Source: Longibacter salinarum | GTDB taxonomy: Bacteria; Bacteroidota; Rhodothermia; Rhodothermales; Salinibacteraceae | Direction: 5' to 3' | Assembly (NCBI RefSeq): GCF_002554795.1 | Contig: NZ_PDEQ01000009.1 | Coordinates: forward strand, 1-64,000 | Length of the DNA stretch: 64,000 nt | Shown: positions 1 to 64,000 of the stretch, piece by piece | How the letters are laid out: each line of letters opens with the position of its first letter | Position numbering within the stretch: the first letter of the stretch is position 1 | Translations under genes and position numbers: made by a program | Notes under the pieces: model-generated | Seen by the model: only the letters and a program-made list of their open reading frames with translations | What the model was told of the DNA's origin: nothing | Databases searched by the model: none

Positions 1-1
1 T

Positions 2-139
2 CCGGGTCTTACGCAGTGGAGGAAGCTGTTGGCAAATGGCTCGCTCGATGCTATCTTGAAGGCGTCGGCTGTTGCTCATCGGTCCACACGGAGAAGTGAG
101 TGGGTGTCCACCCTCAACCTTCGTGTGCGTCGCCGGTGA
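2..139 (+). CDS. Possible 3' end of a gene entering from the left
   Basis: Frame 2 is open from the window edge for 45 codons and stops at TGA (137-139). The residues read like a plausible basic C-terminus (it ends LRVRRR). No family can be recognised from so short a piece, and random open reading of this length is common in GC-rich DNA. Nothing else between 1 and 187 looks coding. Confidence 0.2.
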   Translation, partial: PGLTQWRKLLANGSLDAILKASAVAHRSTRRSEWVSTLNLRVRRR

Positions 140-187
140 TGCAACAGCCGTTTTGTATCAAATCTGAAACTGTCCGGTAGCTAGCTC

Positions 188-229
188 TGAACCCTGAACT
201 CTGAACCCTGAACTCTGAACTGTGAACTA
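188..229. repeat. Heptad tandem repeat (TGAACYC type), six units
   Basis: Six consecutive 7-bp units of the form TGAACCC or TGAACTC run without a gap. The last unit contains the stop codon of the minus-strand transglycosylase gene (CTA at 227-229). The same unit recurs at 55739-55766. This looks like the short tandemly repeated repetitive (STRR) class known from cyanobacteria; that assignment is by analogy. Confidence 0.75.
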
Positions 230-1867
230 CCTCGTAGAGGCGAGTTGACCGCTTGCGGCTTTATGCTTCGAGTCCTTGGCGTCGGCTGTTGGAAGCGCCG
301 GCACCGCGATGGGGCGGGTGGCGCGGCTGCCGTAGCGAACGCGAATCGGTCGGGCGTCGGCACTGGAGACGATCTCGCTGTTGCCGAGATACTTCGCCGC
401 AGGCACCGTAAGCATACGTCCCACCTCAATCTCGGCGGGGTGCACGTTATTGGCCTGCAGCAACGACGGCCGACTCACATGATACCGTTTCGCAATGTGC
501 CCCGCGGTTTCTCCCGTCTGAACCGCATGTTTCAGGTGGGAGGTGCGCTCTGCTTCCGAGAGAGCATCGAAGTTGCTCTTGAACGTCGGATAGCTCCCGT
601 AGGGCAATCGAATGTAGTACGGCTCGTCTGAAGGCGGAACGCGGTCGGCCCGGAGCTCCGGGTTCAGGGCGCGAACGGTCTGCACATCGGCCTCCGCGAG
701 CTGGGCAACCTGCTCAAGCTCCATCGTCGCATCCACCGGCACGTGGTCGAAGGCATAGCGAGGCCCCGGCGTAACACGCTTCAGGTCAAAGGCAGCCGGA
801 TTGGAGATGATGATCGATGTCGCGATGAAGAGCGGGACGTAATTCCGCGTCTCCTCCGGCAGGTCATCGTAAATGTCCCAGTACGTCGGTTCACGATGCA
901 TTCGGCGGCGCGCTTTCGCCAGCTCGCGCTTCACCCGGGCTGGACTCACGTTGTAGCCGGCAAGCGCCAGATGCCAGTCACCTCCAAACATGTCATGCAG
1001 ATCTCGGAGGTGTCGAGCAGCAGCGCGCGTTGCCTTTTCCGGATCGCGACGTTCGTCGACCCACGGATCGATCGTGAGACCGTAACGCCGGCCCGTTTCC
1101 GCAACGAACTGCCAGAGTCCACCGGCGCTCGCATGACTATGCGCGTACGGGTTCAGACCACTCTCGACCAGCGCGAGATATTTCAGTTCATCCGGGACAT
1201 TCTCCTCCGCAAAGATGTGTTCGATCATCGGAAAGTACGTCTCCGCCCGGCGAAGCCACGGATACAGATGCAAATTCCGATTCTTCAACAGGAAGGCCAT
1301 TGCCTCCCTCACCCGTGGGTTCACGGTCATCGGAACGTCGGTATCCATCTCGCGAAGGTCCGACGGGAGGGCATTCTCCAGACGCGGGTCGTCGGACTGG
1401 TTGACTGCCGTAAAAACACCTTTGCGCAGGTCGTAAATGCTTCCGCGCGGCAGATCGAGCGTATCAGGGACACCGTACACCTCCCGATATTCTGACGTAA
1501 TGGCCTGGAAGACGCTCTGGAACCGGGGCTGATGAGCGAGACCGGGACGGCGGATCAATGTGGCCAGGTCACGAATGGCCGTATCCAGCACCCGACGGCT
1601 TTTCACTGTGTCGCCACGAGCCTGCATTGACATCAGTCGAGCCTGGTGGCGGTACAGGCGTTCGATATGACGAAATGCCTCCTGCTTGGAGACCGAATCG
1701 GTAGCGACCGGATGATTGGCATACACGACCCGATTGGTCTGTGCATCCATCCACGTCCACGCTGTGTCCGGGTTGACGTGCGACGGAGCCACGGCGGATT
1801 GATTGATCCACGCGGAGACAGCGAGGCTAAGAAGTGCAATTGAAAGCAGTAACGTTCGCTTTGTCAT
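227..1867 (-). CDS. MltD-like membrane-bound lytic murein transglycosylase with LysM
   Basis: The product (546 aa) should cleave the glycan strands of peptidoglycan in the periplasm. A hydrophobic N-terminal signal/anchor (residues 5-20) is followed by an unrecognised region, then a lytic transglycosylase (SLT) domain near 225-340. The catalytic Glu is in ALVESGLNP (about E235), and GLWQF and AGYNVSPARV are typical MltD-type motifs. One LysM domain lies near 440-490 (QTGETAGHIAKRYHVS). The ATG at 1867 was chosen over an in-frame GTG at 1918 because it starts directly at the signal peptide and is preceded by a GAGAGGG purine stretch. The gene stands alone; its stop codon lies inside a heptad repeat. 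Family assignment is firm; the exact substrate is not visible. Confidence 0.9.
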   Translation of the reverse strand: MTKRTLLLSIALLSLAVSAWINQSAVAPSHVNPDTAWTWMDAQTNRVVYANHPVATDSVSKQEAFRHIERLYRHQARLMSMQARGDTVKSRRVLDTAIRDLATLIRRPGLAHQPRFQSVFQAITSEYREVYGVPDTLDLPRGSIYDLRKGVFTAVNQSDDPRLENALPSDLREMDTDVPMTVNPRVREAMAFLLKNRNLHLYPWLRRAETYFPMIEHIFAEENVPDELKYLALVESGLNPYAHSHASAGGLWQFVAETGRRYGLTIDPWVDERRDPEKATRAAARHLRDLHDMFGGDWHLALAGYNVSPARVKRELAKARRRMHREPTYWDIYDDLPEETRNYVPLFIATSIIISNPAAFDLKRVTPGPRYAFDHVPVDATMELEQVAQLAEADVQTVRALNPELRADRVPPSDEPYYIRLPYGSYPTFKSNFDALSEAERTSHLKHAVQTGETAGHIAKRYHVSRPSLLQANNVHPAEIEVGRMLTVPAAKYLGNSEIVSSADARPIRVRYGSRATRPIAVPALPTADAKDSKHKAASGQLASTR

Positions 1868-2330
1868 CCATTTCCCTCTCAGAGAAGAGGGTATTATGAA
1901 CAGACCTGCGCGCTGCACCTTGACGGCAAAACGCGAGCCGAAGAAACGGCTTCGTTTCGGTCATCATCTGCTCTTCTCACCTGTGGATCTCTCCAACAAC
2001 GGCGTGAGACGACGAGAGCGACGGTGTCATTTCCTTTTTTAAAGCCGCTGCATGTATCGGAGACGTCACACGTTTCCTTTTCCCCACTACACGCAGTGGT
2101 GGTAAAATGACCTATGTTTTTTCGAGATTGGAGTGCGCCAACCAGCCCGTCCCCCATCAGTTTCAAGATACAACCGGCGGTTTCGTCATCGTTAATCATA
2201 CGACGACGGCCCTTTCCGTTACGAATGCTCCAAGTTAACGGCGCAAGAGAACGGCCCTCATTCTCTTCTTACCGATTGCACGTCGGTTTTTTCTACAGGC
2301 CGTTTGTGGGCTGACCGCCCAACCTTACAA
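1868..2330. other. Intergenic region without recognised gene
   Basis: About 460 bp between the transglycosylase start and the kinase stop. No credible coding region on either strand. It must hold the promoter of the minus-strand transglycosylase gene, but no clear -35/-10 pair was found. Confidence 0.5.
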
Positions 2331-5300
2331 TTATTCCCCTGCGACACGGGATCTCGTGGATGCACTTGAACTTGCTCGGCCCTGAGGGGCGGTAGGAGGC
2401 TCGTCGCGCTCCCTTTTTGGGTCTTGCCGAGGAAATGAAACGTGGAAGCTGCTGCCTTCTCCCTCCACCGAGTCAACAACGATCCGACCGTTCATCACGT
2501 CCACGAGTTGTCCGGCAACGGCGAGGCCGATTCCGCTACCTTCATATGCCCGCGCCATCCCCCGCGACTGCTGTTCGAATCCGACGAACAGATTGGGCAT
2601 GAACGCTGGATCGATGCCAATCCCTGTATCTCGAACGGTGATCCCCACCTCGGCGTCATCCCGCCAGAGCTCTACCCCGACGTTGCCCTCCTCCGTAAAC
2701 TTGATTGCATTATCGACGAGGTGGTGGACAATTCGTTCGACAAAGTGAGGGTCGACGTACGCATACAACTTGTCATCCGGGATCGAAACGTTGAATCCGA
2801 GGGTCTTCTGCTCTGCGTTCGGCGACAGTTCGGTCACCACCGTGTTGACGGGTGTGCGCAAATCGACCCATTTTTGCACGGGACGGATCGTTCCCGATCG
2901 TAAACCCGCGAGGTCGAGCACCGCGTTCAGGGTATGGAGAAGTCGGTAGCCGTTCTTCTCGATTAGTTTCAGGTACATCGCGACCCCGTGCGGGACATCG
3001 TCCTGCAAGACCTGAGCAAAGCCGATTATGTTCGTGAGGGGCGTTCGCAATTCGTGCGAGGTGTTGGCCAGGAAGTACTCTTTCATCCGATTCAGTTCGC
3101 GCAACCGCTCGTTCGCCCTCGTCAGGCTCTGCGTGACTTGCTGCTCAGCCTGCAACTGAGCCTCCGTCTTGCTCGTCCGCTCCTCGGCTCGGCGTCGGCG
3201 TCGCACGGCCACCCGATATCGCCAGATTGACACAGCGAGTCCCGCGATGATCAGCAGATACGCCACGTAGGCTGCGGTCGTACGATACCACGGCGGCGCG
3301 ACGATAAACTCCAGCCGAGAGGATGTACTCGTGACGCCGTCCACGGTGCGGGCCTGGATTTCAAACTGGTATACCCGTTCGCGAAGCCGGGGATAGCCGA
3401 TCTCCGCGCGTCGGGACCAGTCGGACCATTCGGCGTTTCGCCCGATGAGTCGGGTGCGATAGAGCGGAGGCGACTCGGCATCAAAGTTAGGCGCAGCGAA
3501 CTGGATGACGGGACTGTTCATGGAATGCGAAAGCGATAGAGGGGCACTCCGATCAGCACGACTGCCTCGTACGACGGTTTTCTCCGATCCGGCAACGACT
3601 CGACGAACCAACACGGGAGGCGCCTCATCAGAAGAGGCTGGATCCTGTGGGTCGTAAAAGAGCAGGTCATCTCCGCGGCCAATCCAGAGTCCCCCGGACG
3701 ATGCCTCGCGGAGACGCACCGTTTCGTTTCCCGGAAAGCTTAGACCTGAAACCGGGGTCCATTCGAAAGCATCAAGCCGAATTGAGTCGCCCTCGGGTAT
3801 AGTGCCGGCATACAACCGCTCTCCTGCGACGAGCCATGCTCTCTTTTGGTCAGAAACATACCGAAATGTCCGAACCGGTTTGCTGTCTCCTGGCACGAGC
3901 GAGTGCTCTTGCACGAACCTACCCGATTCCTCATTCCACCGATAAATCCCCGACCGGGACACCAGCAGTAAATTGTTTTCAACGACGGTGAACGCAAAGC
4001 CCTCGACCGCCGTCGTCGGATCCAGGGACATATGGCGGACCGCACTGATCTCAGGCCCTTCATCAATCCGAAATCGAAGAATCGTGCCTGGATCGACGGC
4101 CGCCCATATTTCTCCGTCATACTCCGCCAGGCTGTGAATCGAGGCGTCGGCGTTCTCTGCGTACGAAGTGGACCACGTCTGGCCCTTGTTTTCGGCAATA
4201 ACCAATCCTCCTCGCATGGTCGCCAGGAGGAGCTGGTCCGGATGGCTTGAGGGTAAGAGCGCGGTCTGCATATTCCGTCGAAGAATGTCGATCTGCTCAT
4301 CGTCGGAGCCGAGCATCCACGCCCGTGATAGATCGTCGACCAGGAGTCCCCATTTTGTCGTCGTCAGCCCGTTTACGACGGACGAACCGGCCACGCGCTC
4401 AAACGGAGTCGACTCGAGCGGGAGAGCGTTCTCGACTTGTTTTCGCATGCGAAACAGGCCCGATCCCGTACCCACGTACAGCTCGCCGCGATGGGATGCG
4501 ATGGCCTCAATCTGACCGCGGAGCCCCGATCGTTCGCCATAATATTTGACGCGGGATAGCCCCCCGAGCCGCATCACTCCCTCGTTGTTGAAACCGATCC
4601 AGATTTCACCTTGCATCCCCGGATGAATCGCGTTCACCACGCCGTCAGGAAGCTCGTGCCCGGGCCGGAGGTGGTACACGATCGCCCCCTCCGAATCCAT
4701 GATAATGACGCCGCGACCGAGGGTGGCGAGCGCGTAGAGGGGCTCTCCCCGCCCCATGCGGATGGTGGATCCGGCGTAGACACGCGTCGTGCGCAGGATC
4801 GAGTCGGCCTCGATCGATACAGGCTGTGCCCCGTCCTCACTGACCAGATATGCGCCCTGTGACCCCGTCACCGCCATCATCCCACCACTCGGATGAAGCG
4901 CAAGGAAATGGATGGACCGGTTTTGGAACGCATTCCCGCCAGAAACGGGGCGGAGGATACCACCAACAAGCTCAAGGAGCCCTCGATCGAAGTCACGAAC
5001 GAAGAGCCTACCGTCTACCAGATGGGCCGTGTGAAAGGTGCCGTCGCTTCGCCAGACGTCCAGCGCGTCGCCATCCCATCGATAAATGGCCCGCTGCGTC
5101 TGAAAGTACGTGTACGTGTCAGTCGCGCCTGCAAACCACACGGTGCCGGTCCCATCCGAGTCAGGCGAACGATCGGATGCACGGAGATTCGGAAGTAGCG
5201 AGCGAAAGCGCAGGACGCCGCGATCATCCGGCTCCAGCACGCCGATGTCATCATTCGAGCCGACGTACATCCGGCCGTCGTGTCCCTGCGTCACCACCCT

Positions 5301-5645
5301 AGCAGTGCCGACGGCCGCTCCCTCCTCCGTTGAGTCGATCGGGATGGTCAACCAGTGCTCGCCGTCAAATGCCTGGACCCCGCGATGGCTCCCCGCGACG
5401 TACACCACCCGGCTGGAATCCTGCGCGATGTCCCACACCTGCCGCTCGGCGGGCGTATCGTCCGGATCGTAGTGGACGACCGGATGGGGAAGTCCCTGCG
5501 GAAAGACGCGTTCCGATGCCGACTGGCCGAATGCAGTGCCAAACCCCGTTGTGATGAGCATCACGAAGAGGATTCCCGCCAGTGCAAACCGATGTCCCCC
5601 GCCGGCGCTTCGCCCAAACACGACCGGAGCAGCACATACGGACAT
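2331..5645 (-). CDS. Two-component sensor histidine kinase with beta-propeller sensor
   Basis: This large envelope sensor kinase (1104 aa) has a signal peptide (FALAGILFVMLITTGFGTAFG). A long periplasmic region follows with repeats typical of two-component regulator propellers (short blades with DG and WIG/WIGF motifs). Next come a Y_Y_Y-like domain, one transmembrane helix (YVAYLLIIAGLAVSIW) and a short coiled coil. The HisKA domain has phospho-acceptor His864 in SHELRTPL, and the HATPase_c domain has N box HHLVDNAIKF and G boxes DTGIGID and GSGIGLA. Unlike many Bacteroidota hybrid systems it ends after the ATPase domain, with no receiver or AraC domain. The ATG at 5645 opens a good signal peptide; the upstream in-frame TTG (5741) does not. 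No response regulator gene lies next to it. The ligand is unknown; propeller sensors often respond to glycans. Confidence 0.9.
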   Translation of the reverse strand: MSVCAAPVVFGRSAGGGHRFALAGILFVMLITTGFGTAFGQSASERVFPQGLPHPVVHYDPDDTPAERQVWDIAQDSSRVVYVAGSHRGVQAFDGEHWLTIPIDSTEEGAAVGTARVVTQGHDGRMYVGSNDDIGVLEPDDRGVLRFRSLLPNLRASDRSPDSDGTGTVWFAGATDTYTYFQTQRAIYRWDGDALDVWRSDGTFHTAHLVDGRLFVRDFDRGLLELVGGILRPVSGGNAFQNRSIHFLALHPSGGMMAVTGSQGAYLVSEDGAQPVSIEADSILRTTRVYAGSTIRMGRGEPLYALATLGRGVIIMDSEGAIVYHLRPGHELPDGVVNAIHPGMQGEIWIGFNNEGVMRLGGLSRVKYYGERSGLRGQIEAIASHRGELYVGTGSGLFRMRKQVENALPLESTPFERVAGSSVVNGLTTTKWGLLVDDLSRAWMLGSDDEQIDILRRNMQTALLPSSHPDQLLLATMRGGLVIAENKGQTWSTSYAENADASIHSLAEYDGEIWAAVDPGTILRFRIDEGPEISAVRHMSLDPTTAVEGFAFTVVENNLLLVSRSGIYRWNEESGRFVQEHSLVPGDSKPVRTFRYVSDQKRAWLVAGERLYAGTIPEGDSIRLDAFEWTPVSGLSFPGNETVRLREASSGGLWIGRGDDLLFYDPQDPASSDEAPPVLVRRVVAGSEKTVVRGSRADRSAPLSLSHSMNSPVIQFAAPNFDAESPPLYRTRLIGRNAEWSDWSRRAEIGYPRLRERVYQFEIQARTVDGVTSTSSRLEFIVAPPWYRTTAAYVAYLLIIAGLAVSIWRYRVAVRRRRRAEERTSKTEAQLQAEQQVTQSLTRANERLRELNRMKEYFLANTSHELRTPLTNIIGFAQVLQDDVPHGVAMYLKLIEKNGYRLLHTLNAVLDLAGLRSGTIRPVQKWVDLRTPVNTVVTELSPNAEQKTLGFNVSIPDDKLYAYVDPHFVERIVHHLVDNAIKFTEEGNVGVELWRDDAEVGITVRDTGIGIDPAFMPNLFVGFEQQSRGMARAYEGSGIGLAVAGQLVDVMNGRIVVDSVEGEGSSFHVSFPRQDPKRERDEPPTAPQGRASSSASTRSRVAGE

Positions 5646-5985
5646 GTGCCCGCCCGACACGAAGGACGAATGGAAGGGAGTGTTGATAGAGCGAGGCACG
5701 GCGACCGAACAGGGGTAACACGAGGAAGAGGGCGTGTGCAATCGTTTTCAAATGACGCCGTCACGCACAGCGATGCAGCATCTCATCTTACGGCGTTTCA
5801 CCTGAAGACAACCTGCACTACTTTGAATAAGATACTGAATGAAAATGTGTTTGTATAGCGAAGAGAGGATCGTTGCGGTTCCATCAAAAACTCGGATGGG
5901 CAGGCCCCGCTTCCGCAAGACCCGCCCATGATCCAGAGCCGAATGAAAATCTCCCTTCCGCTACACAACGGAAAAAGAATGTACG
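5646..5985. other. Intergenic region; weak terminator-like hairpin
   Basis: About 340 bp without a gene. The arms ATGGGC (5896-5901) and GCCCAT (5924-5929) can pair. In minus-strand transcripts coming from the carboxylase gene the hairpin is followed by a TTTTTG run, so it could be a weak terminator. Confidence 0.35.
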
Positions 5986-7617
5986 TTAAAGGGGAAGGTT
6001 GCCGTGCTTCTTGCGCGGGTTGTTGACGACCTTGTTCTCCAGCATGTCGAATCCGCGGATCAGGCGTTCGCGCGTTTCGCTCGGTTTGATGATGTCGTCG
6101 ATGTATCCATGCTCGGCTGCAACGTACGGGTTTGCAAACTTCTCCCGATACTGCTCGATGAAGGCATCTTTTTTCGCCTGCGGGTCCTCAGCATTCGCGA
6201 TTTCTCGCCGGTAGATAATCTCGACGGCCCCCTCCGGTCCCATCACGGCGATCTCGGCGGTCGGCCAAGCGAGGTTAATGTCTCCGCCGATATGCTTGGA
6301 GTTCATGACGTCGTAGGCGCCACCATATGCCTTTCGGGTAATGACGGTGATGCGCGGCACGGTCGCCTCGCAGAACGCATACAGGAGTTTCGCCCCGTGC
6401 TTGATGATGCCGTTCCACTCCTGATCCGTGCCCGGAAGGAATCCCGGGACGTCCTCGAACACGAGCAACGGAATGTTAAACGCGTCGCAGAATCGAACGA
6501 ATCGTGCGCCCTTGATGGACGCATCGATGTCCAAGACGCCAGCGAGAACGGCCGGCTGATTGGCCACGATACCGATCGGACGTCCGCCGAGACGGGAGAA
6601 GCCGGTGATCAGGTTCTCACCGAAGTCAGGCATGATTTCGAAGAAGTCGGCGTCGTCGACGATGTGGCGAGCCACCTCGCGCATGTCGTACGGCTTGTTC
6701 GGCGACGCCGGGACCAGCGTATCGAGCGCGGATGCATCGAGCGAGTTGTTGGCCTGCTTGCGTGGCTGCTTCGGCGGATCCTCCTCGCAGTTGAGCGGCA
6801 GGTAGCCCATCAGCTTGCGGATCCGGAGCAGGCAATCGACGTCGTTGCTACACGTCACGTGCGATACGCCGCTCTTGCTCGCGTGCGTTCGGGCGCCGCC
6901 AAGTTCATCGCTGGTGACCTCCTCCTGGGTGACCGTTTTCACGACGTGCGGGCCGGTCACGAACATGTAGCTGGAGCCCTCCACCATGAAGGTGAAGTCC
7001 GTGATCGCGGGGCTGTATACCGCACCACCCGCGCACGGGCCCATGATGGCCGAAATCTGCGGGATGACCCCCGAGGCGTCAACATTCAGCTTGAAGATGT
7101 CGGCATAGCCGCCGAGCGACTTGACGCCTTCCTGGATGCGCGCACCGCCAGAGTCGTTGAGCCCGATTACAGGAGCGCCATTCTCCATGGCCGTTTCCAT
7201 CAGCCGAACAATCTTGTCGGCGTGGGCGCGACCGAGCGAGCCCCCGAACACCGTGAAGTCCTGGCTGAAGACGTAAACGAGGCGCCCGTCGATGGTCCCG
7301 TGGCCTGTCACGACGCCATCGCCATACGGGCGGTTGTCCTCCAGTCCGTAGTCCGACTCCTGGTGCCGAACGAAGGTACCCATCTCGACGAACGAATCGT
7401 CGTCGAGCAGGATGTCGATGCGCTCACGGGCGGTCAGCTTGTCTTTATCGTGCTGACGCTGAATGCGCGCCTCGCCTCCGCCCAGCTTTGCTTCGTCCCG
7501 CCGCCGGTCAAGGTCATCGTGAAGTTCCTCATGCGTGGCATCAGGCGGAACGCCGTTCCCAGACGGGGCGGTATCGGACGGGCTATCGGTCGTCGTACGC
7601 GGCTCGGAATCGCTCAT
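5986..7617 (-). CDS. pccB: Propionyl-CoA carboxylase beta chain (carboxyltransferase)
   Basis: This is the carboxyltransferase subunit (543 aa) of a biotin-dependent acyl-CoA carboxylase. It moves carboxyl from carboxybiotin to propionyl-CoA (or acetyl-CoA) in the cytosol. The N-terminus carries the family opening ([16 protein letters not shown]). Two crotonase-like halves follow, with conserved [39 protein letters not shown] and, in the second half, [20 protein letters not shown] and [11 protein letters not shown]. Length fits the PccB family (510-550 aa). A serine/threonine-rich, acidic N-terminal extension precedes the domain. The ATG at 7617 was preferred to a TTG at 7644. No biotin carboxylase or carrier gene is adjacent, so the partner subunit must be elsewhere. 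Family is certain; propionyl versus acetyl preference is inferred from similarity to PccB-type sequences. Confidence 0.93.
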
Positions 7618-7888
7618 GGCAGGGTGTCTGGAGTGGAAATTCAAAACGGCGAGCCGCGGGCTGCTCTTCCACGGCCTACGCGGTCACAGAATCGGCGTCG
7701 TCTAGAGCATCGCAGGCTCCGCAGCGGATCGACCGTACCGACGACGATTCATAAACGGAAAGTAGGTTTCAGCGCCAACGGCGTCAATGAAGAAGGAGTG
7801 AGGGGATGCGTCGATCATTTCAGAAATCGCAGCCCCGACGCCGGACACCGCTCACGTACGGCAGCAGAAGCTGGTGAAAAGGCATCTT

Positions 7889-9304
7889 CTATCCGCGCCG
7901 GAAGCGCGCCTCGACGGCGTTGGTGAAATGTACGGCAGCGTCGCTATAGATATTGATTTTATGCGCGCGGAAGACATCACGGGCAATGATCTGCGACGCC
8001 TCGTTCCAGGATTCTGCGTGCTGCAAACGCAGCAAAACCTGCTCGTAGTCGTCGAGGTCACCGTTAAATAGCTGCCGGACGAAGACGCCACGCTGGGGCG
8101 GGTTGCTTTTCCCGAATACCTCCCGCTCGAGTGCCTCGATGTCTGCTTTCTCGTCCGCACTCATCTGCACCGGCGATCCCCCATTTTGAGCACCGGTCGT
8201 CGAGGCATCGGACGCCTGATGGCGGGTGGACGGCTCCGAAGAGACCGTCGGCTCTGCGTCATCGAACGGAGAAGAGAGCGACGGCTGCTCTTCGGATGCC
8301 TGCGATCGGCGCCCGGCTCCCTGCTGCCCCCGACGATACTGAGCCCAGAGGGGCTGGCCGCTCTCGCTTGAGTGTCCATTTCCCCGTGATGATGCGGATG
8401 GCCCCTGCTGAAATCGTTTCCAGAGGGGCGTGGACCCATCATCGGGTTCGCTGGCCGCCGATGTCCCGAGTCCCCAATCGTCGTCATCCCACGGTGCGGA
8501 TTCGTCCTTCGGACGCAGCGGCTCCGCCTCCGGGGCGCGCTCGTCGATGGAGCGCTGCTCGTTCAGAATTCGACGCAACCCGGAGGCTCCGATACGCGAC
8601 TGCCCATCTGCCTCCAGCTGATGCAGCCGATGAACCGCCTTTTCGTGCCCTTTCTCTTCAAAGAACGACTGCAACGGGCGAATCGGTATTTCGGCCCGGC
8701 CCGTGGCTGTTTCTGTCAGGTGGAGAAGCGGCTGCAGCAGATCCATCCACTGCTCCCGCGAGTAGTCGCTCGTAAGCCGCTCATCGATCTTGAGAAGAAA
8801 CCGGAGAAAGGTCGATCGATCGAACTCGCTCACTCCTTTTCGCTTGGCGTACGCTTCGACGGCATTCTGCAAATACGAGTAGGGCTGAAAAAACCTCATC
8901 CGCCACCGAATGCGGTCCAGGGGAAGAGCCTCTCCGCGCTTACCGAACACAAAGTCAGTGAGGACGGGAGCCGGCTGCAGAAGATAAGCGGTCACGTAGC
9001 GACAGGCCTGTTGCAGCGCGCCCGTCCATTCATCGCTCGGGATGCGAGCGTGCCTGGAAAGCACGTCCTGCACGTCACTCAGCGCCTCATGCACCTGTGG
9101 GGCGTCGTAGTCGATCCACTGACTCCCCGCACGGCGCAGGCGCTGGCTCTCGTGCCGGATCTGGTGATCCAGCAGCTGGGACAGGAAATGCTGAATGGCT
9201 CCGGGCATGGGGCCGTCTTGCAGGTCAGCCCGAGCATACGACTGCCCGGATGGGTACGACGACAGAAGACGTTCGTACAGCGGGTCGGCGATGGAACTAG
9301 ACAT
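7889..9304 (-). CDS. Hypothetical acidic protein
   Basis: I do not recognise this 471-aa protein. It has no signal peptide or membrane segment, so it is probably cytosolic. Residues 1-215 look helical and well ordered (many Leu, Arg and Asp, with repeated LxxLL patterns). Residues 230-385 are low-complexity, rich in Ser, Gly, Glu and Gln, and probably disordered. The last 80 residues (from ALEREVFGK) form a second compact, helical-looking segment. A folded-linker-folded layout like this suggests a scaffold or adaptor, but that is only a guess. It starts with ATG at 9304, is on the minus strand, and is separated from the divergent ABC permease gene by about 210 bp. Confidence 0.8.
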   Translation of the reverse strand: MSSSIADPLYERLLSSYPSGQSYARADLQDGPMPGAIQHFLSQLLDHQIRHESQRLRRAGSQWIDYDAPQVHEALSDVQDVLSRHARIPSDEWTGALQQACRYVTAYLLQPAPVLTDFVFGKRGEALPLDRIRWRMRFFQPYSYLQNAVEAYAKRKGVSEFDRSTFLRFLLKIDERLTSDYSREQWMDLLQPLLHLTETATGRAEIPIRPLQSFFEEKGHEKAVHRLHQLEADGQSRIGASGLRRILNEQRSIDERAPEAEPLRPKDESAPWDDDDWGLGTSAASEPDDGSTPLWKRFQQGPSASSRGNGHSSESGQPLWAQYRRGQQGAGRRSQASEEQPSLSSPFDDAEPTVSSEPSTRHQASDASTTGAQNGGSPVQMSADEKADIEALEREVFGKSNPPQRGVFVRQLFNGDLDDYEQVLLRLQHAESWNEASQIIARDVFRAHKINIYSDAAVHFTNAVEARFRRG

Positions 9305-9517
9305 CGGGCGTCGGACGAGAGCAGATTGAGGAAGAGAGCCGGCAAAAACCGGGGGGTGACACCAGAATCCATAACGTACGCATCCGGCAAACGTTTTTCA
9401 GAACGGAATGCGATTCGATGAACGACATCTCCTGGTGTCGATCGTATCCGGGTGTTCCTGCGGCGTGTTTCGATAAATGCGTTCTGTCTTCACGCTTACA
9501 GCAAGGTGAATGGTTGG

Positions 9518-10903
9518 ATGTGCCACGAGCACCGTATATCTTTGCTGTTCACGTTGGACCCAGCACCAGATCATGCAGATGTAGTGCCAGAAACCGTCCA
9601 ACGGTCCGATCTCGAGCGCCCTTTGAGAGTCTCTTCGCCCGTGGACGCTGCCCCTCACCTTCCGCCTCCGACCCGTCAGGCATCGTCGGCCACAAGCCGC
9701 ATCGCCTATGCGCTGCTGCTCGGCATCATGATCTACGTCGCCGCGCTGCTCGCGGGGGACGTGGCGATCGACGGTCGACGTGTCGGGCTCCGCATGTGGG
9801 CTCTTTTCTCCGCGGGCGTCTTCGCCGTGGCCGCACCGAACGTGTTGGCTCCAGATCCGAACGCGCCGGTAATGCAGCTCCTGAACCGGACGCCGCTACA
9901 ACTCCTGAGCCAGCAGTTGAAACGGTGGGGCGCGGTGCTCACTCTCTTCGTGTTGCCGGTGTGGGTGCTTGCGTTCTTCGACACCGCGACGCCCATGGCC
10001 CACCTCGGCGCAAAGCTCAGTCTCGCGTTTCAGGCGACCGGCGTTGTCCTCGCCACCGGCCTGTACTCCTTCGACGTATACGCCACCATCGGTGCGGTCT
10101 CGCAGGAGTGGCATGAAGGCAAACGGGGCGACTGGTACCAGTCCGTGAAGCAGTCGGGCTACGGCTTCGACGTTCCAATGGGCCTCGTCCCGGCACTTTT
10201 TGCCACGGTCCGTTGCTTCGGCGCCGGTATTATCGTGGTGCTCGTGGGGGCGACACTCTTTGGCGCAGCCCCTGCCCTCGCGTGGTTGCCCGGCGTACTT
10301 TTCCTGATCTGGAGTACGGTGCGGATCCTGCGTCACCGTTTGGCCTTCGACCGACATTACTATCACACGAACGCCTTCTACGATGAGGTGCTCGGCGGCG
10401 GATCCGTCGGGCCGTCGACGCGCGAACCGGTCGAGATTAGCAGTCTATACTGGATTCCTCACCGCTTCCGCCCCGCAGCGTGGATGAGCCTCCGGCAACT
10501 CGACCGGCGCCTTCCGCTCGGCCGATTGGTCGCCCTCGGCCACGTGGTCTTCTGGATCCTGCTCGCTCAGGAAGCCGCCACCGCCGCGATCACCTCGACG
10601 TTGCTGCTAATTGTCGGCCTTCAGAATGGCGTAATCGGACTGCTTGCCGGTGAACGCATGTCGGCTCCCACGCTACAGCTCACGCTTCACTCGCCGATGC
10701 ACTGGTGGGGCGCGCGCACGCTTGCTAACCTCCGATGGATGGCTCCGCTCCTCGCAAGCCTGGCCGTCGTCGCCACGGTGAGCAACGCGATGCCGTGGTC
10801 GAGCCTGGGCGTCTGGGCGGTCATCAACCTCATCGCAGCCGTTGTCGCCGCCGGACTCACGACGCTGGCCGTCGAAGGCCGCACCCGGCGCCAGTTCCGG
10901 TAG
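9518..10903 (+). CDS. Multi-pass membrane protein, probable ABC transporter permease
   Basis: A 461-aa integral membrane protein with about eight or nine predicted hydrophobic helices, such as YALLLGIMIYVAALLAG, TLFVLPVWVLAFF and VINLIAAVVAAGLTTLAV. A hydrophilic central loop of about 90 residues holds many aromatics and Arg. The ATPase gene starts 59 bp downstream on the same strand, so the two probably form an ABC transporter. No classical permease motif is visible and the cargo is unknown. ATG at 9518 has an AAGGTG purine stretch upstream; an in-frame GTG at 9452 is the alternative. The soluble N-terminal 50 residues are rich in Pro and acidic residues, which is unusual, so the true start could be further downstream. 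Confidence 0.75.
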   Translation: MCHEHRISLLFTLDPAPDHADVVPETVQRSDLERPLRVSSPVDAAPHLPPPTRQASSATSRIAYALLLGIMIYVAALLAGDVAIDGRRVGLRMWALFSAGVFAVAAPNVLAPDPNAPVMQLLNRTPLQLLSQQLKRWGAVLTLFVLPVWVLAFFDTATPMAHLGAKLSLAFQATGVVLATGLYSFDVYATIGAVSQEWHEGKRGDWYQSVKQSGYGFDVPMGLVPALFATVRCFGAGIIVVLVGATLFGAAPALAWLPGVLFLIWSTVRILRHRLAFDRHYYHTNAFYDEVLGGGSVGPSTREPVEISSLYWIPHRFRPAAWMSLRQLDRRLPLGRLVALGHVVFWILLAQEAATAAITSTLLLIVGLQNGVIGLLAGERMSAPTLQLTLHSPMHWWGARTLANLRWMAPLLASLAVVATVSNAMPWSSLGVWAVINLIAAVVAAGLTTLAVEGRTRRQFR

Positions 10904-10962
10904 CGGCCGCACACGCGCTCTCGAACGACTCTCTGGATTTTCCTTCGCCCCTTTTCTGCTCT

Positions 10963-11595
10963 ATGCTCGTCCTCGACTCCGTCACGAAGCAGTACGGCCA
11001 GCACGAGCCCGTCATCGAATCGATGTCGCACACGTTCGAACCCGGCACGCTGACGATGCTCGTCGGGCCGAACGGAGCCGGCAAGACGACGCTGCTACGG
11101 ATGCTTTCGGTGCTCGCCTACCCGACGGCCGGTGAGGTCCGGTACGACGACCTGAACGTCCACGACTCCCCCTACCGTTACCTGCAGCACGTCGGCGTCG
11201 TCCATGCCGAGGCCGGCCTTCCGGAGCACCTGACGGCCGTGGAGCTGCTGGAATGGGTCGCCCGCAGCCGCAATACGTGGAGCGCGAACGGTACCGACCA
11301 GGTCAGCGGCCTTCTCGATCGGCTTCGTCTCGACGAGCGGCGTGCCAACCTCCTCGGCACGTACTCGAGCGGAATGCTCAAGAAGGTCCAGATCGGTGCC
11401 GCATTCATCGCTCGCCCGAAGGTTCTTTTGATGGACGAACCGCTGCGCTCGCTCGACCGCGCCACCACCGACGCGACGATCGACATGGTTGAAGAGTTCG
11501 TCTCCGACGGCGGCATCGGAATCGTGGCCTCGCATCTCGACAGTGAGCTGCGCGACCTCGCGACAGAGATCGTGACGATGGGTGAGCCCGAGTAA
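10963..11595 (+). CDS. ABC transporter ATP-binding protein
   Basis: A single ABC nucleotide-binding domain (210 aa): Walker A GPNGAGKTT (about residues 35-43), signature YSSGMLKKVQ (about 133), Walker B VLLMDEP (about 154) and H-loop ASHLD (about 190). It is short and resembles the CcmA/heme-exporter or bacteriocin-export type of ATPase. The signature is SSGM rather than the usual LSGGQ. It follows the membrane protein gene by 59 bp and should power it. ATG at 10963 begins the standard MLVLDSVTKQYG opening; the frame is open further upstream but that part overlaps the permease gene. A strong hairpin terminator closes the operon. Import versus export cannot be told; no binding protein is nearby. 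Confidence 0.88.
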   Translation: MLVLDSVTKQYGQHEPVIESMSHTFEPGTLTMLVGPNGAGKTTLLRMLSVLAYPTAGEVRYDDLNVHDSPYRYLQHVGVVHAEAGLPEHLTAVELLEWVARSRNTWSANGTDQVSGLLDRLRLDERRANLLGTYSSGMLKKVQIGAAFIARPKVLLMDEPLRSLDRATTDATIDMVEEFVSDGGIGIVASHLDSELRDLATEIVTMGEPE

Positions 11596-11629
11596 CCACT
11601 TAACGCCGCTCACCACGGTTCAAGATATC

Positions 11630-11669
11630 AAAACGCCCGCCACCGGCTCTTGACCGGGGCGGGCGTTTT
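11630..11669. terminator. Bidirectional rho-independent terminator
   Basis: Perfect arms AAAACGCCCGCC (11630-11641) and GGCGGGCGTTTT (11658-11669), with an inner CCGG/CCGG extension. A T run follows on the plus strand and the matching A run lies on the other side. It sits between the convergent ABC ATPase and Old Yellow Enzyme genes and can serve both. Confidence 0.9.
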
Positions 11670-11734
11670 TGTGCGACTACGCGGTGCAGGGCTAAGTCCA
11701 GCGTACCCTCACGTGGAACGTACTCAGTCGGAAA

Positions 11735-12889
11735 TCATCCACGAGCTTCCAGGTCGGCGAGTCGATCGAGCGTATCCTGATCCGCCTGTCCGTTCTGGAT
11801 TTCATTCCACGTCGGATAATCGGTGTATCCTTTCTCGCCTCCATTGTAGAAGGTGTCTGGATCTGGTTCGTTGAGCGAAAGCCCCTCGCGCAGTCGGCGC
11901 GGGAGATCCGGATTGGCGAGGAACGCACGGCCGAATGCGATGGCCTGAGCGTAGCCGGATTCAATAGCCTCCTCTGCGCCCTCGACATCGTAGTTTCCGT
12001 TTCCAACGAGGACGCCTTCATACGTCTCGCGGATGGCAGTGAAGACAGCCTTGACCTCGTCCTCACCGTTGATGGGAGGCTTCGGCTCGGACGGCTCCAC
12101 GAGGTGGAGATACGCGAGGCCCGCGTCCTGTGCCGCCTGTGCGGCCGCGGTGAAGGTTTCTACCGGCGTGTCGTCCGACATCGAGTTGAAGCTGGCAAGC
12201 GGCGAGAGCCGGAGTCCTACTCGACCTTCGCCCCATTCGCCGACGACCGCCTCAATGACCTCTTTCAGGAAACGAACCCGGTTTTCGACCGATCCGCCGT
12301 ACCGGTCCGTTCGCTGATTCGAGCCGGAGCGCAAGAACTGATCGATCAAGTATCCATTCGCCCCGTGAATTTCGACGCCGTCGAATCCAGCCTCGCGAGC
12401 CCGTGCGGCTCCCCGGCGATACTGTTCGACCACCTGCTCAACCTCGTCGGTCTCAAGCGCGTGCGGCGTCTCGAACGGCTTCATCTCCATGTTGGCCGTG
12501 AGCGTCTCGCCCTCGGCCGCGATGGCCGACGGTGCAACCGGCTTCTCTCCACCGTGGAAGGACGAATGCGAGATCCGCCCGACGTGCCACAACTGGAGCA
12601 CGATGCGCCCGTCTTCTTTGTGCACAGCATCCGTGACAAGCTTCCAGCCCTCCACCTGCTCGTCGCTGTGAATGCCTGGCGTGCGCGGGTATCCCTGCCC
12701 CCGGGGCGTGACCTGCGTCGCCTCCGTGATGATAACGCCGGCAGAGGCACGCTGCCGGTAGTACTCGGCGTTCATTTCTCCCGGCACGTTGCCTTCCCCC
12801 GCACGATTCCGGGTCAGAGGCGCCATCAACACACGATGCGGAAGGGAAAGGTCACCAGCTTGGAGCGAACGAAAGAGAGGGGATGACAT
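11735..12889 (-). CDS. Old Yellow Enzyme family NADH:flavin oxidoreductase (NemA-like)
   Basis: An FMN-dependent ene-reductase (384 aa) that reduces activated alkenes, quinones and N-ethylmaleimide-like electrophiles using NAD(P)H in the cytosol. The barrel opens with LPHRVLMAPLTRNRA. It has the expected LQLWHVGR segment and the substrate-binding HGANGYLIDQF motif (His/Asn pair), followed by SNQRTDRYGGSVENR. The C-terminal phosphate-binding region is GNYD and AIAFGRAFLANPDLP. Length matches NemA/OYE proteins (360-390 aa). It starts with ATG at 12889, and 88 bp upstream lies an inverted repeat also found upstream of the DJ-1/PfpI gene. The TetR gene is the next gene upstream on the same strand. 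The set is analogous to E. coli nemR-nemA-gloA, so electrophile detoxification is the likely role. Confidence 0.92.
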   Translation of the reverse strand: MSSPLFRSLQAGDLSLPHRVLMAPLTRNRAGEGNVPGEMNAEYYRQRASAGVIITEATQVTPRGQGYPRTPGIHSDEQVEGWKLVTDAVHKEDGRIVLQLWHVGRISHSSFHGGEKPVAPSAIAAEGETLTANMEMKPFETPHALETDEVEQVVEQYRRGAARAREAGFDGVEIHGANGYLIDQFLRSGSNQRTDRYGGSVENRVRFLKEVIEAVVGEWGEGRVGLRLSPLASFNSMSDDTPVETFTAAAQAAQDAGLAYLHLVEPSEPKPPINGEDEVKAVFTAIRETYEGVLVGNGNYDVEGAEEAIESGYAQAIAFGRAFLANPDLPRRLREGLSLNEPDPDTFYNGGEKGYTDYPTWNEIQNGQADQDTLDRLADLEARG

Positions 12890-12976
12890 AATTTGTGCTA
12901 TTCAGTCTTAAGATTCGAAACGAAAACACGCCATCGACGAGACCATCCGATAACGCGGTGCCTGCTACCTCAAACA

Positions 12977-12990
12977 GGAACGGTCGTTCC
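12977..12990. promoter_or_regulatory. Candidate TetR operator, site 1
   Basis: The inverted repeat GGAACG-GT-CGTTCC lies 88 bp upstream of the Old Yellow Enzyme start. The plus-strand segment AACGGTCGTTCCA recurs identically at 13777-13789, upstream of the DJ-1/PfpI gene. A TetR gene between the two makes an operator the natural reading; binding is inferred. Confidence 0.6.
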
Positions 12991-13044
12991 AAAACCAGAC
13001 GTAACGGTTCGGTCTCCCGTCGTTTTCGTTCCATGTGCCAATCC

Positions 13045-13629
13045 TCACGACGGAGTCAGCACCGACAGCGTGGCATCGATCACGTCGTCGAGGACGGCGC
13101 GGTCGGGGCGAAGCTGCGATGTAACGTGAATCCCACGATATGCGTTGGCGAGGAACCGCCCCGCCGCGACCGGGTCGAGGGAGGCGTCAACTTCGTCGGC
13201 TGTTTGTCCCCTCCGCACCGCCATGGCGAAGGCATTCTCCATCCCCTGCAGACTCGCCGCGGTGCGCCGCCCGATGTCTTCGTCGCACCGGGCGCGCTCG
13301 ACCGTCGCATTGACGACGAAGCAGCCTCGCCCATCATCCCCTGCACAGGCAGACCGTGCGTCTTCAAACACGCTTCGAATGCACGACAGAGGCGACGAGC
13401 CGTCCTCAAGCCGTTCCACGAGCTGCTTGGTCTCCCGGTCCCGATACCGATCTAGGGCTGCCAGGTACAGCTCGTGCTTGTTACCAAACGTTTCGTACAG
13501 ACTGGACCGACTGAGTCCTGTCGCTTCTACGAGATCCTGAACGCTGGTCCGCTCATACCCTTCTTCCCAGAACTGGCACATCGCACGATCAAGCACAGCG
13601 TCAGGGTCGAACTCTTTGGTGCGCGGCAT
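13045..13629 (-). CDS. TetR family transcriptional regulator (NemR-like)
   Basis: A DNA-binding repressor of 194 aa. The N-terminal TetR helix-turn-helix spans about residues 10-55 (YERTSVQDLVEATGLSRSSLYETFGNKHELY). The ligand domain contains a GCFVVNATVE segment, like the GCxxVN motif of NemR/AcuR-type regulators, and four cysteines within about 30 residues (SCIRS, SACAG, RGCF, ARCDE). Reactive cysteines are how NemR senses electrophiles and hypochlorous acid; transferring that mechanism here is inference. ATG at 13629 was chosen over TTG at 13641. It lies between the Old Yellow Enzyme and DJ-1/PfpI genes, both of which carry a common inverted repeat upstream, so these are its probable targets. 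Confidence 0.88.
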   Translation of the reverse strand: MPRTKEFDPDAVLDRAMCQFWEEGYERTSVQDLVEATGLSRSSLYETFGNKHELYLAALDRYRDRETKQLVERLEDGSSPLSCIRSVFEDARSACAGDDGRGCFVVNATVERARCDEDIGRRTAASLQGMENAFAMAVRRGQTADEVDASLDPVAAGRFLANAYRGIHVTSQLRPDRAVLDDVIDATLSVLTPS

Positions 13630-13774
13630 AGGTGGAAGCAATCACTGGTTGCATGAGCACAAGCGGTCGAACGGGACGCAGATGTCAGTCTCGAATGGCA
13701 TTCGCAAAGACGTCCGAATCGTATGAACATTCGAGACATCTCGCCCCTGTTCGTGGTGTAGGTACCGCAACGAC

Positions 13775-13788
13775 GAAACGGTCGTTCC
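13775..13788. promoter_or_regulatory. Candidate TetR operator, site 2
   Basis: GAAACG-GT-CGTTCC lies 81 bp upstream of the DJ-1/PfpI start codon. It matches site 1 (12977-12990) at 13 of 14 positions, and the similarity continues for a few bases on the right (CCAnACC). The near-equal distance to both enzyme starts supports a shared regulator. Confidence 0.6.
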
Positions 13789-13869
13789 ATACCAGTCATT
13801 CCAGAATCACACACGGAAGCAGGCCGGCCCGGTCGGTCGAACGGTTTTTCTTTTAAACGACTCCATCTT

Positions 13870-14583
13870 ATGAGCACATCTTCGTCAACTCCATCGATCC
13901 TGATGGTTCTTACGTCGCACGATTCGCTCGGCGACACCGGTAACAAGACCGGATTCTGGCTTGAAGAACTCGCCGCACCGTACTACGCATTCGTCGATGC
14001 AGGCGCGAACGTGACGCTGGCCTCCCCGGCGGGCGGACGTCCTCCGCTCGATCCGACGTCCGACGAGGAAGATGCCCAGACGGAAGCGACGGAACGGTTC
14101 AAGGCCGACACGGAGGCGCAGAACCGACTCGATAAAACAAAGCGACTCGACCGCATCGATCCGTCCGATTACGACGCTGTGTTCTTTCCTGGCGGGCATG
14201 GCCCGATGTGGGATCTGGCGACGAGCGACACGGCCGCAACCCTCCTCTCCAGCTTCTTCGACAACGACAAACCGATCGGCGCTGTCTGCCACGGCCCGGC
14301 GGTCTTCACCAGCCTGTCGGAGCAGGATGCGCGGAAATACCTCGGCGACAAGACGCTGACAGCCTTTACCAATACTGAGGAAGCGGCAGTCGGTCTCGCC
14401 GACGTCGTTCCGTTCTCCCTTGCCGACGAGCTTCGAGAGGTCAGCGCGGGCTTCGAACACGGCAAGAACTGGGAGTCGTTCGTCATCATGGACGGCAACC
14501 TCGTGACCGGACAAAACCCCGCATCGTCGGCGCCCGCAGCCCACGCACTCCTCGAGGTACTCGGTGTGAAAGCGAAACAGTAG
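13870..14583 (+). CDS. DJ-1/PfpI family protein (glyoxalase III/Hsp31-like)
   Basis: A cytosolic 237-aa protein of the type 1 glutamine amidotransferase-like fold. The nucleophile elbow GAVCHGP carries the catalytic Cys, and the early TGFWLEEL segment carries the conserved Glu. FFPGGHGPMWDL is the usual glycine-rich loop. Close relatives act as glutathione-independent glyoxalases (methylglyoxal to lactate) or protein deglycases. The gene is transcribed away from the TetR gene and has the shared inverted repeat upstream, so it is probably co-regulated with the Old Yellow Enzyme in an electrophile or methylglyoxal response. A strong symmetric hairpin follows. The exact activity (glyoxalase, chaperone or deglycase) cannot be read from sequence. 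Confidence 0.9.
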   Translation: MSTSSSTPSILMVLTSHDSLGDTGNKTGFWLEELAAPYYAFVDAGANVTLASPAGGRPPLDPTSDEEDAQTEATERFKADTEAQNRLDKTKRLDRIDPSDYDAVFFPGGHGPMWDLATSDTAATLLSSFFDNDKPIGAVCHGPAVFTSLSEQDARKYLGDKTLTAFTNTEEAAVGLADVVPFSLADELREVSAGFEHGKNWESFVIMDGNLVTGQNPASSAPAAHALLEVLGVKAKQ

Positions 14584-14612
14584 CGGAGCGGGAAGAGAAC
14601 AGACCAAAATGC

Positions 14613-14654
14613 ACGTCACCCCGACCGGCCACGATGGGCCCGTCGGGGTGACGT
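14613..14654. terminator. Hairpin terminator between convergent genes
   Basis: Arms ACGTCACCCCGAC (14613-14625) and GTCGGGGTGACGT (14642-14654) pair perfectly. On the minus strand the stem is followed by CATTTTGG. It separates the convergent DJ-1/PfpI and Ig-like lipoprotein genes. Confidence 0.75.
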
Positions 14655-14682
14655 ATGGTAGACGACCCTGTGTATACTTCGC

Positions 14683-16209
14683 CTACTGCACGACCTCGGC
14701 GGTCACGTGCACGACGCCGCCCGCGCGTTTTTCCGTATTAACAGGCTCGCCGTTCACAGTCGCGAATGTGGTGCCCGACGGGAAGAGTTTCACCTCTACG
14801 TTCCCGTTCGGACTCGACACGAGAATGGTAATCGATTCAACATTCTGCGTCGCCGAATCCGGATCACGTGTCACCACGAAGGGAAATTCCGTGATGCCCG
14901 ACCCTGTGATGACAGATACTTCCGAAGACTGCAGTAGGCCATCTCCATTTGAATCGGTCACGGTAACGCCCGTGTCGTCGATCGTCGTGTTCGTGAATCC
15001 GGCAACCTCCGCCCCTTCGCCTTGGACAGAAACCGACACCGATGATCCACCGACAAGAGGATTGCCAAGCGGATCCAAGACGGTGAGACTGTAACTTCCG
15101 AAGTTCGCCGTACCCGGATTTACGGACACCTGAGTGGGTCCGGAGAACACGACCGGCGTCTGCCCGGACACTCTGTTTCCGTCACGATCGGCCGTCTCGG
15201 CCGTCACGATGACGATGCCATCGTCCAGCGGCAGCGGATTCGCCGATCGTAGGATCACGTCCCCGAGCCCCTGGTCGTCGGTTTCGGTGGAGCCGTCAAT
15301 CAGCCCGTGATCCGTGGTGAAGTACACCGCCGTACCCGGGACGACGGGATTCCCGTACTGGTCGCCAGCGATCACTTCGATGTCTGTCGTCTCATTCGAA
15401 CGAACGAGGCCTGGAATATTGCGCAGGACGGGTCCGACGGTGAAGTGGTCATTGTCCGGGAGCCCGCCGTGGATGGTGATACGGACGGGATCCGAGCGGA
15501 CGATCGAACCGCCCACGTCGGCCTCGGCGATGAGCTGGACAACACCGCTTCGGGTTCCACTCGATACCACAGCGGTCACCTCGCCGCGCGCATTTGTTTG
15601 CGTCTCCGTCGGATTCACCTCGAGGCCTGCGCCCGGATTCTGGCCGAAGCGAAAACGGACCGTGGCTGTGTTATTTGCATCGACCGAGCGCCCGAGCGAA
15701 TCAACGCCTACGAACGTGAGAGAAACCGTCTCCGGCCCTCCACTTTCCTGAACGCGAATGACCGGGTCCGGCGACCCGGAGAGGACGAGACGAGAGAGCG
15801 GACCGGACGGCTCCGAGGCGACCGGCCCTTCGCCATCATCCAGAGAAACCGTAAAGTTGACGTTCGACTTGGTCGGCTCGTCCGAGGTCACCGTCACAAC
15901 CGACTCACCAGCTGGTTCGCCGTCCACGAGCACGGTGACGGTTACGTCAACCGAAGCAGCTTCGTCAACTTCAAACTCGAACGTGTACCGACCGTCGTCA
16001 CCGGTAAACTTGCGGAGTTGGCTGTCGTCGAACTGCGCCGTCACTGCGACACCGGACAGGGGAACGCCCTCGTCGTTGACGACCTGTCCGCTAATGGTGG
16101 CGGTGGCTGGATCATCGTCGAAGAGGCTGCAGCCGGAGAGGGTGCCAATTCCGATCAGACAGGTAAGAAGAAGGACGAGCAGGTGGGCACGCCCCGAGCG
16201 ATACATCAT
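14683..16209 (-). CDS. Ig-like (Big_1/invasin-type) domain lipoprotein
   Basis: A surface or periplasmic lipoprotein of 508 aa. The signal peptide ends in the lipobox LSGC (about residues 24-27). A carboxypeptidase-regulatory-like beta-sandwich follows (ATISGQVVNDEGVPLSGVAV). Then come several bacterial Ig-like repeats with hallmarks of Big_1 domains, such as SLTFVGVDSLGR, ARGEVTAVVSSGTRSG and IEVIAGDQYGNPVVPGTAVYFTT. There is no enzyme motif. Such proteins usually act in adhesion or as cell-surface stalks. Of the tandem ATGs at 16207-16209 and 16204-16206 the first was chosen; the open frame extends to 16317 but that part does not look like a signal peptide. The gene is flanked by the terminator at 14613 and by the delta-60 gene upstream on the same strand. 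Confidence 0.85.
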   Translation of the reverse strand: MMYRSGRAHLLVLLLTCLIGIGTLSGCSLFDDDPATATISGQVVNDEGVPLSGVAVTAQFDDSQLRKFTGDDGRYTFEFEVDEAASVDVTVTVLVDGEPAGESVVTVTSDEPTKSNVNFTVSLDDGEGPVASEPSGPLSRLVLSGSPDPVIRVQESGGPETVSLTFVGVDSLGRSVDANNTATVRFRFGQNPGAGLEVNPTETQTNARGEVTAVVSSGTRSGVVQLIAEADVGGSIVRSDPVRITIHGGLPDNDHFTVGPVLRNIPGLVRSNETTDIEVIAGDQYGNPVVPGTAVYFTTDHGLIDGSTETDDQGLGDVILRSANPLPLDDGIVIVTAETADRDGNRVSGQTPVVFSGPTQVSVNPGTANFGSYSLTVLDPLGNPLVGGSSVSVSVQGEGAEVAGFTNTTIDDTGVTVTDSNGDGLLQSSEVSVITGSGITEFPFVVTRDPDSATQNVESITILVSSPNGNVEVKLFPSGTTFATVNGEPVNTEKRAGGVVHVTAEVVQ

Positions 16210-16518
16210 AACGGAAGAAATCACGGAGGTACGGAGAGGTCTACCAGAAGGGGGAGGAATTCGCTCCGTAAACAGCACAGGAAAATGACGCTCTGTGTGC
16301 TTGATGTGACGCAACACACTTCATCCAAGTCGCGACACCCGAACACGGGTCTGGATGAGGGGACCGGGAGAAAAACCGATATGCGGTGCGCCACACCTAC
16401 CGTCCGTCCTCATGCATGTATTGGGCGACCGATGCCTGAGGGAGCGGCTTGGATCTGGACGCATCGTTTCGCATGAACCGACCCGAGAACGGGCCCCTGA
16501 ACCCGCGCAACCGATCGA

Positions 16519-18066
16519 TCACTGGCCAAAGTCGACGGGGGCAGGGATCCGGCGTGGTGGACCATTCTCGCTCAGCCGAATTGGTACGTAAAGCCCAGTC
16601 GGAAGAATCGTCCAGTCCCGGTCGATCACGGCAAACCGAATCAGTTGAACGTCCGGCGCCCGGTGCTCGCCACCACGATGCTCACCGACCGCGGAGCCGA
16701 TCACCAGAATCGTGTTGTCTCGAGCCGCCACAGCCTGCGTCCCACGCCAGCCGGACATCGCCTGAACAGTGAATGTGTCGGAGACAAAGTCAGGGTCTAC
16801 CGCACCGTCGGGTGTGATGCGCACAACGCGCAGTTCGTGGCGTCCAGAGGCTGATCGGCCCGATGAAGGCGACGCGGCACTGATGTCCCGCCCGATCACG
16901 ACGTACAGACTACCATCCGTGGAGCGCACGACACCCCGCGCTACGTGACTTCCCTCCGCCGCTATACGCACGGTTCCGTTTGTCCCGAACGCCGGATCGA
17001 GTCGGCCATCCGGCAGGTAGCGCAATACGACGGCATGGTACGTCCCTGGGTCGTCGATCTCGAAACCGCCGGGTTCACGGGGGCCGCCTGTCGTCGGAGA
17101 TGTATCGACGACCGGGCCCGCGCCGGATGTCACTCCGCCCACAACCGTAACAGCCACCGCGATGCGGCCGTCCGGACCTACAACGGCCGACTGTGCCAGA
17201 TCGACGCGTCCGGATACGGCGGTTGTGACCACCCCGTTGCGGCCGAAGGAGCGGTCGAGTTGTCCATCTACGCGGTAACGAGCCAGAACCAGATCGAACG
17301 TCCCGTTCTCGCTCCGACCAGCGGCTCCCGCGACGACAATCCGTCCGTCTGGTTGCTGCACGACGGTACGGCCCACATGACCGCGGTAGGGGAGGTCTGT
17401 CGTCACGACACCGTTTCGACCAAAGGTGCTGTCGCGGCGACCGTTTGCACGGAGTCCAACCAGAGCGATCTGCTCGTTTCGCGTTCCGGCTACGACCAGC
17501 CGGGTGTGCCCTCGCGTCTTGTGTTCGAATACGGCGTGAGCGACATCTGTACCGCCAAGATCAATCACGACAGATCCGTTGGTGCCGAAGGTCGGATCCA
17601 GCTCACCGTTCGGGCGAAAACGCACGACCAGGATGTTGTGGAGCTCATCTCCTCCGCCCTCGAAAACGCCGGCGACGACAATCCGGCCGTCCGCCTGCAC
17701 CAGTACGCTCTGTCCATACTCAGAACGTCCGAGATCGACGGTTGACATGCCGCTGCTTCCGAACGACGGGTCGAGACCTCCGTCCTCGCGATACCGCAGC
17801 AATAGCAGGTTCGCGCCTCCCTGCCCCTCAAATGCGCGGCCTGTGACCCAAGCACTACCGTCTTTTTGCAGCGCCAGCGCGTATCCCACGTCTGCCCCTC
17901 CGGCCACATCGGTCGTTACGGCCCCGCCCCTGAAGCTTGGATCGAGGATCGCTCGCTGCTGAGCGTGGGCGGATGGCGCGTTCGTGCACAAGAACAGAAC
18001 CCAAACAGGGACGAGCAGCGCGCAAGCCTTCGCCGCTACGCGCGACGGCAAGAACGAAACAGTCAT
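16519..18066 (-). CDS. Secreted delta-60 repeat protein
   Basis: An exported 515-aa beta-propeller-like protein. A signal peptide (ACALLVPVWVLFLCTNAPSAHA, cleaved near residue 38) is followed by about seven delta-60 repeats. Each has the consensus DGRIVVAG ... RYxxDGxLDPSFGxNG, seen for example at LDPSFGSSG, LDPTFGTNG and LDRSFGRNG. The function of delta-60 proteins is not established; most are extracellular in Bacteroidota and Deltaproteobacteria. ATG at 18066 starts a normal signal peptide. Further upstream on the same strand are a possible 8-codon leader ORF, a full AGGAGGTGATC ribosome-binding sequence and a 7-bp hairpin, so translation control is possible. No enzymatic motif is visible. 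Confidence 0.85.
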   Translation of the reverse strand: MTVSFLPSRVAAKACALLVPVWVLFLCTNAPSAHAQQRAILDPSFRGGAVTTDVAGGADVGYALALQKDGSAWVTGRAFEGQGGANLLLLRYREDGGLDPSFGSSGMSTVDLGRSEYGQSVLVQADGRIVVAGVFEGGGDELHNILVVRFRPNGELDPTFGTNGSVVIDLGGTDVAHAVFEHKTRGHTRLVVAGTRNEQIALVGLRANGRRDSTFGRNGVVTTDLPYRGHVGRTVVQQPDGRIVVAGAAGRSENGTFDLVLARYRVDGQLDRSFGRNGVVTTAVSGRVDLAQSAVVGPDGRIAVAVTVVGGVTSGAGPVVDTSPTTGGPREPGGFEIDDPGTYHAVVLRYLPDGRLDPAFGTNGTVRIAAEGSHVARGVVRSTDGSLYVVIGRDISAASPSSGRSASGRHELRVVRITPDGAVDPDFVSDTFTVQAMSGWRGTQAVAARDNTILVIGSAVGEHRGGEHRAPDVQLIRFAVIDRDWTILPTGLYVPIRLSENGPPRRIPAPVDFGQ

Positions 18067-18108
18067 GGCGAATGACAGAGCGGAAACGAGCGGAAGGGAC
18101 GATGCAAA

Positions 18109-18168
18109 AGCCTGATCCAGACAGGCTTCTATGATCACCTCCTATCGCCGTCCCCACAAACCGTACAT
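18109..18168 (-). promoter_or_regulatory. Possible leader ORF, strong SD and hairpin before delta-60 gene
   Basis: On the minus strand an AGAAGAGG sequence precedes an ATG (18166-18168). The ATG opens an 8-codon ORF (MYGLWGRR) ending at TAG (18142). Its end overlaps AGGAGGTGATC, a perfect match to the 16S anti-Shine-Dalgarno. This is followed by a hairpin with arms AAGCCTG and CAGGCTT (18109-18129) and TTTT. The main ATG is 40 nt further on. It looks like a translated attenuator but could be chance. Confidence 0.3.
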
Positions 18169-18502
18169 GGTTATTTCCTCTTCTGCCTCAGGCTCATTTT
18201 TCCCATTAATGGCGCAAAAACGCCGATCCAGAGACGCCAAGCACAACAACTATATACCTAAACCAAAATACATCAGGCAGGAATCGTCTCTAACAAAACC
18301 AGGTCCAGGTCAGCTGCAAGGCGATTTCAGGTTTTGGTAATGGATATCCGGAGCATGTAACAGAGCCACAGGATGATATACGGGGGAAGAATATACGATT
18401 GTCGATGCGTCTACACGCACCGGTTTACGCGCGATAATTACGTCCAAGAGATCGCCAATCATGCTTTGAGCCGAATGTGGCGTCGGTGTAGAATGGTGCT
18501 GC

Positions 18503-18559
18503 GCTGCTGAGGCAGCCTCCCCGCTCCGGGGATGTCAAACATCAACCGCCCCCGGGCGG
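18503..18559 (+). ncRNA. Four consecutive hairpins in the leader of the pilus operon
   Basis: Within 57 nt four stem-loops follow each other. GCTGC/GCAGC (503-507/512-516) closes a TGAG loop; CCCCG/CGGGG is at 519-523/527-531; GATGT/ACATC at 531-535/539-543; and CCGCC/GGCGG at 546-550/555-559. They lie about 95 nt before the pilin ATG. The rest of 18169-18652 holds no gene. A structured 5'UTR or small RNA is likely; no known riboswitch class was recognised. Confidence 0.4.
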
Positions 18560-18652
18560 AGACGCGCTTCCATTAACCGGCAGCGCCCCAACGCAGGCCC
18601 CGCTCAGTTCCAGCGCTTTCAACCCCTCTCTTATCTATAGCAACAATCAACC

Positions 18653-19132
18653 ATGGGACAGCAGCAGCTTATCCTCCTCGTTCTCGCTACCGTTATCGTC
18701 GGACTCGCTACCGTCGTCGGCATCCGTGCCTTCTCGGAGAACTCGATCAAGTCGAACGCCGACGCCATGATGCAGGATGCCGTCCGCATCGCGAATGATC
18801 TCCAGGCCTGGAAGCAGAAGCCCGCTCCGTTTGGCGGCCAGGGCTCCGTCGATGCAACGGCCGCCGCCGACCCCGCGGACTTCACGGGTGCAGATTTCCG
18901 CCTGATGGGATACGAGTCCGCAAACGGCACAACCTACGAAAATCTAAATGGTAGCTACGAACTCGCAGCTGGCGTGATTACAGCCACCAATACGCAGCAA
19001 GGGAATATCGTTACGGTGGAAGTCTGCGGTCTCTCAGACGAGAACGTTGTTGGAGCCATCACGCAACTGGGTGGACAGGCCACGAATCAGACCGCAACGT
19101 GCACTCCCGCTGGAGGAGGTACAACCCCGTAA
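18653..19132 (+). CDS. Type IV pilin-like major subunit candidate
   Basis: A small secreted 159-aa protein with a pilin-like N-terminus. A very short leader (MG) precedes QQQLILLVLATVIVGLATVVGIRAF, a long hydrophobic helix, followed by an alpha-helical spine and a C-terminal domain. Two cysteines (in VEVCGLS and ATCTP) could form the disulfide loop of type IV pilins. The conserved Glu at mature position 5 of classical type IV pilins is absent; Gln and Leu occupy this region. It is the first gene of the pilus operon, behind a structured leader and before a strong hairpin. That arrangement suits a product needed in large excess. Identification rests on the N-terminus and on the operon; whether it is the major pilin is inferred. 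Confidence 0.75.
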   Translation: MGQQQLILLVLATVIVGLATVVGIRAFSENSIKSNADAMMQDAVRIANDLQAWKQKPAPFGGQGSVDATAAADPADFTGADFRLMGYESANGTTYENLNGSYELAAGVITATNTQQGNIVTVEVCGLSDENVVGAITQLGGQATNQTATCTPAGGGTTP

Positions 19133-19173
19133 TCGCTGAGTGAGGAGTTTTCTCTCAGTCACCCAAAGCGACG

Positions 19174-19213
19174 TGCGGTCCCCGCAGCGGGGCATCCCTG
19201 CCCGGGGACCGCA
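19174..19213 (+). terminator. Strong hairpin between pilin and pilC
   Basis: Arms TGCGGTCCCC (19174-19183) and GGGGACCGCA (19204-19213) enclose a second stem (GCAG/CTGC, GGG/CCC). There is no clean T run, only TTGTTGTCGTT. It could be a partial terminator or an RNA-stabilising end that leaves pilin mRNA in excess over the downstream genes. Confidence 0.55.
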
Positions 19214-19318
19214 TTGTTGTCGTTCCGACGCTCGACCCCGGCTTGCCGCTTGACTGCATGCCGGCGTCGGTCGTTCGACCGCCCTGTCACGCCCCCTGCA
19301 TCTCCACTCCCTGCCGTC

Positions 19319-20677
19319 ATGGCTGTCCGAGAATACCGATTTAGTGGTGTTAACACGCTGGGTGAACCCGTCCGCGGAACCGTGTTCGCGCCGAGCAAAC
19401 GCGCTGCCAACAAGCGCATCGACGACCTCTCCGACAAACATAGTTTCCGCACCGACGAGGTTGAGCAACGTCGTACGTATCGGTACAAGGTGCGCGATGC
19501 GTCCGGGTCCATCGCATCCGGCGAGCAAAAGGCGTACAACCCCAACGAGGTCCGGGCCGCTCTGGAGCGCATGGGGCTGGAGGTCGTCAAGGTGGAGCGG
19601 AAGCTGCTCGACTTCCAGATGAAGCCGTCGAGCACGGACATCGTGATGTTCGTACGGCTCGCGGCCAACATGCTCCGGCGCCAGCTTCCATTCGACGAGA
19701 TCCTGACGCTTCTCGCGGCCGACTCGTCGAGCAAGCCGCTGCGCCAGATGATGCGCGATCTGCAGTCGGATCTGAAGAGCGGGATGAATGCCCAGAACGC
19801 CTTCATGAAGCACCAACACGTGCTCGGCAAATTCACCGCGTACATGCTGGGCCTGGCCGCGTCGAGTGGCAACATGGCGGCGATGTTCGAGTCCACGGCT
19901 CGATATCTCGAGCGCAAAGACGAGTTCAGAAAAAGCGTTCGGAGCGCCCTGATTACGCCGGCCATCACGCTCATCGCGACGATCGCCGCCTTCGTGTGGT
20001 ATATCTGGTACATCATTCCCGCGTACGCCGGGCTCTTTGCGGACTACAACATCACGCTACCTCCGCTCACGCAGATGTCGCTCGACTTTGCGTCGTGGAT
20101 GGATGCCAACTGGATCTGGGTGACCGGCCTTCTCTTGCTGATCACCATCGCCGGCGTGGCGTGGTCGCGTACTACGCGCGGTCGATTTATCATACACAAG
20201 TACATGATCCAGATCCCGGTCCTGGGATCACTGCTGCATAAGCTCAACCTAGAGGTGTTCTGCCGCGTGTTTGCTGTTCTTTATAGCGGCGCCGGCGAGA
20301 ACGAGGAGGTGATGAAGATCGCCGCCGAGGCTACCGGCAATTCGTACATCGAGCACCAGGTCAAAACGATCACCGTGCCGATGATGATGGCGCGCGGCAC
20401 CGACCTCATCGAGGCGATGCAGGCGTCGGGGGTCTTTACCCGCATGACGATTGCCCGCTTCCGCTCCGGGTCCGAGACGGGCGCCGTCCGCGAAAGTGCA
20501 GAGGAAATGGCGGAGTTCTACGAAAAGGAGACGACGCTCAAGCTGGAGCAGACGGTGGAAACCATCAAGACGGGCGTGGCCATCATCATTTCGCTGATGG
20601 TTGGCCTCCTGACGGTTATTTCGGCCGAATCGGCGCTGATCCAGCCGAGCAGCTCCGACATCATGTTCCAACGATAA
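19319..20677 (+). CDS. pilC: Type IV pilus inner-membrane platform protein PilC (GspF family)
   Basis: A polytopic inner-membrane protein (452 aa) that forms the platform on which the PilB and PilT motors act. It has two GspF-type repeats. The N-terminal cytoplasmic part opens with YRFSGVNTLGEPVRGTVFAPS, a small domain often seen before GspF. The first repeat carries FVRLAANMLRRQLPFDEIL and ends at a hydrophobic helix (LITPAITLIATIAAFVWYIWYIIPAYAG). A second membrane pair follows (WIWVTGLLLLITIAGVAW), and the last helix is TGVAIIISLMVGLLTVISA. ATG at 19319 was chosen because it begins the conserved domain; the frame upstream to 19214 overlaps the intergenic hairpin. It follows the pilin gene and precedes pilB by 55 bp in the same direction. 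Confidence 0.92.
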   Translation: MAVREYRFSGVNTLGEPVRGTVFAPSKRAANKRIDDLSDKHSFRTDEVEQRRTYRYKVRDASGSIASGEQKAYNPNEVRAALERMGLEVVKVERKLLDFQMKPSSTDIVMFVRLAANMLRRQLPFDEILTLLAADSSSKPLRQMMRDLQSDLKSGMNAQNAFMKHQHVLGKFTAYMLGLAASSGNMAAMFESTARYLERKDEFRKSVRSALITPAITLIATIAAFVWYIWYIIPAYAGLFADYNITLPPLTQMSLDFASWMDANWIWVTGLLLLITIAGVAWSRTTRGRFIIHKYMIQIPVLGSLLHKLNLEVFCRVFAVLYSGAGENEEVMKIAAEATGNSYIEHQVKTITVPMMMARGTDLIEAMQASGVFTRMTIARFRSGSETGAVRESAEEMAEFYEKETTLKLEQTVETIKTGVAIIISLMVGLLTVISAESALIQPSSSDIMFQR

Positions 20678-20732
20678 CCCATCGCACGAACTGCTGGAAT
20701 CGACCTTCGCCTGCACCGATTAGCCTCCTCTC

Positions 20733-22760
20733 ATGGAACCGACCAACTACCGTCTCCGCACCATTCTCGACATCGCGGAAGCGACGTCACAGGATTCGAC
20801 GCCCGATGCGGACGAATCTGTGTCGAGCAATGGCGTAGAGCACGCCCCCAGCCCTCTTCTGCCTCAAGACACGTCAAACCGGGTCGCAAACGGTGACAAT
20901 CCAAGTGTCTCGAAACCACCGAACGATGCTGAATCGCTAGATCTCTCTCGACTGCCGCAGAGTGCGCAGCGCGACCGCGTCGTGATGCAGCTTCTCAAAA
21001 GCGGCGACATCTCTGTTCTGCATGCCCGCGAGGCCGTCGACCTCTGGGAGAAACAAAAAGAGAGTGAGATGCTGTGGCGCGTGCTGGCCCGGCATCCGCG
21101 GGTAGACCGTGACGCGGTCTTCCGCACGGCTGCTTCGACCTACGCCTTTCCGGCAGAAGCAATCGATCCGGATGCCATCAACACGGCGTTCGTGAAGCAG
21201 ACGGTGGAGTCGCTCACCCCCGACCAGCAGGATCGGATGCTTGCCTTCCGCCTGCTGCCGCTTCGCCATCAGGAGGACGCTCAGCGTGGGATCAAGAAGC
21301 TCGTTTTTGCCACGCACGACCCGATGAAGCCCGAGGCATTCCGCCTCATGCAGGAGGCAGGCGTACAGCACTTCGAGCTACGCTACGCGCCGGAAGCGGA
21401 AGTTGCCGACCTGCTGGATGAGCTCTTCCCCCGCCGCAACGAGTACCTCGAGCGGATCGAGGCCGACGAGAGCGCACAGGCATTCGATTTCGGCGCGAGC
21501 TACGAAGAACAGGGATCTCGCCTGATCGACGAAGATCAGCTCGAAGCAGAGATCAACCGGTCGGCACTCATTAACCTGTTCGAAGCGACGCTGGTCGAGG
21601 GCGTACGTGCTGGCGCATCTGACGTGCACATCTTCCCAAATGAGCAGCGGCAGACGGAATTCCACATGCGAGTCGACGGCGTGCTAAAGCTCTGGCACAC
21701 CCAGGACAAGGTCCACCCGGAGTCGATGCTCGCGGTCGTCAAAGATCGCTGCATGAACGTCGACCGATTCGACCGCGATGCTGCACAGGACGGCTACATC
21801 CAGCGAAACGTCGACAACAAGCTCATTCGTTTCCGGGTGTCGATCCTGCCAATTGCGACGGCCGACCGCGAGGTCAAGTCGGAGAGCATCGTCATCCGTA
21901 TTCTCGACGACTCGAAGGTCTTCACAGACCTCTCCGCGATCAACCTGCACCCGACCGCGCTCAAGCGATTCGAGAAAGCCGTCAGCCAGCCGCACGGCAT
22001 GGTCATCATGACCGGGCCGACCGGCTCGGGCAAAAGCACGACGCTCGCTGCGGCCTTGCACGGCGTCATCAGTCCGCAGCGAAATGTGCTCACGGTCGAG
22101 GATCCGGTCGAGTACATCATTCGCGGTGCGCGCCAGATCAAGCTCGGTCCGCGGCTCAACCTGGAGAGCGCCCTACGCTCGATCCTGCGCCACGACCCCG
22201 ATGTCGTTATGGTCGGTGAGATGCGCGACCGTCCGACGGCGGAGCTCGCGATTAAGCTCGCTAACACGGGTCACCTGACCTTCTCGACGCTGCACACAAA
22301 CGACGCGCCGAGTGCCGTGAGCCGCCTCTTCAAGATGGGCGTCGAGCCGTTCCTGATCGGCTACGCCATCAACCTCGTCGTTGCACAGCGACTACTCCGC
22401 AAGCTCTGCCCGACCTGTCGCGAGGTGGAGTCGAACCCCGACCGCGTGCTTCTCCGCGAACTCGGGTTTACGGATGAAGAGATTGCCGGCATGACGCTCT
22501 ACCGTGCGGGGCATTCACCCAACTGTCGAACGTGCGGCGGTCAGGGCTACAAGGGGCGCCAGGCGATCGCCGAAGCGCTCTACTTCTCCCGCGCCATCCG
22601 CCACCTCATCGTTGAGGCCGGTAGTTCGATCGATGAAGACGCGATCCGCGATACCGCTATCGCCGAAGGCATGCTGACGCTGCAGGCCTCTGCGCGCGAA
22701 GTCGTCAAGCGCGGAGAATCCTCGATTGATGAAATGATCCGTGTCGTGTCCACCGAATGA
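20733..22760 (+). CDS. pilB: Type IV pilus assembly ATPase PilB (GspE family)
   Basis: The cytosolic hexameric motor (675 aa) that drives pilus extension. An N-terminal region, disordered at first, leads to an MshEN/GspE-N-like domain with the inter-domain helix region near residues 60-230. The ATPase core carries Walker A GPTGSGKST (about 428), an Asp box near 360 (SDVHIFPNEQRQTEFHMRVDG lies just before it), Walker B VVMVGEMRD (about 490) and a His box HLTFSTLHTNDA (about 510). A tetracysteine zinc motif, CPTC (about 558) with CRTC (about 597), is typical of PilB and GspE and absent from PilT. The start ATG at 20733 is clear. It follows pilC closely and the retraction motor PilT is encoded further down, so both motor directions are present. 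Confidence 0.95.
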   Translation: MEPTNYRLRTILDIAEATSQDSTPDADESVSSNGVEHAPSPLLPQDTSNRVANGDNPSVSKPPNDAESLDLSRLPQSAQRDRVVMQLLKSGDISVLHAREAVDLWEKQKESEMLWRVLARHPRVDRDAVFRTAASTYAFPAEAIDPDAINTAFVKQTVESLTPDQQDRMLAFRLLPLRHQEDAQRGIKKLVFATHDPMKPEAFRLMQEAGVQHFELRYAPEAEVADLLDELFPRRNEYLERIEADESAQAFDFGASYEEQGSRLIDEDQLEAEINRSALINLFEATLVEGVRAGASDVHIFPNEQRQTEFHMRVDGVLKLWHTQDKVHPESMLAVVKDRCMNVDRFDRDAAQDGYIQRNVDNKLIRFRVSILPIATADREVKSESIVIRILDDSKVFTDLSAINLHPTALKRFEKAVSQPHGMVIMTGPTGSGKSTTLAAALHGVISPQRNVLTVEDPVEYIIRGARQIKLGPRLNLESALRSILRHDPDVVMVGEMRDRPTAELAIKLANTGHLTFSTLHTNDAPSAVSRLFKMGVEPFLIGYAINLVVAQRLLRKLCPTCREVESNPDRVLLRELGFTDEEIAGMTLYRAGHSPNCRTCGGQGYKGRQAIAEALYFSRAIRHLIVEAGSSIDEDAIRDTAIAEGMLTLQASAREVVKRGESSIDEMIRVVSTE

Positions 22761-22771
22761 GGGAAAGGGGG

Positions 22772-22820
22772 AATGCGAAATTTGGAATGCGAAGTTCGAA
22801 ATGCGAAGTTCGAAATGGGT
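22772..22820. repeat. Heptad tandem repeat (AATGCGA/AGTTCGA), seven units
   Basis: Seven consecutive 7-bp units alternate between AATGCGA and AGTTCGA (with AATTTGG and AATGGGT as variants). They lie 12 bp after the pilB stop codon. The period is exactly 7, as at the other repeat loci, but the unit differs. Confidence 0.7.
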
Positions 22821-22962
22821 GCCGATTCAAGCGTTACCGCTGGATGCAAGAGGCATGAGAGTGTGAGGATTTGAGGGTCAGGATGTGCAGGTTGGCATGC
22901 CCCAGCCGCCCTACCTCTTAAATTTTAACACCCCACCCAAAGGACGCCACGCAACCCCAGCC

Positions 22963-22997
22963 CTCACAACTCATCACTCACAACTCGCACCTCACAT
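22963..22997. repeat. Heptad tandem repeat (CTCACAA) running into a start codon
   Basis: Five units of the type CTCACAA/CTCATCA run up to the prepilin gene, and the last one (CTCACAT, 22991-22997) contains the first two bases of its ATG. The ribosome-binding region of this gene is therefore entirely repeat DNA without a purine-rich SD. Confidence 0.65.
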
Positions 22998-23613
22998 GCA
23001 TCTTCTCTACTCCCTGATCTCCGTGATGCTCGTCGGTGTCCTGGCGCTCAGTGCCATGCGGATGTCGGCTCAGTCCGAGCAGCGCATGCTGAGCAATGAG
23101 ATCATGACGCAGGTCACCGGTGTCGCAGACGAGGTTTTTGACCATGCCGATGACTACTGGTTCGACGAGCGAGTGAATGAGTCTAACTGGCACATTCAGC
23201 CCCCCATTTTCCCGATCATCACAACGAGCCAGACCGGCGAGCTCACGTCAACGACCGCGGCCCCGAGCACGGGAATCGATGGCTGGGGTGGGTGCTCCGC
23301 TGCGATTTACACGGACGATATCAACATGGGCAAAAAGCGGATTCAGAATCCGACCCGCCCCGAAACTTGCGATGATGTCGACGATCTCCACGGGCTCCAA
23401 CTCGACATCGAACGCGACGGCTTGCGCTACGCCATCGATGTGGCTGTAGAGTACGTGGACCCGAACAATCCGACCGTCGCCACCGCATCGAAGACGTTCG
23501 CCAAGCGGATCAATCTCACAATCTCGCTTGCCGACTATCAGTTTGGCAGCAATCCATTACAGGTCGAGATGTCGCGCATTTTTACGTACGAGCGCATCAC
23601 GACCACGCCGTAG
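22996..23613 (+). CDS. Prepilin-like protein in the pilus operon
   Basis: A 205-aa protein with one N-terminal hydrophobic helix (LLYSLISVMLVGVLALSAM) followed by a polar helix with Gln and Glu (SAQSEQRMLSNEIMTQ). This is the layout of minor pilins of the PilV/PilW type. The rest is probably a small beta-rich periplasmic domain with two cysteines (GGCSAAI and PETCDD). There is no classical G|FxxxE cleavage site. The gene lies between pilB and another prepilin-like gene 45 bp downstream, so a minor or priming pilin role is likely. ATG at 22996 is used because it starts the hydrophobic helix; the open frame upstream to 22885 consists of heptad repeat and spacer. Confidence 0.7.
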   Translation: MHLLYSLISVMLVGVLALSAMRMSAQSEQRMLSNEIMTQVTGVADEVFDHADDYWFDERVNESNWHIQPPIFPIITTSQTGELTSTTAAPSTGIDGWGGCSAAIYTDDINMGKKRIQNPTRPETCDDVDDLHGLQLDIERDGLRYAIDVAVEYVDPNNPTVATASKTFAKRINLTISLADYQFGSNPLQVEMSRIFTYERITTTP

Positions 23614-23658
23614 TTACCCTAATCTCATCTGCCTCCCTGCTCGCGATAACAGATTGCC

Positions 23659-24282
23659 ATGAGTATCTGGATTGAATACTTAACGGCTGTTGTGATTGCG
23701 GCGTTTATCGCCGTAACGCTCTTTTCGGTGCAGATGCGGTCGCAGGAGGTGTCGATGGACGCCACGCAATATCGTGCTGCACGAACGACTGCTGCCGACA
23801 TCATCGAGATGATCGAGTCGGATCTAAAAAACATGGGATCCCAGCATCCAGGGACATCATCGAGCGGCCTGTACTCCTTCCCGGGAGGCGCCACATTCGG
23901 CATCATCGCCGCCCCGGACACGGCCAGTACCACCCGAACCTTCCGGTTCTACGCGCAACAGGAACGTGGGACGGCGCCACGTACGATTCAGTACCAGTGG
24001 ACCGAAGTCGACAGCGTGACACTCTCTACAGGCGCTCGCCTGCCGGTCTACGATTTCACGCGAACGGTGGATGGCGTCGTGGACGGACGGAGCACAGGCA
24101 TCCTGACGCGCCTCACCTTCAACTTGCTCGAGTCCCCCGGCAACGCCATTACCAACCTCGAGAACACGAGACAGATCTTTGTGGAAATGCGTGCCATCAC
24201 GCCGCTGGGCGAAGCACGCACGATCAAAGAAACGCGCTGGACGAGCACGATCCGTCCGGCGGCGCTAACCATCGAAGGATAG
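23659..24282 (+). CDS. Prepilin-like protein (PilW-like candidate)
   Basis: A 207-aa protein with an N-terminal transmembrane helix (YLTAVVIAAFIAVTLFSVQM) that continues into a charged helix (RSQEVSMDATQYRAARTTAADIIEMIESDLKNMG). This helix resembles the N-terminal helix plus alpha-spine of minor pilins such as PilW/GspJ, where a segment IESDLKNMG is typical. The remainder (from SSSGLYSF) is predominantly beta. As in the neighbouring prepilin, the consensus processing site is missing. It starts with ATG at 23659, 45 bp after the previous gene, and the next gene begins 44 bp after its stop, so it is in mid-operon. Function is inferred from position and fold pattern. Confidence 0.7.
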   Translation: MSIWIEYLTAVVIAAFIAVTLFSVQMRSQEVSMDATQYRAARTTAADIIEMIESDLKNMGSQHPGTSSSGLYSFPGGATFGIIAAPDTASTTRTFRFYAQQERGTAPRTIQYQWTEVDSVTLSTGARLPVYDFTRTVDGVVDGRSTGILTRLTFNLLESPGNAITNLENTRQIFVEMRAITPLGEARTIKETRWTSTIRPAALTIEG

Positions 24283-24326
24283 CCGCCGACCTCTCTCCGA
24301 GACCCGTTTGACCGACGAAAATAGCT

Positions 24327-25625
24327 ATGGAACGCATTGTTCTCTTCCTCGTGCTCGGCGCCTTCTTTTCTGGTTCCCTCTACGCGCTCAACGTAGAGAC
24401 GAACGCTAAAGACGCCGACGAAGCGCTCAACCGATATCAGTATAAAGAGCTTGCTCGTGAAGCCGCGACAGCCGGACTCCGCCGGACCGTGGGACATCTC
24501 GCTTCAGATGCACACGGATCGTGGGCCTCGAGCGCAACGGCGTACGACCTGTCGTCGACGCCGTACGGCTCCGGCTCGTACGAAGTGGACGTGCAGCCCG
24601 TCGGGGCCACAGGGGACACGGTGGATGTGTACGTCCTCGGAATCAACGGTCCCGACTCCATCCGGATCGATGCGCGCTATGAACGGGCGCTGGATACGGG
24701 TGGCATTCCTCCCGCCTTCCGGTCGGTGATCTTGACAAACGACGTGATTCAGCTCAGCGGGAATATCCACATCTCGTCCCTCGACCCGAACTACAACGCC
24801 AACATCCATACCAACGGCACGCTTTCTACAAACGGAAATGCGTTCGAAGTACAGGGGTATGGGTCGTACTCCGACCCGAATGGCAACGCAACCAATCAGG
24901 AGGATAATTTCGTTCCAGGCGTAGACTACAACGGAGAGGAAAGCAACGTCATACAGGTCCCGGAAATCTCGATTCCGGACGCCGTTCTCGAACCAACGCA
25001 TCCCGATGTCACCTGGGTCGATACACTCGTCAACCTGGATTACGGTGCTGCTGGCAATACTGTACAGGTCATCGACATCCAGGACAAGGTCTACAATGCC
25101 ACCAACGGGCTCTGCACAACAGGAAAAATCCCCGCGAGCAAATGCTACGATAACGGTTCGCCCGTTCTCGGCACCACCGAACCGTTCGTCTGGTGGGTCG
25201 CAGGAAACGTTCAGCTTCAAAACGTCCAGATCGACGGCTACACCGTACTGTACGCGGATGGCCAGTACGATGTCAACGGCACGGTCGCCGACGGAGACGG
25301 CATGATCATCAAGGACGACATCATCGGTGGGCTGAGCCCGGAAAACCAGACCACGTTGATGCTACGCACACCCGGTGACATCAACGTCTACGGCAACGAC
25401 CAGATCGTCGCAAGCATCTGGGCGAATGGAGAAGTCACCTTCCACGGCACGCCGGACCTGACCGGAAATATTCTTTCTCCGCAGGCTAATTTTGAAGGCA
25501 ATGGCACCTTCAACCTGATGTATGCAGCACCGTCAACGCTCATTACATCACCGGGCTATTCGAATATCGACCCGGTAGGTCCCATCCTCATCGGCTATGC
25601 GGAATGGGACGAAGAGCATCTGTAG
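24327..25625 (+). CDS. PilX-like pilus assembly protein
   Basis: A 432-aa protein with an N-terminal membrane helix (IVLFLVLGAFFSGSLYAL) followed by an amphipathic stretch (YKELAREAATAGLRRTVGHLASD) that matches the beginning of PilX-N/minor pilin K-like proteins. The large C-terminal part is rich in Asn, Gly and Asp with short strands (NIHISSLDPNYN, NIHTNGTLSTNGNAFEVQG, INVYGNDQIVASIWANGEVTF). It resembles the repetitive beta region of other Bacteroidota PilX-like proteins. Two cysteines occur close together (NGLCTTG and SKCYDN). It is the last gene before a 430-bp gap. Its probable role is a minor pilin or tip-associated protein; this is inferred from location. Confidence 0.7.
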   Translation: MERIVLFLVLGAFFSGSLYALNVETNAKDADEALNRYQYKELAREAATAGLRRTVGHLASDAHGSWASSATAYDLSSTPYGSGSYEVDVQPVGATGDTVDVYVLGINGPDSIRIDARYERALDTGGIPPAFRSVILTNDVIQLSGNIHISSLDPNYNANIHTNGTLSTNGNAFEVQGYGSYSDPNGNATNQEDNFVPGVDYNGEESNVIQVPEISIPDAVLEPTHPDVTWVDTLVNLDYGAAGNTVQVIDIQDKVYNATNGLCTTGKIPASKCYDNGSPVLGTTEPFVWWVAGNVQLQNVQIDGYTVLYADGQYDVNGTVADGDGMIIKDDIIGGLSPENQTTLMLRTPGDINVYGNDQIVASIWANGEVTFHGTPDLTGNILSPQANFEGNGTFNLMYAAPSTLITSPGYSNIDPVGPILIGYAEWDEEHL

Positions 25626-26053
25626 AAAACCGCTGCAAGACGGAGTTTCAGAACGGTCCGATGTGTGTCCTGCCTTCTCGCAGAGCGCCTTCGGACCGTT
25701 CTATCATCCATCCGTCATGCCGACATTTGAGCAGGCTAACTCGTTCACCCGCTACGGTTGGACGAGCCTTGAACGGGCGCATCGGCGCCGCGAAACGGCC
25801 CGCCGGATAAACGCATGCTCCTTCGGATGAATCACATGCGCCAAAAGCGACAGCAGGGCTTCCAATGTCCCCGCGATGGCGAGTCGGTACGGCGCATGGA
25901 TCTTTCGTTTGCGGATTGACCGAGTCGGTCCACCGGATGTCTTAATTGGGGGCGCCGTGAACGAACATACGATTGTTCTTCTCCCCCCTTGACGCACTCG
26001 ATTCCGTGACGCCACCACTCACCCCCTCTGCGACGACCTCCGCCGCCCCGGCA
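25626..26053. other. Gap inside the pilus cluster with a long inverted repeat
   Basis: No convincing gene. The perfect 12-bp arms AGAACGGTCCGA (25650-25661) and TCGGACCGTTCT (25691-25702) enclose 29 bases just after the PilX-like gene; there is no T run, so termination is uncertain. The remainder may hold a promoter for pilT and downstream genes. Confidence 0.55.
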
Positions 26054-27313
26054 ATGCAGCATGACTCGAGCGGCAACGGTGCGTCCATTTCCCCGATTCA
26101 CATTCCCACCTCCTTCGCAGCGCTGGCACAGCAGGCGCCGCCCGATCTCCACGGCATGATGCGCATGCGCTGGCTGGCCGCCCGCCTCAACCAGCTTCCG
26201 GCGGCCGATCGCCGGCAGGCTCGCGACGACTTTGACGTGCTCGCCGAACGGATGGTCACGCTCAACGCATCCGACCTCGACCTGGGCGGACCGGCTTCAG
26301 AGAAAAACGCCTGGTTCCGAGTGGATGGACGCAAGACCCCGCATCCCGATCTTGGCACATTCGAGATCGAGGCAACGGACGTCTGGATCCTCTGCGTCCT
26401 CGTAGGGCATCAGCGCAAAATTCTCCTCGAGCGATTCAGCGTGGATTTCAGCTACAGTCTAGCGCTGAATGAAGACGAGCCCGATCGTCGCTACCGAACG
26501 ACGGTCTACTTCGACAACCAGCACCTCGCGCTCTCGATGCGACTGCTGGCGTGGAAACCGCGGGCCCTACGCTCGCTCGGCTTCCACCCGATTATCGAGC
26601 GCGGCTTCCTCTTTCGCTACGTGCGAGATGGTCTGACCCTGTTCACGGGCGTCACGGGCTCCGGTAAGAGCACGACACTGGATGCCATCGTGCACGCCAA
26701 CAACGAGGATACGGAAGCGCACATCCTGATCGTCGCGCAGCCGCTCGAATACATCCATACGTCCAACAAGTGCATCATCCGGCACCGCGAGGTCGGAACG
26801 GATGTCGCCAACTTTGTCGACGGAATGGTCCAGGGCCTTCGGCAGGATCCGGACATCGTGATCGTGGGCGAGATGCGTGACCCGGAGACGATCTCCACGG
26901 CCATGGAAATGGCCGACACCGGCCACAAAGTCTTCTCCACGCTACACACGGGAAGCGCCATCGAGACGATCGACCGCATCGTCGCGGAATACCCGTCGGA
27001 GGAGCAGGACCGTGTTCGACACCGCCTTGCCGACGTGCTCCGCTGTGTCGTCTCGCAGAAACTGCTTCCGTCTGTCGGGGGCGGGCGAACACTCGCGAAG
27101 GAGGTCCTCTGGATGACGCCCGCTGCCCGTGCTGCCATCAAGAATGGCAACACCCCCGAAATCTACCAGATGATTTGGCAGGGACAAGATCAAGGCATGA
27201 TCACGCTGGAGCAGGACCTTACGCGTCTCGTCCGCCAGGGCGAGGTGACGACGGAAACGGCCCTCAGCTATGCCAACAACAAGCGTCGTCTACTCCAGCT
27301 GATGCGATCCTGA
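26054..27313 (+). CDS. pilT: Type IV pilus retraction ATPase PilT-like
   Basis: A cytosolic AAA-type motor (419 aa) that should power pilus retraction. Walker A GVTGSGKSTT (about 199), Walker B DIVIVGEMRDPETISTAMEMADTGHKV (motif start about 266) and the His box FSTLHTGSA (about 292) are all intact. No tetracysteine zinc motif is present, which separates it from PilB. The N-terminal 140 residues are longer and less conserved than in proteobacterial PilT. The invariant AIRNLIRE segment of canonical PilT was not found; the end reads LSYANNKRRLLQLM, similar to PilT's C-terminus. ATG at 26054 was chosen; the frame upstream begins at TTG 25973, with an in-frame GTG at 26006. The PilM-N fusion follows 53 bp later. 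Confidence 0.9.
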   Translation: MQHDSSGNGASISPIHIPTSFAALAQQAPPDLHGMMRMRWLAARLNQLPAADRRQARDDFDVLAERMVTLNASDLDLGGPASEKNAWFRVDGRKTPHPDLGTFEIEATDVWILCVLVGHQRKILLERFSVDFSYSLALNEDEPDRRYRTTVYFDNQHLALSMRLLAWKPRALRSLGFHPIIERGFLFRYVRDGLTLFTGVTGSGKSTTLDAIVHANNEDTEAHILIVAQPLEYIHTSNKCIIRHREVGTDVANFVDGMVQGLRQDPDIVIVGEMRDPETISTAMEMADTGHKVFSTLHTGSAIETIDRIVAEYPSEEQDRVRHRLADVLRCVVSQKLLPSVGGGRTLAKEVLWMTPAARAAIKNGNTPEIYQMIWQGQDQGMITLEQDLTRLVRQGEVTTETALSYANNKRRLLQLMRS

Positions 27314-27366
27314 TCTCCACATCTTCCTGCTCGAACGCCCCCTGCCTATCCTGACCCCCGATTCCG

Positions 27367-29190
27367 ATGTCTGAATCTACGACACGTTCTGTACTTGGCA
27401 TCGCCCTGATGCCGCAAACCATTGAAGCCGTCCTCCTGCGCGTCGAAGAGGAGGAGCCCGTGATCGTCCGGCGCTTCGCCCGACCACGGCTTCGATCCGG
27501 CGAGCGCGCCATGGCGGAGGATTTCGCCACTTCTCTACCCGGCCTGAAATCGAGCGAGGACACAGACTTTACGCTCCAGGTCGGTTCAGGAGCCGGATCT
27601 CTGCAGGATGATCTCGACCTGGACCTGGACCCGAGCCTGCAAAGGATGGGTGGATCGGACGTAGCGTCCGGCGATGGCTCCCCCATGCAGGGCGAACGCT
27701 CGGGACCGCGTGTTTTTCCAGGGGCCCTGTCCGAAATCCTGAAGGAGTGCGAACACCTCGGCCACCCGAATCCGAAAATCATCTTCGTTGCCGGTCAACC
27801 GGATATTGCTCACGTCGAGATCTCGGGCGACCCGGAGACGATGGCGTCGTCGCAGAACTGGATGGACGCAGCTGTCAACTTCCTCCCATTTGGCGGAGAT
27901 AAGAGGGACTCGGGGCTGACCGCTGCCCTTCGCTCGGCATACGCGGGTCCACTTGACACGAAGCGCGTCGGTTTCCTGCCGATGACGCCGACAGAATCGG
28001 GGACTCCTCGCCACCTCGCGCTCATCCCCACGCCAAGCGACAGTGTGACGCCCACAGCAAATGTTGCGTTTGGACCGCAGAGCGACGTCAGCGGGTCGGT
28101 ATCCCGACTCGATGCCGAGATTACCCTGCACGTCGACACTGTGCAGCGCTACCTCGTCCCGGACGAGGACCATACAACGGCCCTCGTACGGGTCGGGTCG
28201 GAGGACACGCTCATTCTATTCATGAACGGACCGGACTTGCTCCATGTCGAGCAACCACGGTCGCTGACCTCGTACGACGCACCGGATACCATCGCATCGC
28301 GCGTCCTCCTCTACCAGGACGAGCAACAGATTGATGGGATTGACGCCGTCGTTCTTGTGGGTGGGACCAAGGACGACCGTCTTGTTCGAAGCTTCCGCAC
28401 GCTCTTTCCGGATGCAGCCGTCGGTCGTCTCCATGAGCTCCTCGTGGGCGAGCATGTGGCTGGCAACCCCGACATTCTGGCGATGCTCACCCCAGACTCC
28501 GGCATCGCCATTGCTGCAGGCCTTCGCCTGATCAAAGGTCCCGGCGACGACCTCAACCTCATCGGGGTCACGACGCGCCAGAAAAAGCGGACGATGCCCG
28601 TCTTTGCCTGGCACACGGTCCTCATGCTCCTCGCTCTTATCGGGGTTACGCTCTTCTTCGTTTCGTCCTACGTCAGTCAACGGAGCGAAATCTCCGAGCT
28701 TCGCAATCGCATTGAGGCAAACCCGGTCGCTCTTCCCGACATCTCCCCGGCCGATTTGCAGCAGCGTGTCGATAGCCTGAACGCCGTTCATGCTCAGTAT
28801 GCGCGCTCGCTGTACGTCCTGGACTCTCTTCTCGTCGGCAGCACCGAATGGAGCACGTCTATCGAGCGAACGGCCAACCAGACCGAAGCGATCGAGGGCA
28901 TCTGGTTCGAAGAATGGTCGATCAAGCCGAACGAGTTGACGATCCGCGGGAATGCGCTGGATCGTAACCGGGCCGCGACCTTCGCCCGCAACCTGGAAGG
29001 AGTCGTGCACGAGGTCGTCTACGCCGACATCGAAGATCGCCGTGTCTATCAATTTGAGATCACGATTCCGCGAATGACAGAGCTTCCGGAAGCAGCGCGC
29101 TATCTCCGAGAGCGAAATCTCGATTCAGACGCTGCTGAATCCATCGTATCGGCCAACACAATCGACGCGAGCGGACCCTCCACGCCGTAA
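27367..29190 (+). CDS. PilM-PilN fusion protein of the pilus alignment complex
   Basis: Canonical PilM is a cytosolic actin-like ring protein (about 350 aa) and PilN a bitopic membrane protein (about 180 aa). Here one 607-aa chain appears to do both. Residues 1-400 form an actin-like ASKHA region, with the end segment IDAVVLVGGTKDD and, near 385, DSGIAIAAGLRLI as in PilM. A single transmembrane helix lies near 411-435 (HTVLMLLALIGVTLFFVSSYV). A coiled-coil and small periplasmic alpha/beta domain follow (SEISELRNRIE, then TSIERTANQTEAIEGIWFEEW) as in PilN. The acidic, Ser-rich insert near 60-130 is unusual. It starts at ATG 27367, 53 bp after pilT, and the PilO-like gene follows after 40 bp. 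The fusion reading is inference from layout and position. Confidence 0.75.
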   Translation: MSESTTRSVLGIALMPQTIEAVLLRVEEEEPVIVRRFARPRLRSGERAMAEDFATSLPGLKSSEDTDFTLQVGSGAGSLQDDLDLDLDPSLQRMGGSDVASGDGSPMQGERSGPRVFPGALSEILKECEHLGHPNPKIIFVAGQPDIAHVEISGDPETMASSQNWMDAAVNFLPFGGDKRDSGLTAALRSAYAGPLDTKRVGFLPMTPTESGTPRHLALIPTPSDSVTPTANVAFGPQSDVSGSVSRLDAEITLHVDTVQRYLVPDEDHTTALVRVGSEDTLILFMNGPDLLHVEQPRSLTSYDAPDTIASRVLLYQDEQQIDGIDAVVLVGGTKDDRLVRSFRTLFPDAAVGRLHELLVGEHVAGNPDILAMLTPDSGIAIAAGLRLIKGPGDDLNLIGVTTRQKKRTMPVFAWHTVLMLLALIGVTLFFVSSYVSQRSEISELRNRIEANPVALPDISPADLQQRVDSLNAVHAQYARSLYVLDSLLVGSTEWSTSIERTANQTEAIEGIWFEEWSIKPNELTIRGNALDRNRAATFARNLEGVVHEVVYADIEDRRVYQFEITIPRMTELPEAARYLRERNLDSDAAESIVSANTIDASGPSTP

Positions 29191-29230
29191 CCCGCTGCCC
29201 CTTCGGCCCTGCTTCAACACCCGAGTTGCC

Positions 29231-30190
29231 ATGAAAACCTACCTCAACACACTCATCCTCTTCGTCGTCGCACTGGCCATATCCGGTGCCGGCTACTACG
29301 TCACCGAGGTGAATCAGCCCGCAACGCTGAAACACCTGCGGGATGTCGACCGCGTCGCTCGATTGCAGCATGCGCAGGTGGCTCAACTCCTCGCCGAAGC
29401 AGAGCAATCTTCCGACCGTGCCGACGCAACCGTCCGGAAGTGGAATTCGCGCTTTCGGTACGTACCGGCCGACCTCTCCACCCCCGACATCGTGGACTAC
29501 CTGGAAGAGCTCACGCCGAAGGGTTTCGAAGCGTTCGACGTACGCCTTGAAGACGTGCAGGAGAGCCCGGACGTCAACCACTATCGCTTCTCGATCGACG
29601 GGACCGGACAATACAAATCCCTCTACGAGTTCGTCTGGCAGATCGAAAATCGACCGGACTTCTACCGAATCCACGATTTAGAGATGTCACGGACCACCGT
29701 CTTTGAGGAATCGCGATCGAGTCGAGGCACCGAGATGGTGCAGTTCTCCATGACGCTTGACGCGTACTTCGGTGGGCTCGATGGGCTGAGCACTGATCGA
29801 GACCTTCTCGCAGACGTGCCGGAGGAAGCGAAACCCGCGGCGGAGCTTCCGCACAACTCGTTCTACCCGCTGGTTCGAGAGCGTCGCACGGTGAGCTCCT
29901 CGTCGAACAGTGGCCTCGTCGACGTGCGGCACGCAAGTCTCGTGTCGATCGCCGGATCCCGCGCCATTTTTCAGGACGGCAATTCCCAGTTCATCCTTTA
30001 CGAAGGCTCGTCCGTCGCCAATGGGACAATCGTTCGCATCGACCCGCTCAATGTCGTGGTTCGTGCCAGCCTGACGATTGACGGAAAAACCGAGATTATC
30101 GACATCGGCATGGATAGCACGCCGCCAAGCTACCGTCAGGCCGAGGGGGACAACCGCCTCGTGCCCGTCGAAACCGGCCAAAACCCATAA
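29231..30190 (+). CDS. PilO-like protein with PilP-like C-terminal domain
   Basis: A bitopic periplasmic protein of 319 aa: an N-terminal membrane helix (TLILFVVALAISGAGYYV), a coiled coil (about 30-70), then a PilO-type ferredoxin-like domain (about 75-180, with YKSLYEFVWQIENRPDFYRIHDLEM). A flexible linker (190-230) follows, then a small beta domain (about 235-300, with AIFQDGNSQFILYEGSSVANGTIVRID and GKTEIIDI) that resembles the PilP homology domain, which binds the secretin. The combination of PilO and PilP in one chain matches the PilMN fusion upstream and would give a two-protein alignment complex joined to the secretin encoded next. Separate pilN, pilO or pilP genes are not present in the window. 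Domain assignment in the last third is tentative. Confidence 0.7.
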   Translation: MKTYLNTLILFVVALAISGAGYYVTEVNQPATLKHLRDVDRVARLQHAQVAQLLAEAEQSSDRADATVRKWNSRFRYVPADLSTPDIVDYLEELTPKGFEAFDVRLEDVQESPDVNHYRFSIDGTGQYKSLYEFVWQIENRPDFYRIHDLEMSRTTVFEESRSSRGTEMVQFSMTLDAYFGGLDGLSTDRDLLADVPEEAKPAAELPHNSFYPLVRERRTVSSSSNSGLVDVRHASLVSIAGSRAIFQDGNSQFILYEGSSVANGTIVRIDPLNVVVRASLTIDGKTEIIDIGMDSTPPSYRQAEGDNRLVPVETGQNP

Positions 30191-30206
30191 CCTCTGATTC
30201 TGGATC

Positions 30207-30250
30207 GCCGCGAAGCATCCAGTGCACCTATCTCGCAGGTGCTTCGCGGC
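30207..30250 (+). terminator. Hairpin between pilO-like and secretin genes
   Basis: Perfect arms GCCGCGAAGCA (30207-30217) and TGCTTCGCGGC (30240-30250). GCACCT (30224-30229) can alternatively pair with AGGTGC (30237-30242), so two mutually exclusive folds exist. There is no T run. It may tune secretin expression rather than end transcription. Confidence 0.5.
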
Positions 30251-30288
30251 CTCCCATTAGTTCCCCCTCGCCCCTGACACTGATTGCC

Positions 30289-31671
30289 ATGACCTGCTCT
30301 CTCTCTTCTTCTCGGCTACAATTGACCGTGCGCGCCGCCGTTATCGTTCTTGTTCTTTCGTTTACGGTGCTTCCGGCGCTCACCCCGGCGTTCGCACAGG
30401 AACCCGACCGGCGCCAGCTCCGGACATACATCCCGCCGGAGCAACTCGTGTCGTTCCTGCCGACAACTCCGTTCGATCAGTTTATCGAGTTTCTGAATCC
30501 GCTGTTCGTCAACGTGACAGGCAAGCAGGTTATTGATCCTGAGTCCCGCACGGAACCCATCGGCGTAGCAATCACGCGAATGCAGTTCTTCGACGCATTC
30601 GAACTTGCTCTGGAGGCGCAGGGTCTCAGCTACCGCGAGACGGAACGCTACTTCATCATCCAGGAAGCGCAGATACCGGAGGATCCTTCGATGATTGCAG
30701 GAGGACGTGAGCGAACACCTGTGAAGGCATCCGATCCCCTGCCGGCCACACTCGAAACCCAGGAGGTCGAAATTAGCGCGCTTCTGTTTGAGGTCAACCT
30801 GTCCCGTGTTCGCGAGCTCGGACTGGACTGGAGCGTGTTTCTTGCACAGGAGCAGGGCGGACAGCAAGGCGGACAACAGGGTGGACAGCAGGGCCCAAGA
30901 TTCCAGCTCAAACCGAAGAATCTGGGTGGCGCGATCGGGGAGTTCTTTCGGCAAGATGAGTTGGGCACGCCCGACGAAATCGACTTTGGCGACCTCGCCC
31001 GTTTCTTCCGCGCGCTGGAGGACGACGGTGTGGGCCGAACCCTGGCACAACCGTCCGTTTCTGTGCAGAGTCGCGAGCAGGGGCGGATCCAGATTGGATC
31101 CGACATTCCGATCCAGGTGCGGGACTTCGCCGGCAACACGATTACCCAGTTTATCTCCACCGGAATCATCGTGGATGTCACGCCGACCCACATCTCACAG
31201 GCTGTCGCTGATACAGTGGGCGCACCGAAGCTCGACTTCGTTCACCTCGATGTGAATGTAGAGCGATCCAGCGGCCGCCCATTCGGATCGAGCGTCGCCG
31301 TCGACCGAAACACAGCGGACACGCAGGTTCTCCTGCTGGACGGCGAGCAAACGATTATCGGAGGGCTGTACTCTTCGGACGTGACAACGTCGCGCCGCGG
31401 CATTCCGATTCTGAAGGATCTTCCGCCGTGGGTGTTTGGTCTCCGCTACATCTTCGGACGCGAGCAGAAGACCATCGCCCGCCGCGAGCTGGTGATCGTC
31501 CTCCAGGCTGAAGTCGCAGAGCCGATTCCGAGCCGTGCCCGGAAGTCGCTGCCGGATCAGCTGCTCGAGAAGCGTCGGAAGGAAGTCGAAGAGCGGATTC
31601 GTCGCTTCGACTCGGACGTGACCCGCAGCCTTGGTCCAGACGCGGTTCTGGAGAAAAAGGTTGACGACTGA
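30289..31671 (+). CDS. pilQ: Type IV pilus secretin (PilQ-like)
   Basis: An outer-membrane ring-forming secretin (460 aa) through which the pilus exits. Signal peptide at about 13-36 (AAVIVLVLSFTVLPALTPAFA). An STN/N-type domain follows (about 45-125: FDQFIEFLNPLFVNVTGKQVI). The secretin domain begins with LETQEVEISALLFEVNLSRVRELGLDW. It carries the conserved GRTLAQPSVSVQSREQGRIQIGSDIPIQ segment and the signature DGEQTIIGGLYSSD followed by GIPILKDLPPWVFGLRYIFG. It is short for PilQ and lacks AMIN domains. A GGQQGGQQGGQQG linker sits near residues 187-200. The C-terminal basic/acidic helix (RKSLPDQLLEKRRKEVEERIRR) may be an S-domain-like tail. Last gene of the pilus run. Confidence 0.9.
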   Translation: MTCSLSSSRLQLTVRAAVIVLVLSFTVLPALTPAFAQEPDRRQLRTYIPPEQLVSFLPTTPFDQFIEFLNPLFVNVTGKQVIDPESRTEPIGVAITRMQFFDAFELALEAQGLSYRETERYFIIQEAQIPEDPSMIAGGRERTPVKASDPLPATLETQEVEISALLFEVNLSRVRELGLDWSVFLAQEQGGQQGGQQGGQQGPRFQLKPKNLGGAIGEFFRQDELGTPDEIDFGDLARFFRALEDDGVGRTLAQPSVSVQSREQGRIQIGSDIPIQVRDFAGNTITQFISTGIIVDVTPTHISQAVADTVGAPKLDFVHLDVNVERSSGRPFGSSVAVDRNTADTQVLLLDGEQTIIGGLYSSDVTTSRRGIPILKDLPPWVFGLRYIFGREQKTIARRELVIVLQAEVAEPIPSRARKSLPDQLLEKRRKEVEERIRRFDSDVTRSLGPDAVLEKKVDD

Positions 31672-31702
31672 CCTTGCTTGATTGTCGACCCCGGCTACAA
31701 TG

Positions 31703-31759
31703 CCGCCCAACCTCTCGAACGACTCCGTTCAGTGATACTCGAATTTCGACGTTGGGCGG
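31703..31759 (+). terminator. Inverted repeat at the end of the pilus operon
   Basis: Arms CCGCCCAAC (31703-31711) and GTTGGGCGG (31751-31759) with a smaller AACG/CGTT stem in the loop. It lies 31 bp past the secretin stop. No T run follows, so it is a candidate transcript end only. Confidence 0.45.
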
Positions 31760-31844
31760 TTCGCCGATAACAAATGTTTTTCTGTCTTCTTATCGCCCCC
31801 GGCCGTCCCGATGACCTTCGCGACGCCACAAACAGGCACTGCTG

Positions 31845-32717
31845 ATGACGCGCGTTCCCTCGCTGACCCGAGCGCGGCCGCTTCGAACGGCCCGGCCGGT
31901 GTCCGGCGAACTCATTCTGGGCGTCCTCACGGTGCACACGGTGCTGCTCGCGCTGTTCTATTCGCCAGCGTTTCAGGTGCTCGTGAGCCGGCCCTTCGCG
32001 AAAGCAACAGACGGAATTGCCACACACGTCCTCGTAACGAATCTGCTGGAGTTCGCGATTCTGATCGCTGGATGCATGATCGTGGTTGGCGGAATGCGCC
32101 TGAGAGATGTGGGCATCCGAAGGCGCGGATGGGTGACAGCGGTCCTTGCGACGCTCAGTCTGTGGGGACTGACACAGCTCGTGATGCATGGGCTGGCCGA
32201 ACTGACGGACGTGCCTGCATCTCTGAATCCTGTGTGGATGTACCCGATGGCGTCAGCGGAAATCGGCCGCCCCCTCCCAGGCGTACTCGTCGCTGCCGCT
32301 GTCGAGGAGGTCATGTATCGCGGATTCCTTCTTCCGCAACTCTTTCATCTGACACAGCGATGGGGCACGCAGCGCCTCACGTACGCCCTCGTGATGTCTC
32401 AGGTGTTGTTTGGAATCAACCACGTGCCGGCCGGTGTCGTGATGGGGTTATCGCCATTCGAGATCGGCTCCTATGTCGTGCTCGCTGCACTCGTCGGTGT
32501 ATTCCTCGCCGTCCTCTACCTCCGCACCGACAACCTCTGGCTCGTCATTGGCTTTCACGCCGTTCTGAACCAGCCGCTGTCGTTCTATCTCAGCCCGCTC
32601 GACCCCTCGCTGGTCGTGCTCATACTGGGGCTTCTTCTGACCCTTGCGATCCCGTTTCTACGCCAGATTGCACCCTCGTCTACTCCCTCCGCGCCCACGA
32701 CGCCTTCCGCGCCGTGA
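31845..32717 (+). CDS. CPBP family intramembrane metalloprotease
   Basis: A polytopic protease (290 aa) of the CPBP/Rce1/abortive-infection type, with about seven hydrophobic helices. The three active-site motifs are intact: EEVMYRG (Glu-Glu and Arg), FGINH (His) and a last motif around GFHAVLNQ (His). Relatives process CAAX-like or bacteriocin-related substrates, often unknown. ATG at 31845 starts the hydrophobic region; an overlapping frame open on the same strand is a shadow. The gene lies between the secretin gene and the PKD/SPOR membrane-protein gene, with only 30 bp to the latter, so it may share its transcript. The natural substrate is unknown; a pilus component or the downstream membrane protein is an option suggested only by position. 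Confidence 0.85.
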   Translation: MTRVPSLTRARPLRTARPVSGELILGVLTVHTVLLALFYSPAFQVLVSRPFAKATDGIATHVLVTNLLEFAILIAGCMIVVGGMRLRDVGIRRRGWVTAVLATLSLWGLTQLVMHGLAELTDVPASLNPVWMYPMASAEIGRPLPGVLVAAAVEEVMYRGFLLPQLFHLTQRWGTQRLTYALVMSQVLFGINHVPAGVVMGLSPFEIGSYVVLAALVGVFLAVLYLRTDNLWLVIGFHAVLNQPLSFYLSPLDPSLVVLILGLLLTLAIPFLRQIAPSSTPSAPTTPSAP

Positions 32718-32747
32718 CGTCTTATGCATGACGCCGCCCTGATCGCC

Positions 32748-33989
32748 ATGAAACGACTTGTTTATTTGCTCCTCGCGATTCTCGTGACTGCCGGGCTTAA
32801 CTTTTCGGCAGCACAGGCTCAGGATGCACACGCCGTTCAGCTACTTGAGCTCCATGGCCCGCGAACACTCTTCGACGGGGCCGTCGCAAACTACCGGGCA
32901 CGGGTGTCCGAGGGGTCAACACGCCCGATCGGCTTCCTGTGGGACTTTGGGGATGGCATCGCATCGGAAGGCAGTCCGGTCGCACATCGGTACATGATCC
33001 CGGGGACATACACAGTCACCGTCATAGCCTACAACGCCGGGGGACGTGACTCGATGACGACGACGGTCACCGTATCGCAACGCCCCGACGTAACAGCGTC
33101 CACCAATCTACCCGACGTGCGTACCCGACGGCCAGAAAGGACCGTGACTGAACCGGCGACTTCGAGACAGACGTCCACCCCGCGCATCTCTCGACGTGAT
33201 GTTCGACGTGCGCTGTTCAGTAATGACCCGATCACACCGACCGCGGACGGCTACACGTGGATTCTCGCCTCTGATCTGTGGAACGAGCGCCTCAACCGCA
33301 AGCGATTGCAATACCGACTTCAGGGTCTCCGGGTTGAGGTCATCGCCGATTCAACCGGACGCGGAAGCACTGCATACCGCCTCATTGCCGGTCACTTTAA
33401 GACGATCGGCGAGGCTCTCATTGCTCGATCGATGCTGGAGAAAACGGATACGCACCTACAGCTGCACGCCTTTGCCCCAAACGGGCTGCAACTCGCCGTC
33501 GCCCAGTTCGCGGATGCACTCGATCAACTTAGCCCTGCCGAACGGGCAGGTCTCGATGTGCGCTCGATAATGGATACCATGATCGCGGAGAAAACAGAGC
33601 CGGCTGCCGCAGACCGGGGCGACCAAGAACTTGGGGAGGCGACATCCCCCGTAGCTACGACATCATCTGACATGGAGGCATCCACGCCTGCACCAGCTGT
33701 CACGCAGCCGTCTTGGTGGACGCTCGAACATTGGGAATTTCCGGTCTGGGTCTGGTTTCTCGGAGGAATCGTTGTCGCGTCCGGGTTGAGTACGATCGTT
33801 TTGATACTGTATGGTCGACGGTCGGCCCGCCATCCCATACCTCAACCTCAGGCGGCAAAAAAAGCCGCGCCGCCGACCGGTCTCCGGATCGATCGGCGGC
33901 CGCTTCACATGCTAGCATCGATGCTCCACAGGCTGCCGCACCTGAATCCATACCAGACGATGCACCAATCAGCGACGAGCGGGATCTAG
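32748..33989 (+). CDS. PKD and SPOR-like envelope membrane protein (0-frame product)
   Basis: A 413-aa protein: signal peptide (RLVYLLLAILVTAGLNFSAAQAQ), PKD domain (about 30-105, with FLWDFGDG and GTYTVTVIAYNAGG), a linker and a SPOR-like domain (about 165-240, with RLIAGHFKTIGEALIARSMLEK). A transmembrane helix follows near 335-355 (VWVWFLGGIVVASGLSTIVLILYG). In the 0 frame only 54 residues come after the helix; they are basic and His-rich, unlike natural cytosolic tails of this genome. At residues 370-372 the frame crosses a seven-A run, and the -1 frame from there stays open for 141 acidic codons (to 34288). So either -1 frameshifting makes two products (413 and about 513 aa), or the gene carries a frameshift mutation or sequencing error. 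ATG at 32748 is used; ATG at 32724 is also possible. Confidence 0.75.
   Translation: MKRLVYLLLAILVTAGLNFSAAQAQDAHAVQLLELHGPRTLFDGAVANYRARVSEGSTRPIGFLWDFGDGIASEGSPVAHRYMIPGTYTVTVIAYNAGGRDSMTTTVTVSQRPDVTASTNLPDVRTRRPERTVTEPATSRQTSTPRISRRDVRRALFSNDPITPTADGYTWILASDLWNERLNRKRLQYRLQGLRVEVIADSTGRGSTAYRLIAGHFKTIGEALIARSMLEKTDTHLQLHAFAPNGLQLAVAQFADALDQLSPAERAGLDVRSIMDTMIAEKTEPAAADRGDQELGEATSPVATTSSDMEASTPAPAVTQPSWWTLEHWEFPVWVWFLGGIVVASGLSTIVLILYGRRSARHPIPQPQAAKKAAPPTGLRIDRRPLHMLASMLHRLPHLNPYQTMHQSATSGI
33857..33900 (+). promoter_or_regulatory. Candidate -1 programmed frameshift signal
   Basis: The seven A residues (33857-33863) are phased A AAA AAA in the reading frame, the X XXY YYZ arrangement used by dnaX-type slippage. 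After a 5-nt spacer a perfect 8-bp stem starts: GCCGCCGA (33869-33876) with TCGGCGGC (33893-33900). An inner CCGG/CCGG hairpin (877-880/884-887) lies within it. Slippage would continue into the acidic tail. Transcriptional slippage adding one A would give the same product. Confidence 0.6.
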
Positions 33990-34288
33990 AAGAATCGCCG
34001 ACCAATCCACCTTCTCTCACATCGGGCCGAGACGACGCTGATTCCGAAGCGAGTCACGCCGTCTTGGAATGGCCCGATGATAAAGATGAAGACGCACCCT
34101 CTCTTCCCATCGAAGCGTTTCACATCGTCGCCCCGAAGGAGGACGGACCACCCCCGTCCTATTGGCCACATCCATCGACATGGAGTGTACCCGGATCTAA
34201 ATGGGACGACCTCAATGAATCCGATTCGCCTCCAGATCCCCGCCGCGATCCCGGCCCAGACGACGAAACGGGAAGGCACTCGACCTGA
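33863..34288 (+). CDS. -1 frame extension encoding an acidic cytosolic tail
   Basis: Read in the -1 frame after the A run, the sequence codes for 141 residues to a TGA at 34286-34288. The composition is strongly acidic with many Asp, Glu, Pro and Ser (for example DERDLEESP and EWPDDKDEDAPS) and matches other proteins of the window. The 0-frame alternative is arginine- and histidine-rich and stops early. This is therefore the more natural continuation of the PKD/SPOR protein, placing a long acidic tail on the cytosolic side of its membrane helix. Nothing in the tail matches a family I know. If the A run were a sequencing error, this would simply be the C-terminus of one 513-aa protein. Confidence 0.55.
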   Translation, partial: SRAADRSPDRSAAASHASIDAPQAAAPESIPDDAPISDERDLEESPTNPPSLTSGRDDADSEASHAVLEWPDDKDEDAPSLPIEAFHIVAPKEDGPPPSYWPHPSTWSVPGSKWDDLNESDSPPDPRRDPGPDDETGRHST

Positions 34289-34435
34289 CAAAACGAACGA
34301 CCACACGATCACGACCCAAAACCTTATAATAGCCTTATATTTTTCGAAAAGGTACATCTCAGGGTTGAGAATACTTGATGCTTACTTCATATTACCCCGT
34401 AATAATACGTGTTGGAAGTCTATGATACTTTTGCA

Positions 34436-34627
34436 ATGTCTGAGACTGCATCTGATCCGTTTGCCCTGAGTGACGAAGAACTGCTCGAGGAGATTGAACA
34501 GCTCGACCGAAGAGGGGCGAACACGGAAACCATCGTCGAAACGCTCGAAATTCGGTATGGTCGCCACCGGGTCGGCCGACACCAACTGGTGAGCGCGATT
34601 CAGCGGCTCATCCATCGAGAGAATTGA
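34436..34627 (+). CDS. Small acidic protein, paralog 1
   Basis: A 63-aa protein unknown to me. After four residues it shares SDPFxLSDEELL with a second small gene 170 bp downstream; by hand alignment 30 of 56 positions are identical. Two helices are likely (SDEELLEEIEQLDRRG and ETIVETLEIRYG) followed by a third (HQLVSAIQRLIHR), a size and pattern that could fit a small helix-turn-helix or protein-protein adaptor. The upstream DNA is AT-rich with TATAAT-like sequences (TTATAATA near 34325). ATG at 34436 was chosen because the shared part starts there; a frame opening at 34409 adds nine residues not matched in the paralog. Conservation between the two copies supports real coding. Confidence 0.7.
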   Translation: MSETASDPFALSDEELLEEIEQLDRRGANTETIVETLEIRYGRHRVGRHQLVSAIQRLIHREN

Positions 34628-34746
34628 ATGGCTTTCTCTCATCGAAGCAGATTCACACTGGATCGGTCCCCTCGGCCGCAGTCTCATGTCACGTGTACTC
34701 GTATGCGGATCTGTCATCGGCAATGCGGATTTATATTTTCCCACCC

Positions 34747-34761
34747 GTTGCCGGTGGCAAC
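34747..34761 (+). promoter_or_regulatory. Hairpin in the leader of small paralog 2
   Basis: Perfect GTTGCC-GGT-GGCAAC hairpin, 35 bp before the ATG of the second small gene and just after an AT-rich, promoter-like TTTATATTTT (34730s). It could be a leader structure or a terminator for paralog 1. Confidence 0.4.
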
Positions 34762-34796
34762 AACCTCGCTGCTGACCTACTCATCGATCCGATACC

Positions 34797-34982
34797 ATGG
34801 CCAAGCGTACATCTGACCCCTTTTCTCTCAGCGACGAAGAACTGCTCGACGAGATCACGTCTCTGCACGAGCAGGGCCACGATGCGGAGGAAATCACTCG
34901 CGCACTCGAAGAGCAGTACGGAACGTCGCGCGTCGATCGGTACGACCTCGTGAGCGTCATCCTGCACCTCGTCAACCGGTAG
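34797..34982 (+). CDS. Small acidic protein, paralog 2
   Basis: A 61-aa protein, the second of a tandem pair. SDPFSLSDEELLDEI and the central and C-terminal helices (AEEITRALEEQYG, RYDLVSVILHLVN) align with paralog 1 without gaps. No signal peptide, membrane helix or cysteine is seen, so it is probably cytosolic. The gene precedes nfeD by about 120 bp in the same direction. Tandem duplication of such a small gene, with divergence to about half identity and full preservation of the SDEELL motif, points to selection on the protein. No family name comes to mind. Confidence 0.7.
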   Translation: MAKRTSDPFSLSDEELLDEITSLHEQGHDAEEITRALEEQYGTSRVDRYDLVSVILHLVNR

Positions 34983-35101
34983 GAACAGTACATTCTCGCG
35001 GGGCTTCGAGCCGAAAATCGGCACGTCGACGTAACTTTTCGTCGGGATGTGCCGTATAGAATGGACCCGTGTATTTTGCCTCGTCCCGCAGGATGTACTC
35101 T

Positions 35102-35716
35102 ATGGATCTAGACCCGACGCTCCTGACGTGGATCTTCTTCGTCGGTGGCCTTCTCCTCCTCTTCCTTGAGGTCTTCATCCCCGGTGGGGTTGCCCTGTTT
35201 CTTGGCCTTGGCGGCATTCTCGTAGCCGGTCTACGAGCCGCCGGCCTGCTGGTCGACCCGATGACGGCGTTCATCGCCTGGTCTCTGCTTTCGGCTGGCC
35301 TGACGGTCGCCCTTCGCCCAATTGCCCTTCGTCTGTTTGGAGGCGAATCGACCATCGGCATTACAGACGAAGACGCCGAAACAATGGGACAGACCGTCAC
35401 GGTGCTCGAAGAGATCGGTGAAGACAAAACGGGCCGCGTACGATTTCGCGGAGCCGCCTGGGATGCCCGAACGCTGGAAGGCACGCTGCCTGAGGGCGCA
35501 GAAGGTCGGATCGTCTACCGCGACAACTTGACGTGGGTCGTCGAACCAACCGATCACTCCGACCTGGATCACGAATTTGGAGATGCACTGGCGTCGGATA
35601 AGGTACCGATCGACACCAGCTCCTCTGATTCGACACAGAACAGCGACACCACATCCAGCGGTGACACCGATGCCGAAGATACTGGGCAGCAGACACGGTC
35701 TCGGCAACGCTCGTAG
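35102..35716 (+). CDS. NfeD-like membrane protein
   Basis: A 204-aa membrane protein with three hydrophobic helices (LLTWIFFVGGLLLLFLEVFIPGGVALFLGLGGILVAGL, then AFIAWSLLSAGLTVAL). A cytosolic OB-fold NfeD domain follows (about 90-155: GQTVTVLEEIGEDKTGRVRFRGAAWDARTL and EGRIVYRDNLTWVVEP). A Ser/Thr/Asp-rich acidic tail ends the chain. NfeD proteins are encoded with stomatin/SPFH partners, exactly as here: two stomatin-like genes follow. They are thought to organise membrane microdomains. ATG at 35102 has AGGA 8 nt upstream and begins MDLDPTLL; ATG at 35093 and GTG at 35069 are in frame. Confidence 0.87.
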   Translation: MDLDPTLLTWIFFVGGLLLLFLEVFIPGGVALFLGLGGILVAGLRAAGLLVDPMTAFIAWSLLSAGLTVALRPIALRLFGGESTIGITDEDAETMGQTVTVLEEIGEDKTGRVRFRGAAWDARTLEGTLPEGAEGRIVYRDNLTWVVEPTDHSDLDHEFGDALASDKVPIDTSSSDSTQNSDTTSSGDTDAEDTGQQTRSRQRS

Positions 35717-35869
35717 CGTCCCTTTCGCGTCGAGCACGTAACGGATTCAGCTGTACAGACGTATTATTTATTACATGGAGGCGGTATCGAATTCCGCCCC
35801 CTCTTCCCTTCGAACATCCCCACGCGGATGTCTTCCTTCTCTCCTCCTCGCTAGCTGCATACACCTGTC

Positions 35870-36787
35870 ATGGCTTTTACAATTCTGGCCGTCGGTGCGG
35901 TGGCCCTCTTCATTGTCTGGAACACCTTCATCATCGTGCAAACGCGCGAGGAGGTGATTCTCGAACGCTTCGGAAAGTATCACGCGACCCTGACCGCGGG
36001 ATTTCACTTCGTCACGCCCTTTGTGGATCGCGTTGCCTATCGGCAGGAAATCCGCGAGCAGGTTCTCGACGTGCCGCACCAAAAGTGCATCACGAAAGAT
36101 AACATTGAGGTTGACGTCGATGGCATCATCTACCTCAAGGTGATGGATGCTGAGAAGGCGAGCTACGGCATCAACGATTATCGCCTTGCCGCTGTCAACC
36201 TCGCGCAGACGACGATGCGTAGCGAGATCGGGAAAATCACGCTCGACGACACCTTCTCGGAGCGCGACGCGATGAATGATGCTATCGTTGCGGAACTCGA
36301 CAAGGCCTCGAATCCCTGGGGCGTGAAGGTCATGCGCTACGAAATTAAGGACATCCAGCCGTCTCAGGACATCGTCCTCACGATGGAGCAGCAGATGGAG
36401 GCAGAACGTGAGAAGCGCGCCGAAATCGTAGCCTCATCCGGTGAACGTGATGCCCGAATCAATACGTCCGAGGGCGATCGGCACGCATCGATCCTTCGCT
36501 CGGAAGGCACACGACAGAAGCGAATCAACGAAGCGAAAGGCGAGGCAAAAGAGATGGAACTGATCGCGGCTGCGTCGGCCCGAGGCATTGAGCGCGTCGC
36601 GCAGGCCATCTCCCAGCCCGGCGGTTCCCTGGCCGTGAAGATGCGCCTGACGGAGCAGTTCATCGACCGCCTCGGCTCGGTCATCGACGGAGCAAACATC
36701 AGCGTTCTTCCCGTCGAAGCCGCCAATATGAAGTCCTTCTTCGAGGGGGCCTCGAAAGTTACGGATGGCGTGAAAGGTCACAAGTAG
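35870..36787 (+). CDS. SPFH/stomatin-like (QmcA family) membrane protein
   Basis: A 305-aa stomatin-type protein: N-terminal membrane helix (ILAVGAVALFIVWNTFIIV), SPFH domain (about 28-185, with EEVILERFGKYHATLTAGFHFV, PHQKCITKDNIEVDVDGIIYLKV and WGVKVMRYEIKDIQPS), then a long Glu/Arg coiled coil (EQQMEAEREKRAEIVASSGERDARINTSEGDR) that mediates oligomer ring formation. It is similar in layout to E. coli QmcA. It follows nfeD by 150 bp and precedes a second, similar stomatin gene by 46 bp, forming an nfeD-stomatin-stomatin run. Such complexes are linked to membrane quality control and FtsH regulation in other bacteria; this role is inferred. Confidence 0.92.
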   Translation: MAFTILAVGAVALFIVWNTFIIVQTREEVILERFGKYHATLTAGFHFVTPFVDRVAYRQEIREQVLDVPHQKCITKDNIEVDVDGIIYLKVMDAEKASYGINDYRLAAVNLAQTTMRSEIGKITLDDTFSERDAMNDAIVAELDKASNPWGVKVMRYEIKDIQPSQDIVLTMEQQMEAEREKRAEIVASSGERDARINTSEGDRHASILRSEGTRQKRINEAKGEAKEMELIAAASARGIERVAQAISQPGGSLAVKMRLTEQFIDRLGSVIDGANISVLPVEAANMKSFFEGASKVTDGVKGHK

Positions 36788-36833
36788 CACGCCTCCTCCT
36801 CTCCGCCTTTCACCCTTACCTCCTTTTTGAGAT

Positions 36834-37847
36834 ATGTTTGAGATTCTAAATGACATAGCAATCGTCATCGGATGGTTGCTACTCGTGTTCGTCATCTACA
36901 AATTCGTTCGCGCCATCCGCATCGTACCGCAGCAGAATGCGTACGTCGTCGAGCGGCTTGGCAAATACACACGCACGTTGCAGCCGGGCTTCCATGCGCT
37001 CGTGCCATTCATCGACAAAGTGCCGTATCAGCAGGATCTGCGGGAGCAAGCGATTCCCGTCGAGCCGCAGGATTGCTTTACGATGGATAACGTTCGCGTC
37101 CGCGTCGATGGCGTGATCTACCTGAGCGTCAGCAACCCTGAGAACGCGAGCTACGGCGTCACGGACTACCGCCGCGCCGCCATCCAGCTGGCCCAGACGA
37201 CGACCCGCTCGGTCATCGGCCGGATGGAGCTGGACACCACGTTTCAAGAACGCGCACTGATCAGCCGATCGGTGGTCGATGTCCTTAGTGAGGTTGAGGA
37301 AGCCTGGGGCATTAAGGTCCACCGCTACGAGATCAAGAACATCGACACGCCGCGGACGGTGCAGAAAGCAATGGAGCGGCAGATGACCGCCGAACGAGAG
37401 CGGCGCGCCGTGGTCGCCCGCTCGGAAGGTGAGCAGCGCTCGACCGTCAACGATGCGGAAGGTATCAAGCAGGAGGTCATCAACAAGTCCGAAGGTGAAA
37501 TGCAGCGCCGGATCAACGAGGCCGAAGGTCGCGCCGAGGAGATCGAGGCGATTGCAGAAGCCACCGCGCAGGCGATCGAAGAGGTCGCACGCGCTGTGAC
37601 GGCACCGGGCGGCGAGGAGGCCGTGAAGCTGCGTCTGGCCGAGCAGTACCTCAACACGATCGCGAAGCTCGGCAAGGAGAACAACGAAGTCCTGCTTCCG
37701 GCCGACCTCACGCGCTACGACTCAGTCATCGGTGGGCTCGCCCTCGACGACTTCACGCTGCACACGGGCGATGGGGCCCTGAGCGCTCCCACCCCGCGTG
37801 GCGACGGGTCGAAGGGAGAAACACCCAGTAGCTCCGGCGACGAGTAG
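36834..37847 (+). CDS. Second SPFH/stomatin-like membrane protein
   Basis: A 337-aa paralog of the preceding stomatin: membrane helix (IAIVIGWLLLVFVIYKFV), SPFH domain with AYVVERLGKYTRTLQPGFHAL, PQDCFTMDNVRVRVDGVIYL and WGIKVHRYEIKNIDTPRTV, and a coiled coil with repeated SEGE/AEG units (RRAVVARSEGEQRSTVNDAEG). It differs from its neighbour in a longer Pro/Ser/Asp-rich C-terminus (from DGALSAPTP). Duplicate SPFH genes beside nfeD suggest a heteromeric ring, as in HflK/HflC, although neither is an HflK or HflC. A strong hairpin at 37909-37940 ends the run. Confidence 0.92.
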   Translation: MFEILNDIAIVIGWLLLVFVIYKFVRAIRIVPQQNAYVVERLGKYTRTLQPGFHALVPFIDKVPYQQDLREQAIPVEPQDCFTMDNVRVRVDGVIYLSVSNPENASYGVTDYRRAAIQLAQTTTRSVIGRMELDTTFQERALISRSVVDVLSEVEEAWGIKVHRYEIKNIDTPRTVQKAMERQMTAERERRAVVARSEGEQRSTVNDAEGIKQEVINKSEGEMQRRINEAEGRAEEIEAIAEATAQAIEEVARAVTAPGGEEAVKLRLAEQYLNTIAKLGKENNEVLLPADLTRYDSVIGGLALDDFTLHTGDGALSAPTPRGDGSKGETPSSSGDE

Positions 37848-37908
37848 CAAAAGCAACGTGGCCTGACCGAGCCTTGGCTTCTGTCCAATCGCTCACGGCA
37901 CACATTCG

Positions 37909-37940
37909 AAGGGTCTCCGCGACGACGAGCGGAGACCCTT
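37909..37940 (+). terminator. Rho-independent terminator after the nfeD-stomatin run
   Basis: Perfect 12-bp arms AAGGGTCTCCGC (37909-37920) and GCGGAGACCCTT (37929-37940) with an 8-nt loop, followed by CTCTTT. Confidence 0.85.
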
Positions 37941-38022
37941 CTCTTTACCCACTTCCGATACTCGACGTTGAATCGGAAAATGGACGTTTTGACACCGCGC
38001 AACAGCCATCACACCCCAACGG

Positions 38023-38727
38023 ATGCGATTCGACGACAAAGACGCGGCCCGGCAGTACGTGTGGGACACGCTCGACGATGAAGGAATTGCCCGGTTCCCG
38101 TTTCCACCCCACGGACGAATCCCGAACTTTAAGGATGCTTCTGTCGCGGCGAAACGGCTCTTCGATCACCCGATCCTGGCCGATGCCCACAGCATCAAGG
38201 TCAACCCGGATAGTCCGCAGCGGTACGTCCGCATCGAAGCCCTGAAGCGAGGCATTGTCGTGTATGTGCCGACCCCACGCTTGCGAGGCGGATTCAAGAA
38301 GCTCGACCCCGCCGTGATCCCCGCTGAGAAGCACTCGAAGGCTGCCAGCCTCTCGAACATGGACACGTGGGCAGAGCCCGTCGATCTAAACGAGCTGCCG
38401 CAGCTCGACGCAATCGTGACAGGCTCTGTGGCTGTGACCCGCGACGGCCGGCGCTGCGGAAAGGGCGAGGGCTATAGCGACCTGGAGTATGCGATTCTGC
38501 TCGAACTCGGCCACGCCCTCGTTCCCGTCGCCACGACCGTCCACCCCCTGCAGCTCGTCGAAGATGTCCCGACGGACGCGCACGACCTACCGCTCACCGT
38601 CATCGTCACGCCCGACTCAACGATCGAAATCGACGACCCGCCCGCGCCGCCGACCGGCCTTGACTGGGCCGCACTGACCGAGGCTGACCTTGAGGAGATG
38701 CCGATTCTGCGGGAACTGAAGCGGTAA
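38023..38727 (+). CDS. 5-formyltetrahydrofolate cyclo-ligase family protein
   Basis: A cytosolic 234-aa protein of the 5-FTHF cyclo-ligase/NagB-like fold. The enzyme converts 5-formyl-THF to methenyl-THF with ATP. The hallmark GKGEGYSDLEYA (phosphate- and folate-binding loop) is near residues 146-157. VKVNPDSPQ-like and VVYVPTPRLRGGFKKLDP segments match the MTHFSD-like branch rather than the classical FAU1/YgfA branch, so true cyclo-ligase activity is not proven. Length (234) is normal for that branch. ATG at 38023 is clear. It stands between two hairpins, alone on its strand, and converges with the kptA gene, whose stop is 15 bp away. Confidence 0.85.
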   Translation: MRFDDKDAARQYVWDTLDDEGIARFPFPPHGRIPNFKDASVAAKRLFDHPILADAHSIKVNPDSPQRYVRIEALKRGIVVYVPTPRLRGGFKKLDPAVIPAEKHSKAASLSNMDTWAEPVDLNELPQLDAIVTGSVAVTRDGRRCGKGEGYSDLEYAILLELGHALVPVATTVHPLQLVEDVPTDAHDLPLTVIVTPDSTIEIDDPPAPPTGLDWAALTEADLEEMPILRELKR

Positions 38728-38742
38728 GCCACACCGTCACTG

Positions 38743-39279
38743 TTATTCAGGAAACTCGATACCGCGCAGGGGGACGTGCGTCGTCAACCAGACATCCCCG
38801 GCGGTCCGAAAGAACGGGTGTCCATCCGCGTGAAGAGCGCCGGCGTGAATCTCAAGCACGACGGGTTCACCGTGGCGCCGAGCAACGTCGACAGCACGTT
38901 CGGTATCGACCGACAGATGCACGTACTGGCGCGACTGCGGGCGAAGCCCGTCTTCTCGAATCGATGAAAGTGCCCGTCGGGCCGTACCGTGGTAGAGCGT
39001 AGCCGGTGGAGCCTCCGGTTCGACGCCGAGGTCGACATCGATCGAGTGTCCGTAGTTCGCCCGAATGCGCCCGTCCTGGATGGAGAAGCGATCCTTATCG
39101 GTATCTCGCCGGACGCGCTGAACCAGTTCCCAGCTAATGGAGCGTCCGTTTTCTCGGGCCTTCTGGATCAGCGTCTCGACGCGGGCCCATCCGCTTGCAT
39201 CCAGGTCAAGTCCGATCGCTCCGGGATCGTGCCGTAGCACGTAGCTCAAAAATCGGCTTATAGACTCAACATCACTCAT
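38743..39279 (-). CDS. kptA: RNA 2'-phosphotransferase KptA/Tpt1
   Basis: A 178-aa cytosolic enzyme. In yeast, Tpt1 moves the 2'-phosphate left by tRNA splicing onto NAD+, giving ADP-ribose 1'',2''-cyclic phosphate. The opening SRFLSYVLRHDPGAIGLDLDASGW is the family signature, with the catalytic Arg and His. LYHGT and later DVARRHGEPVVLEIHAG complete the NAD-binding lobe. Bacterial KptA homologs are active although most bacteria have no spliced tRNAs, so the natural substrate is open (NAD-linked RNA or nucleotide repair are suggestions). ATG at 39279 starts the conserved domain; a GTG at 39330 lies in frame. It is convergent with the folate-family gene. Confidence 0.92.
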   Translation of the reverse strand: MSDVESISRFLSYVLRHDPGAIGLDLDASGWARVETLIQKARENGRSISWELVQRVRRDTDKDRFSIQDGRIRANYGHSIDVDLGVEPEAPPATLYHGTARRALSSIREDGLRPQSRQYVHLSVDTERAVDVARRHGEPVVLEIHAGALHADGHPFFRTAGDVWLTTHVPLRGIEFPE

Positions 39280-39412
39280 TCTTTCATAGCCGGTCCTTGT
39301 GCCTTCTTCGGAGGAGCGGATACCCATCACCGGAGGCCGTCGATCCCAGACAGACCTATATTCTCACCGACAGGCGGCACGGCCTAAGAAGAGGGAACCG
39401 ACGCCCCGAGAT

Positions 39413-40138
39413 TTATCGCTGCACCTGGATCGGGGTAAGCATATCCTGCGAGACATCGACCCGCATCGCCTCGAACGTCCCGTCCATTGTCGTTGCAAAC
39501 GGTTCCGGCTCGAAGCTCGAGTCGTCGGGCGAATCGACGGGCTGAGCGAAGTCGAGCGTGAGCGCCTGAACCGTCGTAAATCGAAACGAGCCGAATACAC
39601 CCTCGCTCGTTACGCGCTCCACCGTGATGGTCCCCGAGATGGCGGGAGCCATCCGAAGAGCCGTGGCTCTCGCCTCCGTGTAGGTCGCAAAGGGCGATGA
39701 CATCGACGGATCGGTAATGCCGCCCCCGGCTACCGTCATCAGCAGGTTCGGAAGATCATATTCTCCCGGCGTGGGGTCGGTCGCACCCGGCAAATACAGC
39801 AGAATGGCCTCGGCGCTTCCAGTTCTGATTGTCCGGCTTTCATCAGCCGTCGCGAGTACGATCGCCGTGCCCATCTGCTCACCCGAGACGGTTGGCACGC
39901 CCCACGTGTAGCTCGATGTATCGGGCATCATGCCTCCGGGAATCGCGGCAGACGATTGCGTCATTTGCGCGCTCCCGGTCAGGGTTGCTGTCGTGTCGCC
40001 CGTGACAGAGGCGGTAAATGAAGCGGACGGCGTGGGTTCCGGGGCGCCGGATCCGTCACACCCAGATGTGAATGGCAATGCGACAACGAAGAGAAAAGCT
40101 AGCGCGGTATGGCGTAGGATTTGAACCGAGCGTGTCAT
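39413..40138 (-). CDS. Putative lipoprotein of unknown function
   Basis: A 241-aa lipoprotein with lipobox PFTSGC (Cys at about residue 27) after a hydrophobic signal peptide (TALAFLFVVALPFT). The mature part is rich in Thr, Ser, Gly and Ala with alternating strands, probably a beta-sandwich, and no cysteines. It reads like the single-domain, DUF-type lipoproteins common in Bacteroidota and Rhodothermota. There is no enzyme motif. It starts with ATG at 40138. No partner gene is apparent; the kptA gene follows downstream on the same strand after about 130 bp. Confidence 0.75.
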   Translation of the reverse strand: MTRSVQILRHTALAFLFVVALPFTSGCDGSGAPEPTPSASFTASVTGDTTATLTGSAQMTQSSAAIPGGMMPDTSSYTWGVPTVSGEQMGTAIVLATADESRTIRTGSAEAILLYLPGATDPTPGEYDLPNLLMTVAGGGITDPSMSSPFATYTEARATALRMAPAISGTITVERVTSEGVFGSFRFTTVQALTLDFAQPVDSPDDSSFEPEPFATTMDGTFEAMRVDVSQDMLTPIQVQR

Positions 40139-40534
40139 AACAGAGACCTGCCGGGAACGAGGATTGGTGACGGATCGGGAATGATACTAGAGACGGGTAC
40201 AGCGCGGCTTCTTAATCCACACCCCGTAGACATCACGGTACACCCGCCAAGATACAACTCGACGTTGCAATAAAAAAACCATTTTAATGACGCAATGTAG
40301 TCAATACACAGTGCTTCATTCCTTTGACCACGATGCTACTGGCACGTAAAAGGCATAGCGCGCGACGACTCGGAGTGGTACTCTCGTGCTGAACTCGTTT
40401 CTCCACCGGCGCCCCCTTATCTTTGTTTTGACGAATCGAGCTTGCGGTTCCCCCGTCGATCGCCCCGTACCGTGACGGCACGAACGAAGTCTCGGAGCTT
40501 TATCCCCTTCTGCTCTCTCCAGATGTACGCAGTT
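40139..40534. other. Intergenic region between divergent lipoprotein genes
   Basis: About 395 bp without a recognisable gene. It contains AT-rich stretches (around 40260-40290) that could hold divergent promoters; no clear motif was found. Confidence 0.5.
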
Positions 40535-41905
40535 ATGACTCGACGTATCTCGTTTTACTCAGCGAGCCTGATCTTACTCCTCTTCGCAACCGCTCTTGCT
40601 GGCTGTGTCAGCACGAAGGAGCGGTATCAACGCGTTCAGAAATACGAGAAACAAGGAAAGCCGGTCGCAGCGGCCTTCGAGATGGTGAAGGTGCTGGACG
40701 ATGATTCGAGCTGGCCGAATGGTCGGCAAGAGCTGAACGAACTGGCGCAGGCCGGAATGGACATGCTGATGGAAACCTCGCGCCAGAAGCTGTCGCAGAA
40801 CGCTCCCCTCGACGCCCTGGGCGCACTTGACCGAATTGACAACCTCCGGTCTGCATGCCGCTCCGTTTCTGTTTCCGTCAACGAACCGACGGGGTATCGA
40901 TCGCTTCGACGGGAAGCGGTGGACGAATCATTTGCCTATCTAATGGACCGCGGGGAGAATGCAGAAACGGACGGGCGATGGTCCGTAGCAGCGGACGCCT
41001 ACGAGAATGCCCGAGAGTTTGCACCGACGAACGAAGCGCTCCGTGAGATCGACGCACGTCAGGCCGATGTGTACATGGCCTGGGCCGAGATGGACATGGA
41101 TCAGGGGGCGTATCGATCCGCCTTCGACCGAGCAGATGTCGCTGCCAGCTACGTGTCCGAGGCGAGTCCGATGATCGAAAATGTCGAGGCCCTGCAGGAC
41201 GCCGCCGTCGCGCGTGGAACGAAGGTGACGGCATTCCTTCCCCTCTGGCAGACTCGCCAGGCCGGTGCCGCGTTGCCACCGGACTTCCTCCGGGAAGTCA
41301 ACGATGTCCTCAACCTCCGCTATTGGTCTAAGCCCCCGATCTTTATCGCCTCCGTCCCGCCGGTGCCAACGCGCAGGGCGGTGCGCCGTGATGACCTTGA
41401 CCGAACCATCCTCTCCCGAAAACAGGCGTCACGCATCGGACGCATCCTGGAATCGGACCTTGTGGTCACAGGCGAAATTGTGGAATTTCGGGAGGAGCGC
41501 GATGACATCGAAAGCGTCACGCAGACCGCCCAGTGGTCGGTGTCCACTCCCGACGGCCGGGAAGCGACCCGAGGGCGCTCCGGGACCGGTCCGAGGGACA
41601 CCACATTCGTCGTCAAAGAATACGACCGAGAGCTTTACGCGACGATAGAGATCCGCGTCATCGACACACGATCCGGGCGCACGTTATCCGCGAACACGAT
41701 TGGCGTTGATGTCGAAGACCGGATGGTACGCGGCGAATTTTCGGGCGACTGGCGAAACCTTGACCTGAGCGGGATGGAGCTGAGTCTTTTCCACCCGGAG
41801 GACCTGCGAGCACAGGAACGCGAGCTCGAACTTAAACTGGCCGATGCGCTGGCCGATGCGGTTGCCCGCGAAACGTTCGATGACCTCGTTCAGACGATTC
41901 GGTAG
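40535..41905 (+). CDS. Lipoprotein with TPR-like helical domain
   Basis: A 456-aa lipoprotein: signal peptide (FYSASLILLLFATALAGC, lipobox LAGC at about 20-23). A helical repeat region follows (about 25-240), with several TPR-like helical pairs (YEKQGKPVAAAFEMVKVL and GRWSVAADAYENAREFAPTNEAL). A C-terminal alpha/beta part (about 245-440, from KVTAFLPLWQTRQA) resembles the FlgT/CsgG-type nucleotide-binding-like lipoproteins (LESDLVVTGEIVEF, ATIEIRVIDTRSGRTL). Such proteins often work in outer-membrane or secretion complexes. ATG at 40535 was chosen; an earlier in-frame ATG at 40523 is possible. The stop is followed immediately by a heptad repeat. Function not recognised. Confidence 0.75.
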   Translation: MTRRISFYSASLILLLFATALAGCVSTKERYQRVQKYEKQGKPVAAAFEMVKVLDDDSSWPNGRQELNELAQAGMDMLMETSRQKLSQNAPLDALGALDRIDNLRSACRSVSVSVNEPTGYRSLRREAVDESFAYLMDRGENAETDGRWSVAADAYENAREFAPTNEALREIDARQADVYMAWAEMDMDQGAYRSAFDRADVAASYVSEASPMIENVEALQDAAVARGTKVTAFLPLWQTRQAGAALPPDFLREVNDVLNLRYWSKPPIFIASVPPVPTRRAVRRDDLDRTILSRKQASRIGRILESDLVVTGEIVEFREERDDIESVTQTAQWSVSTPDGREATRGRSGTGPRDTTFVVKEYDRELYATIEIRVIDTRSGRTLSANTIGVDVEDRMVRGEFSGDWRNLDLSGMELSLFHPEDLRAQERELELKLADALADAVARETFDDLVQTIR

Positions 41906-41907
41906 AC

Positions 41908-41963
41908 GGATTCGGGATTGGGGATTGAGAATTCTGGACTCCGGATTGAGGATTCCGGGTTGA
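41908..41963. repeat. Heptad tandem repeat (GGATTGA), eight units
   Basis: Eight consecutive 7-bp units around GGATTGA/GGATTCC/GGATTGG, starting 2 bp after the stop codon of the TPR-like lipoprotein gene. It is the longest cluster in the window. Confidence 0.75.
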
Positions 41964-42180
41964 GGGCTAGCTACCGGACTGTTTGATTTCCCACCGGAAT
42001 ATCTTCGTATGTCATCGAGAAACAGACCTTGTACGTCTCATGCGTCTCGGGAATGAGGCGTTATCCTCGAACATGACGCACTCTCACACTCACATACCCC
42101 CATCCTCCCGTCCATTTCGGAGCAGCCGCGCCGCGGAATACTGAAATGACATACCCCCAATGAAAGGGTCCGGTAGGTAA

Positions 42181-42215
42181 GATTGGGGGTTCTGGATGTT
42201 GGATTGCTTGCGGTT
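42181..42215. repeat. Heptad-like repeat (GATTGGG), five degenerate units
   Basis: Five 7-bp units (GATTGGG, GGTTCTG, GATGTTG and variants), more degenerate than the others. They lie in the 480-bp gap before the purB terminator; otherwise that gap (41906-42382) holds no gene. Confidence 0.5.
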
Positions 42216-42270
42216 AATCGTCTTCGCCCATCCGACGGCGCCGCGGAGGCCATTACCGAACACAAAAAGA

Positions 42271-42314
42271 ATAGCCCACCTGTCATCCTCCAAACGAGGA
42301 GACGGGTGGGCTAT
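42271..42314 (-). terminator. Rho-independent terminator of purB
   Basis: A hairpin with arms ATAGCCCACC and GGTGGGCTAT plus an inner CCTC/GAGG stem. On the minus strand the stem is followed by TCTTTTTGTG. It lies about 70 bp after the purB stop. Confidence 0.9.
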
Positions 42315-42382
42315 TTCTCGTTCGCAGCAATCGGAGTAGAGGGGCGCTGCCAACCTAACCTTGTTGCTTGAACACCCGTGGC

Positions 42383-43681
42383 TCAGTCGTTGAGACCGAC
42401 GCGATCGAAGATGCGGTCGACGTTGCGGATGTGATAGCTGGGGTCGAAGGCGTCCTCAATGTCGTCGGACGCGAGCACGTCGGTGATTTCCTCGGCCTCC
42501 GCGACAATATCTTGGAACGGCCGCTCTTCTTCCCAGGCCTGCATTGCGAGTGGCTGGACGCGGTCGTACGCCTCTTCGCGAGTGAGCCCCTTGTCGATCA
42601 TCTTGAGCATCAGGCGCTGGCTGTTGTACAGCCCATACGTCATCTCCATGTTGGAGCGCATCCGCTCTTCCTTCACGACCAGGCGGTCGATGATGCCGGA
42701 AAAACGGCGGAGAGCGTAGTGCAGCAGCGTCGTCGCATCCGGCAGCACGACGCGTTCCACCGAGGAGTGGCTGATGTCGCGCTCGTGCCATAGCGCGACG
42801 TTCTCGTACTCGCTGACCATGTAGCCCCGCAGGAGCCGCGCGCACCCGCTGATATTTTCGGACCCGACTGGATTCCGCTTGTGTGGCATGGCGGAAGAGC
42901 CTTTCTGGCCCGAGCCGAACGATTCTTCGACCTCGCGGACCTCACTCCGCTGTAGGTGACGAATCTCGACCGCCATCTTCTCGAGCGTGGAGCCGATTCC
43001 TGCGATGACGCTGAGGTAGTTTGCGTGACGGTCGCGCGAAAGCACCTGCGTAGAAATCGGTGCGGGACGCAGGCCAAGCCGCTCGCAGGTCAGGCGCTCG
43101 ACTTCGGGCGGAATGTGGGCGAACGTGCCCACGGCACCGGACAGCTTCCCGACGCGCATCTCTTCGGCCGCCTGCTCGAACCGCTCGCGCTGCCGCTTCA
43201 TCTCGTCGTAGTACCGCGCCATCTTGAGCCCGAAGGTCGTCGGCTCCGCATGGACACCGTGCGTACGCCCCATTGTCAGCGTGTGCTTGTGCTCCTTGGC
43301 CTTTGACACCAGAGCCTCCAGCGTTCGATCAATCTGCGTGCGGAGCAGGCTGTTCGCCTTTTTCAGACGAACCATGTAGGCTGTGTCCACCACGTCGGTG
43401 CTCGTCAGGCCGTAATGCACCCACTTCTTCTCCGGTCCAAGCGTCTCACTCACTGCCCGCGTGAAGGCGACGACATCGTGCTTGGTCTCCTTCTCAATCT
43501 CGTGGATCCGATCGACGTCAAAGCTCGCTTCCGCGTACAGCGTCTCCACGTCTTCGGGCGGAATTGCGCCAATTTCCGACCATGCAGCACAGGCTGCAAG
43601 CTCCACATCCAGCCATGATTCGTATTGCTTCTCTTCACTCCAGAGGGCGCCCATCTCCGGGCGTGTATATCGATCGATCAT
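42383..43681 (-). CDS. purB: Adenylosuccinate lyase
   Basis: A 432-aa homotetrameric cytosolic lyase acting at two steps of purine synthesis: SAICAR to AICAR plus fumarate, and adenylosuccinate to AMP plus fumarate. The fumarase/aspartase superfamily signature GSSAMPHKRNPVGSE is complete and holds the catalytic Ser loop. Also present are VHYGLTSTDVVDTA, GRTHGVHAEPTTFG (general acid His) and HSSVERVVLPDATTLL. Length is that of short PurB forms (430-450 aa). ATG at 43681 is the only reasonable start. Monocistronic, with a terminator downstream and about 500 bp of gene-free DNA upstream. Confidence 0.96.
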   Translation of the reverse strand: MIDRYTRPEMGALWSEEKQYESWLDVELAACAAWSEIGAIPPEDVETLYAEASFDVDRIHEIEKETKHDVVAFTRAVSETLGPEKKWVHYGLTSTDVVDTAYMVRLKKANSLLRTQIDRTLEALVSKAKEHKHTLTMGRTHGVHAEPTTFGLKMARYYDEMKRQRERFEQAAEEMRVGKLSGAVGTFAHIPPEVERLTCERLGLRPAPISTQVLSRDRHANYLSVIAGIGSTLEKMAVEIRHLQRSEVREVEESFGSGQKGSSAMPHKRNPVGSENISGCARLLRGYMVSEYENVALWHERDISHSSVERVVLPDATTLLHYALRRFSGIIDRLVVKEERMRSNMEMTYGLYNSQRLMLKMIDKGLTREEAYDRVQPLAMQAWEEERPFQDIVAEAEEITDVLASDDIEDAFDPSYHIRNVDRIFDRVGLND

Positions 43682-44186
43682 TCAGACTCGGGGCGTTGTC
43701 AGCGACAGGCAAAAGGCGAGGGACGTACCGCTTCAAGGTAACGGACTCGCCGCCCCGAATGCCAACCTCAATTTGCAATCTGTGTGAGGAGATGCCCGTC
43801 CAAATAACGAAAGCAGGGTTCAAGACTCAGGTCCGAAACGCGGTGCATTTCACTACCAAAGTGAGTACGCCAGAAGCTTCATCCAAACGGATCATGCCGT
43901 TCCGAACTCACGAAACGGACGTGACACATGTACATTTTACCCATGTCGAGTTTATGAACGTACAGGAATTAAGCCGTGCCAAAGCTCGATGTTACAATTC
44001 TACTGTAGAATTATATAATTTCCGAGAATACAAAGATAATATTTTCATGAGTGTTAAGTGGCTGTTAGGCTTTTGTCCAGCAATCGTCAAGGATCGTCGG
44101 AGAAAAGGCGAAGTTCGCCCGGCGCGGCGTATTCATCGGAGAATGCGTCGTTATCCACCTCTTACGAACTAGTACGGATCTCTAAT
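43682..44186. other. AT-rich gene-free region
   Basis: About 505 bp between the divergent purB and the first subtilase gene. Open frames here have no protein-like composition. The AT-rich segment near 43990-44050 (with TATATAATTT) is a good place for the subtilase promoter. Confidence 0.5.
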
Positions 44187-45362
<1,176 letters not shown>

Positions 45363-45402
45363 TGCGCTGGTTTCACCCCCAATCCGGCGTATTCCGGATG
45401 GC

Positions 45403-45432
45403 ACGGCAGCCCCTTTTCGAGGGGGCTGCCGT
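45403..45432 (+). terminator. Rho-independent terminator after subtilase 1
   Basis: Arms ACGGCAGCCCC (45403-45413) and GGGGCTGCCGT (45422-45432), followed by TTCTTATTT. Confidence 0.9.
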
Positions 45433-45478
45433 TTCTTATTTGATCGAGTGGGACCATATCGGCGTATCGAAATCCGCC

Positions 45479-45494
45479 TATACTCGTCTAAAGA
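45479..45494 (+). promoter_or_regulatory. Shared upstream motif, copy 1
   Basis: TATACTCGTCTAAAGA lies 238 bp before the start of subtilase 2. It matches 14 of 16 positions with TATATTCGACTAAAGA at 47914-47929, upstream of subtilase 3. It could be a promoter or an activator site. The remaining gap (45495-45731) shows no gene. Confidence 0.4.
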
Positions 45495-45731
45495 CATGAA
45501 TGCATTGCTCGCGGTCCCCCACCATATATTCCGCCGGACGACGACAGTAGTATCACATTTAATGTTCGCCTCATCATCTCTCCCTTATAATTTCAATCCG
45601 CCTTCACTGACGCGCTGTTCGCATGGGCCCCCACGCCCCATCGCCTACTCACGCAACGCGTGCCGACTGCTACATCAACCGCAGTGGGCTGAAGGTATCT
45701 CTCGCTACTTCATTGATGCTTCTCTCTGATT

Positions 45732-47483
45732 ATGATATCTCCCATCAGTACACGCGGGGTGACCTACACCCTGTTATTACTTCTTCTCGTGTTCACCGCG
45801 TGCGATAACGCGTCGCCGGTCGAACCACAGGATTCCTCCGCGAACGTGGAGTCTTCTACGTATAGCAAATCCGCATCCTCTGGCGACGCCATTCCTGGAC
45901 AGTACATTGTCATCTTCAACGATGGCGTCAACCAGCCACGAGCAAAGGCACAATCACTTTCGAAAGCCCATGGTGGTGACATCGGCTTCGTCTACGAGAC
46001 GGCGGTGAAGGGCTTCTCCATTCGTGCATCCGAACAGGCGGCAAACGCTCTCGCCAAGAACCCGAACGTCTCCTACGTGGAGGCGGACCGACGTGTACAC
46101 GCGATCGGTACGCAGAGCCCTGCCACGTGGGGACTTGACCGGTCGGACCAGCGGGACCTCCCGCTTGACGACAGTTACTCGTACAATGCGACGGGAGCAG
46201 GTGTCAATGCGTATATCCTCGATACCGGCATCCGCACCTCACATAACGACTTCGGCGGGCGAGCAACCGTCGGGTTTGACGCCATCGGAGACGGTCAAAA
46301 TGGACAAGACTGCAACGGACACGGCACGCACGTCGCCGGCACTGTAGGTGGCGCAACGTATGGTGTCGCTAAAGACGCGAGCCTGGTTGCAGTGCGCGTC
46401 CTCGATTGTGAGGGTGGCGGCTCGATCAGCGGCGTCATCGCCGGCGTCGACTGGGTGACGGCGAACGCTCAGCAACCGGCCGTGGCCAACATGAGCCTCG
46501 GCGGCGGGACGAGCACGTCGCTCGATGACGCGGTTCGCAACTCCATTTCCTCCGGCGTCCAGTATGCTATCGCTGCTGGAAATGGTGACTTCCTCGGTCG
46601 CGAGCAGGATGCGTGTGACGGCTCCCCGAGCCGCGTCACCGAAGCGATGACCATTAGCGCGACCGACGACACCGACACCAAAGCCTCATTCGCAAATTAC
46701 GGCTCATGCGTCGACTTCTTCGCTCCGGGCGTTGACATTACGTCGGCCTGGATCGGCAGCGACGGGGACACCAATACCATCAGCGGGACATCGATGGCCG
46801 CCCCGCACGCAGCCGGCGCAGCCGCGCTCTACCTCGAGTCGAACTCGTCGGCGAGCCCGACGCAAGTACGCGACGCTCTATACAACGCCACTACCAAAGG
46901 AATCGTCGCCGATGCGAATACCGCGAACAATGACCTCCTCTACACGCTCGACTTTAGCGGCGACGGCGGAGGCGATGACGGAACCTCGAATGCGGCACCG
47001 ACAGCAGACTTCAGCGCGTCCACGGATGGCCTGACGGCATCCTTCTCGGATCTCTCCAGCGATAGCGATGGATCGATTAGCAGCTGGAGCTGGGACTTCG
47101 GCGACGGGTCGACCTCGACGGCACAAAACCCATCGCATACCTACGGCGCATCGGGCGACTACAGCGTCACGCTCACCGTAACCGATGATGACGGCGCGAC
47201 CGACTCGGCCTCACAGACCGTGAGCGTGTCGGACGGCACGACGGAGATTACGCTCTCGTCTAGCGGGTTCAAAAACCGCGGACGTCATCAGATCGAGCTG
47301 ACGTGGAGCGGTGCATCCTCGGCCGACGTGGACGTCTACCGTAACGGTTCGCTGATTACAACGACCGCCAATGACGGCTCGTTCGTGGACTCGACAAATA
47401 ACCGAGGCGGTGGATCGTACACACACACCGTGTGCGAAGCGGGCACAAATACCTGCTCGAACACGACAACGACGACGTTCTAA
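45732..47483 (+). CDS. Subtilisin-like serine protease lipoprotein 2 with PKD domain
   Basis: A 583-aa secreted S8 protease. Lipobox VFTAC (Cys24), then an Asn/Ser-rich spacer and I9 propeptide (about 55-122: [12 protein letters not shown] to VSYVEADRR). The proteinase-K-like catalytic domain has Asp164 (ILDTG), His197 (NGHGTH) and Ser354 (SGTSMAAPH). A PKD domain follows (about 420-500, with WSWDFGDGS and [15 protein letters not shown]). The last 80 residues form a fibronectin-like sandwich (from [27 protein letters not shown]) with two cysteines near the C-terminus. PKD domains of secreted proteases bind polymers such as collagen or chitin. Start ATG 45732 is clear. Own terminator downstream. 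Confidence 0.93.
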
Positions 47484-47560
47484 TCGGGGACCTCACGTGC
47501 CTGCTGGCTCGCCGTCTTGTCGATGCGTGCCGCATGTACATCCTTGATACGCCCCGTTTC

Positions 47561-47595
47561 GGCGGCGGTCTTCCTTCGAAGGCCGCCGCTTTTTC
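47561..47595 (+). terminator. Rho-independent terminator after subtilase 2
   Basis: GGCGGCGGTC (47561-47570) pairs with GGCCGCCGCT (47581-47590), with G-T wobbles at the ends and an inner TTC/GAA, followed by TTTTT. Confidence 0.85.
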
Positions 47596-47913
47596 TATGT
47601 GCCAGATAACGACTCACGTCGAATCTGAGTTTTTGTACACAACCCGATGCCCGTTTGTTGATCCCACGAACATGATAGATACGTGGATCACGCGTGCACC
47701 CCGACATTCGGATAGACGCAAATGGTAATAATTTCTGAACCGAAAGCTCCAGCATGAGACGCTGGCAGAGCGGAATCAGAGGCCGATTCGACGTTTCGCA
47801 TCAATGAACCCGGCGAAGCATGACATAAGTCAATTTTACTCAAACGGTATCTTTTCACGTAAATAATACCCACCCCGCCTAAAGCCAGACCTAAGGTTCC
47901 CGTCACGTCTGTG

Positions 47914-47929
47914 TATATTCGACTAAAGA
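47914..47929 (+). promoter_or_regulatory. Shared upstream motif, copy 2
   Basis: TATATTCGACTAAAGA lies 162 bp before the start of subtilase 3. See the copy at 45479. The region 47596-48090 otherwise holds no gene and is AT-rich. Confidence 0.4.
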
Positions 47930-48090
47930 TAAAGTTTTGGTTTCGTAACTATGACCGATCCGTTAAGATTGTTAGTGCTTTCGAGGAAATAAGAGCGGGG
48001 CTGACTCATCCATTGGCTTTAGGCAAATGAGCCTAGTGAGGCCTGCGCTTATTTCCGGACACGCGATGCTAATCATTTTCTTCCCTCTGT

Positions 48091-49716
48091 ATGAAATTTG
48101 CTTCCGCACTACGGCGCGGTCTCGCCTTGAGCGTGATGGCGCTGCTGCTATTCACAACGGCGTGCGACTCGCCGTCACCCACTGCTACTTCCGAATCGCA
48201 AAAACCGAATGTAGAGTCTTCGCTCTCCAAGGAGGCCCCAGCTGACAAACCCGGTGCAACGGAGCTTCCGGGCGAAGAAACGTCTGAGCCGATTCCCGGC
48301 CAGTACATCGTCGTCCTGAAAGACGGTGCCGTTGCAGCCAAGAGTGATGCTGCCGTTCGCTCGGTCGCAACCTCGCTTCTCGGCAAGTCGGCGGACCTGC
48401 AGTACACGTACACCACCGCCCTTCAGGGATTCACCGCGGCGGGCGTGTCGGAGAAACAGGCTGATATGCTGTCCTCCGACTCGCGCGTCAAGTTCGTTGA
48501 GCAGGACCGTACGGTGCATGCCTACGCCACGCAGTCCGGCGCCACATGGGGCTTGGACCGAGTGGATGCACGCTCCGGCACGGATGGCGACTACAACTAC
48601 ACGGCTACCGGTGCTGGCGTGAACGCCTACATCATCGATACCGGCATCCTGCCGACGCATAACGACTTTAGCGATGCGTCGACGTTCTATGATGCCTTTA
48701 ATGACGGCCAGAATGGCGTCGACTGCAACGGACACGGCACCCACGTCGCCGGTACGGTTGGTGGCACCGAGTACGGCGTTGCAAAAGACGCTTCGCTCTA
48801 CGGCGTCCGCGTGCTGGACTGCTCCGGCGGTGGTACGCTCTCGAGCGTGACCAACGGTGTCGACTACGTAGCGCAGAACCACACGAAGCCGGCCGTGGCC
48901 AACATGAGCCTCGGCGGTGGCGCCAGCTCCTCGATCGATAACGCCGTGCAGGGCCTGATCAATGCGGGCGTGACGACGGTCGTGGCTGCCGGTAACTCCG
49001 ACACCGACGCCTGCAACCAGTCGCCTGCCCGCCTGGCAGATGCGATCACGGTTGGTTCCACGACATCGTCGGATTCACGCTCCTCGTTCTCGAACTACGG
49101 TTCGTGCGTTGACATCTTCGCTCCGGGCTCGAACATCACCTCGGCCTGGTACACGAGCGACAGCGCAACGAACACGATCTCGGGTACGTCGATGGCCTCA
49201 CCTCACGTTGCAGGTGGCGCCGCACTCTACCTCGAGAATAACCCGGGTGCGTCTCCTTCGCAGGTTGCCAATGCACTGACCAGCACGGCAACGCAGGGTG
49301 CGATTTCGGGCGTAAATGGTTCGCCGAACCTGCTGCTCTACTCGCTGCTCACCGGTGACGGTGGCGACGGCGGAGACGGTGGTGACGATGGCGGCGACGA
49401 TGGCGGTAGCGGTGATGCACCATGCACCAGCTGCGACATCTACAGCGGCACGCTCAGCGGGAGTGGCGACAACGACATCCAGCCCGACGGCACGTACTAC
49501 GCCGGCGATGGAGTCGAAAACGGCTACCTCCGCTCCAGCAACGGTGACTTCGACCTCTACCTCTACAAGTGGAATGGGTACAGCTGGTCGCAGGTCGCAA
49601 GCTCGACGTCCACGGATTCCAACGAGGACATCGAGTACAGCGGTAGCTCCGGCTACTTCTACTGGGAGATCTACTCCTACAGCGGCAGCGGATCGTACGA
49701 CTTCTACCTCGACTAG
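48091..49716 (+). CDS. Subtilisin-like serine protease lipoprotein 3
   Basis: A 541-aa S8 protease. Lipobox TTAC (Cys25), I9 propeptide (about 68-140: IPGQYIVVLKDG to VKFVEQDR), catalytic domain with Asp183 (IIDTG), His215 (NGHGTH) and Ser367 (SGTSMASPH). A Gly/Asp linker (about 425-445) carries nine or more GGD-type steps. The C-terminal beta domain (about 450-541, Tyr/Ser/Trp-rich, CTSC near its start) looks like a pre-peptidase C-terminal (PPC) domain and probably serves surface retention or substrate binding. It shares its signal-propeptide architecture and an ANVESS/NVESS spacer motif with subtilase 2, so the set arose by local duplication. Confidence 0.93.
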   Translation: MKFASALRRGLALSVMALLLFTTACDSPSPTATSESQKPNVESSLSKEAPADKPGATELPGEETSEPIPGQYIVVLKDGAVAAKSDAAVRSVATSLLGKSADLQYTYTTALQGFTAAGVSEKQADMLSSDSRVKFVEQDRTVHAYATQSGATWGLDRVDARSGTDGDYNYTATGAGVNAYIIDTGILPTHNDFSDASTFYDAFNDGQNGVDCNGHGTHVAGTVGGTEYGVAKDASLYGVRVLDCSGGGTLSSVTNGVDYVAQNHTKPAVANMSLGGGASSSIDNAVQGLINAGVTTVVAAGNSDTDACNQSPARLADAITVGSTTSSDSRSSFSNYGSCVDIFAPGSNITSAWYTSDSATNTISGTSMASPHVAGGAALYLENNPGASPSQVANALTSTATQGAISGVNGSPNLLLYSLLTGDGGDGGDGGDDGGDDGGSGDAPCTSCDIYSGTLSGSGDNDIQPDGTYYAGDGVENGYLRSSNGDFDLYLYKWNGYSWSQVASSTSTDSNEDIEYSGSSGYFYWEIYSYSGSGSYDFYLD

Positions 49717-49781
49717 AGGTCCACGATCGTTGACGCTCATCCACCGGATCTCGTAAGAGAGCGGTTGATGACAAAAACGAG

Positions 49782-49816
49782 GCGGCTCGTCCCTTCGAAG
49801 GGCGAGCCGCTTTTTT
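49782..49816 (+). terminator. Rho-independent terminator after subtilase 3
   Basis: GCGGCTCG (49782-49789) pairs with CGAGCCGC (49803-49810), with an inner CCCTT/AAGGG pairing, followed by six T residues. Confidence 0.92.
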
Positions 49817-50355
49817 ATTATACCAACACACCCAAACGTCAAACGCCGGACACCCTCGAGGGGCATCCGGCGCAGACGGCAAGCAGTGAGTGAAGGTGGG
49901 GACTAGTGGCGCAGTTGACAGGGCTTGATTCTGCCTGCGCCTGTTTGTGATGAACGTATTATAAACGTATAACGCAGAAACGATAAAGTAAACCCCTCCT
50001 CGCGACCGACGCCGATGTATAAAGATCCTCACGATCGGTGCCTACCGTCCGACGGATGGTTCTTCGCCCTCCAGGTGCCGTCACAGCACCGGGTATGATC
50101 GAACAGCGACCACCACGTCCCCTATGCCGGCGCTATCGATCCGAGTCCGCGCGGCAGCGACAGAACGACCCACCTTCTCTCTGTCCACGGCCTCGATCTT
50201 CCGCAGCCCTGCGTTTACCGAGGCGTTCGAACGGTCCCTGCGTGCCCGCGACATACAGAACGGGCCAATGACTCTCTCGAATCACCGGCCCGCAGTAAGT
50301 ACCGCAGGTGATGGGCCTGACCCGTTCACCCACCGCACCCTGAATGTCGGCGATT
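49817..50355. other. Gene-free region between subtilase 3 and amylase
   Basis: About 540 bp between convergent genes. Open frames here have no recognisable protein character. Nothing else could be supported. Confidence 0.5.
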
Positions 50356-51819
50356 TTAGTAACCATTCGGGGCATAGACGGCATATCCACGCGGCGGTGC
50401 CCACAGGTCGACGTTTCCGCTACCGTCCGTCCATTTATCCTGCGGCTGCGATCCGCCATTCCAGGCATAAGCGTGCAGCTGTGTGTTCGCCCACTTCGTA
50501 TTGATGGTCACGCCCTTCCAGCTGTCCGGGTTGTCGTTCAAGACGAGCACAAGGCCCGGATCGCCGTTCCGCTGAATGATGTAGAGGTCCGGCGCAGAAT
50601 GGAGCAGCGACGTGGAGCCGGCCGCGAGGTTCTGGTATACCCACACGAGCTGTTTGATACCGGTGGCCGAATTCCGCTGGGCGAGGTTGTAGTTGAAGTA
50701 GTCTTTCCAGAAAACTGTCGGCAGCCCCTCATGCGTCAGGATGACCGAATACGCCATCATTTTGTCCGTGAGGATCGGCGCGTCCTTGTCGGTGTCGTGG
50801 TTGGACACGAAGGTAACGGTATTGAACGGGTGATCCCAGAGCAATCCCGCGCCCCATAGATTCCGAAGGTCGTAGCCGCCGCTCGTGTTGTTGGCCATAT
50901 CCTTCAGTGCAAAATGCAGCGGAAAGTCGAAGGCGCTCGCCGAGTAGTTGATGTCGTTCAGCCACTGACTGAGCTTCGACTTGTTGCCGTCGTAGTACTC
51001 ACCGACACCGAACCCGCCGACGGCCCCCTGAAGTTGCTCGATATACTGCGGATTGATGCCCTTGACGAAGTCATAGCGCCACCCGTCGTATCCGAGTGAG
51101 TCGAGGAACTGCTGGTAGTCCTCCACCTCATCATACGTCGCGGGATTCGCGTGGGCGAGGTCCGGAAAGCCTGCGAACGTTCCTGCATCCGCCTGTTCGA
51201 ATGTCGAGGGATGAAAGTTGTCGTAGTTGAACTGAATGCGGCCGCTCTTCGGGCGAAACTTCGTGTACGTGTCGGTCCCGGTATTCGGGTTGTACTCGAG
51301 CTGTCCGCCGGACATGTGATTCACCACGATGTCGGCGATCACGTCCATGTTGTTGCTGTGAGCCGTGCTGATGAGCGACTCGAGTTCCTGCCGGCTGCCA
51401 AACCAAGTTTCAGTTCCCATCTTCTGATTATACTCGCCGAGGTCGTAGTAATCGTACGGGTCGTAGCCCATGGACGGGTCGTTCTGCGCTTTCGATGCCG
51501 GCGGCAGCCAGATCTCCGTGAAGCCGTCGCTGGCAAGGGTCGGAATCTTGCCGCTCACGAAATCCCACCATTCGCCGCTTCCGGACTCCTGGGGCGAGTC
51601 CCAGTAGAATCCCTGCATGAGAACGCGCGGCTCGTCGCTCGTGGCCGACGTTATAGGATCCGCAGAGGACGCGGAGGTGCTATCCGGCGCGGTGAGTTGG
51701 CCGTTGTCGCAGCCAGCGAACAGGCCGACGGCCGTCGACAGGAAGAGCGCGAGACCGAGCGTAAGAAGTCGCCGGACCACAGAACCAGGTGGCGAAGGAG
51801 AAGAGGAGGTAATTGACAT
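50356..51819 (-). CDS. GH13 alpha-amylase lipoprotein
   Basis: A surface-anchored starch-hydrolysing enzyme (487 aa). Signal peptide with lipobox LFAGC (Cys about 37), then a Ser/Thr linker. The GH13 barrel opens with VLMQGFYWD. The four conserved regions are DIVVNH (region I, about 163-168), GWRYDFVKG with nucleophile Asp250, GVGEYYDG with acid/base Glu274, and FVSNHD with Asp342. The C-terminal beta domain ends with VDLWAPPRGYAVYAPNGY. The layout resembles plant and GH13_6/7 type alpha-amylases. ATG at 51819 starts the signal peptide; a longer frame begins at 51936. It is alone on the minus strand and next to three surface proteases, consistent with polymer degradation. Confidence 0.93.
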   Translation of the reverse strand: MSITSSSPSPPGSVVRRLLTLGLALFLSTAVGLFAGCDNGQLTAPDSTSASSADPITSATSDEPRVLMQGFYWDSPQESGSGEWWDFVSGKIPTLASDGFTEIWLPPASKAQNDPSMGYDPYDYYDLGEYNQKMGTETWFGSRQELESLISTAHSNNMDVIADIVVNHMSGGQLEYNPNTGTDTYTKFRPKSGRIQFNYDNFHPSTFEQADAGTFAGFPDLAHANPATYDEVEDYQQFLDSLGYDGWRYDFVKGINPQYIEQLQGAVGGFGVGEYYDGNKSKLSQWLNDINYSASAFDFPLHFALKDMANNTSGGYDLRNLWGAGLLWDHPFNTVTFVSNHDTDKDAPILTDKMMAYSVILTHEGLPTVFWKDYFNYNLAQRNSATGIKQLVWVYQNLAAGSTSLLHSAPDLYIIQRNGDPGLVLVLNDNPDSWKGVTINTKWANTQLHAYAWNGGSQPQDKWTDGSGNVDLWAPPRGYAVYAPNGY

Positions 51820-52057
51820 AGCCAAATGAGATTGAGGACACAAATCGAATCCAGGATGGATATCTCCTCCTATCTTGCAGGTCCGGTCTGCATCGGAAAC
51901 ACCGTTCCCGGACTCGTTTTCACCACCTAAATGCATGAATGTTCTAAATTTACATACATCAAAACATCGTCGATATTATTTACCCATGGAGAGCATATTT
52001 AGCGGAAAACAACGGTTCTTGTACGCGAGACCGTCCCGAACCTCGCGACAAACAAAA

Positions 52058-52091
52058 CCGCCTCCCCCGGCATGGTGACCAGAGGAGGCGG
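52058..52091 (-). terminator. Rho-independent terminator of glnA
   Basis: CCGCCTCC (52058-52065) pairs with GGAGGCGG (52084-52091). On the minus strand TTTTGTTTG follows. It serves the glnA gene whose stop is at 52132. Confidence 0.85.
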
Positions 52092-52092
52092 A

Positions 52093-52114
52093 CCTAACAC
52101 GTTAACGCGTTAGG
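52093..52114. repeat. 22-bp near-perfect palindrome after glnA
   Basis: CCTAAC-n-C-GTTAAC-G-n-GTTAGG with one mismatched pair, lying between the glnA stop and its terminator hairpin. Its CGTTAGG half resembles the heptad unit at 55585-55635. Possible protein-binding site. Confidence 0.45.
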
Positions 52115-52131
52115 AATGGGTAAGCGAGAGC

Positions 52132-53472
52132 CTAGAACGTCTCCAGGTACTGATCCAGCTCCCACTGCGAGACGGACGCGAGGAATTCCGTGTACTCGTG
52201 CGTCTTCGCCTCGGTGAACTTGCTGGCGATGTGCGGCCCGAGGGCGTCGAGAATAACCTCGTCCTCGTTGAGCGCTTTGATCGCCTGGCCGAGCGTTCCC
52301 GGAAGCGTCTCGATGCCGCGCTCGATGCGGTCCTCCTCGGTGAAGTCGTAGATGTTTTCGCGCACGGGTCCCGGGCACTCGAGCTCTTTCTCGATGCCGT
52401 CGAGTCCGGCGTGCAGCATCACCGCCAGGGCGAGATAAGGGTTGCAGGACGGGTCCGGCGAGCGGAGTTCGATGCGGGACGCGTTTGGTCCGCGGGCGGC
52501 TGGCTTGCGCACGAGGGCGGAGCGGTTCACGTCGCTCCACGCCACGTAGATCGGCGCTTCGTACCCCGGCACGAGGCGCTTGTAGGAGTTGACCGTCGGG
52601 TTGCAGATCGCCGTGATGGCGGGCGCGTGCTCCAGAACCCCCGCGAGGAACTGATAGGCCGTCTCACTGAGGCCGAACTCATCTTCCTCTTCGTGAAAGG
52701 CATTGCCATCGTCTCCGAAGAGCGAGATGTGGGTGTGCATCCCCGACCCGTTGATGCCGGAAATCGGCTTCGGCATAAAGGTCGCGTGCACCCCGTGCAG
52801 TTCGGCGACGGCGCGGACGACCGAACGGAAGGTCGCGATGTTGTCCGCCGTGGTGAGCGCGTCGGCGTACTTGAAGTCGATCTCGTGCTGCCCCGGCGCG
52901 ACCTCGTGGTGAGAAGCCTCCACCTCGAAGCCCATCGACTCGAGCATGTAGATGATCTCGGCGCGGATCTCCTGCGCGAGGTCTTTCGGCCCCAGGTCGA
53001 AGTAGCCGCCGTGGTCGTGCGTTTCGGTCGTCGCGCGGCCTTTTTCATCCTTCTCGAAGACGAAGAATTCCGGCTCCGGGCCCGCATTCATGTCGTAGCC
53101 CATGTCCTTCGCTCGTGCGATGGCGCGCTTCAGCACGTACCGCGGGTCGCCCTTAAACGGCTCGCCGGTCGTCGTATTGATCACGTCGCAGATCAGTCGG
53201 GCCGACACGGTTGAATCCTCGCGGCGGCTTCGCCAGGGCAGGATGGCGAAGGTGTCCGGGTCCGGGTTGAGGCGCATGTCCGACTCCTGAATGCGGACAA
53301 AGCCCTCGATCGACGAACCGTCAAAATAAATCCCGTCCTCGAACGCTTTCGCGGCTTGGTGCGCTGGGATCGACACGTTCTTGACGGTGCCGAGGATGTC
53401 GGTGAACTGCAGTCGCAGAAAGTCAACGCCTTCCTCCTGAATCAGAGAAAGGATTTTGTCTTTGCTTGGCAT
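52132..53472 (-). CDS. glnA: Glutamine synthetase type I (GSI-alpha)
   Basis: A dodecameric cytosolic enzyme (446 aa) making glutamine from glutamate, ammonia and ATP. The opening DGSSIEGF, the Glu-rich active site [14 protein letters not shown] site SGMHTHIS (about 252) and substrate loop [21 protein letters not shown] are all intact. The length (446) and the lack of the tyrosine-adenylylation loop (NLY) place it in the alpha (Bacillus/archaeal-type) group, which is not controlled by GlnE adenylylation. It directly follows an Lrp/AsnC regulator gene (61 bp, same strand), which probably controls it. A hairpin terminator and a palindrome lie downstream. Confidence 0.96.
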
Positions 53473-53533
53473 GAACGGTTATTCGTTCGGTGTTTGTAGC
53501 GGTGAAAGGGATGCAGCCGTGCGGTGGCCAGAG

Positions 53534-54028
53534 TTACGCGTCGTCCTCGTCGTATTCGAACAGATCCATCGGCTCGGTGGGCAGCGCGCGGGTTTCCTTG
53601 AAGGTGCTCAGCACAATGCTGGTGCTGGTGCTGCTGACACCCGAAATTCCCTGAACGCGCGAGAGGAAGCGCTCGAGTGTCGTGGTGTTCTTCGTGCGCA
53701 CCTTCATGACATGCGATCCGTCTCCCGTGATGGAATGCAACTCCAGGACCTCGTCCATCGAGGAGGCCTGCTCGACGAACGCGGGATAATGTTCGGACCC
53801 ATCAACGGACACACGGATGATCGCCGTGATATCGAAATGCAGACGCTTCGGGTCGACCACGGCGTGATAGCTCTCAAGCACGCCTCGATCTTCGAGCTTG
53901 CGCATCCGCTCGCTAACGGCGGAAACCGATAACCCTACCACCTCGGCAACGGCACTGCGCTTCATCCGGCCGCGCTCCTGTAGGAGTTCAAGAATGGTTG
54001 CGTCAATCTCGTCGATACGATTTGCCAC
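53534..54028 (-). CDS. Lrp/AsnC family transcriptional regulator
   Basis: A 164-aa regulator: N-terminal winged helix (about 1-55: IDATILELLQERGRMKRSAVAEVVGLSVSAVSERMRKLEDRGVL) and a C-terminal RAM ligand-binding domain (about 65-145: IIRVSVDG, GDGSHVMKV and RVQGISGVSSTSTSIVL). It ends in an acidic tail. Members bind amino acids and act as octamers. It lies 61 bp upstream of glnA on the same strand, so probably lrp-glnA is one transcript and the protein controls nitrogen genes according to an amino acid such as glutamine. The start is GTG at 54028; no ATG exists before the DNA-binding domain. Confidence 0.93.
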   Translation of the reverse strand: MANRIDEIDATILELLQERGRMKRSAVAEVVGLSVSAVSERMRKLEDRGVLESYHAVVDPKRLHFDITAIIRVSVDGSEHYPAFVEQASSMDEVLELHSITGDGSHVMKVRTKNTTTLERFLSRVQGISGVSSTSTSIVLSTFKETRALPTEPMDLFEYDEDDA

Positions 54029-54475
54029 GTGGTACCCTGACCTTTAATTATTTTGGCACGACCCGAATATACATCGCCAATCTTTGCCTTTTCAAGGATA
54101 AGGCACAAATATTTTTGTAATTGAGATGAAACCTCTGGGTTATCGATCGTGAATTGGGGATATAGGATTGGGAAATCGCCAAACCCCTCATCGATTTGTC
54201 TTGCGCCCGGATGCGCGGCGACCCTGAATGGGCGGGGCGGTGCCTGGTTTGGCACATGGCGGTGCCGGGGCGGACGCATTGCGATGCGCCCGCTACTGGC
54301 GGTATCCGCTGTCTCCTATGATCTGTGCCCACATCCCTCACACCCCATACCTCCTCGCTCGCAAGCCGCCTTTCCCTGAATCTTCGGAAGCGGTTCCGAA
54401 CGCAGGGATGCTTTTCTCGTACGTATCATATTGACATAGACTTCGGCAGGACTGCGCAAACCGGCGTCCCAATCT
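54029..54475. other. Upstream region of lrp-glnA with heptad repeat
   Basis: A gene-free region. AT-rich DNA at 54050-54130 is the likely lrp promoter, with an imperfect inverted repeat around 54084-54110 (TTTGCCTT...AAGGCnCAAA) suited to Lrp-type autoregulation. Four heptad units (GAATTGG, GGATATA, GGATTGG, GAAATCG) lie at 54151-54178. Confidence 0.5.
54151..54178. repeat. Heptad tandem repeat (GGATTGG), four units
   Basis: Four consecutive 7-bp units of the same GGATTGG kind as the cluster at 41908-41963, located between lrp and tdh. Confidence 0.6.
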
Positions 54476-54544
54476 GGCGGTTGCAGACCTGCTGTGCCCA
54501 ACCGCCTCGATGGCCGATCTGTCGGCCGGTCGCTCGACCGAGCG
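54476..54544 (+). ncRNA. Structured leader upstream of tdh-kbl
   Basis: Hairpin A: GGCGGTTG (54476-54483) with CAACCGCC (54499-54506) and an inner CAG/CTG. Hairpin B: GGCCGA (54512-54517) with TCGGCC (54522-54527) over a TCTG loop. Then GGTCG/CGACC (528-532/535-539) competes with CGCTCG/CGAGCG (531-536/539-544). A TATCAT-like -10 sits near 54424. It suggests a leader RNA ending about 40 nt before the tdh ATG; known riboswitch classes were not recognised. Confidence 0.4.
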
Positions 54545-54585
54545 CAGACTGATTTTCGTTGTCCTCCTTATTGACTCCCGTCGCC

Positions 54586-55596
54586 ATGTCTTCCATCCTG
54601 GTCACCGGTGCCAACGGCCAGATCGGCAGCGAACTCGTTCAAACGCTGCGCGACCGTCACGGCGATGAACACGTCGTCCGCCTGGATCTCCGTCCGCCCT
54701 CGTCGACGAGCGTGAACGGATCGGTTAACGGGCAAAACGCTACGTCGCGCACAGCTGCGCCGTTTGTCGTTGCCGACGTCCGGGATCGTGACACGCTCGC
54801 CGAAACCATCGAGCGGTACGACATCGACACGGTCTACCATCTCGCGAGCCTTCTGTCTGCAAACGGCGAGAAGGTGCCGGATCGAACCTGGGACGTCAAC
54901 ATCAACGGACTTAAGCACGTCCTCGACCTCGCACGCGACCACGACCTGCGGATCTTCTGGCCGAGTTCGATCGCCGTCTTCGGCCCGTCTACCCCGCGCA
55001 ACGATACGCCGCAGAACACAATTCTGAACCCGTCAACGATGTACGGCGTCACGAAGCGCAGCGGCGAGCTTCTGTGTCAGTACTACCATCAGCGCTTCGG
55101 CGTCGACGTGCGCAGCCTCCGCTATCCCGGGCTGATCAGCTACGCCACGCTTCCCGGCGGCGGCACCACGGATTACGCGGTCGACATGTACTACGAAGCC
55201 CTGCGCTCCGGCTCCTACACGTGCTTCGTGCGTGCCGACACGCGACTTCCGATGATGTACATGCCGGACGCGATTCGCGCGACGCTCGACCTCATGAACG
55301 CCGACGCCGACAATATCACGATCCGCGATAGCTACAACATCACGGCGATGAGCTTCTCGGCCGAGGAGCTTGCCGACGCCATTCGCGCCCACCTGCCAGA
55401 CTTCACGTGCGACTTCGAACCGGACGAGCGCCAGCAGATCGCCGACGCCTGGCCCGCCACGATCGACGACCGCATCGCCCGGCGCGACTGGAACTGGAAG
55501 CCTGACTTCAACCTCGACGCCATGACGGCCGACATGCTCGCCCACCTCCGCGATACCGTGCAACAGCGCGAGGATGTCGAATCGGTTGAACGTTAG
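54586..55596 (+). CDS. tdh: L-threonine 3-dehydrogenase, SDR type
   Basis: A 336-aa NAD-dependent short-chain dehydrogenase/epimerase-like enzyme that oxidises L-threonine to 2-amino-3-ketobutyrate. The nucleotide-binding loop is ILVTGANGQIGSEL (about 4-15). The catalytic Tyr and Lys are in YGVTKRSGE, preceded by SSIAVFGP. Substrate and C-terminal motifs include RYPGLISYATLPGGGTTDYAVDMYYEAL, typical of this Tdh subfamily and not of zinc-dependent Tdh. The next gene encodes the partner enzyme Kbl, confirming the assignment. ATG at 54586 is the good start (a TTG at 54559 is in frame). The last codons and stop lie in a heptad repeat; the final GTTGAACGTTAG is part of it. Confidence 0.92.
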   Translation: MSSILVTGANGQIGSELVQTLRDRHGDEHVVRLDLRPPSSTSVNGSVNGQNATSRTAAPFVVADVRDRDTLAETIERYDIDTVYHLASLLSANGEKVPDRTWDVNINGLKHVLDLARDHDLRIFWPSSIAVFGPSTPRNDTPQNTILNPSTMYGVTKRSGELLCQYYHQRFGVDVRSLRYPGLISYATLPGGGTTDYAVDMYYEALRSGSYTCFVRADTRLPMMYMPDAIRATLDLMNADADNITIRDSYNITAMSFSAEELADAIRAHLPDFTCDFEPDERQQIADAWPATIDDRIARRDWNWKPDFNLDAMTADMLAHLRDTVQQREDVESVER

Positions 55597-55635
55597 AACG
55601 TTGGGCGTTAGGACGTTGAGGCGTTGAAACGTTTT
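55585..55635. repeat. CGTTrrr tandem repeat spanning the tdh stop codon
   Basis: About seven 7- to 9-bp units, CGTTAGA, CGTTGGG, CGTTAGG, CGTTGAG and similar, run from inside the last codons of tdh past its TAG (55594-55596). Period is less strict than at the other loci. Confidence 0.55.
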
Positions 55636-55738
55636 GAGTAAAACGCCGACACTTGCGCCTGCTTTGTATGTTTATCGCACCCGGTGAGATTAGCCCCACA
55701 ACGTTGCATGATGTTGTTACGTCAGGGCCCAAAAACCC

Positions 55739-55766
55739 TGAACCCTGAACCCTGAACTCTGAACCG
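55739..55766. repeat. Heptad tandem repeat (TGAACCC), four units
   Basis: Four consecutive units of TGAACCC/TGAACTC type, the same unit as at 188-229, ending 13 bp before the kbl start. It shows that this unit recurs 55 kb away. Confidence 0.75.
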
Positions 55767-55779
55767 TTTTCAAACCATT

Positions 55780-56967
55780 ATGCCCGAATCCGCAGTCGCT
55801 GAATTTCAGGATGAGCTTCAGGAAATCCGTGATGCCGGCCTTTACAAGGACGAGCGCGTCATCACTTCCCAGCAGGATGCCGACATCGAGGTCGAGTCCG
55901 GCAAGCACGTCGTCAACTTCTGCGCGAACAACTACCTCGGGCTGGCAAACCACCCGGATGTGATGCAGGCCGCGAAGGACGGAGTCGATGAGTACGGCTT
56001 CGGCGTCGCCAGCGTCCGGTTCATCTGCGGAACGCAAACCGTCCACAAGCAGCTGGAAAATGAGCTGTCGGCGTTCCACGAGAAGGAGGACACGATTCTC
56101 TACAACTCGTGCTTCGACGCCAACACCGGCCTCTTCGAGACCATCCTCGGCCCGGAGGACGCCATCATCTCCGACCGCCTGAACCACGCCTCGATCATCG
56201 ACGGCATCCGGCTCTGCAAAGCCGACCGGTACGTGTACGACCATAGCGACATGGACGACCTGGAGGAGCAGCTTCAGGCCGCACAGGACGCCCGCGTACG
56301 CATGATCGCGACGGACGGCGTCTTTTCAATGGACGGCGATGTCGCGAAGCTCGACGAAATCTGCGACTTGGCCGAAGAGTACGATGCCCTGGTGATGGTC
56401 GACGAGTGCCACGCCACCGGCTTCATGGGCGAGGGCGGACGCGGCGCTTCGGAAGCCAAGGGCGCGCTCGACCGCGTGGACGTCATCACCTCGACCCTCG
56501 GCAAGGCACTCGGCGGCGCCACCGGCGGGTTCACGACAGGCCGGGGCGAGATCATTGAACTGCTCCGGCAGAAGTCTCGGCCATACCTCTTCTCCAACGC
56601 GGTCGCCCCGATGATCGCGAACGCCAGCCTGAAAGTGCTGGAGATGCTCCAGGAGAACGAGGAGCGGCGCGAACGAATCTGGGAGAACGCCCGCTACTTC
56701 CGCAGCGAGATGGAGGAGCGCGGCTTCGACATCAAGCCCGGCGATCACCCAATCATCCCAATCATGCTCTACGATGCGCAGACGAGCGCAACGATCGCCG
56801 ATGAGCTGCTCGAGCGTGGCATTTACGTGATCAGCTTCAGCTACCCGGTCGTACCGAAGGGCGAGGCCCGCATTCGCGTACAGATGTCGGCCGCTCACTC
56901 CCGCGACCAGCTCAACCGCGCCATCGACGCCTTCACCGAGGTAGCGAAGAAGCACGACGTTATATAA
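55780..56967 (+). CDS. kbl: Glycine C-acetyltransferase (2-amino-3-ketobutyrate CoA ligase)
   Basis: A 395-aa PLP-dependent enzyme of the alpha-oxoamine synthase family. It splits 2-amino-3-ketobutyrate with CoA into glycine and acetyl-CoA, the second step of threonine breakdown after Tdh. Signature features: [57 protein letters not shown] and the Schiff-base lysine in [15 protein letters not shown]-terminal [17 protein letters not shown] also fits. Length is exactly that of Kbl (about 395-400). ATG at 55780 is clear, 183 bp after tdh; the gap contains two repeat clusters. A hairpin terminator follows. Confidence 0.96.
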
Positions 56968-56995
56968 GTTGATTGTGGGTTGAGTATTGTGGATA
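56968..56995. repeat. Heptad tandem repeat (GTGGGTT), four units
   Basis: Four units: GTTGATT, GTGGGTT, GAGTATT, GTGGATA. They begin directly at the kbl stop. Twelve bases (GATTGTGGGTTG, 56971-56982) recur as their reverse complement at 57121-57132. Confidence 0.6.
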
Positions 56996-57021
56996 GGAGC
57001 GTACAACGCGCCGTCCTACAG

Positions 57022-57055
57022 GCCCGATCTCCGGTGACGGGGGTCGGGCTTTTTT
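57022..57055 (+). terminator. Rho-independent terminator after kbl
   Basis: GCCCGA (57022-57027) with TCGGGC (57044-57049), extended by CC/GG inside, followed by six T residues (57050-57055). The next ATG starts only 4 bp later. Confidence 0.85.
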
Positions 57056-57058
57056 CAA

Positions 57059-58423
57059 ATGCAGTCCGAAAACCCGATGACTCTCCCCACGGCACAGAGC
57101 AATCCGATAGGGCGAAAATCCAACCCACAATCCACCATCGACAATCTACATTCCATCCCCAGCGCCTTTCTCGCAGCCATCATCGCACTCGGACTTTGCC
57201 TGACCGGCTGCTCCGGTGCGGAATCGTCGATGGTTCAACCCACCTCTCCCGACTCGTCCCTTGTCGAAGCCGCCACCCTTCGCGACTCGCTTAGACTCTG
57301 CCGAACGGGAGATCTGGCTGACGCCCGCCCCTGGCTACAGCAATGGGTTAACAGGCACCCGGATGATGCCACCGGTCACGCCTGGTTCGCTCGAGCGCTA
57401 TTTCGGGATGGGAAGCCACGGGAAGCGGCATCGCAAGCCAATCGAGCCGTCAAGACATCGGGCTGCAACAGCTTCGCCTACACGACGCGCGGCGACGTGA
57501 CAAACCCGCAGTTCGTTCTTGAATCGGAGCGCAGCGCGGATGCCGTCTGGCGAGACTACCAGCAGGCCGTCACCTGCAATCCCGACGCGGGCATTGCGTG
57601 GATCTCGATGTGGCCGCTGGCGACGCAGCGGGGCGACGCGGACGCCGCCCACCGTGCCATTCAGCGAATCCATGAACTCGACTTCTTCCCCGGCCCCGTC
57701 CAAACGCTTGCCCGGTGGATGTTCGCCACCGTACCACCAGACGCCCTTCTCCTCACAAACGGCGATGCCGACACGTATCCGCTCCTCGGCCTCCAGCAGG
57801 TCGACGGACGCCGAACCGACATCGCCGTCGTCAACGCCTCCCTGCTAAATCTGCCCGCGTACGTGGAGTACGTGTCGGGGCAGTACGACCTGCCACTTCC
57901 GATGGCCTCGGACTCGCTCCGCGCCTTTCGTCCTTATGCCGAGGAGGACGGTGACGTCATCACGCTGTCGAAAGCCGTGGTGAAAGCGTGGTACGACATG
58001 CAGGCGACCGGTAAACTCACACGCCCGGTCGTCGGGGCACCGACGCTCACGGCCTCGACGTTCGACGGCCTGCACGACCTGCAGACGACGTCGATCGGTG
58101 CGTACACCCACACGGACCCCGATACGCCTCCGCTGCGGGACGCGTCCCGCATCACCCAGTCGTTTCTCTCCCTGGATGCGAGCGACTTCGAGGGACCGGT
58201 CGCATCACATCTCGACATGAGCTGCATCCGGCAGTCCAGTACGGGACTCCGCACCGTGATTCTGTACTATGCCGTGAGCTACGCCGACGTGATGATCGAA
58301 CAGGACCGCCCGCTCCCCGCGCGGCAAATTCTCAACTGGGTCGATCGCCTGCGTCCCGACCTTGATCTCGAGCCGGATGTCGTCCGCTACCTGCATACCC
58401 TGCGCGAGCGTCTCGAGAGCTAA
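57059..58423 (+). CDS. Lipoprotein with TPR-like repeats, unknown function
   Basis: A 454-aa lipoprotein. Signal region with lipobox LTGC (Cys51). The mature part starts with TPR-like helical pairs (about 75-215: CRTGDLADARPWLQQW, AWFARALFRDGKPREAASQANRAV, and PDAGIAWISMWPLATQRGDADAAHRAIQ). The following region (220-400) resembles the lipoprotein part of O-linked or YfiO-like scaffolds but has no named motif; VPPDALLLTNGDADTYPLLGLQQVDGRRTDIAVVN occurs in hypothetical proteins with a DUF2723-like sequence context, which is only a faint similarity. Codons about 20-33 of the signal region are heptad repeat DNA. ATG at 57059 lies immediately after the terminator of kbl; ATG at 57077 is an equally possible start. 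Confidence 0.75.
   Translation: MQSENPMTLPTAQSNPIGRKSNPQSTIDNLHSIPSAFLAAIIALGLCLTGCSGAESSMVQPTSPDSSLVEAATLRDSLRLCRTGDLADARPWLQQWVNRHPDDATGHAWFARALFRDGKPREAASQANRAVKTSGCNSFAYTTRGDVTNPQFVLESERSADAVWRDYQQAVTCNPDAGIAWISMWPLATQRGDADAAHRAIQRIHELDFFPGPVQTLARWMFATVPPDALLLTNGDADTYPLLGLQQVDGRRTDIAVVNASLLNLPAYVEYVSGQYDLPLPMASDSLRAFRPYAEEDGDVITLSKAVVKAWYDMQATGKLTRPVVGAPTLTASTFDGLHDLQTTSIGAYTHTDPDTPPLRDASRITQSFLSLDASDFEGPVASHLDMSCIRQSSTGLRTVILYYAVSYADVMIEQDRPLPARQILNWVDRLRPDLDLEPDVVRYLHTLRERLES
57117..57158. repeat. Heptad tandem repeat inside the signal-peptide region
   Basis: Six 7-bp units (AATCCAA, CCCACAA, TCCACCA, TCGACAA, TCTACAT, TCCATCC), translated as part of the n-region of the lipoprotein. 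They are the inverted form of the cluster at 56968-56995. Confidence 0.6.
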
Positions 58424-58432
58424 GCATCGCGA

Positions 58433-59395
58433 CTACGAGGTACCGTCTACCGGATTCTCCAGCGGCGGAAGGGCTGCCTCAATTTCCTCGCGGCGATCCT
58501 CCAGCCACGGCGGCAGAATCAGCTCTTCGCCAAGGTGCTCGAGATCCTCGTCGGCAGTAAAGCCCGGCCCGTCCGTCGCCAGCTCGAAGAGCACCCCGCC
58601 GGGCTCGCGGAAGTAGACCGACTGAAACCAGAAGCGGTCGATTTGCTCCGATGGGCGGAGTCCGACTTCAGCAACCCGCGAGCGGAGCGAAAGCTGCTCC
58701 TCACTATTGTTCATGCGCCAGGCGGCATGATGGACCGTCCCGGGTCCCCCCTGTCCATGCTGCCCGTCGTCGACGATCTTAATCTCCGCCAGCGTCCCGG
58801 AGCGTCCGTCAATCCCGTACCGGTGCCAGCCGTCGTCTTCGCCAACCTTCTCCAGTCCCATGACCCGCGTCAGAACGGCTTCGGTTGCCTCCAGGCGTCG
58901 CTCCCAGATGCGAACGGAATGCATCCCGCGAATCTGCTTGTCGACCGGCACCGGGCTTTCCTCCCACGGCGTGAACTCGCGCTCATCGGACGTTTCCACG
59001 ATGGCCAGACGCATCCCGTCGGGATCCGTAAACGCGAGGGTAGGCTCCCCGAACCGCTTCGAACGTTCTGCGACCTCCGCTCCCGCCTCAACGAGCCGGT
59101 CCTGCCAGTAGTCCATCGTGCCCTGCGGCACCGCGAGCGGGATTTCGACGACCTGCCCCACACCCGGCTGCCCCGGCGGCAAGTCCGGCCAGGGGAAAAA
59201 GGTGAGGTCCGTACCGGGGCTACCCGCCCCATCGGCGAAGAAGAGGTGGTACGTCTCGGGCGCATCCTGATTGACGGACCGCTTCACCAGGCGCAGCCCG
59301 AGTACTCTCTGGTAGAAGTCGAGGGTCGCACGCGGCTCGCCGGAAATAGCGGTCACGTGATGAAGGCCGTGGACGGAGCTGGAGTTCGATTCCAT
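58433..59395 (-). CDS. Glyoxalase-fold ring-cleaving dioxygenase (MhqO-like)
   Basis: A 320-aa cytosolic protein with two vicinal-oxygen-chelate (glyoxalase) domains. It opens with HGLHHVTAISG (first metal ligand His near 12-13). The first module ends at FTDPDGMRLAIVET (about 140). The second starts near 157 (GMHSVRIWERR) and carries GTVHHAAWRM and PGGVLFELATDG, giving the second His and the Glu of the metal site. This arrangement matches MhqA/MhqO-like hydroquinone dioxygenases, induced by quinones in Bacillus. The annotated ATG at 59395 begins the domain; the frame extends upstream to 59560 without support. It is convergent with the TPR-like lipoprotein gene; 10 bp separate the stops. Confidence 0.9.
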   Translation of the reverse strand: MESNSSSVHGLHHVTAISGEPRATLDFYQRVLGLRLVKRSVNQDAPETYHLFFADGAGSPGTDLTFFPWPDLPPGQPGVGQVVEIPLAVPQGTMDYWQDRLVEAGAEVAERSKRFGEPTLAFTDPDGMRLAIVETSDEREFTPWEESPVPVDKQIRGMHSVRIWERRLEATEAVLTRVMGLEKVGEDDGWHRYGIDGRSGTLAEIKIVDDGQHGQGGPGTVHHAAWRMNNSEEQLSLRSRVAEVGLRPSEQIDRFWFQSVYFREPGGVLFELATDGPGFTADEDLEHLGEELILPPWLEDRREEIEAALPPLENPVDGTS

Positions 59396-59468
59396 GGGTC
59401 GTTCTGAAAACTGATTCGGTACGGCGAATCGGGACGTGATATTATAGAAATACAGAAACATAAACGAA

Positions 59469-59494
59469 CGCCCGGCCTCCGAAGACGCCGGGCG
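59469..59494 (-). terminator. Hairpin terminator after the beta-helix gene
   Basis: CGCCCGGC (59469-59476) pairs with GCCGGGCG (59487-59494). On the minus strand TTCGTTTATG follows, a modest T run. It separates the beta-helix gene from the dioxygenase gene downstream. Confidence 0.75.
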
Positions 59495-59578
59495 GATCGC
59501 ACGAAGTAGTAACGATGTTAGGTGCGGGACGTGACGATAACCCGCACGGACCGGCTGCATGCACGACCGGAGCGGTGC

Positions 59579-60883
59579 CTACCGATTGCCACCTCGATTT
59601 CCTCGTCCGCCGACGCAGCTTCTCTCAAGGTTGCGCCCCCACAGGATCGACCGGACGAGCCATGGTTGCACCTCAGCGTCCCCGACCAGAGCGCTCCGGC
59701 GCTGGCGGTTCGGTCCGTCATCCGCGGCCGGGTTCGACGCCACCGTCCTTGGGCCGAGCGGATGTCCCCAGTAGTTACAGGTGGCATCGAAGCTCGTGCT
59801 CGTCCCATTGTTGAGGCCAACCTCTGAGCGCAGATCGTTGAAGGTCAGTGTCAGCCCCTCCGCGCCGGCGTCCACCTTGACGGCCTCGCCGTTGAAACCG
59901 GTCGAAGTCACGCGGTAGATGAAGTTGCGGGTGACGTTCAGGTCAGACGTGGTGGATGCGTCTACATTGACGCCCTGCGCAAACGTCGCCAGCGTGCCGT
60001 CGAAGCCGTCGTCCAGGTTTTCGTCATAGGTTGCGTTATCGTCTGACGGATCGCTGTCATTATCCGGGTCGGCGGACAGGCGATAAACAAGGTTCTTCTC
60101 CACCTGAACGTTGGCCACCGTGCCCTGCAGAAGAATGCCAAGCGTGGCGTTGTCGCTGTACAGGTTGCGAACGACGTTTTTCCGAATCACGGAGTTCGAG
60201 AATCCATCCGCCCGGTCGTCATTCGCAAAGATGCCATTGACCGTCGGAAAGCCCGAGTCTGAGGTAAACTCGTTTCGAAGATCCTCCACGAGATTCCCCT
60301 CGATCGTGATGCCCGTGTTGCCGCCGTCGGCAATGATGCCCGTCACCCCAAGCCGGCCCGTCGGCCCCACATCACGGACGCGGTTATGCCGAACCGTGAC
60401 GTCACTCACATTCGGCCCAATCGAGATGCCGATCAGCCCGCCCGGAAACATGACCTGAAACCCTTCGAGGGTCACGCCATCCGCGAGAATTCGTACGGCG
60501 CTTCCCGTCGGAGCATCGCCCCCTTGAATGGTCGCGCCGCCCAGCCAGAGCGAGGTCACCGTGATGTCCGGTGTCGTAATCTCAAGCGTGCCGCTGTAGG
60601 TGCCCGGCTTAACGCAGATCACGTCGCCCGACGACGCCGCATCGACCGCCGCCTGGGGCGCATCGGTCGTGACGGTGCAGTGATGGAAGAACTTCGCCTC
60701 CGAGCCCTCTTCAAACGGCAGATTCTTCAGCGCCTCGTTGACGAGGTTCTCCTCGGCCTCTGTAGGCGCGTCTGTCTCAGGCGACGATACGGGCGCATCG
60801 TCACAACCGGCAAGAGCGAGTGCGACGACAAAAATCAGCGCAAGGGGACGAAGCAACAATCGGAGCGTCGGGATAGACCTCAT
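59579..60883 (-). CDS. Lipoprotein with right-handed parallel beta-helix
   Basis: A 434-aa lipoprotein. Lipobox LAGC (Cys27). After an acidic spacer, TTDAPQAAVDAASSGDVICVKPGTYSG begins a beta-helix of the NosD/pectate-lyase-like type, with repeated short strands spaced about 22-25 residues (VTLEGFQVMFPG, VSDVTVRHNRVRDV, NTGITIEGNLVEDL, SNSVIRKNVVRNLYSDN, VANVQVEKNLVYRL, SDLNVTRNFIYRV). No catalytic set of a pectate lyase or polygalacturonase is evident. A C-terminal Cys (CNYWG) is followed by an Arg-rich tail. A surface carbohydrate-binding or adhesive role is possible. Single gene with terminator; ATG at 60883. Confidence 0.85.
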   Translation of the reverse strand: MRSIPTLRLLLRPLALIFVVALALAGCDDAPVSSPETDAPTEAEENLVNEALKNLPFEEGSEAKFFHHCTVTTDAPQAAVDAASSGDVICVKPGTYSGTLEITTPDITVTSLWLGGATIQGGDAPTGSAVRILADGVTLEGFQVMFPGGLIGISIGPNVSDVTVRHNRVRDVGPTGRLGVTGIIADGGNTGITIEGNLVEDLRNEFTSDSGFPTVNGIFANDDRADGFSNSVIRKNVVRNLYSDNATLGILLQGTVANVQVEKNLVYRLSADPDNDSDPSDDNATYDENLDDGFDGTLATFAQGVNVDASTTSDLNVTRNFIYRVTSTGFNGEAVKVDAGAEGLTLTFNDLRSEVGLNNGTSTSFDATCNYWGHPLGPRTVASNPAADDGPNRQRRSALVGDAEVQPWLVRSILWGRNLERSCVGGRGNRGGNR

Positions 60884-61303
60884 CGGACCGGAGGGCTGAA
60901 ATACAAACGAGAATGACAGTGTATGCTATACAAAATCGATATCGCAGGATAACATACGACACACAACCGAATATGACAGATTGGTCCGTCCACACGTAAG
61001 TGTTGGACTGATGGGCACCTCATACAGACCCCGAAACGCCCGCGAATCGTCCGTTGTGGAGGCCCGATCCACCAAAACCAGACGGGCACAACCCTCGCGG
61101 AGCCGTGCGCGTCCCCTGTGCATCCAGCGCCCGTTAATCGCTGGCATCAGATTCCCCCGCGGTTCACCTCCTGCGTGCCAGAGCGGGCGTCGGGAGGCCT
61201 TCGTGCCGCGCCTTCAATTGTAGTGCGAAATACAGCGAGAGGTGCCGCGACGGATTGCGGGTCTCCCTCGTGGACCCAAGGTGATCGACCCATCCATCAC
61301 GCT
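60884..61303. other. Gene-free region before the XRE repressor
   Basis: About 420 bp with no credible gene on either strand. It lies upstream of the beta-helix lipoprotein gene and downstream of the repressor gene. The first 80 bp (AT-rich) may hold the lipoprotein promoter. Confidence 0.5.
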
Positions 61304-62041
61304 TCACATCCGGCGCATGACCGCGAGGATACTTCCCAGCGGCTCATACTCGTGATTCCACTGCTCGCGCTTGATTTCCAAATCGGGGACCGACGTATTG
61401 TCCGCCGCGAGAACGACCATGGGACCGCATAACCTGATCCGGCGGATCAGCAATCCCGACGGGCCACGGATCAAACACACCGCCCCGTCCACCAGGCAAT
61501 CCCGATTCCACATCCCCACCAAAACCCAATCCCCCGACCGGATCGTGTTCTCCATGGTATTCCCGGTCACCTGAAACTCGCGTAGCCGGGCCGGTGCGAT
61601 TCCGTACGTGCGACGAATGTACGATTCGGAAAGCCAGTGCGGGCCATTCTGGTCCTCGACGAGTTCCGGACCGTCTTTCGACTCTCGCACGCGAACGACA
61701 GGAATTTGGTAAAATCGCTCCCCAGAAGCCTTCATCGTCGTTTCGCGACTCGCGATGTCCGGCTTGGCGGATGCGGTCGGAGTCTCCCCCTCTGTCCCCG
61801 ACGACGCATCTTCCTGCATCAGGGACCCCTCTCCAGACAGAAACCAGTTGATATTTACTCCCAAACGGGATAATCTCTGGAGAACGCTGGACCCCGGCTT
61901 GCGATCTCCCCCTGTGTATTTCGCGAAACTAGACGGCTTCATCTCGAGTGAACGCGCGAGTTCACTCTGATTCCCATCGAACATTGCGTCGGCAATCTGT
62001 CGCAGCCGATCACCAAAATGATGGATTGACTTTTTACCCAT
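61304..62041 (-). CDS. XRE-family repressor with S24-like C-terminal domain
   Basis: A 245-aa phage-CI/LexA-like regulator. N-terminal helix-turn-helix (about 8-68: DRLRQIADAMFDGNQSELARSLEMKPSSFAKYTGG), linker, and a C-terminal S24 fold (about 110-240: FQVTGNTMENTIRSGDWVLV, GAVCLIRGPSGLLIRRIRL). In active S24 peptidases the motif is GDSM with a catalytic Ser and a later Lys. Here Thr162 (GNTM) and Arg at 200-201 (LIRRI) occupy these positions, so self-cleavage is probably lost and a fixed or ligand-controlled repressor is likely. ATG at 62041 overlaps a palindrome with a similar site 20 bp further on, so autorepression is likely. Divergent from parA. Confidence 0.88.
   Translation of the reverse strand: MGKKSIHHFGDRLRQIADAMFDGNQSELARSLEMKPSSFAKYTGGDRKPGSSVLQRLSRLGVNINWFLSGEGSLMQEDASSGTEGETPTASAKPDIASRETTMKASGERFYQIPVVRVRESKDGPELVEDQNGPHWLSESYIRRTYGIAPARLREFQVTGNTMENTIRSGDWVLVGMWNRDCLVDGAVCLIRGPSGLLIRRIRLCGPMVVLAADNTSVPDLEIKREQWNHEYEPLGSILAVMRRM
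61856..61873. promoter_or_regulatory. Possible third repressor site inside the XRE gene
   Basis: TTACTCCCAAACGGGATA shows the same CCC-N4-GGGATA core as the two sites at the promoter but lies in the coding region. Weak. Confidence 0.25.
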
Positions 62042-62070
62042 ATGGGATATTTATTACCCTAACCGGATAA
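62036..62070. promoter_or_regulatory. Tandem operator sites between XRE gene and parA
   Basis: Site 1 is ACCCATATGGGATAT with palindrome CCCATATGGG at 62037-62046, covering the repressor's own ATG. Site 2 is TTACCCTAACCGGATAA at 62054-62070. Both fit TTACCC-N4-sGGATAA. Their centres lie 20 bp apart (about two helical turns). Typical of cooperative CI-like operators. The rest of 62071-62478 shows no gene. Confidence 0.6.
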
Positions 62071-62478
62071 GATCGAGCGTAATGGCTCGGAAGTCGAGTC
62101 GTTCTCTTGCCATGGGATCCAAAATCGAATCCAGCGGGTGCCGGCGAAGAGAGGAGGTCCGTGAAAACCTGGCATCGCACGAGGGGGCACAGGACTCGTT
62201 CATTTCCCCGTGCCACAGCCGTTTGAGCGTGATGCAAGGCAATTTTTTCTACTTCCGAAGACATGCTAGCGCCGCTCACGTTACGTGTTGAATGTCGTTC
62301 GGGTCCGCCATCCTTGGAGGGAGGCGCGAGAACTCTGTGCGATAATGAACTCGCATCTTGCGACGGTTCCAACGTTTCTTTTCGTCAGGTCGAACGCACT
62401 GGCGAACCCGGGAACGGATATTGCAGATTCGATGAAGTGCCCATGTCACCCAACCGTTTTCTCAGCTCATCCCCCGTT

Positions 62479-63327
62479 ATGCTGACGACCATTCCGATCA
62501 TCAACAACAAGGGAGGTGTGGGAAAGACCACCACAGCTGTGAATGTAGCTGCGGGCCTGGCCCAACGCGGGCGGCGGGTCCTCCTCGTTGATCTCGACAG
62601 TCAGGGCTCGGCCTCAATTGCGCTCGGTGTGCATCACGACAACCTGCGTCCGTCCAGTGCAGACGTTCTGTTCGGACACGTGGCCATCGACGATGCCATT
62701 CGGGAGACCGGCCTTGAGAATGTTGACCTGATTACCGGATCGCTGAGTCTCGCCGACGCAGGCACACGTCTGAAACTTCGGGACAACGGCCAATACCGCC
62801 TTCGGAATGTGCTTTCGACCGTCAAAGACTGGTACCAAACGATCATTATCGATTGTGCACCGTCGACCTCGATTCTCTCGGTCAATGCCCTCGTCGGCGC
62901 GGACGCCATCATTGTCCCCGTGGCCCCCTCCTATCTCGCGATGGAAGGGGTAATTAGCCTCGGCAAGACCGTTCGCCGGGTCCGCGAGGGAATTGGAGAG
63001 GCCGCTCCGATCCTCGGCGTCTTGCTCACGATGGTCTCGAAGGGCGACGATCGTGCAGTTGACGAGATCAATGAACTGCGGAGTCACTACGGCGGCAAAG
63101 TATTCAAGACTGAGATCCAGAACGATCCCGCCTTGAAGGTTGCACCGAGCGCGGGCGTCGATATTTTCCGATATGCCCCGGACTCGCCCGGCGCGACCGA
63201 CTACGATCAGCTGATCGACGAAATCGAGGAGCGGCTTCAGCGATACGGATCCATCTACGGAAACCTTCCCAGTCGAGCATCCACCGGTACGTACCAAGTC
63301 AGTAATGCGGGTGGCATCCGGTCGTAG
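62479..63327 (+). CDS. ParA/Soj-family ATPase
   Basis: A deviant Walker-A ATPase (282 aa) of the ParA/MinD superfamily. Opening IPIINNKGGVGKTTTAVNVA (deviant Walker A, about residues 11-18), switch I DLDSQGSASIAL, switch II DCAPSTSILSVNAL, then PVAPSYLAMEGV and VLLTMVSKGD. Such proteins position DNA or protein complexes on membranes and nucleoids. ATG at 62479 begins the conserved region; ATG at 62443 and a longer open frame from 62263 are alternatives. It is divergent from the XRE/S24 repressor gene, and the next genes (an unknown protein, then a Roadblock protein) follow in the same direction, so a non-segregation, polarity-type role is plausible. Confidence 0.92.
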   Translation: MLTTIPIINNKGGVGKTTTAVNVAAGLAQRGRRVLLVDLDSQGSASIALGVHHDNLRPSSADVLFGHVAIDDAIRETGLENVDLITGSLSLADAGTRLKLRDNGQYRLRNVLSTVKDWYQTIIIDCAPSTSILSVNALVGADAIIVPVAPSYLAMEGVISLGKTVRRVREGIGEAAPILGVLLTMVSKGDDRAVDEINELRSHYGGKVFKTEIQNDPALKVAPSAGVDIFRYAPDSPGATDYDQLIDEIEERLQRYGSIYGNLPSRASTGTYQVSNAGGIRS

Positions 63328-63390
63328 GATCTCCACTTCGATCTCGCGCCACCTAGCCACCACGATTCATCACAGATCGACACGAGCAAT

Positions 63391-63795
63391 ATGGGAATAT
63401 TCGGTTCCCGAGACAAGGACCCCCTCCTGCAAAACGATCCCCTCGCAGAGCCCTCTGACGTGGCGGCGACGTCCGAGGATGAGCGCAACACGGAGACGAC
63501 GCGCTCCACCGACTCACTATTTTCCGAATACCACGAGCCCGACAATACTGCCGTTGACTCCGCCTCCCCAGAGCCAAAACCACTCTCCGCTGGCGACCCA
63601 CCTCGGTATTTCTGGGACGGCAACCTTCGCGTCATCGTCTGCTCGACGGAAGCGGCCGCCAACGGACAACTCGGCGACGTAAATGCGGCGCTCGACCGGG
63701 GCTGGCACCTACATCGCGTCGAGGTGCGCCACCGCCCTCGTTCGTCACGTGAATCCCGATTTCTCACATTCATTCTTGCCCAATCGGACCCGTAA
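63391..63795 (+). CDS. Unknown protein between ParA and Roadblock genes
   Basis: A 134-aa protein I do not recognise. Residues 1-70 are polar and acidic, rich in Asp, Glu, Ser and Pro, and probably disordered. Residues 71-134 look folded (PRYFWDGNLRVIVCSTEAAANGQLGDVNAALDRGWHLHRVEV) with alternating strand and helix. No signal peptide or membrane segment. The gene is 63 bp after parA and about 107 bp before the Roadblock gene, same strand, so probably one transcript. A disordered N-terminus plus small folded C-terminus is a common adaptor layout. Confidence 0.75.
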   Translation: MGIFGSRDKDPLLQNDPLAEPSDVAATSEDERNTETTRSTDSLFSEYHEPDNTAVDSASPEPKPLSAGDPPRYFWDGNLRVIVCSTEAAANGQLGDVNAALDRGWHLHRVEVRHRPRSSRESRFLTFILAQSDP

Positions 63796-63902
63796 AACGA
63801 GTTCCATCCGTTCTCGACAGACCGCAAGCACCGACGAGCCTCCGTTCGTAGTGGACCGGATCGCGCAACACATCACACACTCATGAACTAACGACGCATC
63901 CC

Positions 63903-64000
63903 ATGTCAACCATTGAGAGCATAAACAGTGTCCTGAAAAACCTCGCAAACGCAATCCCGGGCCAGATCGACGGCACGGTCATCGCCTCGACAGACGGATT
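63903..64000 (+). CDS. Roadblock/LC7-domain protein, 5' part only
   Basis: The start ATG at 63903 opens 32 codons to the window edge: MSTIESINSVLKNLANAI, then PGQIDGTVIASTDG. The opening helix followed by a strand ending in a STDG turn matches the beginning of Roadblock/LC7 (MglB-like) proteins, where an I-DGAVVVSxDG segment is typical. In other bacteria these proteins regulate small Ras-like GTPases (MglA) in polarity and motility. The rest lies outside the window, so the assignment rests on about 30 residues and on being downstream of a ParA gene. Confidence 0.6.
   Translation, partial: MSTIESINSVLKNLANAIPGQIDGTVIASTDG

Follow-up and report, generated by a model that had tools for sequence, protein, structure and literature searches.

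A probable programmed -1 ribosomal frameshift at an A7 run in the gene of a membrane-anchored envelope protein of Longibacter salinarum

Apart from dnaX, copA, cso2 and mobile elements, ordinary chromosomal genes of bacteria offer, to our knowledge, few well-supported cases of -1 frameshifting. In E. coli, dnaX encodes the gamma and tau forms through a -1 shift at an A-run heptamer, A_AAA_AAG, with a hairpin just 3' of it and a quick stop. A_AAA_AAG is a stronger motif than A_AAA_AAA in E. coli. The -1 signals of IS transposase genes combine A_AAA_AAA or A_AAA_AAG with a stem-loop to give a longer fusion protein; in the published rules the hairpin starts 4-10 nt after the motif, and A_AAA_AAA is among the motifs proven for an IS cluster (PMC4066793). 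The carboxysome gene cso2 is a cellular gene in which a frameshift with a 3' stem loop, and with no 5' Shine-Dalgarno stimulator, gives two C termini (PMC5009743).

We found a comparable arrangement in the window, i.e. the whole 64-kb stretch of L. salinarum DNA analyzed here, and consider it probable, at roughly 0.78, that programmed -1 ribosomal frameshifting at A_AAA_AAA joins two overlapping frames of a membrane-anchored envelope protein (Table 1). The comparison within the genus covers two genomes, the source genome and G001 (MAG GSL.Bin3, a low-coverage MAG with cov 3.08). The locus shares with dnaX the heptamer in equal phase, the position of the hairpin and the direction of the shift, and differs from it in the heptamer itself (A_AAA_AAA), in a long conserved tail in place of the quick stop, and in having neither a conserved Shine-Dalgarno-like stimulator nor an Rfam match. 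A GGCGG directly 5' of the A run in the window is missing in G001, so that this optional upstream element is not conserved between the two, and an Rfam search of positions 33700-34100, up to an E value of 10, gave no match to the dnaX frameshift element. The weaker heptamer and the missing conserved upstream stimulator count against frameshifting, as does the lack of an in-frame stop soon after the site that would give a neat short product, unlike in dnaX. The IS transposase signals have the heptamer, the hairpin distance and the longer fusion in common with the locus, which is, however, a chromosomal envelope gene without transposase domains. The likeness to cso2 extends to the cellular gene, the 3' stem loop, the two C termini and the missing 5' stimulator, whereas the protein and its compartment are unrelated, the present product being a membrane protein. 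On these sequence criteria the locus would belong to the bacterial -1 ribosomal frameshift cassettes, as a new gene family and not a new kind. The dnaX genes of both genomes appeared as one long frame, as judged by open-frame length (741 and 758 aa), and no A7 was seen on reading the copy of the source genome; there is thus no local precedent. In the literature on Salinibacter and frameshifting, we found no paper on the 32748-33989 gene.

Table 1. Features of the frameshift gene (positions in the window).
Feature	Position	Strand	Remarks
0-frame ORF, 413 aa	32748..33989	+	ATG 32748, stop TAG 33987-33989
PKD domain, residues 36-109	32853..33074	+	Pfam PF18911, E 2.7e-13, above cut-off
SPOR-like domain, residues 187-231	33306..33440	+	Pfam PF05036, 15.2 bits against a cut-off of 21 bits
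Predicted transmembrane helix, about residues 333-355, followed by GRRSAR	33744..33812	+	From the sequence; conserved in G001
Slippery heptamer A_AAA_AAA, putative shift site	33857..33863	+	Identical and in equal phase in G001 (L003:2565-2571)
-1 frame tail, 141 codons + TGA (34286-34288)	33863..34288	+	Acidic, Pro/Ser-rich; 51% identity with the G001 tail
0-frame tail beyond the shift site, 41 aa + stop	33864..33989	+	Probable side effect of coding in the -1 frame
Putative stimulatory hairpin	33869..33900	+	Outer stem 33869-33876/33893-33900
Hairpin interior	33878-33882/33887-33891 (inner stem, 5 bp); 33883-33886 (UCCG loop)	+	From the fold
Conserved motif near the C terminus of the tail	34070..34216	+	WPDD...AP.LPI.AFH.V.P....PP..WPHPSTW.VPG..WDDLN (window/G001 alignments)

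The 0-frame ORF consists of a signal-peptide-like N terminus, the PKD domain, the SPOR-like domain and the transmembrane helix, followed by the A7 run and the out-of-frame tail, and its residues 1-372 show 59% identity with the G001 orthologue. The preliminary description had called the product a PKD/SPOR membrane protein with forms of 413 and about 513 aa, diverging just after a membrane helix. The sizes (413 aa for the ORF and 513 aa for the fusion), the position of the A7 run behind the predicted helix and the PKD assignment held. The SPOR assignment is tentative, the domain being under the 21-bit cut-off in the window and in the G001 orthologue (17.3 bits) and above it in family- and order-level homologues (L004, 25.2; L008, 29.9; L009, 26.7 bits). 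An AlphaFold model of the 0-frame part, which was used solely for the position of the membrane helix, placed a helix at residues 333-360 and was otherwise of low confidence (mean pLDDT 37).

The phased A7 run, the 5-nt spacer, the perfect 8-bp stem and the inner hairpin that had been read from the sequence beforehand were all confirmed. There are exactly seven A's, the first occupying a third codon position (GCA AAA AAA GCC), and they form an X_XXZ_ZZN heptamer in the correct phase here and in G001. Runs of at least seven A or T number two within the 64-kb window; the second, at 40272-40278 (+), lies in A+T-rich surroundings and is not followed by a G+C-rich hairpin. In G001, the run reads CCA AAA AAA GCG, the preceding codon being CCA as compared with GCA in the window, and A7 is kept although third positions differ at about 67% of sites elsewhere. 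The fused proteins of the two species are 57% identical and the GC content of the locus is 65% in G001 versus 60% for the window, indicating that G001 is not a near-copy.

The gene might truly be one frame, broken by an error of sequencing or assembly in the A run; in favor of this are the proneness of homopolymers to error in some technologies and the low coverage of one of the two genomes. Two independent genomes would, however, need to share the error at one codon, in a run of just 7, and with a heptamer-phased hairpin directly downstream in both. Since the slippery site, the hairpin and the split frame recur in G001, the locus does not appear to be a sequencing error or a dead gene; an artefact is therefore very improbable, and decay to a pseudogene is unlikely. 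The relatives were searched for a single unbroken frame, which had been named beforehand as a refuting finding, and none carries one; the family-level G018/G019 orthologues lack the helix and the tail altogether. Conservation of the site and the structure was thus seen in two species. That there are only two, one of them a low-coverage MAG, counts against the frameshifting reading.

The A7 run is followed by GCCGC and then by GCCGCCGA-C-CGGUC-UCCG-GAUCG-A-UCGGCGGC. The outer 8-bp stem, with seven G-C/C-G pairs and one A-U pair, encloses a C/A mismatch and then CGGUC(UCCG)GAUCG; its 5-nt spacer falls within the 4-10 nt expected 3' of a heptamer. The 54 nt from the A run onward fold with -29.1 kcal/mol (z -4.8), none of 200 shuffles being as good, and a fold as good as that of the hairpin is reached by only about 0.1% of 38-nt stretches across the window. 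The equivalent fold in G001 reaches -38.0 kcal/mol (z -5.3) with the same topology. Its tip, CGGUC-UCCG-GAYCG, is kept and its outer stem is partly different; the homologous stem is spaced as in the window, with further pairs possible closer to the run. Among random synonymous recodings of the -1 peptide, 69 of 2000 for the window and 18 of 2000 for G001 reached the observed stability, suggesting that part of the folding comes from the encoded peptide RAADRSPDRSAAA itself. The actual hairpin sequences are more stable than the -1 peptide predicts in both species. Hairpin sequence and peptide are partly confounded nevertheless, and this counts against the frameshifting reading. The exact hairpin pattern had no match in viral contigs.

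The main mechanistic rival is transcriptional slippage at the A7 run, in which RNA polymerase would add one A (or drop two) and a subset of the mRNA would encode the fusion. The site is a homopolymer and the frame logic is identical; cases of this type are described for runs of about nine A/T (PMC5009743), and certain bacteria may show slippage on shorter ones (PMC1088944). Seven A's are short, however, as polymerase realignment is cited for A runs above 7 (PMC3711429) and nine is the usual run length where selection on slippage is seen (PMC1088944). The known stimulating hairpin for polymerase slippage forms in the nascent RNA 5' of the site (PMC5009743), whereas here it is the 3' side that carries the strong hairpin, folding on the 5' side being weak (about -7 kcal/mol over 40 nt). 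Neither a run of about 8-9 or more A/T nor a 5' nascent hairpin was found. The phase of the heptamer, its 5-nt distance from a 3' hairpin and the shortness of the run (seven A's) favor the ribosome over the polymerase, and we regard transcriptional slippage as improbable.

The strongest single evidence for the frameshift, which is independent of motif recognition, is the pattern of substitutions between the window and G001, which switches frame at the run. Before A7, changes at the first, second and third 0-frame codon positions amounted to 112/70/242 in 360 codons; past A7, those by -1-frame position amounted to 45/39/83 in 134 codons, with 83 of 167 at third positions. The reverse readings agree: in the 0 frame of the first 41 codons past A7 (16/24/14) the second position, which is the -1 wobble, changes most, and in the -1 frame of the 60 codons preceding A7 (41/26/23) it is the first position, the 0-frame wobble. 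By break-point likelihood, the switch lies at 33843-33877 (within 2 log units of the best), and the break-point model is better than a model of all 0 frame by 17.7 and of all -1 frame by 26.4 log units. The downstream ORF in the -1 frame is thus under purifying selection. Its 141 codons and acidic character, previously noted, were confirmed (net charge -22), and the two tails align with an E value of 3e-11. The G001 tail likewise lies in the -1 frame and carries WPHPSTW-VPG--WDDLN near its end. Among 114 genomes of the order, the motif is confined to this genus; the tail had no match in the 112 other genomes of the order, no third species with it emerged from genus-, family- and order-level searches, and a scan of contigs with the fused-protein alignment returned GSL.Bin3 as the sole match.

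The tail might instead be a protein of its own, encoded by an independent gene that overlaps in the -1 frame or produced by stop-coupled reinitiation, and TTG/GTG codons are indeed present at 33713-33731 in the -1 frame of the window. In G001, however, ATG, GTG and TTG codons are absent from the -1 frame between the upstream stop (L003:2340) and position 2829, which is already far into the tail, and the -1 stop (3054) precedes the 0-frame stop (3280). Neither own initiation nor coupled reinitiation can therefore yield the full conserved tail in that genome. Nor does the -1 frame show coding constraint upstream of A7. Independent initiation of the tail is accordingly hardly credible.

The 0-frame tail gives a different picture. 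It ends in a basic stretch as had been described (41 aa and a stop after KK), and this basic character is an accident of the frame. The tail measures 41 aa in the window as compared with 236 aa in G001, the first 41 codons being 29% identical, and the frequency of stop codons in it is about that of chance given the -1 protein. The long open 0 frame in G001 was not significant as a sign of selection (P 0.06). Of the two alternative tails proposed in the preliminary description, the frameshift into the -1 tail stands; the idea of a designed pair does not hold, because the 0-frame tail is unconserved and its stops are at chance level. What holds instead is a protein body that either carries the -1 tail or lacks it, and it is the -1 tail that selection keeps. 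A further possibility, compatible with either mechanism, is that an ancestral indel became fixed and is tolerated through leaky slippage, i.e. corrective frameshifting, cases of which have been described (PMC5009743), and that the arrangement is not a two-form device. The unconserved 0-frame tail, which is long in G001 and leaves the non-shifted product without a tidy end, is consistent with this. The 3' hairpin, on the other hand, looks like a stimulator kept in both species, and, ever since the species diverged, a one-base change of the run would have been enough to restore the frame; we consider the corrective origin a less likely but serious alternative.

Upstream of the gene, at 27367-31671 (+), lie type IV pilus-type genes for a PilN-domain protein, a PilO-like ORF (no Pfam hit) and a secretin, and at 31845-32717 (+), between the secretin and the frameshift gene, a gene for a CPBP/Rce1-like protease-family membrane protein. 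The neighborhood in G001 matches (PilN/PilO-like pilus-type genes, secretin, CPBP protease-like gene, then the frameshift gene), with identical order of the pilus-type genes and a secretin 80% identical. A 63-aa ORF (MSETASDPFALSDEELLEEIEQLDRRG...) follows at 34436-34627 (+) and is conserved downstream in G001 (SDPFSLSDEELLEEI...), where the long 0 frame reaches into the start of its counterpart. The G018/G019 orthologues, at 42% identity, lie directly downstream of the pilus secretin and stop right after SPOR; no CPBP/Rce1-like gene was matched around their secretin genes in the stretch examined. PKD/SPOR envelope proteins of the order (e.g. L004, L006, L008) have the same order of PKD and SPOR, and differ in being encoded in a single frame. 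Across the genomes examined, both the helix and the tail look like gains of this genus. Perhaps the envelope protein is linked to the pilus, as its gene neighborhood suggests.

Comparison of the two species shows the site, its phase, the hairpin and the splitting of the frame, and that the -1 tail is under selection; that the shift occurs in translation and not in transcription, its efficiency, the membrane topology and a docking role of the tail are what we infer. In programmed ribosomal frameshifting at this site, frame 0 would be read first, through the signal peptide, the PKD and SPOR-like domains and the membrane helix. When the two AAA codons of A_AAA_AAA occupy its P and A sites, the ribosome would meet the hairpin 5 nt downstream and pause, and a fraction of ribosomes would slip back one base (GCA AAA AAA | AGC CGC). 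These would add a cytosolic tail that is acidic, probably disordered and closed by the conserved W/P-rich motif. Non-slipping ribosomes would give the anchored body a basic tail, short or long, showing no visible selection. A cytosolic partner, perhaps among the neighboring type IV pilus proteins, may dock on the acidic tail. We suggest tentatively that the frameshift might set the share of envelope molecules carrying a cytosolic docking tail, and that membrane insertion or growth state could in this way tune the coupling between the wall (SPOR/PKD) and a partner such as the pilus machinery. This frameshift, which has support from the comparison of species, would provide a membrane protein with a cytosolic tail; standard gene calling would overlook such a tail or mark the gene as frameshifted. 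The gene offers a testable case in which frameshifting may decide whether an envelope protein has an inner domain.
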